DNA from: a virus
Virus record (IMG/VR): IMGVR_UViG_3300034375_000265
Location: 1-32,395 of that record
Strand: one strand, 5' to 3'
DNA length: 32,395 nucleotides
The notes beneath the pieces are model-generated. The model had not been told where the DNA came from and did no database searches. It worked only from the letters and a program-made list of their open reading frames with translations. Shown piece after piece: positions 1 through 32,395 of this stretch. Within the stretch, counting starts at the first letter, position 1, and each line of letters starts with the position of its first letter. The position numbers were made by a program, and so were the translations under genes.

Positions 1-71
1 CCACAATCTCTGCATAAAATACCATTCTCATCTTCTTGATGTTCTACTGCAAATAATTCGTACTGTAGCAT
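1..71 (-). CDS. Partial CDS, N-terminus of a CxxC protein, cut by window edge
   Basis: An open frame starts with ATG at 71..69 and runs off the left edge after 23 complete codons. It begins MLQYELFAVE and ends with a Cys-Arg-Asp-Cys pair, which could be half of a zinc knuckle. Its ATG overlaps the TGA of the ribonucleotide reductase gene (ATGA), the standard junction in this operon, which supports it as a real gene. Function cannot be assigned from this fragment. In many phages the gene after RNR encodes a thioredoxin- or glutaredoxin-like protein or a zinc-ribbon protein, but a CxxC so close to the visible end is not enough to choose. Confidence 0.6.
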   Translation of the reverse strand, partial: MLQYELFAVEHQEDENGILCRDC

Positions 72-2011
72 CATGCTGCATCTAAGTCAACTACTTCACA
101 CACGCCAGCAGTACAAGCCAACTCGCGTCCACCTGATGTGGTATCTTCCTTCTCAAACTCCTGTAGTTTTGACCAGTCTACACTCTTTGGCATCTTTGCC
201 AAGAACTCTTTGTATTGTTCTGCATCAATGTCCTGATAAGGTGCTTGCTTATACACATGGTCATCATGTGGCAAGAAACTAATACCAGATACCTCATCGA
301 AGTTTTTATACACCCAAGCACCTACCTCAAACCACTCATGTTCTTTTACAGTAATGGTAACACTAGGTTTGTGTTCACACCAGTAACGCTGATACATTAA
401 CCACAACTCAAGTTGTTCAATAGCAGTCATATCTGTACGAGTTACAGCACGATCAGGCGACTTCATAGGAAAACTAAATACCGTTGTGCTGTCTGGCTTC
501 ATGTGATCTGGTTCAGCAGGAATACCAGTGCTAATCAGAAACTGTGTAATTGGGTCTTTGTTATCCCCTCGAACAGTCCTGATGTAGTAAGGGTTATGCC
601 TTGCATGAATGCCTGATGCACTATCGACTAACTGACTGACTGTACCACTAGGCTTAACACAAGTAATGGCTGTTGATTGTGGAATACCAATCTGTTCAGC
701 CAGTGCTGCATTAGTTTCGACAGCAACATCACGTAGACGTTCAAGTGTCTGACCAATATTAATACCTAAATGTGCCGACTTACCAGACAACAGTTCATTA
801 TCCATGATACCTGTAAGGGATACACCGAGCAAGCGTTCTTCCTCTGTGTTTTTCTTCCAGATATTACGAAGATATTTGAAGTCAGTCAGTGTTGATTGGA
901 ATGTACCAAGAATTGTAGCAAGGCGAACCTTCTCAGATAGAGTCTGTTGTGTATCTGATGCACGTGCTACAACCTCTGATAGATTGCAGAACTGATATGG
1001 GCGCAGGATAATTTCACTACATGGATTACACCCAAACTCATGTTCAGTATCACGCCGACCATTCTTCGATGCTTGCATTTTTGCCGATTGCCTGTTAAAT
1101 ATACCACGTTCACCTGACCTTGATTCATACAAAGCCAGCCATTCGCGCATGAATGTACCCATCTGTGGCTTCTCTTTGTAAGCAACACTGTTGTTAGCAA
1201 GCATACGCTGTCCTTCATACTTAAACCAATCACCTGCTTTTGCATGACGCATCTGGTCATCGTTAAGATTAGACAACGAAATCAATGCGCTACGGCGCAC
1301 ACCACCGACTACAACAACCTCGCCAATCTTACACATAATGTCGTGGCATTCGATTGGATACAGCCTACGTCCTGATGCCGCCTTAAACTTTTGAATGATA
1401 AACTCAAATAGTTCTTCCAGTGGTGCTGGGCCAGATGCCCGACCACCAAATGTTTTAAGACGTGCGCCCGCAGGACGAACTTCTGAAACATCCCATTTAG
1501 GAATTTGCCCAGCATACAACAGAGAGATAAGTTCACGTAGCGCTTTCGCCCAACCTGGACGGCTATCTCCGACCTTGATTACTGTATCGCTTTCTTCAAA
1601 GTGTTCATTTACAATAGGCAGTTTCTCAACGCAACTGCGTTCCACAGAAAAGCCTACGCCTGTTCCACACATGAGAATATACATTGTCTCGTCAAATGCA
1701 CGTGGGCTATCTACAGGCACGTATGAGCAGTTATAGCCACCTACATGGCAACGATCTAGTGCTGGACCTGCAGTCATCAACGCCCTCATGCTAGGCATGA
1801 TTTGCTGATTCAGTACAGCCTCTTCTAGTTCAGCCCGTAGTTCATCCGACAAGACATAGTTATGTTTGTCTGCAAGATGCTTTTCCATATAGTCAAAGTA
1901 TCTGGATACAGTTTCAGTCCATGTCTCTCTACGTTGCTCATCTTCTTTCCACCTCGCGTAACGTGAGAGTGCAATAAAGTTTTGGTAGTCTGTTGGTAAA
2001 TAGTTGTTCAT
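71..2011 (-). CDS. Class II (adenosylcobalamin-dependent) ribonucleoside-triphosphate reductase, monomeric type
   Basis: This enzyme reduces ribonucleotides, probably triphosphates, to deoxyribonucleotides with vitamin B12 coenzyme, supplying dNTPs for phage replication in the cytoplasm. All key residues expected from the Lactobacillus leichmannii enzyme are visible: C95 (GGYNCSY) and C342 as the redox pair, N329/C331/E333 (NPCSE) as radical cysteine and partners, and a C-terminal C633-x4-C638 pair for re-reduction. The 11-residue spacing between radical cysteine and second redox cysteine matches that family. PSGTVSQLVDSASGIHARH is a typical active-site loop. At 646 residues it is somewhat short for the family. 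The start is supported by GGAG about 10 nt upstream. It lies distal in the replication operon, directly after a 53-residue ORF. No R2-type or NrdD-activase gene is needed or seen. Confidence 0.93.
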   Translation of the reverse strand: MNNYLPTDYQNFIALSRYARWKEDEQRRETWTETVSRYFDYMEKHLADKHNYVLSDELRAELEEAVLNQQIMPSMRALMTAGPALDRCHVGGYNCSYVPVDSPRAFDETMYILMCGTGVGFSVERSCVEKLPIVNEHFEESDTVIKVGDSRPGWAKALRELISLLYAGQIPKWDVSEVRPAGARLKTFGGRASGPAPLEELFEFIIQKFKAASGRRLYPIECHDIMCKIGEVVVVGGVRRSALISLSNLNDDQMRHAKAGDWFKYEGQRMLANNSVAYKEKPQMGTFMREWLALYESRSGERGIFNRQSAKMQASKNGRRDTEHEFGCNPCSEIILRPYQFCNLSEVVARASDTQQTLSEKVRLATILGTFQSTLTDFKYLRNIWKKNTEEERLLGVSLTGIMDNELLSGKSAHLGINIGQTLERLRDVAVETNAALAEQIGIPQSTAITCVKPSGTVSQLVDSASGIHARHNPYYIRTVRGDNKDPITQFLISTGIPAEPDHMKPDSTTVFSFPMKSPDRAVTRTDMTAIEQLELWLMYQRYWCEHKPSVTITVKEHEWFEVGAWVYKNFDEVSGISFLPHDDHVYKQAPYQDIDAEQYKEFLAKMPKSVDWSKLQEFEKEDTTSGGRELACTAGVCEVVDLDAA

Positions 2012-2017
2012 AGTATA

Positions 2018-2179
2018 TCACTCCATAATTGTTTTTATATTTCTAATGTTAGCACCCTCTACTTCATAAAAGTATTCTTCTAAACTATCCTGTATATCCT
2101 GCCCTACATTTTCATCAGCTGGTATAGGGTATTCTTCTGGGTCAATGTCAAGTGTAATGTATACTTTAACTCTTGTCAT
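2018..2179 (-). CDS. Small unknown acidic protein, 53 aa
   Basis: A short frame starts at ATG 2179 (MTRVKVYITLDIDPEEYPIP) and ends with TGA at 2020..2018. It overlaps the end of the upstream DUF3310 gene by 14 nt and stops 6 nt before the RNR start. The RNR ribosome-binding site lies inside its last codons, so translation may be coupled to RNR. The sequence is acidic and regular (beta strand then helix), consistent with a small folded protein. No family is recognised. It fills an otherwise empty 150-nt gap in a block where every gap is filled, the main reason to accept it. Confidence 0.6.
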   Translation of the reverse strand: MTRVKVYITLDIDPEEYPIPADENVGQDIQDSLEEYFYEVEGANIRNIKTIME

Positions 2180-2519
2180 GTCGTTCCCCATAAGTTGCTA
2201 GACGATTCATATACCAATTAGCCTTTTTAATATCTTGATCGCCGTTCTTATATCTTTCTCGCCATGTGTACTTGATGTTGTTCCCCTTACAGTACCCACG
2301 AAATTCTTCAGGTGTTAGTGCTGCTTCAATAGCCTCAATGCATTCAATACCTGCGTGATTATAGTGAGGTGGATTGTTTACCATATCAGGACGTACTCCG
2401 TCAAGCCATTTATTATCTGACTGTTGTTCTGCCTGTTCAGTCTTGTCTTCAAAGACAACATCTTTCCACTGTCGCTTCATTTCTATTTCTTTCATTATCT
2501 TATTATAATCTGTCATCAA
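2166..2519 (-). CDS. DUF3310 family phage protein
   Basis: The C-terminal half carries the DUF3310 (SaV-like) signature seen in many phages: NPPHYNHAGIECIEAIE near residue 50-65, then a GYCKGNNIKYTWR-type segment and an ending with KANWYMNRL. The N-terminal 45 residues are charged and probably a linker. Family members are often labelled putative nucleotide kinase, but there is no P-loop here and the role is unknown. Its position between recombination nucleases and RNR suggests a nucleotide- or DNA-metabolism role (inference). Start: ATG at 2519 overlaps the previous stop (2516) by 4 nt; the second Met is an equally possible start. Confidence 0.85.
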   Translation of the reverse strand: MMTDYNKIMKEIEMKRQWKDVVFEDKTEQAEQQSDNKWLDGVRPDMVNNPPHYNHAGIECIEAIEAALTPEEFRGYCKGNNIKYTWRERYKNGDQDIKKANWYMNRLATYGERHDKS

Positions 2520-2884
2520 GCGCTACCTTTCGTGTCTGTGTTAAAGTTTATTGTTATTACGTTACCATCTACACCCTGCACAACAGGCTTGTCACTTCTT
2601 TCATCAAACTCGTATGAAAAATAATTCTCCACATAGTTAGCAACAAAGTCTCTGAAAGCCTCATCCTGTTCCATCAAAGGAATTGTTGATAGCATACACT
2701 TTACTACATACTCTAAGTCCTCATATAAAGCCCTTGGTATTTCATTATCCTGTGAACTAATGACAGAGAAACTAGCCTCTCCTGTAAACTCACCTTCATC
2801 AGTTTTAATTGGACTAACACGAATAAGAAAATCTTCTTCTGTAATCTTAACCACTTCTTTATCTTCTTCGTTTTCCTCTGTCAT
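2516..2884 (-). CDS. Acidic hypothetical protein, 122 aa
   Basis: No family is recognised. The protein is strongly acidic, with a very charged N-terminus (MTEENEEDKE) followed by an alternating strand/helix pattern and a hydrophobic middle around residues 55-95. There is no signal peptide or membrane segment. It starts with an ATGA overlap with the endonuclease I gene upstream and ends with a 4-nt overlap into the DUF3310 gene, so it is co-translated with recombination functions. Small acidic proteins at this place in phage operons may be DNA mimics or protein partners, but nothing here proves it. Confidence 0.7.
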   Translation of the reverse strand: MTEENEEDKEVVKITEEDFLIRVSPIKTDEGEFTGEASFSVISSQDNEIPRALYEDLEYVVKCMLSTIPLMEQDEAFRDFVANYVENYFSYEFDERSDKPVVQGVDGNVITINFNTDTKGSA

Positions 2885-3354
2885 TTATTGCTCCTCTTCA
2901 CTTTAGTTCCTGTAAATTTAATAAATTTCTGATGCCTATTTTTCCCCTTTTCCTTTAGCCATTCTTCAGGTATGATCCTATCATAATAACGAAAGCCATA
3001 CTTTATGCACCACTCTGCGTATGTAGACTTAGCACCCTTGCGTAGCTTTCGTCTGCTGTTTTCAAAGACAAACCGAATATCTAATTTAGGATGCTGACGT
3101 TTGATTGCAAGGTGCTTTCTTCTGTCAGCCGCTGTAAACATTCCTTTTGTCTCAATGATTATACCATTGGACAGCACGAAGTCTGGAGTATATGTCCTGT
3201 AAGCAAGGTCTTCCCATTCAATCTTAATAGACTCGTAATCAAATTTTACTTTCAGGTCTGTAAGATATTCAGAAATCTTATGCTCAAGGCCACTACGAAA
3301 TCCTAACTTACGTGCTGCCCTAAATCGTTTCGCATTATGCACTGCTGTATTCAC
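2881..3354 (-). CDS. T7 endonuclease I-like Holliday junction resolvase
   Basis: This protein cleaves branched DNA (four-way junctions, replication intermediates) before packaging and in recombination. The match to T7 gp3 is clear: a conserved block YTPDFVLSNGIIIETKG at residues 55-71, then RKHLAIKRQHPKLDIRFVF and an ending with IPEEWLKEKGK. The catalytic set E24, D58, E68, K70 corresponds to T7 E20, D55, E65, K67. Length (157 aa) is close to T7 gp3 (149 aa). The basic C-terminal tail fits DNA binding. Its ATG at 3354 overlaps the end of the nuclease gene at 3335 by 20 nt, and it sits with SSB-like and RecB/Cas4-like genes as a recombination module. Confidence 0.93.
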   Translation of the reverse strand: MNTAVHNAKRFRAARKLGFRSGLEHKISEYLTDLKVKFDYESIKIEWEDLAYRTYTPDFVLSNGIIIETKGMFTAADRRKHLAIKRQHPKLDIRFVFENSRRKLRKGAKSTYAEWCIKYGFRYYDRIIPEEWLKEKGKNRHQKFIKFTGTKVKRSNK

Positions 3355-4195
3355 TCGCTAGTTCAACGTACGAAACAATCTTTGGTTCCTTTGCCTGTGA
3401 CTTCACTGCTGGCAACTCTTTCATGTTAGGCCAACATGCTTTGCGATAGTCACAGAACGAACACTCTTTGGCTAGGACTTTGTTACCAGTCGGCTTGCCT
3501 CTGAATGTTTCTTCTACAGGTTCAAAGCAACGCTGAAACTTATTGTCATCTACAGTCTTGACTGTTTGTACAATCTTCAACATTTCTTTTTCAGATTCAA
3601 CATTAGTTGCTGGTACATATTTAAAGTTACCGTTTGCTTTATTAACTACCCACCAGCCACCTGGTTTTAAGCCAGTTGCTGTAGCATAGCCAACAAGTTG
3701 TCCGACATATCCGAAAGCATCTCCATCACGAAGAGTTTCAAATGACTCAAACTTGTTACGATAAGACCAATCAGATGCTGATTTAACATCATCAACAGCA
3801 CCATCAATAACAAGGTCATATGTTCCATTAATGGTATGCTCTCCAATATCAAGAGATACATTTTCGGAATCACCATACTCTACTCCTGCTTCAGTTAATA
3901 AACCTTTGAACACTGCTTCAACGATGTCGCCAAGCATCATGTTCATTACGAATGTGGTTGGGCGAGGCAGGGCAGTCTCTGGTTTATTCTTCTCAAACCA
4001 TAACTGGCAGGTTGGCCTACCAATATTTGACATGCGAAGTTTAAACTCTCTACTACCTGACTCACCAAACTGGCGAAGCACAGCCTGTCGGACATCTTCC
4101 GCAATCTGATTTGCAGTTTTTTCCGACATGGTAGACTTCCCATTGGAAGCCTTCTCCATGTAACTATGCAACGCCAGTTCAGCTGGATGGTTCAT
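3335..4195 (-). CDS. PD-(D/E)XK exonuclease, Cas4/RecB-like with putative Fe-S cluster
   Basis: This is a probable DNA end-processing exonuclease of the RecB/Cas4 superfamily. Visible nuclease motifs are GTYDLVID with D127, VDDVKSAS with D136 and K138, and a YVGQLVGY segment with Q166 and Y170 (QxxxY motif). One cysteine at C63 and three near the C-terminus (C245, C248, C254; CxxC-x5-C) have the spacing of the 4Fe-4S lock found in Cas4 and AddB. Length (286 aa) fits a stand-alone phage exonuclease. It lies between the SSB-like gene (1-nt gap) and endonuclease I, the standard phage recombination or host-DNA degradation neighbourhood. No cas1/cas2 or CRISPR array is present, so this is not an adaptation gene. 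Confidence 0.85.
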   Translation of the reverse strand: MNHPAELALHSYMEKASNGKSTMSEKTANQIAEDVRQAVLRQFGESGSREFKLRMSNIGRPTCQLWFEKNKPETALPRPTTFVMNMMLGDIVEAVFKGLLTEAGVEYGDSENVSLDIGEHTINGTYDLVIDGAVDDVKSASDWSYRNKFESFETLRDGDAFGYVGQLVGYATATGLKPGGWWVVNKANGNFKYVPATNVESEKEMLKIVQTVKTVDDNKFQRCFEPVEETFRGKPTGNKVLAKECSFCDYRKACWPNMKELPAVKSQAKEPKIVSYVELASEYSSA

Positions 4196-4196
4196 A

Positions 4197-5069
4197 CTAT
4201 TCTACCTCTTCAACATCAATGTCAACAAAAGATTCAGCGAGTTCTTTCTCTTCTTCTGTTGCTTTTTGTACGTTCTTCTGTTCCCATTCAGACAGAACCC
4301 AACGATTATGATTCTCAATCACAGCCTGAAAGTCGCGCAGTAGGCTTTGATCTTCATCAGTAATCTCGTGTGTTGTGTTAAGGTCTGCCTCACACACAGG
4401 AATGTAGTATGGGCCATTAGGTCCAGTTCGTTCTGCAGTGGATACAATTATGTCATGCATAATTGGAAGCCTACGATGCTGGGCAAACTTGGCTGTAACG
4501 TCTGCGAAATTTTTGAACCCTTCCTTTTGGCTAATGTCAAAAACAAAAGGCACGTTCTCAAGTTCTGCTGCATTACCTTTCTCATCCTTTGCATCAATAA
4601 ACGTGACAGTACCATACGTAGAACGTGTACGTTTGATTGATCGGATCAGGTCTTGTTTATCCTTTGACAATGCATCAAAGTCCTTGATGTACCCAGAAGG
4701 TTTGCCACAGTTAAACCCACCATAGTTATCTTTAAGATCAATTTTAAGATTTTCTGACATAACTGTCTTGACATAGTTCTTTGCATTAGGGTCATACTTC
4801 TGGTACATAAATCGTTGCATGAACATACGCATCTTAATCTTCTCTGCGTATATAGTTTTACCCTCAACGTCTGCCATGAAGAATGATCCTGCAGATACTA
4901 TATCTACATTCATCATCTTACCATTGACTTCTGCCTTACCCTTGATGGGCTGGCTATGAATTTTGATTCTTGCAAGTGTGCTTGCGTTGTCATTGGTATC
5001 AGATGACATGCCCAACATTTGGGCCACTGCTGCATAATTATTAGAATCAATTACTGTTAGTTCACTCAT
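4197..5069 (-). CDS. Probable single-stranded DNA-binding protein
   Basis: The 290-residue protein has no catalytic motif. It has a mixed beta-rich body with scattered aromatic and basic residues (residues about 30-220) and ends in a highly acidic tail (EEEKELAESFVDIDVEEVE), the hallmark of phage and bacterial SSBs that use the C-tail to contact replication partners. It is encoded directly between DNA polymerase and the recombination nucleases, where T7 has gp2.5. The start ATG at 5069 has a strong AAGGAG about 10 nt upstream, so high expression is expected, as for an SSB. The assignment rests on the tail, context and size, not on a recognised OB-fold signature. Confidence 0.65.
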   Translation of the reverse strand: MSELTVIDSNNYAAVAQMLGMSSDTNDNASTLARIKIHSQPIKGKAEVNGKMMNVDIVSAGSFFMADVEGKTIYAEKIKMRMFMQRFMYQKYDPNAKNYVKTVMSENLKIDLKDNYGGFNCGKPSGYIKDFDALSKDKQDLIRSIKRTRSTYGTVTFIDAKDEKGNAAELENVPFVFDISQKEGFKNFADVTAKFAQHRRLPIMHDIIVSTAERTGPNGPYYIPVCEADLNTTHEITDEDQSLLRDFQAVIENHNRWVLSEWEQKNVQKATEEEKELAESFVDIDVEEVE

Positions 5070-5110
5070 ATGTATTTGCTCCTTTCATTGAAAATAGAAC
5101 CGTAGTTGTA

Positions 5111-7153
5111 TCACACTACGTCTTTTGTGTCAAGCCAATTATTACCTATTTTTGCCTCAAGTTCTAGTGGTACATTAAACACAATACCCCAACGCATTGT
5201 AATTAAACCTGGAAGGTCATCATTAGTTTTTTTAATTATGTCCAGTACAGATCGTTCCTCGAATGGGTGTACGTCAATTACAATACTGTCATGTACTGTG
5301 TTGACAACACACGATCTCATGCCGTGCAATAACTTTTCTATGTGAAGCAGGGCGATGGGAACAATGTCTGCTGTAGCAAACGACTGCACAGGATAATTCT
5401 TAATCTGCGTGAAGTTAGTTACACGACCACTCTCAAGACGCTGTACACCCTCAAACTTAAACTGCCTACCAGAAGGTGTAGTAATCATCTGTGTGCTTAA
5501 AGCCTCTTTAGCCAATCTGGAATGCCAAGCTGCGATGCCCTTGTATTTCTGCGTAAAGTGTTCGTAGTACGCTGCCTCTGCTTTTGTTCTGCCAAATCCG
5601 GTGGCACCGTATAATGGTGCGAAGGTGTGGGCTTTCGCAGTCTGCCTATCCGTAGGCTGACCAGCATCGGTAATAACTTTAGCGGTGTATGCATGTACAT
5701 CAAATCCAGTAGATACTTCCTCAATTGCAACTCCATCCTGTGATAAAAATGCCGCCACTCTGAACTCTAGTTGAGCAAAGTCAGCCTCTAATATTTTGCC
5801 ATCTATAAATCGTGATACAAACACTTTCTTTACAGGGAATGTCTGACCACGTGGCATGTTCTGCATGTTAGGGTCAGCACCTGACAGACGCCCCGTGGCA
5901 ACCCTATGTTGTAATAGTCTTACATGTAACTTACCATCCTTCTTGGTGTGTATTCGTATGCCATCAACAAAAGATGACAAGTAGGTTTCAACAGCCGATA
6001 GCCTACGAATGTCACGCAGGAAATCAACAGCATCGTCCATACCCTTGCTATGTGCGGCCTTCTCTAGCATCTCAAGATTACCCTTGCTTGTGCTAAAGCC
6101 ATTGGCACTAGCCCATTTAGCATTAGGTGGCATAAACTTTAAGCCAGCTACCTGCTCAGTAGGTTTGTATAGATAACCACTAGATGCACATGGTATACAC
6201 TTATGTGGTTTAGCAAAGGGTGTTCCGTCCTTCTTTGTCTTACGAATGTATCCAGTACCATTACAATCACTACACTGTTCAGCATACGTTTTGTAAATAC
6301 GTTCTGTCTCTCTTCTTATCAAATCCTTAAATGGTGCATCCTTCATGTAGGGATGTATAGCATTAGACCACACAGTCTTATCCTTAACCTTGCGACTGTA
6401 GATAACCCAAGACAATTGCTCTGGGCTATTGAGATTGATAGGCGTGTCACCCATGATACGCTGGATGTGTGTCTTCAAACTCTCATGCAACTCAGACTTT
6501 TCTTTTTCAAATTCCTGGCGTACCTCATCTAGTTTTGACAGGTCCACTGTAAATCCTCGCTGATAGATACGAGCAAGACTTACAGCAAACTGATTTGTTA
6601 GATCAACTGTGCCTCGCAAGCCAGCACTTTCTAAACTATTCAAACTCACCATCAACTTATCTGACAACTGCTGTGTTGCATGAAGGTCAGAAGATAGATA
6701 ACCACACAACTCTGCATGAGGAATGTCACGAGTTGAATACCCCTTCTTGAAGTATTCTTTCAGTGTGTCCTGCTTCTTGGTGTCCAAGTCATATCGTTCA
6801 GCACATGCCTCAAGAGACAGTGGTTCTTTTATACCACGCTGTAATACATACTCTGCCAGCATTGTGTCAAATACAGGCCCATCATACGTAAAGCCTGATT
6901 CCCACAACCACAACAAGTCGTGTGCAGCATTGTGCATGATAAGCACAGTTGCTCTATCCAGCCAGTCTTGTACTATAGTGTGACCATTAGGGGTCTTATC
7001 GACCTCTTTATGATCCAAGGTAACGAGAACCTCTTCTCCTTGGTCACTCAGCATACCAATCATAGTCAGGGAGTTGTCTGGTTCAAAGGGATCAAGATGC
7101 ATCTTGCCATCCCGATGTGTGACAGTATTCTCTACGTCAAGTGTTAGTTTCAT
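5111..7153 (-). CDS. polA: Family A DNA polymerase with 3'-5' exonuclease and DnaJ-type zinc finger insert
   Basis: This is the replicative polymerase. The exonuclease domain (residues 1-190) shows D6/E8 (LDVEN), N75-x3-D79 and Y152-x3-D156. The polymerase domain (about 400-680) shows TGRLSGADPNMQN, motif A with D458 (EADFAQLEFR), motif B R503-x3-K507-x3-F511-x3-Y515-G, and motif C H621-D622. F511 is at the E. coli Pol I F762 position, so discrimination against dideoxynucleotides is expected. Between the two parts residues 294-326 form a CxxCxGxG...CxxCxxxG zinc finger of the DnaJ central-domain type (C294, C297, C319, C322). This arrangement is known from HMO-2011-type phages. The start has GAGGTG 6 nt upstream; helicase ends 2 nt before it. 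Confidence 0.96.
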   Translation of the reverse strand: MKLTLDVENTVTHRDGKMHLDPFEPDNSLTMIGMLSDQGEEVLVTLDHKEVDKTPNGHTIVQDWLDRATVLIMHNAAHDLLWLWESGFTYDGPVFDTMLAEYVLQRGIKEPLSLEACAERYDLDTKKQDTLKEYFKKGYSTRDIPHAELCGYLSSDLHATQQLSDKLMVSLNSLESAGLRGTVDLTNQFAVSLARIYQRGFTVDLSKLDEVRQEFEKEKSELHESLKTHIQRIMGDTPINLNSPEQLSWVIYSRKVKDKTVWSNAIHPYMKDAPFKDLIRRETERIYKTYAEQCSDCNGTGYIRKTKKDGTPFAKPHKCIPCASSGYLYKPTEQVAGLKFMPPNAKWASANGFSTSKGNLEMLEKAAHSKGMDDAVDFLRDIRRLSAVETYLSSFVDGIRIHTKKDGKLHVRLLQHRVATGRLSGADPNMQNMPRGQTFPVKKVFVSRFIDGKILEADFAQLEFRVAAFLSQDGVAIEEVSTGFDVHAYTAKVITDAGQPTDRQTAKAHTFAPLYGATGFGRTKAEAAYYEHFTQKYKGIAAWHSRLAKEALSTQMITTPSGRQFKFEGVQRLESGRVTNFTQIKNYPVQSFATADIVPIALLHIEKLLHGMRSCVVNTVHDSIVIDVHPFEERSVLDIIKKTNDDLPGLITMRWGIVFNVPLELEAKIGNNWLDTKDVV

Positions 7154-7155
7154 AA

Positions 7156-8388
7156 TTACACCTCATATCTGCCTATAGTATAGTTTAGTTCACAGTGTAC
7201 TCTACCATGCCAGCCAGTCAGTTTGTTCTTGACTACGCACAGATGACGCTGTGTGTCTTCTTCGTCCTGCCCATCAACTACAGGGTTCTTAGCGATCAGC
7301 ACCATGAGGTCTGCCTCTGCTGCCTTACCAGTTCGTGAACCTTCCATCATACTCTGGTTCAATATTGTCTTACCCTCTGCCTCTGCACTCAACTGTGACA
7401 TATAGAATACAGCACAACCATATTGCTTGGCAATCATCCTAGCATAAATGGCATTAGCCTTGAGTGCTTCGTCAGGCCGTGAGTAGCCAGACATTGTAGC
7501 GAATTTATCGCCCATGTCAAGGACTAAAACATCAGGCTTGTACGATTTACACACACTCTCTACCCAAGACATGTCTCTGCCTGTAGAATCTTTGATACGA
7601 ATCTTATCATACACAGGACGATACAGGTCACGTGCCTTTGCAGGATTTTGCTTAACATCCCACATGGTCAAGCCTGTGGCTGCAGTTAGATATCTTGCGG
7701 CAACACGATGGTAACTCTCTTCGTTACAGAGTACAATACAGTTTGCACCTTGTTCAGCAAACCCACCAGGACCAGCGATCAAACTTGCGTGGAAGGATGT
7801 CTTACCTGTGTTGGGTCTAGCACCAACCTCAATAAGATGTCCATCGTTGACACCAGAAACTTTGGTTGCAAGCGTTGGGATATTGAACGTCCATCGTGCT
7901 TCAAGATCATTCTTAGAGATGATAGTATCAATCGTAATGTCATCCCACTCAATGTTTAGGTTGGGTGTGAAGTCATCGTTGTATCTTTCAAGAATGCGCT
8001 GTAAGGGTTCTAGGCTGGACTTGTCGCCATTCACATAGTCAAACCCCAACTCTGATATCTCTGCCCCTACAACCTGCTGAAACAGGCGAGAAAGCACCTC
8101 TCCTGCTACATCATTACCTAGTGGGTCAGTGCGCTGGATACGATGGAAGATGTTGCTATATGCTTCTCGTTGCGCTGTAGTAATAGATGGATTACTTGAT
8201 ACAAACAAAGCCTGTACTTCCTCTGGGGTTACGCTTCGATTGTACTTATCCATTGCCATGTCAACAACCTTTTTAATCTTACGATTGTCACCACTGAATA
8301 GTTTGTCTGGGCATTTAGCCCCACGATTGTTGTCATAGAAGTCCTTGTTCATAAGGCTTCGTATCAATGCTAGTTCCATAAGTTCCAT
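7156..8388 (-). CDS. DnaB-like replicative helicase
   Basis: This is a RecA-fold hexameric helicase that unwinds DNA 5'-3' at the fork. A helical N-terminal region (residues 1-150) resembles the DnaB primase-interaction part. The ATPase core contains Walker A GARPNTGKTS (189-198), the catalytic-type glutamate in CNEES (E223), Walker B VLVLDMGD (D291) and a sensor segment FYMSQLS. The conserved EGSRTGKAAEADLM stretch is typical of phage DnaB-like proteins. Unlike T7 gp4, it is not fused to primase, which is the separate gene upstream, joined by a TAATG-type overlap. AGGAG lies about 6 nt before the first ATG (8388), which is preferred over the Met three codons later. Confidence 0.94.
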   Translation of the reverse strand: MELMELALIRSLMNKDFYDNNRGAKCPDKLFSGDNRKIKKVVDMAMDKYNRSVTPEEVQALFVSSNPSITTAQREAYSNIFHRIQRTDPLGNDVAGEVLSRLFQQVVGAEISELGFDYVNGDKSSLEPLQRILERYNDDFTPNLNIEWDDITIDTIISKNDLEARWTFNIPTLATKVSGVNDGHLIEVGARPNTGKTSFHASLIAGPGGFAEQGANCIVLCNEESYHRVAARYLTAATGLTMWDVKQNPAKARDLYRPVYDKIRIKDSTGRDMSWVESVCKSYKPDVLVLDMGDKFATMSGYSRPDEALKANAIYARMIAKQYGCAVFYMSQLSAEAEGKTILNQSMMEGSRTGKAAEADLMVLIAKNPVVDGQDEEDTQRHLCVVKNKLTGWHGRVHCELNYTIGRYEV

Positions 8389-9158
8389 TATATTGCTCCT
8401 AGTTTGTTTAGTTTTTCTACGTCTGTCGGGTTGCGATACTTTAAGTCTTGTTCAAGGCGCAACACTTTTACTTGTGGCACATAACCACGCAATTGTTTAC
8501 CAATCGAGATAGTCTTTGGTAATGCGTCAGGGTCTAAAGCAACGATAGCCGTTGAGAACCGTGTGAGATATTGCTTGTGTTCATCAAGCAGCGTAGTACC
8601 CAGCAATGCGACCCCGACAAATTTCTCATTGCCAACTACAGACGCACTCACACAGTCCTCAACAACCACGGCGACATCACCTTGACCACAGGTATAGGGG
8701 AGACTAGAAGACCCATACCTTCGCCATTTAGGGAGTCGCTTTGTCAACGCCCGACCAGTAGCGTCAACAATCTTGTTGTCATGTACGACAGGAAATACAA
8801 TACGGTCTTCCTTTACATCATACATCAAGCCACACTCATCAATGTCAATACCCCACTCAGCACACCATTTAATTAGGTGTCTCTGATTACGATGGGCCAC
8901 AACAAATGGTGGCAATACAAATTCTACTTCCTTTTCTTCCTGTTTCTTTTTCATCTGTCTGATATCACTAGGTGTCATACCAACACGTTTGCCACCACTG
9001 ATACCACAAGATGCCTTGTAACAATTCCAAACTACATTACCACCAATATTAGAAATTGTAAAGGTTTTATATCCTCTACATGATGGACAATTAATTCGCT
9101 TAGATTCACCAATATACAATGTAGTCTCATTTATTATATCATTTAATGTATTATACAT
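8388..9158 (-). CDS. DNA primase, zinc-finger plus TOPRIM
   Basis: This stand-alone primase (256 aa) makes RNA primers. An N-terminal zinc-binding domain shows C24-x2-C27 and C46-x4-C51. After a charged linker, the TOPRIM fold carries E167 (VVVEDCVSA) and D209-x-D211 (ALDPDAL) for metal binding. This is the T7 gp4 primase half without the helicase. The frame is open upstream to ATG 9185 (9 more residues), but GAGG lies 9 nt before ATG 9158, whose ATG overlaps the integrase stop by 8 nt like other junctions here, so 9158 is chosen. It lies directly upstream of its presumed partner helicase. Confidence 0.92.
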   Translation of the reverse strand: MYNTLNDIINETTLYIGESKRINCPSCRGYKTFTISNIGGNVVWNCYKASCGISGGKRVGMTPSDIRQMKKKQEEKEVEFVLPPFVVAHRNQRHLIKWCAEWGIDIDECGLMYDVKEDRIVFPVVHDNKIVDATGRALTKRLPKWRRYGSSSLPYTCGQGDVAVVVEDCVSASVVGNEKFVGVALLGTTLLDEHKQYLTRFSTAIVALDPDALPKTISIGKQLRGYVPQVKVLRLEQDLKYRNPTDVEKLNKLGAI

Positions 9159-10083
9159 TGTATGTATCCTCATCTTTTGCGGCATCTAATGTGCTTTTAC
9201 CATGCGCAGTTCGTTTTGTCAATGCATAATTTGCAGCATCGAATGTATTTTTTATGTAAGGCTTTACAGATTGTGGGTTAGCATGTCCTGTAACCGACAT
9301 TATCTGTCCAATTCCAACACCTGCTTGGACCATTTCTGTAGTACCTGTGCGCCGTAAGTCCGACAGTCGGAGAGTGTCAGGCAACCCAGCGCTACGAATA
9401 AGTGTGCGTCCATGCTTGGACATTTTGTATATAGTATAGGGTTCATACTTACCCTGAATAGGATAAGGACGGGGGGCAACGTACTCCTGAAAGCCGAAGT
9501 CTTCGTGCTGCTGTTCCAGCATATCCATAAGATCGTCAGAGATAGGCAAATAAACCTCTGCCCTACGCTTGGATTGCAGGATATGCACACGCCTATGCTC
9601 AAAGTCTATGCTAGACCATTTGAGTAGGCGCATGTCACCCACACGCTGACACCATTCATATGCCATCTGTGCTATCAGCCCAAGGTTGCGTGTGTTAAAG
9701 TCGCTATATGCTGTGTCCAGTAGTTGGACGATGTGTTCTTTATCCCACAGGGTGGTTCGACTCTTAGGCTTACGCCTGCGAACAGCATTGAATGGGTTGT
9801 TGTTGACCATCTCCATACGCAAGCCATGATTGTACACGACTCGCGCAATAGCCATTGTCTTGTTAGCGAAGTGGATACCTCTATCGCACCATGTGTTGTA
9901 TGCAAGTTTGCACATCTTAGTTGTCAATTGTTTGACATCTAGGCTACGAAAGATTCTTCCTTCAACTTTTGTATCTAAAACCTGGCCGATTAGATATTTA
10001 TAATCTGCTTTAGTTTCATCTCTCAAGTCATTGTATTCATAGGAAGAATAGTAATCACTTACCATGTCGTTGAAAGTAGTCAT
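9151..10083 (-). CDS. int: Tyrosine recombinase / phage integrase
   Basis: This 310-residue protein has an N-terminal SAM-like core-binding domain (about 1-105) and a catalytic domain with R147 (CQRVGDMRLLKW), K172, R244 (LSDLRRTG), H267 (TGHANPQS) and nucleophile Y276 (VKPYIKNTF). The usual HxLR box histidine is Ser241 here. The role is site-specific integration/excision or genome resolution. The frame extends 41 residues upstream to 10206, but that part covers an 18-codon ORF and another gene. ATG 10083 overlaps the 18-codon ORF stop (CTATGA) and has no good ribosome-binding site of its own, implying translational coupling. The placement inside the replication operon next to primase is unusual for a classic temperate phage. 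Confidence 0.93.
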   Translation of the reverse strand: MTTFNDMVSDYYSSYEYNDLRDETKADYKYLIGQVLDTKVEGRIFRSLDVKQLTTKMCKLAYNTWCDRGIHFANKTMAIARVVYNHGLRMEMVNNNPFNAVRRRKPKSRTTLWDKEHIVQLLDTAYSDFNTRNLGLIAQMAYEWCQRVGDMRLLKWSSIDFEHRRVHILQSKRRAEVYLPISDDLMDMLEQQHEDFGFQEYVAPRPYPIQGKYEPYTIYKMSKHGRTLIRSAGLPDTLRLSDLRRTGTTEMVQAGVGIGQIMSVTGHANPQSVKPYIKNTFDAANYALTKRTAHGKSTLDAAKDEDTYNV

Positions 10084-10136
10084 AGCCCAAACGCCAACAA
10101 AATAATCATACCAATTACTGCAATAATAATGTCCAT
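10080..10136 (-). CDS. Tiny hydrophobic peptide, 18 aa, coupled to integrase
   Basis: ATG at 10136 is preceded by TTAGGAGAAAAATAC, a strong ribosome-binding site with 8-nt spacing. It encodes MDIIIAVIGMIILLAFGL and stops at TGA 10082..10080, which overlaps the integrase ATG. Apart from Asp2 the peptide is wholly hydrophobic, enough for one membrane helix. It may be a small membrane peptide (toxin- or holin-like) or simply a leader ORF that lets ribosomes reach the integrase start. The clear Shine-Dalgarno and exact ATGA junction argue that it is translated. Confidence 0.6.
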   Translation of the reverse strand: MDIIIAVIGMIILLAFGL

Positions 10137-10147
10137 GTATTTTTCTC

Positions 10148-10336
10148 CTAATCGCAAGAATCCCAACGTGACATAACAGCAGTGAACCTACCAGTGTTAG
10201 GATCATGTGTCATGCGTATAACTCTAGTGTCATATCCAAGGGGGTGATATCTGTTTAGATACCACCTGATCTTTTCGGATAGATCGTCCTTAGATGTAGC
10301 AACAAGTGTCTCCTCTAAGTTTCTAGGCATCGTCAT
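10148..10336 (-). CDS. Hypothetical protein, 62 aa
   Basis: This small soluble protein has no recognised family. The N-terminal part is helical (residues 6-30) and the C-terminal half alternates like two or three beta strands (YDTRVIRMTH ... GRFTAVMSRW). It could be a small beta-hairpin DNA- or protein-binding fold, but this is not shown. It starts inside the end of the upstream gene (overlap 10323-10336) and ends 12 nt before the 18-aa ORF. The third residue is also Met, so the start could be 6 nt downstream. Confidence 0.6.
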   Translation of the reverse strand: MTMPRNLEETLVATSKDDLSEKIRWYLNRYHPLGYDTRVIRMTHDPNTGRFTAVMSRWDSCD

Positions 10337-10568
10337 AACTCAGGTCAAACTCATACTGAAGTGCAGCCATAGCCCTCTTCAAATCTCTTGGAACATCTGC
10401 GCTACATATTTCATAACATTCAGAGAAGTCAATATCAAATGCGAGCAATGCTTTGAACGCATCATTTACTGCCTTCCATTGTTCAGGCCGCATCTCTGAA
10501 ATCGCTACTGCAATTTCCTGCTTACGTCTTTGCTGTTCTTTTTCCCATGCTTTCAATTCTTTACTCAT
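10323..10568 (-). CDS. Hypothetical helical protein, 81 aa
   Basis: No family is recognised. It is predicted mostly helical: a charged N-terminal helix (MSKELKAWEKEQQRRKQEI) leads into amphipathic helices with aromatic residues. Two cysteines lie close together around residues 51-55 (SECYEICSADV). There is no membrane segment. Its ATG overlaps the TGA of the upstream 59-aa gene (ATGA) and its end overlaps the next gene by 14 nt, so it is translated as part of the chain. Confidence 0.65.
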   Translation of the reverse strand: MSKELKAWEKEQQRRKQEIAVAISEMRPEQWKAVNDAFKALLAFDIDFSECYEICSADVPRDLKRAMAALQYEFDLSYDDA

Positions 10569-10744
10569 GTTTTCAAGTCCTCCAATAATTTCTCAACACG
10601 ACTTTCTAGCACACTGATTGCAGTGTGTATGTGTCCAGTATCGTGGGGTTGCAGTTGCTCTCTTAGGAAATCAATCTCATCCATCAATACAGATGCGTGT
10701 TGCATAAGATGCTTCCTATCTATAAAAGGTTTGTACTCAGACAT
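10565..10744 (-). CDS. Hypothetical protein, 59 aa
   Basis: The frame from ATG 10744 (MSEYKPFIDRKHLMQHASVL) to TGA 10567..10565 fills the gap between two neighbouring genes exactly. AAAGGAG stands about 8 nt before the ATG, which overlaps the end of the upstream gene by 8 nt, and its stop overlaps the next ATG (ATGA). The product is a helical, charged protein with heptad-like spacing (LESRVEKLLEDL) at the C-terminus, consistent with a short coiled coil. No function can be assigned. Confidence 0.65.
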   Translation of the reverse strand: MSEYKPFIDRKHLMQHASVLMDEIDFLREQLQPHDTGHIHTAISVLESRVEKLLEDLKT

Positions 10745-11252
10745 TGATTGCTCCTTTCATCCAGCCAGGCATATCCCGACCATTGTTGTACCTTGCAAAC
10801 TTAGATTTGTCTGCAATGTAAAAGTTACGATATGGTGTAATAGGCCAATGTTCTTTTGTCTTCAGGTGATCCATTCCACTAAAACATTGAGGGTGCTTTG
10901 TTACATGATTGATAGCATGTGCTGGAACAAAGTCTCTACCCTTGGCTAGTGCTAGGAAATGTTTACCTGCTCCATGTTTCTTACTGTAGCGATAGGTATA
11001 TTCTTTGAGCATTGCTGAGTATAGATTGAACGCATATGTGTAGTTTGCACGACTCTCCATAGCCCACAGAGTACATGGATGATTTTGATGTACAGGTCTG
11101 TATAGATCATGTTCCTCTGCATACTCTGGTGCATGATGCCACAGCGCAGTGCATAACATCTGCGCCTCTTCCAATGGCATCTTGACAATGTGTTGATCGC
11201 ATAACTGTTGGGCTATTGCGATAGGGTGGTGGTCAATTAAAAACCGATTCAT
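10737..11252 (-). CDS. Conserved phage protein of unknown function, 171 aa
   Basis: It begins MNRFLIDHHPIAIAQQLCD, followed by HIVKMPLEEAQMLCTA, and carries HPCTLWAMESRANYTYAF around residues 58-75 and a YRNFYIADKSKFARY block near the end. I recall the same pattern (start motif, KM.LEEAQML, HPC..W......NY) from many marine phages and cyanophages, where it is unnamed. Conserved His, Cys and Glu residues suggest a metal site or enzyme, but the reaction is unknown. The frame is open to 11282; ATG 11252 is chosen because AAGGAG lies 9 nt upstream and it forms a TAATG junction with the previous gene. Confidence 0.8.
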   Translation of the reverse strand: MNRFLIDHHPIAIAQQLCDQHIVKMPLEEAQMLCTALWHHAPEYAEEHDLYRPVHQNHPCTLWAMESRANYTYAFNLYSAMLKEYTYRYSKKHGAGKHFLALAKGRDFVPAHAINHVTKHPQCFSGMDHLKTKEHWPITPYRNFYIADKSKFARYNNGRDMPGWMKGAINV

Positions 11253-11791
11253 TAGGCACACTCCTTTGCTTCTTCTGCCCACTCTTGAAGTTGTCGAGTG
11301 ATATCAAATACCTCATCTAATTCTGGCGACACTTGCTCTTCGTCAATGTTAAAGGATGCATCTAGGTATTGTTCATCTTCACTTGAGTAGTGCCACTCGC
11401 CAGCAAAGGCACAACCATACTCGACATAGTATGCCTCGACATCAAAGCCCTGCTCCATGAGTGCTTCATAGATAGGAATGGGGGGCGACCATGCAGTGTC
11501 AAAGGTGAATGTTACATTGTTATCATCACCATGTGACCAATCCATGTGACATGCATCCCACTTAGTTCCCCAATTATCAATCGACCAGTCATACCAATTT
11601 GGTATGCCTTTGCGTTCACACTCTTCACGTTCCTCGTTACCAAGTGCGCCGCGAAAAGTATTGTCTGGCATAGGTTTGATGTACTTAAACAAGTCACCGT
11701 TCTCGTCTGCACGAACCTGCGCCATGAGGTTATCAAGTACGTCAGCATCCTTGTGCCATATCGTCAGTCTGTTCTCACACCAATTTGGCAT
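11252..11791 (-). CDS. Api92/DUF1281-like ferredoxin-fold phage protein
   Basis: The N-terminal MPNWCENRLTI is the signature of the Api92-like/DUF1281 (YubB-type) family, proteins with a ferredoxin-like fold common in phages and plasmids. Other family features are visible: a KYIKPMP segment near residue 36, NWYDWSIDNWGTKWD around 65-79, and a beta-rich aromatic section (FTFDTAWSPPIPIYEAL). The C-terminal 30 residues are acidic and helical. Biochemical function is unknown; the ferredoxin-like fold does not imply an iron-sulfur cluster. It is followed by the gene above through a TAATG overlap. Confidence 0.82.
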   Translation of the reverse strand: MPNWCENRLTIWHKDADVLDNLMAQVRADENGDLFKYIKPMPDNTFRGALGNEEREECERKGIPNWYDWSIDNWGTKWDACHMDWSHGDDNNVTFTFDTAWSPPIPIYEALMEQGFDVEAYYVEYGCAFAGEWHYSSEDEQYLDASFNIDEEQVSPELDEVFDITRQLQEWAEEAKECA

Positions 11792-11804
11792 AGTTAAGTC
11801 TCCT

Positions 11805-12347
11805 CTACTGGTTGTTTACTACTGAATCGTCATAGTGATAGAACATATCCTTTACTTTGTCAATGTCTATCTTAAACCATTCGTTGCGCCGTTCATCTGA
11901 ATACTGCTCTAACGTACGGTGCATCAGGGTTTCAGCCTTGCGCTTGTCTTTCGTCTCAAAGGTACAGACAATCTCGTAGTCGCGGAATGGTGAGGATGTC
12001 TGGTATCCATTGAGTCTATCTTCTGCAATAGAAGCGCTACCAATCTTTACCCATTCAGGCCAAGCCGGATTGATGATGGCATATACATACCCCTGTGGCA
12101 CACTATTGATTTCTTTGTGTGACCACGCATCATCCAAACTTTTGAAATTTCCTGGCTTATGGAGTGGGTGTGACTTGGGAATGTACTTACCGTTGACAAA
12201 CATTCGCGTCCGATTTTTTCGGGCATGACTTTCGAGTCGTTCACGATATTTGAATCCTGTTGTGTCAGGACTCACATACCACCATTCACCGTCCTCAAAG
12301 ACTACGTTGTTTGATTTGACATAGTATTGGTCAATCTTCTGTGTCAT
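11805..12347 (-). CDS. GIY-YIG-like (T5orf172/MUG113) domain protein
   Basis: The C-terminal half (about residues 85-170) matches the T5orf172/MUG113 branch of the GIY-YIG superfamily: GYVYAIINPAWPEWVKIG, then an R-containing helix (IAEDRLNGYQTSS), a CTFETKDKRKAETLMH segment and the terminal N-E-W-F-K strand. The N-terminal 80 residues are a separate basic/aromatic region, perhaps DNA binding. Family members are presumed nucleases, but the first motif is relaxed (VYAI...VKIG) as usual in this branch, so activity is inference. The start at 12347 is chosen for AGGAGA 7 nt upstream, not the first in-frame ATG at 12389. Just upstream of the methyltransferase end, it may act in DNA modification or defence. 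Confidence 0.82.
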   Translation of the reverse strand: MTQKIDQYYVKSNNVVFEDGEWWYVSPDTTGFKYRERLESHARKNRTRMFVNGKYIPKSHPLHKPGNFKSLDDAWSHKEINSVPQGYVYAIINPAWPEWVKIGSASIAEDRLNGYQTSSPFRDYEIVCTFETKDKRKAETLMHRTLEQYSDERRNEWFKIDIDKVKDMFYHYDDSVVNNQ

Positions 12348-12471
12348 AGTTAATCTCCTCTTCATAATCGTTAGTGTCAATGTTCTCATCTGTTAGGCCC
12401 ATGACGCTGGTGTCCAGCCAATCATGGTCAAACATAAGTTTCTTCAGTCCTTCTTTCATAAGTTCTTGCAT
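12331..12471 (-). CDS. Small acidic hypothetical protein, 46 aa
   Basis: The frame from ATG 12471 (MQELMKEGLKKLMFDHDWLD) to TGA 12333..12331 fills the space between two genes and overlaps the start of the GIY-YIG-like gene by 17 nt, covering its ribosome-binding site. The N-terminal part is an amphipathic helix and the C-terminal 20 residues are very acidic (NDYEEEINYDTED). The ribosome-binding site is weak (GGA about 8 nt upstream), so expression may rely on coupling to the gene that stops 3 nt before it. Function unknown. Confidence 0.5.
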   Translation of the reverse strand: MQELMKEGLKKLMFDHDWLDTSVMGLTDENIDTNDYEEEINYDTED

Positions 12472-12474
12472 AGG

Positions 12475-12804
12475 TTAGTCCATCCTTGTAATAAAGTAGC
12501 CGTCATCAGTAGGCAAGGCAGTGATAGCATAGGGATAGAAGTATACTGTACCATCCTTTGTCTCCATCTTGCCTACATATTCTAGGTCATCGTCTTCATC
12601 ATAGTTACTTTTGTATGACCCATTCTCTTGTACTTCGCCGCCGAAACGATACAACTCCCCAAAGCCATAGCGTTCTGTCATGTACTGAACAAGGTCTGTC
12701 TCACCTAGCAGGTTGTATTCAACAACCCAATGAGGTAACAAGCCAAGTGATTCAGCGAGATGTTCCTTCGGTGCGTCATAGTGTGTTGTGTTAAGTGTTA
12801 GCAT
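12475..12804 (-). CDS. Hypothetical protein, 109 aa
   Basis: No family is recognised. It has an N-terminal helical half, a very acidic turn near residues 68-76 (NYDEDDDLEYVG) and a beta-hairpin-like C-terminus (KDGTVYFYPYAITAL ... DGYFITRMD). AAGGAG stands about 8 nt before ATG 12804, which overlaps the methyltransferase stop by 7 nt. Its acidic surface may suit a nucleic-acid mimic or inhibitor of a host protein, a guess only. Confidence 0.7.
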   Translation of the reverse strand: MLTLNTTHYDAPKEHLAESLGLLPHWVVEYNLLGETDLVQYMTERYGFGELYRFGGEVQENGSYKSNYDEDDDLEYVGKMETKDGTVYFYPYAITALPTDDGYFITRMD

Positions 12805-13727
12805 GTGATTGTCTCCTTCATTCCATTAAAGATATGTGATATTACATCAACTGTCCAGCCGTTGCCAAGCATTTTGTAGCGTTGGGTATTGCTGACATGA
12901 TTGGTGTAACCTTCTGGTACAGTTTGCAATCTCTCGCATTCAAGTGGAGTAAGTTTGCGCCATGTGGTATCACTTGTTAGTGTCTTGGGTTCACGATGTC
13001 CTCCACCCATTGTTGTCAGGCAGGGTGCTTTACCATCAGGATGATACACTCGCTTGACTGTCTGATTGCCACTGATATCTGCATCACCGACATGGCACAA
13101 GCCATCCTTGCTGAACACAAGTTGCCTACGATGTTTCTCAAAGTATGACTTGAGATTGCCACCCTTGAAATAGTTTGCGTCCAAGCAATGTGACTTGTCA
13201 CGATCCACAAAACCATCCTCAAGAATGTCACGCAGTTTGATGCCCTTATCATCTGGCAATCCATCCATCGGAATGTTTGTCCAGTAATAGCGTTGCCGAT
13301 TTTGTGCAGACACTAGGCTACTGTTGATAAAGATTGGTTCGACACCTAATGCCTCAGTGATGACATCCATCGACTGCTGTTTCATCTTGACATTCTCAAG
13401 CAAGAAATATTTGGGCTTGCACTCTTTGAGTAAGCGCACAAATTCCCAGAATAATTTACTGCGTGGATCATCAAAGTTCAATTGCTTGCCAGCAAATGAG
13501 AACCCTTGGCATGGACTGCCACCAATCAATAGGTCAATTTGTGGCAGGTCATTGGCTGACACATCACGCACATCACCTAGATGTACCATGTCAGGATAGT
13601 TAGCCTTTGCCACTTTGATAGCGTATTTATCTATTTCTGCCGCGAAATATTTGTCAACCTGAAATCCAGATTTCTGTAGTGCAATCTGTCCACAGGACAT
13701 ACCGTCAAATAAACTAAGCACATTCAT
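12798..13727 (-). CDS. C5-cytosine DNA methyltransferase
   Basis: This enzyme transfers a methyl group from SAM to C5 of cytosine. The motifs are in order: I FDGMSCGQIAL (residues 7-17), IV GGSPCQGFSFAG with catalytic C73, VI ENV (111-113), VIII QNRQRYYWT (142-150), a target-recognition region (about 170-250), and X GNGWTV (288-293). At 309 aa it is a complete, compact enzyme. No restriction endonuclease gene is adjacent, so it is an orphan methylase, likely protecting phage DNA or altering regulation. The frame is open to 13760; ATG 13727 is chosen because GGAGG lies about 10 nt upstream and motif I then sits normally at the N-terminus. It overlaps the previous gene by 14 nt. Confidence 0.93.
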   Translation of the reverse strand: MNVLSLFDGMSCGQIALQKSGFQVDKYFAAEIDKYAIKVAKANYPDMVHLGDVRDVSANDLPQIDLLIGGSPCQGFSFAGKQLNFDDPRSKLFWEFVRLLKECKPKYFLLENVKMKQQSMDVITEALGVEPIFINSSLVSAQNRQRYYWTNIPMDGLPDDKGIKLRDILEDGFVDRDKSHCLDANYFKGGNLKSYFEKHRRQLVFSKDGLCHVGDADISGNQTVKRVYHPDGKAPCLTTMGGGHREPKTLTSDTTWRKLTPLECERLQTVPEGYTNHVSNTQRYKMLGNGWTVDVISHIFNGMKETITC

Positions 13728-13890
13728 AGCGCATTGCCTCCAACTCAAGTTCATATTCAATCACTCTTGACCAATCATCGTCAGATAGACTGTCTTTCTG
13801 TTTGTCTGTCAATAGATGATGGACGTTGTACAGATCAACGATATCCCCATTGGGATACCGTTTCATGTTTTTGAAATCTTGCTGTCGCAT
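13714..13890 (-). CDS. Small hypothetical protein, 58 aa
   Basis: The start ATG 13890 forms a TAATG junction with the previous stop and has AAGGA 9 nt upstream; the frame is open to 13914, but that start would overlap more and has no such site. The product (MRQQDFKNMKRYPNGDIV ...) has a short beta-like N-terminus and a helical acidic C-terminal half (DDDWSRVIEYELELEAM). It overlaps the methyltransferase start by 14 nt, suggesting coupled expression. No function is evident. Confidence 0.65.
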   Translation of the reverse strand: MRQQDFKNMKRYPNGDIVDLYNVHHLLTDKQKDSLSDDDWSRVIEYELELEAMRYECA

Positions 13891-14255
13891 TATGCAATAT
13901 CCTTTGCAAACCAACGCTTGGCTGTCATGTCATTGATGACATACTTTGTGCCACTGCTCATGTCTTGCACAATCCATGGGTTCTTTCTGGCACGTGTCTT
14001 GTACCCAACCAACGTGAAAGTCTTGCCTTGCTGGTTGGCAATCTTGGTTGTGTCAAGCCCAATGATGTTGGCAAAAGTTTCTAAGTCGCGTTCTTCTACT
14101 GACCCAGCCCCCTGCTCACGTACCTCTACCTTGAAGGTAACTTGTGTGTCATCAAATGATGCATTCCCTGCGTGTATCTCATAGCCATCAATGCCATGCT
14201 CCGCAAAGATTGCGTTCAGTTTTTCACGTAGTGCTTTTGCTGTTGCTTTGTTCAT
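13890..14255 (-). CDS. Conserved hypothetical phage protein, 121 aa
   Basis: An N-terminal helix (KATAKALREKLNAIFAEHG) is followed by a beta strand region (QVTFKVEVREQGAG), a helix (ERDLETFANIIGL) and a C-terminal beta-rich portion with TFTLVGYKTRARKNPWIVQD. The architecture looks like a small alpha/beta domain with two repeats of strand and helix. I recall similar proteins in phage genomes but no name or function. There are no catalytic motifs, cysteines or membrane segments. The gene ends in the TAATG junction with the next one. Confidence 0.72.
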   Translation of the reverse strand: MNKATAKALREKLNAIFAEHGIDGYEIHAGNASFDDTQVTFKVEVREQGAGSVEERDLETFANIIGLDTTKIANQQGKTFTLVGYKTRARKNPWIVQDMSSGTKYVINDMTAKRWFAKDIA

Positions 14256-14258
14256 GGT

Positions 14259-14393
14259 CTAGTACCCCATTCTCTGTCGTTGCTGTTTGTCCTGTCGCTG
14301 TTGCTTACGCAATGCTGACACAGGCTTTCTCTGTTTATTCGTAATCGCCTTGACCTTTACTGGTTTGCGATAGGTGATGATCTTTTTCGACAT
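14259..14393 (-). CDS. Small very basic protein, 44 aa
   Basis: ATG 14393 is preceded by AGGAAGAGGG, giving a good ribosome-binding site about 9 nt away. The protein (MSKKIITYRKPVKVKAITNK ...) is rich in Lys, Arg and Gln throughout, and lacks acidic residues apart from one Asp. It is probably disordered and nucleic-acid binding. The frame is open to 14465, but that extension lacks a signal. It overlaps the end of the preceding basic gene by 59 nt in another frame, an overlap longer than usual in this operon. Confidence 0.5.
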   Translation of the reverse strand: MSKKIITYRKPVKVKAITNKQRKPVSALRKQQRQDKQQRQRMGY

Positions 14394-14550
14394 CTTTTTT
14401 ATCCCTCTTCCTATCATACCTTTTTTTATTAGGTATAACACTTGCCCTGCGTTTGGACAAGGCAAGCGCCTTGGCTACTGGATTGATGCGCGATATCTTA
14501 CGCAATGTTCTGGCGTGGGCAGAATTGACCACCCTTGTATTCTTTGCCAT
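14335..14550 (-). CDS. Small basic phage protein with NPVAK motif, 71 aa
   Basis: The central segment NPVAKALALSKRRASVIPNK followed by KRYDRKR resembles a family of short basic phage proteins (NPVAK.L....VVP.KK.Y.RK) that I recall from marine and other phages; no function is known for it. The protein is highly basic and probably disordered, binding nucleic acid. It overlaps its neighbours by 53 nt on the 5' side and 59 nt on the 3' side, both out of frame. There is no clear ribosome-binding site at ATG 14550, so the N-terminus is uncertain, but the conserved part is convincing. Confidence 0.55.
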   Translation of the reverse strand: MAKNTRVVNSAHARTLRKISRINPVAKALALSKRRASVIPNKKRYDRKRDKKDVEKDHHLSQTSKGQGDYE

Positions 14551-14731
14551 TGATTACAGTACCGCCTTGATCGACACGCGATACAGCAAGTAGTGACTTG
14601 GTTGCTCGTTTGCTCAACATAGTACCCTTGCGTCCATACCGATTGGTAGTGCGTCTGGCTTGCAGATTTTCCACACCTACATGGTTGCGTGTGATACCTG
14701 ATACTTTCTTAGTGAATACAGTCTTAAACAT
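14498..14731 (-). CDS. Small basic hypothetical protein, 77 aa
   Basis: GGAG lies 8 nt before ATG 14731. The protein starts MFKTVFTKKVSGITRNHVG, is basic in the middle (QARRTTNRYGRKG) and ends with GGTVINGKEYKGGQFCP, a small beta-hairpin-like element with INGKEYKGGQF resembling a motif seen in other phage and plasmid unknowns. No catalytic residues stand out. Its last 53 nt are shared with the start of the next basic gene. Confidence 0.65.
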   Translation of the reverse strand: MFKTVFTKKVSGITRNHVGVENLQARRTTNRYGRKGTMLSKRATKSLLAVSRVDQGGTVINGKEYKGGQFCPRQNIA

Positions 14732-14753
14732 GGTTTTAGTCTCCTCATACTGG

Positions 14754-14930
14754 TTAGAGTGTGGTGTTTGTAAGTTCTATTTCATATCCTAACTTGTCAC
14801 GAATGTCAAGCACCTGATACCTATAGAATGTCTTGCGTCCACACAAATCCGCAAGAAACCTGGATTTTTCACACTTTGGGTAGAACCTAATCTCACCCCA
14901 ATTTTCTTTGCGTTCAAACTTTAACGTCAT
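14754..14930 (-). CDS. Small hypothetical protein, 58 aa
   Basis: The product (MTLKFERKENWGEIRFYPKC ...) has two cysteines (positions 20 and 30) and looks like a small beta-rich protein. The in-frame ATG at 14957 lies within the previous gene; ATG 14930 is preferred because AAGGGGAATAAA precedes it and it starts 1 nt after the previous stop. No family or function recognised. Two cysteines could bind metal but the spacing (10 residues) is not diagnostic. Confidence 0.6.
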   Translation of the reverse strand: MTLKFERKENWGEIRFYPKCEKSRFLADLCGRKTFYRYQVLDIRDKLGYEIELTNTTL

Positions 14931-14931
14931 T

Positions 14932-15168
14932 TTATTCCCCTTGTCTGAGTTTTTCAATCTCTTCTTCGATTTCTTCTATCTTCATAGCAAAGAAACCCTC
15001 CAATGACTGTGCTTCCATGTATAAGCCATGGCGTTGCTCTTCTGATATCCAATCCTCAGACATCTCTAAAAGATTATACATGCCCAATATTTTACCGTTG
15101 AGGTGGGATACTTTTTGCCTGAGTTTTACAATCTCAACAAGATTGCTTGTTTGCTTATTCATTACCAT
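14932..15168 (-). CDS. Small coiled-coil protein, 78 aa
   Basis: The sequence has strong heptad character at both ends (VEIVKLRQKVSHLNGKILGM and MKIEEIEEEIEKLRQ), predicting a helical hairpin or dimeric coiled coil. The acidic C-terminus contrasts with the basic neighbours. GAGGTGACAA precedes ATG 15168; the third residue is also Met. It may be an adaptor or assembly protein binding another phage or host factor; function unknown. Confidence 0.65.
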   Translation of the reverse strand: MVMNKQTSNLVEIVKLRQKVSHLNGKILGMYNLLEMSEDWISEEQRHGLYMEAQSLEGFFAMKIEEIEEEIEKLRQGE

Positions 15169-15176
15169 TTGTCACC

Positions 15177-15776
15177 TCACTTGATGTTGTGTATTCTGCG
15201 CCATGTCACCCATGTGATGGCTTGCAATTCAAACGCTTTAAGCGCACGCCCATTAACCCTTGTGCGTTTCGCGGCCTGAACATACTCTGCCTGTAGTGTA
15301 CGGTATTCCCTTACACCAATGTTGGTCTTGTCATCTGTCAAGCCCACACGTTCACCGTATGCAATATTACGTGCGTGACCGTCAATTGTGCATGTGTCGT
15401 CACCCATGATGTTACGATAGAATGAGATAATTTTTTGCCCATTCAATATAGTAATCACGCCATCATGGTCAGGCATTGCCTCAAGTATTGACCATGCTTT
15501 TTCTTTCATTTTGTGGTAGGTACATACCTTCACACTGTCGATACCATCCCCATTTACACAGGCATGGATTAAGTCTTTTGCATTTTGAATATTGCGTTCC
15601 CACTTGTTGTTTGGCGATAGACTTGCTACCACACCAACGACAACATGCAATGGAACACATGTGTCAAGCGCAATTCGGGTACAGTCTCGCAATGCGTCAG
15701 CATACCACACAATACCGTCACGCTTTTCTTCTGGTGTTGCCATCTTATATATGGCAAGAATATTTTCAACACTCAT
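15177..15776 (-). CDS. Conserved phage protein of unknown function, first gene of leftward operon, 199 aa
   Basis: This is the promoter-proximal gene of the leftward operon, the position often held by early host-takeover functions. Notable segments are VVGVVASLSPNNKWERNIQN (about residues 46-65), ILNGQKIISFYRNI, CTIDGHARNIAYG (about 129-141) and QAITWVTWRR at the C-terminus. I recall this pattern (SP.N.WE.N...A, DGHARNIA) from a widespread phage family without an assigned function. The all-helical look and the conserved D-G-H could suit a helix-hairpin-helix DNA glycosylase-type fold, a low-confidence inference. A GGGGTGA stands about 5 nt before ATG 15776. Confidence 0.78.
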   Translation of the reverse strand: MSVENILAIYKMATPEEKRDGIVWYADALRDCTRIALDTCVPLHVVVGVVASLSPNNKWERNIQNAKDLIHACVNGDGIDSVKVCTYHKMKEKAWSILEAMPDHDGVITILNGQKIISFYRNIMGDDTCTIDGHARNIAYGERVGLTDDKTNIGVREYRTLQAEYVQAAKRTRVNGRALKAFELQAITWVTWRRIHNIK

Positions 15777-16757
15777 TGTGTCACCCCTTGGTCTAGTTAT
15801 AGATTAAGAAATGGGGGTTTTGTGCATGGCATACACTACCGCTGCCGATAGTTACACTCTACCCCCGTCCTGGCACTCTCCGACCTACTGGATACCCTCT
15901 CGCTTCGACCTCACCTTATGGCTAACTAGGCGCATAGGCGTTACAGTAGGTCAGGTAATTAGGCGCACTTCTGGTGCATTATGGTCTGTACCACCCACAA
16001 GGATTTCATGTGTCCACTTGCCATCGTTCTATGCCTACACTTTTTGGGTGCTTTTGGGGCTTTTGCTGGTGATGGATACCTAGCATTTTTTGAATGTCTG
16101 GTTTTTTGGTCCTTTCGTTTTGTTTCAGTCTCTAAATCCTAATTCGCTTTATTCGGTTAGTCAATTCTTTTTTTATTCCCTTGTCGAAACTGTATCAATT
16201 TGCCGTGGCGTTTAGATATTCAGTTTCTAGATGCTTTTGGCTTTATCGGTATCAGATAATTTTTGTAAGACTCTAATCTGTCTTGCCGTTCATCTTGGTT
16301 AAATCCTATCATGAAGAAAAAAACAAAGTAAAGAAAAAAGATTTGTAATGTTTTCAATAAGTTAAGATGGTATGCCTGGTTAAGTTTTTGTTTTTATTGA
16401 TAAAATTATTTTTAAGAAAAATTTTTTATTTTTTATATATAAAGTATAAAGGGATTTGTTCATGGTGTGTTCTTAAATGTTAGGCGTCACTAAATTGTTG
16501 GGGTATGGCTAAGATTATATGCATCGCCGTTATAGTTTTGTGTTGCCTTTCATTATTCGATGCATCTATTGACTATGGTATGGCGTCAATTCATAGGATA
16601 TCCATTGACTATCCACCACCAACCCCTTGAAAATGCTGCTTTTTTTATAGAATGCTCGCGCAATTCCACCATGCGCTGGCGCGAATAAGATAAAAAGTGT
16701 CGCAATCAGGCGCAAATCGCGCGGATCAAAGGTGGCGGGCAGGGGCCACACCCCGGG

Positions 16758-16771
16758 TATACGTACGTATA
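16758..16771. repeat. 14-bp perfect palindrome TATACGTACGTATA
   Basis: The sequence is identical to its reverse complement over 14 bp and lies between the GC-rich segment and the rightward promoter. Perfect even-length palindromes of this size in phage control regions usually bind a dimeric regulator, so it is a candidate operator. Confidence 0.55.
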
Positions 16772-16836
16772 TATGGAGAAATACACAGATTGGGAAAATT
16801 AAGTGTTAACCACAAAGGCAACTCATACACAACCTA

Positions 16837-16853
16837 TGCACAAGTATTGTGCA
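16837..16853. repeat. 7-3-7 inverted repeat TGCACAA-GTA-TTGTGCA
   Basis: This is a perfect inverted repeat with 3-bp spacer, 58 bp upstream of the -35 box of the rightward promoter. Symmetry and position fit an operator for a dimeric helix-turn-helix repressor or activator. No candidate regulator gene is seen in the window. Confidence 0.55.
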
Positions 16854-16858
16854 ACAGT

Positions 16859-16873
16859 GCCTAAAAAATAGGC
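16859..16873. repeat. 5-5-5 inverted repeat GCCTA-AAAAA-TAGGC
   Basis: An inverted repeat with an A5 spacer immediately follows the 16837-16853 palindrome. It could be a second protein-binding site with a bent A-tract centre. The stem is too short to be a convincing terminator and no T-run follows. Confidence 0.4.
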
Positions 16874-16910
16874 AACTTATGATAATTGCTGCGACATATG
16901 CAGTTTATGC

Positions 16911-16939
16911 TTGACACGATTTTCGGGGTATGGTATAAC
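16911..16939 (+). promoter_or_regulatory. Sigma-70 promoter for the rightward genes
   Basis: A perfect -35 box TTGACA (16911-16916), a 17-bp spacer and a -10 box TATAAC (16934-16939) form a near-consensus host-type promoter, starting transcription around 16946. It would drive the small genes from 17122 and probably the lytic and head genes, giving a leader of about 175 nt that contains the ACATTA repeat array. No phage RNA polymerase gene is in the window, consistent with use of host RNA polymerase. Confidence 0.8.
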
Positions 16940-16952
16940 ATATATAAAATAA

Positions 16953-17064
16953 AACATTAGATGTTCTACATTAAATAAAGAAACATAGATGTAAGAACAT
17001 TAGATGTTAAAGACATTAAATGAAAACATTAAATATAGATAAACTTGTTAAAGACATTTAATGT
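16953..17064 (+). repeat. Array of ACATTA(G/A)ATG(T) repeats, iteron- or operator-like
   Basis: At least seven related units lie in 112 bp: AACATTAGATGTT (16953-16965), ACATTAAATAA (16968-16978), AACATAGATGT (16982-16992), AACATTAGATGTT (16996-17008), ACATTAAATG (17013-17022), AACATTAAATA (17025-17035) and the perfect palindrome ACATTTAATGT (17054-17064). Several are inverted repeats of AACAT/ATGTT around a short centre. Spacing of about 13-17 bp between unit starts puts the first units near one helical turn or a little more apart. The array lies just downstream of the 16911 promoter, where bound protein would block transcription; alternatively it is a replication iteron set. Confidence 0.7.
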
Positions 17065-17121
17065 TACATCCAATATACCCCATATAGACTAAATTTCGTA
17101 TTTCCAAAAAAGTAGTTGACA

Positions 17122-17370
17122 ATGGCGAAAAAATCTGTAAAACTATATACAGACGATGTTCTTGAAGCATTTTATGAAGCAATTAGAACGAACACATTAG
17201 ATAGATTACACATACCTCATAGCGATGTATTTTATGTACGTAAGGCAGTAGAAGCCCATTATGGCCGCCCTTTCACATTAGAACACGTAGAGTGGGCAAT
17301 GCGTATGGAAGGGTGGACAGACGATGCTGACAGCAATGGTACTGGTGTGCAGTCTGATTACACGGGATGA
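17122..17370 (+). CDS. Hypothetical protein, 82 aa, first rightward gene
   Basis: This is the first gene after the rightward promoter. It encodes a mixed helical protein: MAKKSVKLYTDDVLEAFYEA followed by a segment with HIPHSDVFYVRKAVEAHYGR and a WAMRMEGW motif, ending in a polar tail. A helix-turn-helix-like fold (two helices flanking residues 30-65) is possible but not recognised. A TTG six bases upstream is an alternative start; ATG is preferred because the next gene cluster also uses MAK starts. No clear ribosome-binding site is present (AAAAAAGTAG only). Confidence 0.65.
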   Translation: MAKKSVKLYTDDVLEAFYEAIRTNTLDRLHIPHSDVFYVRKAVEAHYGRPFTLEHVEWAMRMEGWTDDADSNGTGVQSDYTG

Positions 17371-17530
17371 CTGTGTACAGTTTACAGACAATAGAGGCCC
17401 GTACAAAACCGAAGAAGAATGTCTAGTCCGTGTTGAAGAGATGGTGGCAAGTATTACACCGACTCTCCCACGTGTTCCTGTACAATTTATGTGGAAGTGT
17501 GAAGAACTAAAAAAAGGTTCATCCGTATGA
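17324..17530 (+). CDS. Small possibly exported protein, 68 aa
   Basis: The N-terminus (MLTAMVLVCSLITRDDC) has a short hydrophobic stretch like a minimal signal or membrane-anchor segment. It is followed by CVQFTDNRGPYKTEEECLVR, whose cysteine spacing suggests a disulfide. A C-terminal segment FMWKCEELKKG has a further cysteine. Similar small Cys-containing proteins with a hydrophobic start are common in marine phages but unnamed. It overlaps the previous gene by 47 nt in another frame and has GGTGGA before the ATG. Periplasmic location is inference. Confidence 0.6.
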   Translation: MLTAMVLVCSLITRDDCVQFTDNRGPYKTEEECLVRVEEMVASITPTLPRVPVQFMWKCEELKKGSSV

Positions 17531-17829
17531 CTATTGAATATCGCGGTACAAAGTTTCCAGGTTATAACAAACCGATTAAGTCAAACCGTGAAGGTAAGAA
17601 GATGATGGTTCTTGCCAAAGACGGTGATAAAGTTAAGTTGATACATTTTGGTGCTACAGGCTATGGTCACAACTATAGTGCTGCGGCGCGTAAGTCGTTT
17701 CGTGCTAGGCACAACTGTGATACAGCGAATGACAAGTTGACTGCTCGCTATTGGGCATGTCGGCATTTGTGGAAAGGTCCGGGTGGCAGTACAAAGTCTA
17801 GCCCAAAGTCACGCAAAGGAAAATACTAA
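17527..17829 (+). CDS. Conserved small phage protein with RHNCDTA...LTARYWACR motif, 100 aa
   Basis: The central block KSFRARHNCDTANDKLTARY followed by WACRHLW (about residues 56-83) is a pattern I recall from many marine phages, often as a short protein near structural genes. A preceding strand IHFGATGYGHNYS belongs to the same family. The His/Cys residues could bind a metal ion. The C-terminus is basic (GGSTKSSPKSRKGKY). It starts with an ATGA overlap and ends in TAATG with the next gene. Function unknown; a minor virion or DNA-associated role is possible. Confidence 0.8.
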   Translation: MTIEYRGTKFPGYNKPIKSNREGKKMMVLAKDGDKVKLIHFGATGYGHNYSAAARKSFRARHNCDTANDKLTARYWACRHLWKGPGGSTKSSPKSRKGKY

Positions 17830-18173
17830 TGGCTAAGAACAAGAAAGAGCAAATTGGGCAACTATACGAGAAAGCTAGATTCTTTATTGATGGTGCTATT
17901 GAAATGGGTGATCTGACACGGGATCAAGCAAGGAAAGATTTTGGTGCTAATATTTTCAACAAAGAGTCTGTTGTAAACGATGCACTTAGAGAAGGTGTAT
18001 CTATTTCTGAAGCACGTGAAGCTGTGCAAGAAATTATTGATGGTGCTAAAGAAGTTTATGCAGAAAAAGAAGCGCAACAAAAAGCCAAACTTGCAGCACG
18101 TAAGGGCGCACAAGATATGCGAGTAGGCGGTATGGTAAAGTCTACCGTTGATCGGAGAAAGAGTCGTGGCTAA
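17829..18173 (+). CDS. Hypothetical helical protein with C-terminal GG motif, 114 aa
   Basis: The body (residues 1-90) is predicted helical and charged, including EAREAVQEIIDGAKEVYAEK with heptad-like spacing. The C-terminus MRVGGMVKSTVDRRKSRG is basic and contains the [MK]-x-GG-[MLV] motif recurring in neighbouring small proteins and in the 1234-residue virion-cluster protein. No family is known to me. It begins in a TAATG junction and overlaps the next gene by 8 nt. Confidence 0.68.
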   Translation: MAKNKKEQIGQLYEKARFFIDGAIEMGDLTRDQARKDFGANIFNKESVVNDALREGVSISEAREAVQEIIDGAKEVYAEKEAQQKAKLAARKGAQDMRVGGMVKSTVDRRKSRG

Positions 18174-18408
18174 GAACAAGAAAGACGATATGGTAACTGT
18201 TGTGTCAATCGGTGTTAGTTCTATGCCAAAGGACAAGATTAAAAAGATGAAGAAGGGCATGATGCGCGGTGGTGTTGCCAATGGTAAAGAGCATATGTAT
18301 GCTGCTGGTGGCAGTGTTACTGACAAGTTGCCAAACACAGGCTTGCGTAAATTGGCCTCCACATCTAAAGGACGGGATGCTGTACGTAACATGGGATTTG
18401 ACGTATAG
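18166..18408 (+). CDS. Hypothetical protein, 80 aa, GTG start, two GG motifs
   Basis: The GTG at 18166 is chosen as start because CGGAGAAAGA lies upstream and the resulting N-terminus (M/V-AKNKKDD) mirrors that of the previous gene (MAKNKKEQ), suggesting duplication of a leader segment. ATG 18190 is the alternative. The protein has a short beta-like N-terminus (VTVVSIGVSSMP), a basic stretch (KDKIKKMKKGMMRGGVANGK) and AAGGSVTDKLP, then GLRKLASTSKGRDAV. It is probably a small nucleic-acid- or virion-associated protein; function unknown. Confidence 0.6.
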   Translation: MAKNKKDDMVTVVSIGVSSMPKDKIKKMKKGMMRGGVANGKEHMYAAGGSVTDKLPNTGLRKLASTSKGRDAVRNMGFDV

Positions 18409-18410
18409 CG

Positions 18411-19013
18411 GTGCATCCTGTAGAAAAAGATATACGTAATTGGTCTAAAAACTTTCTTGAAATACCTAACGACAAGTTAAATGGACTACCACCTTGCCCC
18501 TATGCTAAACAGGCATGGGCTGATGACAAGGTTACTTTTAGCATCAACACTGGCATAGATGGACTGGTACAGTCTGTGCGTGACTTTGATAAACATGACT
18601 ATGACATAGTTGTGTGGGCTAGTGAAGCCTTACCCGACATGGAATATCTGGATGGTTTCTGTGACGGTGTTAACGAAGCAATGTCAGTGTCAGGTACTGA
18701 CTTACACTTAATGGTATTTCATCCAGACTATGATGCTGAGAAGGCTGGTCTGGACTTTCTCATTGAAGATGGGGTAGTTGATAATTCCTTGACATACTGC
18801 ATGGTATTTGTGCAGAGACTATCTGTATTGGACGATGCAGCATTGAGTTTAGAAAAGAGTGGCTACTACTTAAAGTTTCCCGTAGAAGTATTTCACTCAT
18901 TAGTTATAGACAGACGGAGATTGAGAAATGAAGGGCAAGACAAAAGTAGCAGCGAAGAAAATGATGCGTGGAGGAGTTGCCAAGAAGCGAATGCGCGGCG
19001 GTGGCATGGCTAA
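18411..19013 (+). CDS. Hypothetical protein, 200 aa, GTG start
   Basis: The GTG at 18411 is the only sensible start (the next ATG is deep inside), 2 nt after the previous stop; coupling is likely because no good ribosome-binding site exists. The N-terminus VEKDIRNWSKNFLEIPNDKL followed by NGLPPCPYAKQAW is a motif (LPPCP.A..AW) that I recall in a conserved bacterial/phage unknown family. Residues 60-160 look like an alternating alpha/beta fold (DYDIVVWASEA, LHLMVFHPDYDAE, TYCMVFVQRL). The last 28 residues overlap the next gene in another frame and are low-complexity and polar. Confidence 0.75.
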   Translation: MHPVEKDIRNWSKNFLEIPNDKLNGLPPCPYAKQAWADDKVTFSINTGIDGLVQSVRDFDKHDYDIVVWASEALPDMEYLDGFCDGVNEAMSVSGTDLHLMVFHPDYDAEKAGLDFLIEDGVVDNSLTYCMVFVQRLSVLDDAALSLEKSGYYLKFPVEVFHSLVIDRRRLRNEGQDKSSSEENDAWRSCQEANARRWHG

Positions 19014-19071
19014 GATGGCTGCTAAAAAGAAAATGATGATGCGTGGTGGCATGGCTAAGAAGAAGAAATAA
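18928..19071 (+). CDS. Lys/Met/Gly-rich repeat peptide, 47 aa
   Basis: GGAG lies 9 nt before ATG 18928. The product is almost entirely K, M, R, G and A, and contains three imperfect copies of MMRGG(V/M)AKK (near residues 12-20, 22-29 and 36-45). It overlaps the end of the 200-aa gene by 86 nt in another frame and joins the next gene through TAATG. The repetitive, strongly basic composition suggests a disordered nucleic-acid or membrane binder. Its motif matches the GG motifs in neighbours and in the large virion-cluster protein. Confidence 0.6.
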   Translation: MKGKTKVAAKKMMRGGVAKKRMRGGGMAKMAAKKKMMMRGGMAKKKK

Positions 19072-19181
19072 TGGCAAAGCAATACGCCAATAGTTTTATG
19101 AAAAAGAAGCGCATTAGGCGTCCGGGTGTTCACAAGAAAAATGTGAATAAGCGGAACAAGCCTAAAGCATATTTTGGATAG
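19071..19181 (+). CDS. Tiny basic protein, 36 aa
   Basis: ATG 19071 overlaps the previous stop (TAATG) and the frame ends at TAG 19181, 3 nt before the next gene. The sequence MAKQYANSFMKKKRIRRPGV followed by HKKNVNKRNKPKAYFG contains the element RPGVHKKN, which I recall from short basic phage proteins located near structural genes. It is almost wholly basic and likely binds nucleic acid; it may be packaged. Too short for any confident function. Confidence 0.6.
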   Translation: MAKQYANSFMKKKRIRRPGVHKKNVNKRNKPKAYFG

Positions 19182-19184
19182 ACA

Positions 19185-19934
19185 ATGAGTATAACAAGCT
19201 ACCCACAATTGATTGGAATGGGTGGGGGTGTTGGTTACTACCCCTACTTTGTACAGGTATCCCGTGGTCTTGTAAATGGTCACAAACGCATATTCAAGTT
19301 TGGTCACAATTCTGTAATTCAAGACGTAGAAGAAACCATTTGGGATGGTGGTGGTATATACACTTACCCATCTAGTGCTGTGGCTATGACAGTGACTAGC
19401 GGTGCAGGTGCTACGGATAATGGTGTGCAGGTAAATGTAGGTGGTCTGGATGCTGATTATAATGAAGTCAACGAGACTGTCACACTGGCTGGTAGTGGTA
19501 CGGCTACAACAACCCAAACATTCCTGCGGGTTAATCGCTGTTTCATAGCGGGGTCTACTGCTCCCACTGATGACGTAACTGTAGCCAACGGCGGCACTAC
19601 TTATGCACAGATTACCAATGGTGAAAATCAAACCCTGATGACAGTGTGGACTGTACCTGCTGGATATACGGCATATCTACTAGCATTAGATGCTACTGCG
19701 TTTACAGAACAGAACAACAAGGTCGCTACGTTGCGCTATCTTACACGAGAACTTAACGGCGTGTTTCGTGTTAAGAATAAGTTTGATTTGTTTCAGGCGG
19801 CGTTTCACCAAAACTACATTACGCCTGAACCTATTTCAGAAAAGACAGACATTGAGTTTCGCGCTGTAGCCACTAGTTCGAATGCAGACTTACGTGTAGC
19901 TGCTTCAATGGACATCCTTTACATAGAGAACTAA
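19185..19934 (+). CDS. Probable virion structural protein, beta-rich, 249 aa
   Basis: The protein is rich in Gly, Thr, Val, Ala and Asn and has an alternating strand pattern (VAMTVTSGAG, NGVQVNVGGLDADYNEVNET, TLAGSGTATTTQTFLRVNR), typical of phage decoration, fibre or connector beta-sandwich proteins. Residues 1-60 contain GMGGGVGYYPYF and FKFGHNSVIQDVEETIWDGG, which I recall from marine phage virion proteins. No enzyme motif. It is followed 1 nt later by a second smaller beta-rich protein, and the two may form one structure on the capsid or tail. Assignment is by composition and context. Confidence 0.68.
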   Translation: MSITSYPQLIGMGGGVGYYPYFVQVSRGLVNGHKRIFKFGHNSVIQDVEETIWDGGGIYTYPSSAVAMTVTSGAGATDNGVQVNVGGLDADYNEVNETVTLAGSGTATTTQTFLRVNRCFIAGSTAPTDDVTVANGGTTYAQITNGENQTLMTVWTVPAGYTAYLLALDATAFTEQNNKVATLRYLTRELNGVFRVKNKFDLFQAAFHQNYITPEPISEKTDIEFRAVATSSNADLRVAASMDILYIEN

Positions 19935-19935
19935 T

Positions 19936-20274
19936 ATGGAAACAAAGAACCGCACCGTTGGACTTGAACTGACCACAAGTAATGCAGACATCTACACTGT
20001 TCCATCAAACTATGAAGCAGAGGTAGATAATATATACATTAATAATGCTAGTTCTTCTAACGTGACATTTAGTTTAGATTGGTATGATAACCAAAGTGCT
20101 ACATATTATACCCTTGCTGAAAATGTTGAATTGCTAGGTAATTCACTGCTTCAGATTAACGATGACCCATTATGGTTGTTTAAGGGTGACAAATTGCGTG
20201 GCCTTGCCAGCGTAGGCAGTGCCGTAACTGTTACTGTAAAACTTAAAGAATCATATATGCCTCAACGGAGTTAA
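19936..20274 (+). CDS. Probable small virion structural protein, beta-rich, 112 aa
   Basis: The sequence alternates like a compact beta-sandwich (TVGLELTTSNADIYTVPSNY, VTFSLDWYDN, AVTVTVKLKESY). It is rich in Ser, Asn and Thr with no cysteine, fitting a head-decoration or adaptor protein. It lies one base after the previous beta-rich gene and precedes the small basic and lysis genes. CGGAG near its 3' end serves the next gene. No exact family is recognised. Confidence 0.65.
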   Translation: METKNRTVGLELTTSNADIYTVPSNYEAEVDNIYINNASSSNVTFSLDWYDNQSATYYTLAENVELLGNSLLQINDDPLWLFKGDKLRGLASVGSAVTVTVKLKESYMPQRS

Positions 20275-20279
20275 AGGAG

Positions 20280-20642
20280 ATGCCGCTTACACCTAAAGGA
20301 AAAAAGATTAAATCTGCTATGACCAAGCAATATGGGGAGAAAAAAGGTGAGAGAGTTTTCTACGGGGCAGCACAAAGAGGCACGATTAGCGGCGTGGAGA
20401 AGGAACAAAAAGAATACAAGAAAGGTGGCAGCGTTAGAAAAACTAGCAAATCGAAGGTCACTAAAAAGAAGAGCAAGAGTAGAGTTAATGAAGCTGGCAA
20501 CTACACTAAGCCAGCATTGAGAAAAAGATTATTTGAAAAGATTAAAGCTGGCAGCAAAGGTGGTAAACCAGGTCAGTGGTCAGCACGTAAGGCACAGATG
20601 CTGGCAAGAGAATATAAAGCAGCAGGCGGTGGATATAAATAA
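20280..20642 (+). CDS. Basic two-part phage protein (DUF5872-like C-terminus), 120 aa
   Basis: The N-terminal module (KGKKIKSAMTKQYGEKKGER then VFYGAAQRGTI) and the C-terminal module (NYTKPALRKRLFEKIKAGSK then GGKPGQWSARKAQMLAREYK) are each patterns I recall from phage small basic proteins; the latter resembles the DUF5872 type, name given from memory. A linker with KKGGSVRKTSKSK joins them. The whole is very basic, suggesting DNA binding. CGGAG about 9 nt upstream of ATG sets the start. It ends in a TAATG junction with a membrane protein gene. Function unknown. Confidence 0.75.
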   Translation: MPLTPKGKKIKSAMTKQYGEKKGERVFYGAAQRGTISGVEKEQKEYKKGGSVRKTSKSKVTKKKSKSRVNEAGNYTKPALRKRLFEKIKAGSKGGKPGQWSARKAQMLAREYKAAGGGYK

Positions 20643-20839
20643 TGGAAAAGCAAATCGTTGGTGGTTTGATGGCATTGCTTATGGCATTGGCTGCATGGAA
20701 TATGAAAACTGTAAATGAACTTCAACTTGAAATGAGAGAAGTTATGATAGGACATGCCACTGCAAAAGATATAGAAGAACTACGTCAAGATGTCCTGCGT
20801 CTGCAGTGGGTTTTACACGACAAGGCTGTAGATAAATGA
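20642..20839 (+). CDS. Small membrane protein with coiled coil, 65 aa
   Basis: The N-terminal hydrophobic segment (about residues 5-19, IVGGLMALLMALAAW) is a single transmembrane helix, followed by a charged helix with heptad pattern (ELQLEMREVMIG ... IEELRQDVLRLQWVL). This topology is common among phage lysis-associated or haemolysin-like small proteins. It lies in the lysis region upstream of holin and endolysin. It could be an accessory holin or spanin-like factor; no outer-membrane lipobox is seen. Starts with a TAATG overlap. Confidence 0.65.
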   Translation: MEKQIVGGLMALLMALAAWNMKTVNELQLEMREVMIGHATAKDIEELRQDVLRLQWVLHDKAVDK

Positions 20840-20840
20840 T

Positions 20841-21068
20841 ATGGAACACGTGTTCCTACTTCTGGTTTATTTAGGTACAGGAGATTTCAGAAGGCCAGCT
20901 AGTCAAGATATGTATTTCTGGAATATAGACAGATGTAATTATTTTGCTAAACAAATAACACAAAGGTATGGTAATTATCAATATAGAGATTTTGTAGACC
21001 CAAAAGACCGGGTGACAGCTTACTGTGTACCCAAATACGTTAACCCCGACAACGTAAGGATATACTAA
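20841..21068 (+). CDS. Hypothetical protein with hydrophobic N-terminus, 75 aa
   Basis: The N-terminus MEHVFLLLVYLGTGDFRRPA has a short hydrophobic stretch that may act as a signal or anchor. The rest contains two cysteines (around residues 31 and 62) in DRCNYFAKQITQRYGNYQYR and TAYCVPKY. I recall homologous small proteins with TGDFRR..SQDMYF and a later YC.P motif from other marine phages, all unnamed. The cysteine pair may form a disulfide outside the cytoplasm. It is placed among membrane and lysis genes. Location and role are inference. Confidence 0.65.
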   Translation: MEHVFLLLVYLGTGDFRRPASQDMYFWNIDRCNYFAKQITQRYGNYQYRDFVDPKDRVTAYCVPKYVNPDNVRIY

Positions 21069-21548
21069 ATGGACCCGATTACTGCGATGGCGACCGCATC
21101 TGCAGCGTTCAATACTATTAAACAAGGCTTTCAAGTAGGCCGTGACATAGAGCAGATGGCGTCAGACTTAGGACGCTGGATGGGCGCACTGTCTGATTTG
21201 GAACAGGCAGAGAAAGAAGCAAAGAACCCACCAATATTTAAAAAACTGTTTGCAGGTTCGTCTGTCGAACAAGAGGCTATGGAAGCCTTTGCTGCAAAGA
21301 CTAAAGCAGAAAAGCAAAGAGAAGAATTAAAGACGTGGATACAGTATACGATGGGTCAGTCCAAATGGGATGAACTCATTCGTATGGAAGCCGATATAAG
21401 AAAACAAAGGCAGGAAACTTTGTATCGCCAACGGGAACGTAGGCAGAAGTTTGTAGAGATTGTTGTAATAATACTATCTAGTATGATAGCAGTGGGTATA
21501 TTAGGTGGTCTTGTCTATTGGGGAATGGCACGTAGGGGAATGGTGTAA
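21069..21548 (+). CDS. Conserved phage protein with C-terminal transmembrane helix, 159 aa
   Basis: It begins MDPITAMATASAAFNTIKQG, then residues 28-125 form long charged helices including DLGRWMGALSDLEQAEKEAK and RMEADIRKQRQETLYRQRER. Residues about 127-152 (VEIVVIILSSMIAVGILGGL ...) are a single transmembrane helix followed by a short basic tail. I recall this architecture as a common unnamed phage family. A helical rod with a C-terminal anchor suggests a membrane or tail-channel role or an accessory lysis function. TAATG-type junction with the next gene. Confidence 0.75.
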   Translation: MDPITAMATASAAFNTIKQGFQVGRDIEQMASDLGRWMGALSDLEQAEKEAKNPPIFKKLFAGSSVEQEAMEAFAAKTKAEKQREELKTWIQYTMGQSKWDELIRMEADIRKQRQETLYRQRERRQKFVEIVVIILSSMIAVGILGGLVYWGMARRGMV

Positions 21549-21796
21549 TGGCACTTGCAAAGTCACAACGAAGCCTGAAAAGATGGACAAAGCAGAAATG
21601 GCGTACTAAGTCAGGTGAACCATCTGGTAAAACAGGCGAGAGGTATTTGCCTGAGAAAGCCATTAAAGCATTAAGCCCAGCAGAGTATGCAGCAACAACA
21701 AAAGCAAAGCGGGAAGGTACACGTGCAGGAAAACAGTTTGTACGACAGCCAAAATCAATTGCAAAGAAGACTGCAAGATTTCGCAGAGGATCGTAA
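21548..21796 (+). CDS. Small basic conserved phage protein, 82 aa
   Basis: The protein contains RWTKQKWRTKSGEPSGKTGE followed by RYLPEKAIKALSPAEYAATT and a basic C-terminus (AKKTARFRRGS). The block W.T.SG.PS.KTGERYLP is a recurrent phage motif known to me from small unnamed proteins in marine phages. Strong positive charge and absence of hydrophobic segments suggest nucleic-acid binding. Its position within the lysis/membrane gene group does not clarify its role. It starts in a TAATG junction with the previous gene. Confidence 0.75.
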   Translation: MALAKSQRSLKRWTKQKWRTKSGEPSGKTGERYLPEKAIKALSPAEYAATTKAKREGTRAGKQFVRQPKSIAKKTARFRRGS

Positions 21797-21818
21797 CATA
21801 AAGTTGTTACGTGAAGAG

Positions 21819-21905
21819 ATGCCAGATTGGGAAGACAGACTGGAATATCTCAAATACATTATAGAGGATCGTTATGCTCAATTTGCTAATAGGACCAGTC
21901 GCTGA
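21819..21905 (+). CDS. Possible tiny ORF, 28 aa, between basic protein and holin
   Basis: The frame from ATG 21819 (MPDWEDRLEYLKYIIEDRYA ...) to TGA 21905 fills the 77-nt gap before the holin start and overlaps it by 32 nt. The helical, charged sequence looks gene-like. The same frame is open upstream to 21687, overlapping the previous gene, and a TTG at 21804 is another start choice; GAAGAG directly before ATG is a poor site. It could be a small antiholin-like or coupling ORF, or chance. Confidence 0.3.
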   Translation: MPDWEDRLEYLKYIIEDRYAQFANRTSR

Positions 21906-22257
21906 ACTGGCAGGAACTTGGATCAATGGAAAAGTTGAAAAGTCTAAAGCAGAAACTTCTGCAAAGGTGGCAAAGGCTAAAGCAGAAGCTGTCATCATGG
22001 AAAAGAAAGCTACTGGAGAAATTGACTGGGATTTGGAAATGGCTAAAGGCAGTCAGTCTTCGTGGAAAGACGAGTGGCTTACGATACTGTTCAGCATTCC
22101 TCTCATTCTTGCGTTCATTCCAGGTATGGAAGAAGTAGTAAAGAATGGATTCGCCCAACTGGAAGCAATGCCTGAATGGTATCAATATTCCTTGGGAGTT
22201 ATCGTTGCGGCTTCTTTTGGGGTACGTAGCGCTACAAAATTCTTTGGAAAAAAATAA
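21874..22257 (+). CDS. Holin of the GTA 3TM type
   Basis: The pattern SSWKDEWLTILFSIPLILAF followed by IPGMEEVVKNGFAQLEAMPE and SLGVIVAASFGVRSATKFF matches the gene-transfer-agent holin family with three membrane segments (GTA_holin_3TM). Here hydrophobic segments lie near residues 2-16, 68-84 and 103-118, and the helical region 20-50 (KVEKSKAETSAKVAKAKAEA) is the family's usual amphipathic linker. It permeabilises the inner membrane so the endolysin two genes downstream can reach peptidoglycan. Length (127 aa) is normal. Start ATG 21874. Confidence 0.85.
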   Translation: MLNLLIGPVAELAGTWINGKVEKSKAETSAKVAKAKAEAVIMEKKATGEIDWDLEMAKGSQSSWKDEWLTILFSIPLILAFIPGMEEVVKNGFAQLEAMPEWYQYSLGVIVAASFGVRSATKFFGKK

Positions 22258-22311
22258 TGGTTATGTGGGCAGCACATCAACAAACTACAGAAAATCAAGC
22301 GAGGAAGAATA

Positions 22312-22512
22312 ATGACACTGGTAATGGAACGAGTTCTGGCGTGGAAGCTACTTCCCCGATTGATGATGATTATGATGTCAATATCCGCTTGGCGGGTAGT
22401 GGAGTGGTTTATGACGTTACCAGACCCTACAACACAACAATCCGCTTTAGTTAGCGTTGTAACAGGCGCAATGACTGGTGCGTTTGCCGTTTGGATGGGG
22501 CATGAGAAATGA
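22312..22512 (+). CDS. Small membrane protein in lysis cassette, 66 aa
   Basis: Two hydrophobic segments are visible: LPRLMMIMMSISAWRVVEWF (about 14-33) and SALVSVVTGAMTGAFAVWMG (about 44-63), giving a two-helix membrane protein. LPDPTTQQ lies between them. I recall this layout (rich in Trp and Met, PDPTT, TGA.TGAFAVWMG) from marine phages next to endolysin genes. It probably assists lysis (second holin, antiholin or pinholin). GAGG-AAGAATA precedes ATG 22312, and the gene ends in ATGA overlapping the endolysin start. Confidence 0.75.
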   Translation: MTLVMERVLAWKLLPRLMMIMMSISAWRVVEWFMTLPDPTTQQSALVSVVTGAMTGAFAVWMGHEK

Positions 22513-22994
22513 AATACGACAAGAGCAAACTAATTGAAAAACTTATTGTGCATGAAGGTTTGCGCCTACAGGTATATAAAGATACCTTGGGTATTGACAC
22601 AATAGGTATCGGACGGAACCTAGAAGACCGTGGCATTAGCAAGGAAGAACTAGACGAACTAGACATTCCTACTATTGACCATATATATGAATATGGTATT
22701 ACCGAAGCTGATGCTATGGCACTAGCAGAGAATGACGTGCAGATAGTCGAAGAAGAACTGTTACGTGCGCACCCTTGCGTAGACAGGCTAGACTCTGTGC
22801 GTCAGCTTATATTGGTAGACATGGCATTTAACATGGGTGTACCACGCTTGTGCAAGTTTAAAAATATGTGGGCGGCAGTCCATGAAAATAAATTTGATGT
22901 CGCAGCAAAAGAAATGCTTGACAGCAGGTGGGCAAATCAGGTAAAATCAAGGGCAACGAAATTAGCACATGCTATGCACACAGGTGAAATGTAA
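22509..22994 (+). CDS. Endolysin, GH24 T4-type lysozyme
   Basis: This enzyme hydrolyses the MurNAc-GlcNAc bond of peptidoglycan to lyse the host. E16 (HEGLRLQVYKD), D25 and T31 (DTLGIDTIGIG) correspond to the T4 lysozyme triad E11/D20/T26 with identical spacing. The middle contains VDMAFNMGVPRLCKFKNMW, the family's conserved N-M-G segment, and the C-terminus SRWANQVKSRATKLA. The length (161 aa) is close to T4 lysozyme (164 aa). No signal peptide or signal-anchor is seen, so export depends on the holin. It is translationally coupled (ATGA) to the small membrane protein upstream. Confidence 0.94.
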   Translation: MKYDKSKLIEKLIVHEGLRLQVYKDTLGIDTIGIGRNLEDRGISKEELDELDIPTIDHIYEYGITEADAMALAENDVQIVEEELLRAHPCVDRLDSVRQLILVDMAFNMGVPRLCKFKNMWAAVHENKFDVAAKEMLDSRWANQVKSRATKLAHAMHTGEM

Positions 22995-23022
22995 TGTGGC
23001 CTTATACAGAGGATGAGAACAA

Positions 23023-23397
23023 ATGGCTAGGCAATTAAACGAGAGGCAACAAAAGTTTCTTGAAGTACTCTTTGAAGAAGCTGGCGGTGATATGGTATTA
23101 GCAAAAAAGATGGCAGGTTATTCTGAGACTTCCAGTACCAGCGCTATTGTCCGTGGATTGAAAGAAGAAATCCTAGAAGCCACACAAATGTATATGGCAC
23201 GTAATGCACCAAAGGCTGCAATGGCTATGACTGGTGCTTTGTTTGACCCAACGGAATTGGGTCTTCGCGATAAGATGTCTGCCGCTAAAGAACTTCTTGA
23301 CCGTGTAGGTCTGGTGAAGACAGAGAAGATGCAGGTAGAAGCAACAGGTGGTGTTATGCTTATGCCACCTAAAGCAGTTGTAGAAGACGATGACTAG
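23023..23397 (+). CDS. terS: Terminase small subunit (TerS)
   Basis: This protein recognises phage DNA and regulates the packaging motor. Residues 4-45 (RQLNERQQKFLEVLFEEAGG with AKKMAGYSE) form the helix-turn-helix DNA-binding domain typical of small terminases, followed by a helical oligomerisation region (APKAAMAMTGALFDPTELGL, MSAAKELLDRVGLVK) and a short acidic tail VVEDDD. The position, 270 nt before the large terminase with one intervening gene, supports it. Start ATG 23023 has GAGGATGAG upstream. It joins the next gene by an 8-nt overlap. Confidence 0.82.
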   Translation: MARQLNERQQKFLEVLFEEAGGDMVLAKKMAGYSETSSTSAIVRGLKEEILEATQMYMARNAPKAAMAMTGALFDPTELGLRDKMSAAKELLDRVGLVKTEKMQVEATGGVMLMPPKAVVEDDD

Positions 23398-23791
23398 AAG
23401 CGCAGGGCGGTGGAAGCTACCACAGCCAACAGACATTAAAGAAGAAAACGAATGGGTACAGATACCACGCATAGCACGGACTGTACCATTTGGTTACAAG
23501 GTAAATGAAGAAGACTCCGACCTTCTTGACCCTATACCAGCTGAATTAGACTTGCTAGAGAAGGCAAGAAAATACGTAAATCAATATTCGTATCGTGAAG
23601 TATCTAATTGGTTGAGTACAAATAGCGGAAGATATATATCTCACGTAGGATTGAGAAAACGGTTAGGTAATGAAAAACAACGTAAGAACCAAGCTGCAAG
23701 CCTCCGCAAGTGGGCAGAATATGCGGAAAAGGCAATCGCCAAAGCGAAAGCCCTCGAAGAAGAAAGAACAGGCGCAAAAGCCAACTGTTGA
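23390..23791 (+). CDS. Terminase-associated HTH-like protein, 133 aa
   Basis: It contains an N-terminal extended region (residues 1-45, including WVQIPRIARTVPFGYKVNEE) and a helix-turn-helix-like core YSYREVSNWLSTNSGRYISH followed by VGLRKRLG (about 68-95), then a long basic helix. I recall this pattern (YSYREV..WL....GRYISHVGLRKRL) as conserved directly upstream of terL in marine phages, where it may serve as a packaging or terminase accessory factor. Its end overlaps the large terminase frame by up to 122 nt. Function is inferred from context only. Confidence 0.75.
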   Translation: MTRSAGRWKLPQPTDIKEENEWVQIPRIARTVPFGYKVNEEDSDLLDPIPAELDLLEKARKYVNQYSYREVSNWLSTNSGRYISHVGLRKRLGNEKQRKNQAASLRKWAEYAEKAIAKAKALEEERTGAKANC

Positions 23792-25229
23792 GGTCAAGGA
23801 TGTTTCATATGAAACAGAGGCTATTGAGGAACACGCTAACGTACTCTTTAAGCCAAATCCTGGTCCACAGACTGAGTTTCTAGCGGCTAGTGAACGAGAG
23901 GTTCTTTACGGCGGTTCAGCGGGTGGGGGTAAGTCTTACGCAATGCTTGCAGACCCACTACGTTACATGGGGCATCCACAGTTTAGTGGACTCTTGTTAC
24001 GACACACAACAGAAGAATTGAGAGAACTCATATTCAAGTCGCAGGAGTTGTACCCAAAAATCTGGCCTGGTATTAAGTGGTCAGAACGGAAGATGCAGTG
24101 GACCGCGCCATCTGGCGCAAGGTTGTGGATGTCATACCTCGACAGAGATGATGATGTCTTGCGTTATCAGGGTCTGGCTTTTAGTTGGATAGGCTTTGAC
24201 GAGTTGACTCAATGGGCCACACCATATGCATGGAACTACATGCGATCTCGTCTACGGTCTACTGCACCAGATTTGCCCATCTTTATGAGGGCTACAACTA
24301 ACCCCGGTGGTAGGGGTCATCATTGGGTCAAGAAGATGTTCATCGACCCTGCACCATATAATAGGTCTTTCGATGCTACAGATTCTGAAACAGGAGAAGT
24401 CTTGCGATATCCCGCAGGACATGCAAAAGCTGGCAAGCCTCTATTCAAAAGGCGGTTTATCCCAGCAAGACTATCTGACAATCCTTACTTGGCAGAGTCG
24501 GGTGACTACGAAGCAATGCTCTTATCTATGCCAGAGCAGCAGCGGAGACAGCTACTAGAAGGTGATTGGGATATCAAAGAAGGTGCAGCCTTTACGGAAT
24601 TTAACAGAGAAATTCATGTGGTTGATCCTTTCCCCATTCCTCATAATTGGGTCAAGTTTCGTGCTTGTGATTATGGTTACGGTTCATTTAGTGGGGTTCT
24701 TTGGTTTGCTGTTTCTCCTTCTGAGCAACTTATTATATACCGGGAGCATTACGTTTCTAAAGTTCTTGCGACAGATTTGGCAGAGCAAATACTTGAACTG
24801 GAATCTGGGGATGGCAACATTAAGTATGGTGTTCTTGATAGTTCTCTTTGGCATAAGCGTGGGGATACTGGTCCTAGCCTTGCTGAACAAATGATTATGA
24901 AGGGATGTCGTTGGCGTCCATCAGATAGAAGCAGAGGCAGTCGCGTAGCTGGCAAAAACGAAATACACCGCCGATTGCAAATAGACGAATATACAGAGGA
25001 ACCTAGACTTGTTATCTTTGACAATTGCACCAATCTTATATCCCAACTACCAGCCCTGCCGATTGACAAGAAAAATCCAGAGGACATTGACACGCATAGT
25101 GAAGACCACTTGTATGATGCGTTAAGATATGGTATAATGTCAAGACCAAGATTTAGTATATTTGACTACGATCCTATGGGAAGACCGTCAGCTGGGATGC
25201 AAGTAGCTGATTCAACATTTGGGTATTAA
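23670..25229 (+). CDS. terL: Terminase large subunit (TerL)
   Basis: This is the packaging motor ATPase and nuclease. Motifs in order: Walker A GGSAGGGKS (81-89), Walker B IGFDE (D177/E178), ATTNPGG coupling motif (208-214), and the nuclease with D334 (ACDYGYGS), D390 (VLDSSLWH) and D479/D483 (EDHLYDALRY). The sequence FSGLLLRHTTEELRELIFKS is characteristic of the marine podovirus family I recall. Start choice is uncertain: ATG 23670 overlaps the previous gene by 122 nt; ATG 23721 would give 502 residues and a smaller overlap, and the N-terminal residues 1-45 are low complexity. Portal follows after 11 nt. Confidence 0.96.
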   Translation: MKNNVRTKLQASASGQNMRKRQSPKRKPSKKKEQAQKPTVEVKDVSYETEAIEEHANVLFKPNPGPQTEFLAASEREVLYGGSAGGGKSYAMLADPLRYMGHPQFSGLLLRHTTEELRELIFKSQELYPKIWPGIKWSERKMQWTAPSGARLWMSYLDRDDDVLRYQGLAFSWIGFDELTQWATPYAWNYMRSRLRSTAPDLPIFMRATTNPGGRGHHWVKKMFIDPAPYNRSFDATDSETGEVLRYPAGHAKAGKPLFKRRFIPARLSDNPYLAESGDYEAMLLSMPEQQRRQLLEGDWDIKEGAAFTEFNREIHVVDPFPIPHNWVKFRACDYGYGSFSGVLWFAVSPSEQLIIYREHYVSKVLATDLAEQILELESGDGNIKYGVLDSSLWHKRGDTGPSLAEQMIMKGCRWRPSDRSRGSRVAGKNEIHRRLQIDEYTEEPRLVIFDNCTNLISQLPALPIDKKNPEDIDTHSEDHLYDALRYGIMSRPRFSIFDYDPMGRPSAGMQVADSTFGY

Positions 25230-25240
25230 AAGGAAATACA

Positions 25241-27376
25241 ATGGAAGAAGATGACATTCTAATCGAAGACGATGCTATTGCACTAGATGATACAGATGAT
25301 AGCGATACCGAAGATGCAGGTGTCTCTTCTATCATTGACTTCATCCAAGAACGCTACACAAAAGCAGAAGACTATCGGTATAACGATGAGGAACGCTGGC
25401 TAAAGGCATACCGCAACTATCGTGGTTTGTATGGGCCTGATGTTCAGTTTACCGAAACGGAGAAATCTCGTGTCTTTATTAAGATTACCAAAACAAAGAC
25501 CTTGGCAGCGTATGGGCAGATTACCGATGTACTTTTTGCCAACAGTCGTTTTCCGCTTTCTATTGAACCTACAGAACTTCCTGAAGGTGTCGTAGATAAT
25601 GTACACTTTGATCCTCAAGCACCAGATCAGGCGATGGGTTTGTCTGACCTAGAAAGTCCTTATGGCTTTGCAGGAGATGGCAAAGACTTACCAGCAGGTG
25701 CTACAGAGAAGACTTTGATGGACATGCTTGGCCCTCTGCAGGGAAAACTTGACCCTATACAGGATAAGTTAAAGGAGGGGCCAGGCCTAACTCCAACTGC
25801 CATTACATTTAGCCCAGCAATGATTGCTGCTAAAAAGATGCAGAAGAAGATACACGATCAACTTGAAGAGTCTAGCGCAACAAAGTATTTGCGTAGTACT
25901 GCATTTGAGATGGCGTTGTTTGGTACAGGCGTTATGAAAGGTCCGTTTGCCGTTGACAAAGAATATCCTAATTGGGATGAGGACGGCGAGTATGATCCAA
26001 CCTTTAAGACTGTTCCTCAAGTATCTCATGTTTCTGTCTGGAACTTTTATCCAGACCCAGACGCTAATAACATGGATGAGGCGCAGTATGTAATTGAACG
26101 CCATAAGATGTCACGCACTCAATTGCGTTCTCTGAAGAAGCGTCCGTACTTCCGTTCTTCTGTTATTGATGAAGTTATCTCTCGTGGCGAAAACTATACT
26201 AAGAAGTATTGGGAAGACGACTTGTCAGACTATGCACCAGAGCATGGTATTGACCGTTTTGAAGTCCTTGAGTATTGGGGTATGGTTGACGTTGAGATGC
26301 TCATTGAGCAGGGCGTAGATATTCCAAAAGACTTTGAAGAGTTTGATGAACTACAAGCAAACGCATGGATTTGTAATGGCAAGTTGATTCGTCTTGTGCT
26401 TAACCCATTTAAGCCGTCTAAAATTCCATACATGGCTGCACCGTATGAATTAAACCCATACAGTTTCTTTGGTGTAGGTATTGCAGAAAACATGGATGAC
26501 ACACAAACACTCATGAATGGCTTTATGCGTATGGCTGTTGACAATGCGGTACTGTCTGGCAATCTGCTTATTGAGGTAGATGAAACAAACTTAGTACCGG
26601 GGCAGGATTTGTCTGTATATCCTGGTAAAGTATTTAGGCGTCAGGGTGGCGCACCGGGTCAGGCTATCTTTGGTACAAAGTATCCAAATGTGTCACAGGA
26701 AAACATGATGATGTTTGACAAGGCACGTGTTCTGGCAGATGAAAGCACAGGCTTTCCATCGTTTGCACATGGTCAAACAGGAGTGTCTGGTGTAGGGCGT
26801 ACTGCTTCTGGCATATCAATGCTTATGGGCGCTGCACAAGGATCAATCAAGAGTGTTATCAAAAACGTAGATGACTACTTGCTTCGTCCTTTGGGTGAAG
26901 GCTTGTTCCGCTTCAATATGCAGTTTGACTTCGATCCAGAAATTAAAGGCGACCTAGAAGTAAAGGCACGTGGTACAGAAAGTCTTATGGCTAACGAAAT
27001 TCGTAGCCAGCGTCTGATGCAATTCCTGCAAATTGCAAGCAATCCAGCCCTTGCCCCATTTGCTAAGTTCCAGTATGTAATCACAGAGATTGCAAAGTCT
27101 ATGGACCTTGACCCCGACAAAGTTGTTAATAATATGAATGAAGCTGCTCTGCAAGCTGAGATACTTAAAGGGTTCCAAGCCCCTGCCCAAGCCCCGCAAG
27201 GTGCGCCAGCAGGTGCTGATGCGATGGACCCAACAGGTGCAGGCGGTGGAACAATAGGTACAGGACAAGTACCAATACCGGGTGAACAAGGATTTAGTGG
27301 AAATGGTGGACAAGGAATTGTACAGCAAGCTGAAGCCGCTGGTGGCCAACAACCGCCAGTGGACGCACTTCAGTAA
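25241..27376 (+). CDS. Portal protein
   Basis: This 711-residue protein forms the dodecameric head-tail connector through which DNA is packaged. Typical portal features are visible: an acidic N-terminus (residues 1-25), a helical start SIIDFIQERYTKAEDYRY, YRNYRGLYGPDV, a stretch with FPLSIEPTELPEG, the segment GTGVMKGPFAVDKEY, and VSVWNFYPDPDANNM, a motif recurring in phage portals. The C-terminal part has helical GISMLMGAAQGSIKSVIKNV and ends in a Gln/Pro/Gly/Ala-rich tail (from about residue 655). The last 74 nt encode also the start of the next gene in another frame. It directly follows terL, as in most phages. Confidence 0.93.
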   Translation: MEEDDILIEDDAIALDDTDDSDTEDAGVSSIIDFIQERYTKAEDYRYNDEERWLKAYRNYRGLYGPDVQFTETEKSRVFIKITKTKTLAAYGQITDVLFANSRFPLSIEPTELPEGVVDNVHFDPQAPDQAMGLSDLESPYGFAGDGKDLPAGATEKTLMDMLGPLQGKLDPIQDKLKEGPGLTPTAITFSPAMIAAKKMQKKIHDQLEESSATKYLRSTAFEMALFGTGVMKGPFAVDKEYPNWDEDGEYDPTFKTVPQVSHVSVWNFYPDPDANNMDEAQYVIERHKMSRTQLRSLKKRPYFRSSVIDEVISRGENYTKKYWEDDLSDYAPEHGIDRFEVLEYWGMVDVEMLIEQGVDIPKDFEEFDELQANAWICNGKLIRLVLNPFKPSKIPYMAAPYELNPYSFFGVGIAENMDDTQTLMNGFMRMAVDNAVLSGNLLIEVDETNLVPGQDLSVYPGKVFRRQGGAPGQAIFGTKYPNVSQENMMMFDKARVLADESTGFPSFAHGQTGVSGVGRTASGISMLMGAAQGSIKSVIKNVDDYLLRPLGEGLFRFNMQFDFDPEIKGDLEVKARGTESLMANEIRSQRLMQFLQIASNPALAPFAKFQYVITEIAKSMDLDPDKVVNNMNEAALQAEILKGFQAPAQAPQGAPAGADAMDPTGAGGGTIGTGQVPIPGEQGFSGNGGQGIVQQAEAAGGQQPPVDALQ

Positions 27377-27521
27377 TTATCTTGATGCGTTAATTGCAAC
27401 GCACCAGAAGACTTTAGAACAAACAGACAATAATGTAGAGATACTCCGTGCGCAGGGTTCTATTTCTGTGCTACGTAAGATCAAGCGTCTCAGGGATGAA
27501 GTGAGTGAACTAGATGGCTGA
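27303..27521 (+). CDS. Small helical protein between portal and the large protein, 72 aa
   Basis: ATG 27303 is chosen because AAGGA lies about 10 nt upstream; a GTG at 27282 is in frame too. The protein (MVDKELYSKLKPLVANNRQW ...) is entirely helical, with HQKTLEQTDNNVEILRAQGS and RKIKRLRDEV. I recall such short helical proteins, often with QW...L..L, between portal and capsid genes of phages; the role may be a head or connector accessory. Its first 74 nt lie inside the portal gene in another frame and its last 8 nt overlap the following gene. Confidence 0.75.
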   Translation: MVDKELYSKLKPLVANNRQWTHFSNYLDALIATHQKTLEQTDNNVEILRAQGSISVLRKIKRLRDEVSELDG

Positions 27522-30500
27522 AGAGCAGGCACCAAACTTTCAGGGTATGCCACAGAGTGTGGGTACTAAAAAGTATAATAAGTTATACGATACTCTGACA
27601 AGTCAGACCGTAGGTGATAGAAGTTTTGCTGACATGTACAGTGCCTTGCAGGAAGCAGAGGTAGGTGCATATAAGGAAAAGACTGGCTGGCCCTACATAT
27701 TTACAGGTGCCTCTAAAAAGTCTTCCGCATTTGGTCCTTTGCAGATTACTTATAGCACAGCGTTGGACTATTTTTATCCGGGCGATAGCGAAACTGAAAA
27801 GCGCGATAATATGGAGGCTGGTAACTTTAAGGAAGGTTACACCCAGCTTCCCAGTGATGTCAAAAGCTACATTAAAGGTTTTATTGAACAAGGCATTAAT
27901 AAACGTAATCGAAAGGGTGGTGTATACGGCAGCTATGGTGTTGGCGATATTTCTGCAGAAGACCATAAAAAACACTATCCATTTTTGGCCGCAGTTCATT
28001 TAAATGAAAAGAAAAAACTTGCGGATGCAGATACGGTTCCCGCTTTTGTAAATGCACATTTTGGTGACATTCAAGAGGACGATCCGCAGAAAGAGAATAA
28101 AGAACGGCAGCTGGCCAATCTACAAACAAAGGTTAGCGATACACTAGGTGTAACTGTACAGCCTGTCACAAGAGATGTCGCAGAAGGCTTCTCTGAACCC
28201 GTCACTGTTATACCTGAACCACAATCTGCACCCGTAGCACCTGAGACAAAAGCACAGACAGATGAGGCATTTACTCTTGACTACGAAGGTGAACTGCCAG
28301 ATATAGGTGACGAAGTAAAACTGCCCGATCTACCAGAAACAGATGTAGCACCCGACACAACAGATGCCATTCCTGTAACTCCTGTAGAAGAACCAGAACA
28401 ACCTGGATTATTTGATAGGTTTATGAGCATGTTTTCATCAGAGGATGATCCAGACAAAATTCAAGAACGTGAATTGGCGAAACAAAACCTTTTACAAGAA
28501 TTAGAAACATTTAAAGCACCAGAGATGAATAAAGGCGGTATAGCAACGGCTATACAAGAGACAGAAGATATTGAAAGTGGCGTTGACAGTCGCACTAAAA
28601 AAGAAATGATTACAGACCAAATGGCTGGTTTAGCAGCGACAGGCAAGACTGTTGCAGAGAATGTTCCAGGTGTTGGTGAAGCAATAGTTGCAAAAGAAGT
28701 AGCAGAGGATTTATCTTCTGGTGATTACCTTAGTGCTGGAATAGGAACTGCCGCATTAGGCATGGGCTTTTTACCAGGTGGTGATATTCTTAATAAGCCT
28801 GTTCGTGCATTCGCTAAAAAGTTTCGTAAAGTCGATGAAGCAGAGGCTAATAAATTTTTAGACAATCCAGACGAACTCCAAGCATGGCGTGATGACCCAA
28901 GCAACCAAGTAGATAAGGCTGAGAAAAAACGGCGTGAAACTAGAAAGTACCCTGAACAAGCAAAGAAATTAGAATCGGGTCTAATGTCTGGTCCAGAGTA
29001 TCGTAAATACATTCGTGAAAATCAACCCGCCACTAAATTTACCTTAGAAGATTTGCAAACTATGGTTCCTACATTTAAAGATACTGTTGGAGCATTAGGT
29101 AAAAGCAAAGCATCAAAAGGTATTGTTGGTCTTAATAAGAAGATTGAAAAAGGAACCATAGTAGATAGTCGTTTAGACATTCCTGCGTACAACAATTACA
29201 ATACTTGGGTAGCTAGTATGACACTCCCAAACAAAGGGGGTAATGTGTATGGGCGTACTGCTGTTCTAAAAGATGTAGATTTTTCTATAAGCACATCAAC
29301 AGAAAAAGTTCGTAAAATTGCAAAGGATGAAACTAATAAATTTCCTATGGCTACTATGAAAGGTGAATGGCAAGACCTTTCAGATGAAGAAGCATTTCAG
29401 TTAGCACAGAAATATTTAGCCGATCCTAAAAGTGGATATGTCCAAGTAGGATTTAATCCTGAACGGCATAGTTTCTTTTATGATAAAGATACTATGATGC
29501 CAATTTTTGAGGCAGAAGAAGTTGTTCAGATCGGTGCGTTAGTTTTGGCTAAACCAAAGTTACCTAAAACTGCAGCAGAACGTGCAGCACGTATTGGCAA
29601 ACTTAGAGAACTAAAGATTGAAAATCCAGATAGGGTCGGCAGACCAGCAACTTTTAACGAGGGCGGTATGGCAATGGAAAGACAGATGAATATGTTTGAA
29701 GATGGCGGTCTTATGGATGAAGGCGGCATGATTGACGAAGAGTCAGGCAATGATGTGCCACCAGGTTCACTTCGTGAGGAAGTTCGTGATGATATTCCTG
29801 CTCAACTAAGTGAAGGTGAGTTTGTATTTCCAGCAGATGTAGTACGATATTGGGGTCTTGAAAAACTTATGGAAATGCGACAGGAGGCTAAAGCAGGTCT
29901 TGCTCGCATGGAAGCAATGGGCCAAATGGGTAATGCAGATGAAGCAACCTTGCCAGATGATATTCCATTTGATCTTGACGATTTAGACATGGAAGATGAA
30001 CCTATGGAGTTTCAGCAGGGTGGTCTAGTTCCTAATCCGTATGGTGTCTATCAACAGCCGTCACAGTTCGCAACGTATGGTCAGCAGCCCTACCAAGCAC
30101 CTCAAATGCCTGTAGCACCAGTTGCCCCACAAGTTCCGCTGCAGACAGGCTTCACACCAATGACAACTCCTGTAACACCGACTGCTCCAACCTTTGAGGA
30201 ACTATTACCTACAACAACAGGCAGATATGATGAGTTGCGAGAGTACGTAAATAGTGAAACAGGCGAGTCGATGACTATTCCGTTTGTTGATGGTAAGCCT
30301 ATATATCCTATTCCAATAGGCTTTACACCAAAACCTACAGAGCAAGTAGAGGCGGTAGTCCCGGAAGTGCCAACGGCTACTGTACAAAAAGAGGAAGGTG
30401 AGGGGCCAGGTATAGAACTTGAATATACTACCACGGACGTAACAGGTATTGGTTATGACAGATCAGGACTCTCAGACGAATTGCGTGACGTAATTGACAG

Positions 30501-31218
30501 TTATGGATTTGGTCTAGGTACGCTAGGCGAGGCTTTTGGTAAAGCTGGTGTAACAGGTGCGCTTGGTGAAGTTATGAACAAAGAAAAACGTGCGCCTATT
30601 AAACAAATTGGTAGTGCCTTGTTTGGTGGTGTTGTCGATGGTTTTAGAGGTGGAGATGTAGATATAGTAAATGGCAGGGTAGAAGCTGACTACACAGATG
30701 TCAGGTCTTTTAGTGATATGGACCTTGCCCAACAAGACTTAATTGCTAAAACTGTTAAATCTGTATCTAAAGATATGGAGAGCATCTTTTTTAATGATAA
30801 GAAAAAACCAAAGACCGAAAAAGAAGTCAGTAATGGTCTAAAAGCTGCCGCTTCAGTTTTGGGCATATCGTTAAAAACAGATCAAGGATTTAATAAAAGT
30901 TTAACACAGCTTTCTAGGGAAATCGGAAGGGCTAAACAAGAAGAGGCTAGACAGGCTGAACTTGAAAAACAACGTCAAGAAATTATAAAACAGCAAGAGA
31001 AAACTATACAAAAACAAAAAGAAGAAGGTGATGGACCTGCAACTACAGGTGGCGATAGATACGGTACTGCAGGAAAAGATGTTAGTTATGGTGGTTATTC
31101 TGGAGGGTCTTCTGATTCGGGAAGTTTTGGAATGGGATATAGAGCAAAGGGCGGTTTAATTGAAAAACCAAAACCCAAAGCTAAAAAGATGAAGCGTGGT
31201 GGTTTAGCTTCTAAATAA
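27514..31218 (+). CDS. Large polyvalent virion-cluster protein with N-terminal transglycosylase-like domain, 1234 aa
   Basis: Domains: residues 40-185 resemble a lytic transglycosylase (LQEAEVGAYKE with candidate catalytic E47/E49, SSAFGPLQITY at 70-80, VNAHFGD at 179-185). A Pro/Glu-rich linker spans 220-300. Residues 505-680 resemble a domain of phage polyvalent proteins (YVQVGFNPERHSFFYDKD and VVQIGALVLAK). Residues 711-815 contain FNEGGMAMERQ and a highly conserved marine-phage block (VPPGSLREEVRDDIPAQLSE, MEAMGQMGNADEATLPDD). Then a Pro/Gln-rich linker, a helical region 1095-1170 and a basic tail ending KKMKRGGLASK. Seven GG motifs are spread along it. Lying between portal and scaffold, it is likely an internal or ejected protein that cuts the cell wall on entry and guards the DNA (inference). 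Confidence 0.75.
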   Translation: MAEEQAPNFQGMPQSVGTKKYNKLYDTLTSQTVGDRSFADMYSALQEAEVGAYKEKTGWPYIFTGASKKSSAFGPLQITYSTALDYFYPGDSETEKRDNMEAGNFKEGYTQLPSDVKSYIKGFIEQGINKRNRKGGVYGSYGVGDISAEDHKKHYPFLAAVHLNEKKKLADADTVPAFVNAHFGDIQEDDPQKENKERQLANLQTKVSDTLGVTVQPVTRDVAEGFSEPVTVIPEPQSAPVAPETKAQTDEAFTLDYEGELPDIGDEVKLPDLPETDVAPDTTDAIPVTPVEEPEQPGLFDRFMSMFSSEDDPDKIQERELAKQNLLQELETFKAPEMNKGGIATAIQETEDIESGVDSRTKKEMITDQMAGLAATGKTVAENVPGVGEAIVAKEVAEDLSSGDYLSAGIGTAALGMGFLPGGDILNKPVRAFAKKFRKVDEAEANKFLDNPDELQAWRDDPSNQVDKAEKKRRETRKYPEQAKKLESGLMSGPEYRKYIRENQPATKFTLEDLQTMVPTFKDTVGALGKSKASKGIVGLNKKIEKGTIVDSRLDIPAYNNYNTWVASMTLPNKGGNVYGRTAVLKDVDFSISTSTEKVRKIAKDETNKFPMATMKGEWQDLSDEEAFQLAQKYLADPKSGYVQVGFNPERHSFFYDKDTMMPIFEAEEVVQIGALVLAKPKLPKTAAERAARIGKLRELKIENPDRVGRPATFNEGGMAMERQMNMFEDGGLMDEGGMIDEESGNDVPPGSLREEVRDDIPAQLSEGEFVFPADVVRYWGLEKLMEMRQEAKAGLARMEAMGQMGNADEATLPDDIPFDLDDLDMEDEPMEFQQGGLVPNPYGVYQQPSQFATYGQQPYQAPQMPVAPVAPQVPLQTGFTPMTTPVTPTAPTFEELLPTTTGRYDELREYVNSETGESMTIPFVDGKPIYPIPIGFTPKPTEQVEAVVPEVPTATVQKEEGEGPGIELEYTTTDVTGIGYDRSGLSDELRDVIDSYGFGLGTLGEAFGKAGVTGALGEVMNKEKRAPIKQIGSALFGGVVDGFRGGDVDIVNGRVEADYTDVRSFSDMDLAQQDLIAKTVKSVSKDMESIFFNDKKKPKTEKEVSNGLKAAASVLGISLKTDQGFNKSLTQLSREIGRAKQEEARQAELEKQRQEIIKQQEKTIQKQKEEGDGPATTGGDRYGTAGKDVSYGGYSGGSSDSGSFGMGYRAKGGLIEKPKPKAKKMKRGGLASK

Positions 31219-31296
31219 TAAACCACAATCAGTTGGCCTACCCATCCCCCACCCGACAGGTGTGGCTACGTTGGCCCCAACAAGGAGTAAAATAAA
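31219..31296 (+). promoter_or_regulatory. Structured leader before the scaffold gene
   Basis: This 78-nt gap is unusually long for the rightward block. It is C-rich, contains a CACC-cgaca-GGTG hairpin (31250-31262) and a GTTGG/CCAAC inverted repeat (31270-31281), followed by AAGGAG (31282-31287) 9 nt before the scaffold ATG. The 12-mer AGTTGGCCTACC (31231-31242) recurs inverted at 32315-32326. It may control scaffold translation or mRNA processing. No promoter boxes are seen. Confidence 0.4.
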
Positions 31297-32175
31297 ATGG
31301 CAGAGTCTGCTACAATTATGGCTGAAGAAATGCAGCCTGAAAAGAAAGTCGCGTTTGCAAATCGTAAGTATACTAACGAAGAAAAGCGCAAAATGGAAGA
31401 AGAAGAACTTGAGCAGTTACTCAAGGAGCAAAGAGGTGAAGTAGAACAAGAATCTTCTGAACCAGAAGAAGAAGAACCAACCAACGCTGAAGAAAAAACC
31501 TTTAAGAAGCGTTACTCTGATTTGCGTAGACATCAGCAGAAACAGGCTGAAGAGTTTAAAGAGGAAATCGAAAAACTCAAGTCTCAACTAAATGCAGCAA
31601 CAAAAAAAGAAATGAGACTGCCTAAGTCAGATGAAGACTTAGAAAGTTGGGCTAAACAATACCCAGATGTTGCTGCAATCGTAGAAACAATTGCTATCAA
31701 AAAAGCGAAAGAACAGGCAGATAGCCTAGAAGAACGCATGAAAGTAATTGACGATATGCAGTACACAGCAAAGAAAGAAAAAGCTGAAGCAGAACTTATG
31801 CGACTGCATCCAGACTTTGACGAAATTCGTGACAGCGATGAGTTCCATGAATGGGCAGAAGAACAGCCTAAGTGGGTACAAGACGCACTGTATGAAAATG
31901 ACAATGATGCTAAGTCAGCAGCAAGAGCAATTGATTTGTACAAGGCTGACAAAGGTATGTCAAGTAAAAAGTCTGCATCAGATAAGTCTGCCGCAAAATC
32001 TGTCGATTCTCGTAGGTCACGCAGCAAACCACAAGATGATGGTTCTGGTACATACATGAAAGAGTCACAAGTTCAAAAGATGTCGCCTCAAGAATATGAA
32101 GCGAAATCTGATGAAATCATGGAAGCTATCCGTAGTGGAAAGTTTATCTATGATATATCTGGTTCAGCCAGATAA
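31297..32175 (+). CDS. Capsid scaffolding protein
   Basis: The 292-residue protein is strongly charged and almost wholly helical: an acidic region (KMEEEELEQLLKEQRGEVEQ, PEEEEPTNAEEK), a coiled coil (RYSDLRRHQQKQAEEFKEEI through about residue 100), a middle helical region with KEKAEAELMRLHPDFDEIRD, and a basic, Ser/Lys-rich C-terminal part ending with a helix (SPQEYEAKSDEIMEAI). This composition, absence of cysteines and position directly after portal/internal protein and before the expected major capsid gene are typical of podovirus scaffolds, which guide procapsid assembly and leave before DNA enters. AAGGAG precedes the ATG by 9 nt. Confidence 0.87.
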   Translation: MAESATIMAEEMQPEKKVAFANRKYTNEEKRKMEEEELEQLLKEQRGEVEQESSEPEEEEPTNAEEKTFKKRYSDLRRHQQKQAEEFKEEIEKLKSQLNAATKKEMRLPKSDEDLESWAKQYPDVAAIVETIAIKKAKEQADSLEERMKVIDDMQYTAKKEKAEAELMRLHPDFDEIRDSDEFHEWAEEQPKWVQDALYENDNDAKSAARAIDLYKADKGMSSKKSASDKSAAKSVDSRRSRSKPQDDGSGTYMKESQVQKMSPQEYEAKSDEIMEAIRSGKFIYDISGSAR

Positions 32176-32183
32176 AAAAAGTG

Positions 32184-32211
32184 TTGACAAATAGTTATTT
32201 TTTAGTATAAC
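32184..32211 (+). promoter_or_regulatory. Sigma-70-type promoter facing the major capsid gene
   Basis: TTGACA (32184-32189), a 16-bp spacer and TATAAC (32206-32211) form a strong promoter right after the scaffold stop. The boxes are identical to those of the promoter at 16911-16939. Transcription would begin near 32218. It presumably boosts expression of the major capsid protein, the most abundant virion protein, from within the late operon. Confidence 0.75.
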
Positions 32212-32225
32212 TATATACAACATTA

Positions 32226-32255
32226 GTGTGGGCGTATTGCGCGATATGCCTACAC
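32226..32255 (+). promoter_or_regulatory. 12-bp stem-loop at the 5' end of the capsid transcript
   Basis: GTGTGGGCGTAT (32226-32237) pairs with ATATGCCTACAC (32244-32255) across the loop TGCGCG, giving 12 bp with two G-U pairs. It begins only about 8 nt after the predicted transcription start, a place where hairpins stabilise mRNAs. The 3' arm contains the ATG (32246-32248) of a 20-codon ORF, which would therefore be hidden in the stem. Confidence 0.6.
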
Positions 32256-32308
32256 AACCCGCAAACAACCTCAGTCTTACGGATTACCTGACGAACATGG
32301 CCCGTTGA
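32246..32308 (+). CDS. 20-codon ORF in the capsid leader: upstream peptide or broken capsid N-terminus
   Basis: ATG 32246 opens MPTQPANNLSLTDYLTNMAR and then stops at TGA 32308. The style (MPT.PAN.LSLTDY) is reminiscent of N-termini of phage major capsid proteins that I recall, which continue with D-P-x-G after this point. There is no Shine-Dalgarno sequence. It could be a regulatory upstream ORF, or the first exon of a capsid gene interrupted by an intron. The continuing gene is outside the window, so this cannot be settled. Confidence 0.35.
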   Translation: MPTQPANNLSLTDYLTNMAR

Positions 32309-32331
32309 ATATCTGGTAGGCCAACTAGATA

Positions 32332-32384
32332 AGATACGCACCCATAGTGAATCAGCCTCTGATTAGTCTGGTGAGTTTGTATCT
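32332..32384 (+). ncRNA. Nested stem structure in the capsid leader
   Basis: Three coaxial helices can form: AGATAC (32332-32337) with GTATCT (32379-32384); CACC (32339-32342) with GGTG (32370-32373); AATCAG (32350-32355) with CTGATT (32359-32364) closing a 3-nt loop. All pairs are perfect and properly nested. It follows the 20-codon ORF and precedes an ATGCC at the window end. It could be a translational control element or the start of a group I intron. Confidence 0.45.
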
Positions 32385-32395
32385 GTTTAAATGCC

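Follow-up and report, generated by a model that had tools for sequence, protein, structure and literature searches.

What kind of RNA stands in front of the major shell gene at the 3' end of this virus record, which was analysed over its whole length of 32,395 bases and is called the window here? The window, part of the genome of an HMO-2011-type podophage, is cut within the 5' leader of the coat gene. Phages of this type have been described as a dominant and broadly distributed marine viral group (PMC9038755), and searches by term of the open-literature text of two HMO-2011-type genome papers (PMC9038755, PMC6918029) returned no mention of a promoter or a regulatory RNA. The final 10 kb of the window matched Puniceispirillum phage HMO-2011 at 79% over 50% of the length, and the gene order was that of HMO-2011: terminase, portal, a long protein, a 292-aa protein, and the coat gene just beyond the window end, preceded in HMO-2011 by a 240-nt gap 5' of the CDS. 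PHROGs annotates the coat protein as major head protein; the 292-aa product is, as judged by its position only, probably the scaffold protein (Table 1).

The initial annotation had placed a strong promoter and a hairpin at the beginning of the coat transcript, and both were borne out. Promoter boxes of the form TTGACN, 15 to 18 nt, TATAA were present in 76/78 related leaders (a scan with a -10 rule requiring a final T misses the TATAAC box of the window), and the 5' hairpin P1 folded with a z of -4.7 (0/200 shuffles). P1 varied in sequence among leaders, was their least conserved part, and by alignment was missing in leader L052. The 20-codon ORF, which had been likened to a capsid N-terminus, is present but not meaningful: 71/102 homologous leaders were without an in-frame ATG, and in the window the ATG is buried in the stem of the 5' hairpin and has no ribosome-binding site, which argues against control by a leader peptide. 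In one relative (L206, MW202701), an HNH endonuclease gene at 2997-3566 lies within the coat leader and separates the promoter and 5' hairpin from the core of the leader, which despite this insertion still immediately precedes the coat gene.

When 35 leaders from the window's clade were aligned, they supported a single long irregular hairpin at 32261-32380, built in the order P2a, P2b, loop UUAC/CC, helix h1, a GA-rich middle, helix h2, loop CC/CAC, P3 and P4 (Table 1). In this core of ~125 nt, two internal loops, each with NUAC opposite CC, lie face to face and flank a central helix. Within the clade, whose sequences are related so that counts are not independent events, 96.6% of 984 cells were paired compared to 31-37% when partners were slid, 12 pairs had changed on both sides, and 0/500 shuffles reached these values. 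The minimum-energy fold of 32259-32386 alone held every supported helix, and its energy was ordinary (z -0.9); the evidence for the core fold is covariation, not stability.

Table 1. Features of the scaffold-coat region of the window; positions are those of the whole stretch.
Feature	Position	Strand	Basis
Second RNA of the same build: GUUGG, CCUAC, CCAUC, CC, apical hairpin, CUAC, GUUGG, CC, CCAAC	31232..31281	+	descriptor, covariation
Shine-Dalgarno AAGGAG, adjoining the scaffold-side element	31282..31287	+	sequence
292-aa gene before the coat gene, probable scaffold	31297..32175	+	PHROG 13678, family of unknown function
Sigma70-type promoter of the coat transcript: TTGACA (32184-32189), 16 nt, TATAAC (32206-32211)	32184..32211	+	sequence; relatives
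P1, 5' terminal hairpin, 13 bp, loop GCGC (4 nt)	32226..32255	+	folding energy; alignment
20-codon ORF, judged not a gene	32246..32308	+	homologous leaders
P2a 5' strand GCAAAC, pairs 32375-32380	32261..32266	+	100% of cells paired
P2b 5' strand CGGA, pairs 32358-32361	32280..32283	+	92% paired
Module 1 long side UUAC, opposite CC 32356-32357	32284..32287	+	nearly invariant
Central helix h1 5' strand CUGA, pairs UCAG 32352-32355	32288..32291	+	covariation; other clades
Central helix h2 5' strand AUGG, pairs CCAU 32342-32345	32297..32300	+	AGG/CCU, CGG/CCG etc. elsewhere
Module 2 short side CC, opposite CAC 32339-32341	32301..32302	+	nearly invariant
P3 5' strand CGU, pairs ACG 32336-32338	32303..32305	+	100% paired; double changes at all three pairs
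P4 apical hairpin, 8 bp, loop AGGCCA 32318-32323 with palindrome GGCC	32310..32331	+	double changes, 6/8 pairs
Second strand: h2 3', linker, h1 3', module 1 CC	32342..32357	+	alignment, covariation
P2 3' strand and conserved AUCUGU	32358..32386	+	SD-pairing strand in CRP-603 and Rhizobium-phage clades, not shown in window's clade

This fold differs from the one drawn from the window alone. The pairing of TGGCC (32298-32302) with GGCCA (32319-32323) was without covariation: the loop of relatives becomes GCGC, GAUC or GUAC while the upstream GGCC is kept. The triple nested helix drawn at 32332-32384 likewise is not the fold that evolution supports, nor did covariation back AATCAG-CCT-CTGATT (32350-32364), which makes a strong local hairpin in the window. 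A hammerhead-like core (CUGANGA...GAA), seen by eye, was dropped, because HMO-2011 and CRP-345 do not retain CUGANGA. The idea that the P4 dyad is a DNA operator was also rejected, because the P4 stem retains G.U pairs (26/33 sequences at one pair), which break the symmetry of DNA but not the pairing of RNA. The AUCUGU directly behind P2 (32381-32386 in the window) was invariant in the 35 leaders, and AUCUGA and AUCUAU recur in other clades; no pairing partner was found for it.

The same build recurred in other clades, and changes between clades are the stronger part of the evidence. Loci fetched with the coat proteins of CRP-603, Rhizobium phage RHph_N3_13 and CRP-3 gave, together with the window's clade, 211 leaders. 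A descriptor of two strands, NAC-C/U...G/A-CC, whose ends pair mutually, plus P2 and P3, fitted 79% of these leaders compared to 0.5% of 633 dinucleotide-shuffled sequences; about a fifth of the leaders failed, and as the descriptor requires pairing, the test is this shuffle comparison, not the pair counts. Across clades each helix showed 12-23 pair types, with h1 reading CUG/CAG, CUA/UAG, CUC/GAG, CAG/CUG, UCA/UGA or CUAA/UUAG, and P3 reading CGU/ACG, CAG/CUG, CAU/AUG, CUU/AAG, UGU/ACA, UAC/GUA and more, and only the loop bases and the topology stayed constant. In several other clades P1 carries a third CC/NUAC module (19/128 compared to 3/640 shuffled). Rhizobium-phage leaders, in which the strands seemed swapped, had suggested a circular permutation, which was rejected since the core is pseudo-symmetric and the same topology accounts for them. 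On this evidence, which is comparative throughout, it is almost certain that the RNA family is real, and the feature is read as the core of a conserved cis-regulatory RNA with which the coat mRNA begins.

The position of the element was constant as well. Whole-genome scans found it once in each genome, beside the coat gene (descriptor scan of HMO-2011, most of CRP-3 and CRP-603, and the window; covariance-model scan of ten phage genomes, with rough E-values). In 78 further viral and metagenome contigs found by a short pattern, the model matched once per contig, and the core lay directly before the coat ORF in 78/78, one contig being cut before the ATG. The start of the coat ORF was confirmed 23-51 nt behind the core in 75/78 of these contigs; in two of the remaining three the same coat N-terminus is cut by the contig end, and the third ends before the ATG. 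The element also remained with the coat gene in L030, L042, L061 and L068, despite a gene inserted behind the scaffold gene. Pelagibacter phages among the relatives had no coat leader and carried the scaffold-side hairpin described below only. Beyond the window end, sister contigs run ...GCCAATAATAGGAGAAATATCATGGCTTTT, and in the nearest relatives the sequence goes on as ...AAATGCCAATAATAGGAGAAATATCATGGC. The continuation in the sister contigs places the expected coat ATG ~19 nt beyond base 32395, and the ATG at the window end, noted earlier as the next ATG and as lacking a ribosome-binding site, is only leader sequence.

A second RNA of the same build stands at the probable scaffold gene. In leader L050 it reads UGG, CUAC, CUAACC, CC, CCA, then ACAC, then UGG, CUAC, GGUUAG, CC, CCA, followed by UAAGGAG. 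A scaffold-side descriptor fitted 87/143 leaders compared to 8/1430 shuffled sequences, and in most leaders the element ended 9-18 nt before the ATG, touching the Shine-Dalgarno (SD) sequence. Covariation was measured on an anchored parse that was not fitted to pairing, with partners swapped between sequences as the control. The outer helix was paired in 97.7% of cells compared to 86.2% when swapped, the central helix in 97.0% compared to 82.2%, and the apical helix in 96.0% compared to 87.9% (0/1000 permutations in each case). Single or double versions were present in all HMO-type clades examined, and the Pelagibacter phages appear, by eye, to have scaffold-side hairpins as well; the scaffold leaders of CRP-603, CRP-9 and CRP-738 carry a single-module hairpin with one 4x2 internal loop. 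By eye, no promoter was seen at the scaffold-side element in the window, and therefore this copy cannot be accounted for by a role that depends on a transcript's 5' end. In Aeromonas phage 1233 (L216), whose host is not an alphaproteobacterium, a hairpin UAG, ACAC, CGUACAUCCUGUACG, CC, CUA just before position 2027 precedes a probable scaffold gene and looks like a distant single module.

The link between the coat-leader core and translation varied among clades. In predicted folds of the CRP-603 clade, the 3' strand of P2 (CCUCUUU...GUGGAUAUG) pairs with CAUAUCU...AAAGG(AG), hiding the SD with a mean probability of 0.81. Own pairs in this SD helix were stronger than swapped pairs (z -6.2, 0/2000), and the Rhizobium-phage clade showed the same trend (z -2.3, n=8). 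Because the SD helix and P2 share a strand, formation of the element and sequestration of the SD are mutually exclusive in these two clades, and element formation should therefore free the SD. The same covariation test found no SD-sequestering alternative in the window's clade (z +1.8), where the predicted pairing of the SD is mostly with coat coding sequence. Intrinsic terminators were rejected as a general platform, with terminator-like hairpins between core and coat SD in 0/35 leaders of the HMO clade and 9/77 distinct segments elsewhere. Some roseophage relatives (L377-L385, L421, L423, L437, L438) have such hairpins, which are possibly attenuators. A conserved core whose link to expression varies has the look of cis-regulatory RNAs; the virus probably tunes the amounts of its shell proteins with a kind of RNA switch that is not yet catalogued.

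We give about half of our confidence to the view that the coat and scaffold RNAs are a pair of translational operators under the control of a single trans-acting factor, which is most likely an assembly protein of the phage. The NUAC/CC modules would be the putative binding sites of this factor, which would most likely be the scaffold or the coat protein and would set the translation of both genes, so that shell and scaffold proteins are kept in proportion. Two points make a protein the more likely ligand: the smallest unit consists of one small internal loop next to the SD, and both genes that share the module make, or probably make, assembly proteins. Phages are known to use autogenous translational operators, such as the R17/MS2 coat operator and the T4 gp43, gp32 and RegA sites, as do ribosomal-protein leaders, and the scaffold protein of P22 limits its own synthesis post-transcriptionally. 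Like these operators, the RNAs of the window are hairpins with conserved unpaired bases at or near the SD of a phage structural gene; unlike them, they have paired NUAC/CC modules, with a different fold and sequence, and one motif is common to two genes, the coat gene being preceded by a large version close to the promoter. The RNAs add to the structured families one that is absent from Rfam and whose internal loop is, unusually, repeated. With a module shared by scaffold and coat genes, the question of how dsDNA phages balance their shell proteins becomes directly testable, since the RNAs (both short), the bases for mutation and two or three candidate proteins for binding are named.

The apical loop of the coat leader gives a further lead. 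A 4-nt palindrome was present in 16/24 distinct P4 loops of 5-11 nt, compared to 5.0 expected (sd 1.9; 0/5000 letter shuffles), in a set of related sequences that includes a few manually entered elements. The palindrome varies (GGCC, GCGC, GAUC, GUAC, AGCU, UGCA), and such change is the trace expected from selection for pairing between RNA copies; it thus suggests that coat leaders may dimerise through kissing P4 loops. Loop-loop pairing of RNA copies is known from phi29 pRNA and retroviral dimer-initiation hairpins, although the element of the window, unlike phi29 pRNA, is an mRNA leader and not a packaging-motor RNA. Counter to dimerisation, several P4 loops read GGCA or GGCG, and P4 is absent in some elements (L236 and most Rhizobium phages). 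An RNA assembly checkpoint in a dsDNA phage, with a shared twofold-symmetric module, homodimers of the coat leader, and one assembly protein that would read both mRNAs and set the scaffold:coat ratio as procapsids fill, is a doubtful but conceivable extension.

The operator pair has to be weighed against other accounts of the same RNAs. The coat copy, unlike the scaffold copy, is at a transcript 5' end, a position that other mechanisms would also explain. The Pelagibacter phages without a coat leader, the leaders that miss the descriptor and the negative SD test in the window's clade likewise count against the operator pair. A constitutive leader, in which the 5' hairpin and core, with no ligand involved, shield from decay the late mRNA that is most abundant and leave the ribosome site accessible, would fit the promoter directly upstream, the hairpin within ~10 nt of the expected start and a downstream gene that encodes the major shell protein. 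However, it leaves unexplained the near-invariant sequences of the internal loops and the promoterless copy at the internal scaffold SD, and P1 is the part conserved least and lost in L052; we consider this account unlikely.

A riboswitch is in our judgement quite unlikely. Here the double module would bind a small molecule, perhaps two given its pseudo-twofold symmetry, and would switch coat and scaffold genes through clade-specific expression platforms. As in translational riboswitches, a conserved core is joined to a variable platform ahead of the SD, able in some clades to conceal it, with an SD-sequestering hairpin in two of them and terminator-like hairpins in some others. In contrast to riboswitches, the module also stands alone as a hairpin with a single internal loop, and the one 4x2 loop of the CRP-603, CRP-9 and CRP-738 scaffold units is small for a metabolite pocket; moreover, the module is confined to morphogenesis genes and no Rfam riboswitch matched.

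Antitermination of the put type, in which the nascent leader would bind host RNA polymerase and permit passage through the ~20-kb late operon, is very unlikely, even though the site lies right behind the promoter of a long operon. The put RNAs of HK022 are two stem-loops of ~70 nt with important unpaired bases, putL directly behind the promoter PL and putR ~270 nt further on (PMC9378689), and so resemble the coat leader as structured RNAs behind a phage promoter. In contrast to the RNA of the window, they belong to the early operons of an E. coli phage and have no copy at an SD. The scaffold copy, however, is without a promoter and adjoins an SD, and the covariation of the SD strand points to translation; the descriptor found no element in HK022 24-36 kb, which is a weak test.

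That the element is a site for RNase III or other processing between the scaffold and coat messages, giving the coat mRNA a defined 5' end, would account for a long irregular hairpin between two genes, but the promoter already supplies a 5' end in the HMO clade. Loop sequences of RNase III sites are not expected to persist over such divergence, and we hold this explanation to be highly improbable.

The self-splicing intron, translational bypass and leader peptide of the initial annotation retain next to no probability: every relative read has an uninterrupted coat gene that carries an SD of its own and a complete N-terminus, which leaves no place for an intron or bypass, and conservation of the 20-codon ORF was not seen. 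Neither the window nor any of 14 relatives matched an Rfam 15 family at gathering threshold, with nothing convincing down to E 10, and group I/II intron models gave none up to E 10 over the leader stretches; past the window end these searches covered the relatives only. What had been named as speaking against a functional leader was thus found for the coat start, which is clean, for the intron core, which is missing, and for the ORF, and the opposite was found for the hairpins, which are strongly conserved; the idea of a control device survives, in a form other than a leader peptide.

Further observations concern the surroundings of the element. Seven relatives (L030, L031, L041, L042, L061, L062, L068) carry an additional ORF that overlaps the stop of the scaffold gene (ATGA type) and is followed by the promoter-leader-coat unit. 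Metagenome-assembled genomes gave 3 pattern matches, two of which matched the model, and these are probably phage contigs binned with them. Elsewhere in the window, ~1.3 kb at 15800-17100 between oppositely directed gene blocks holds no convincing long ORF, and base composition shifts sharply there (GC 0.27-0.49).
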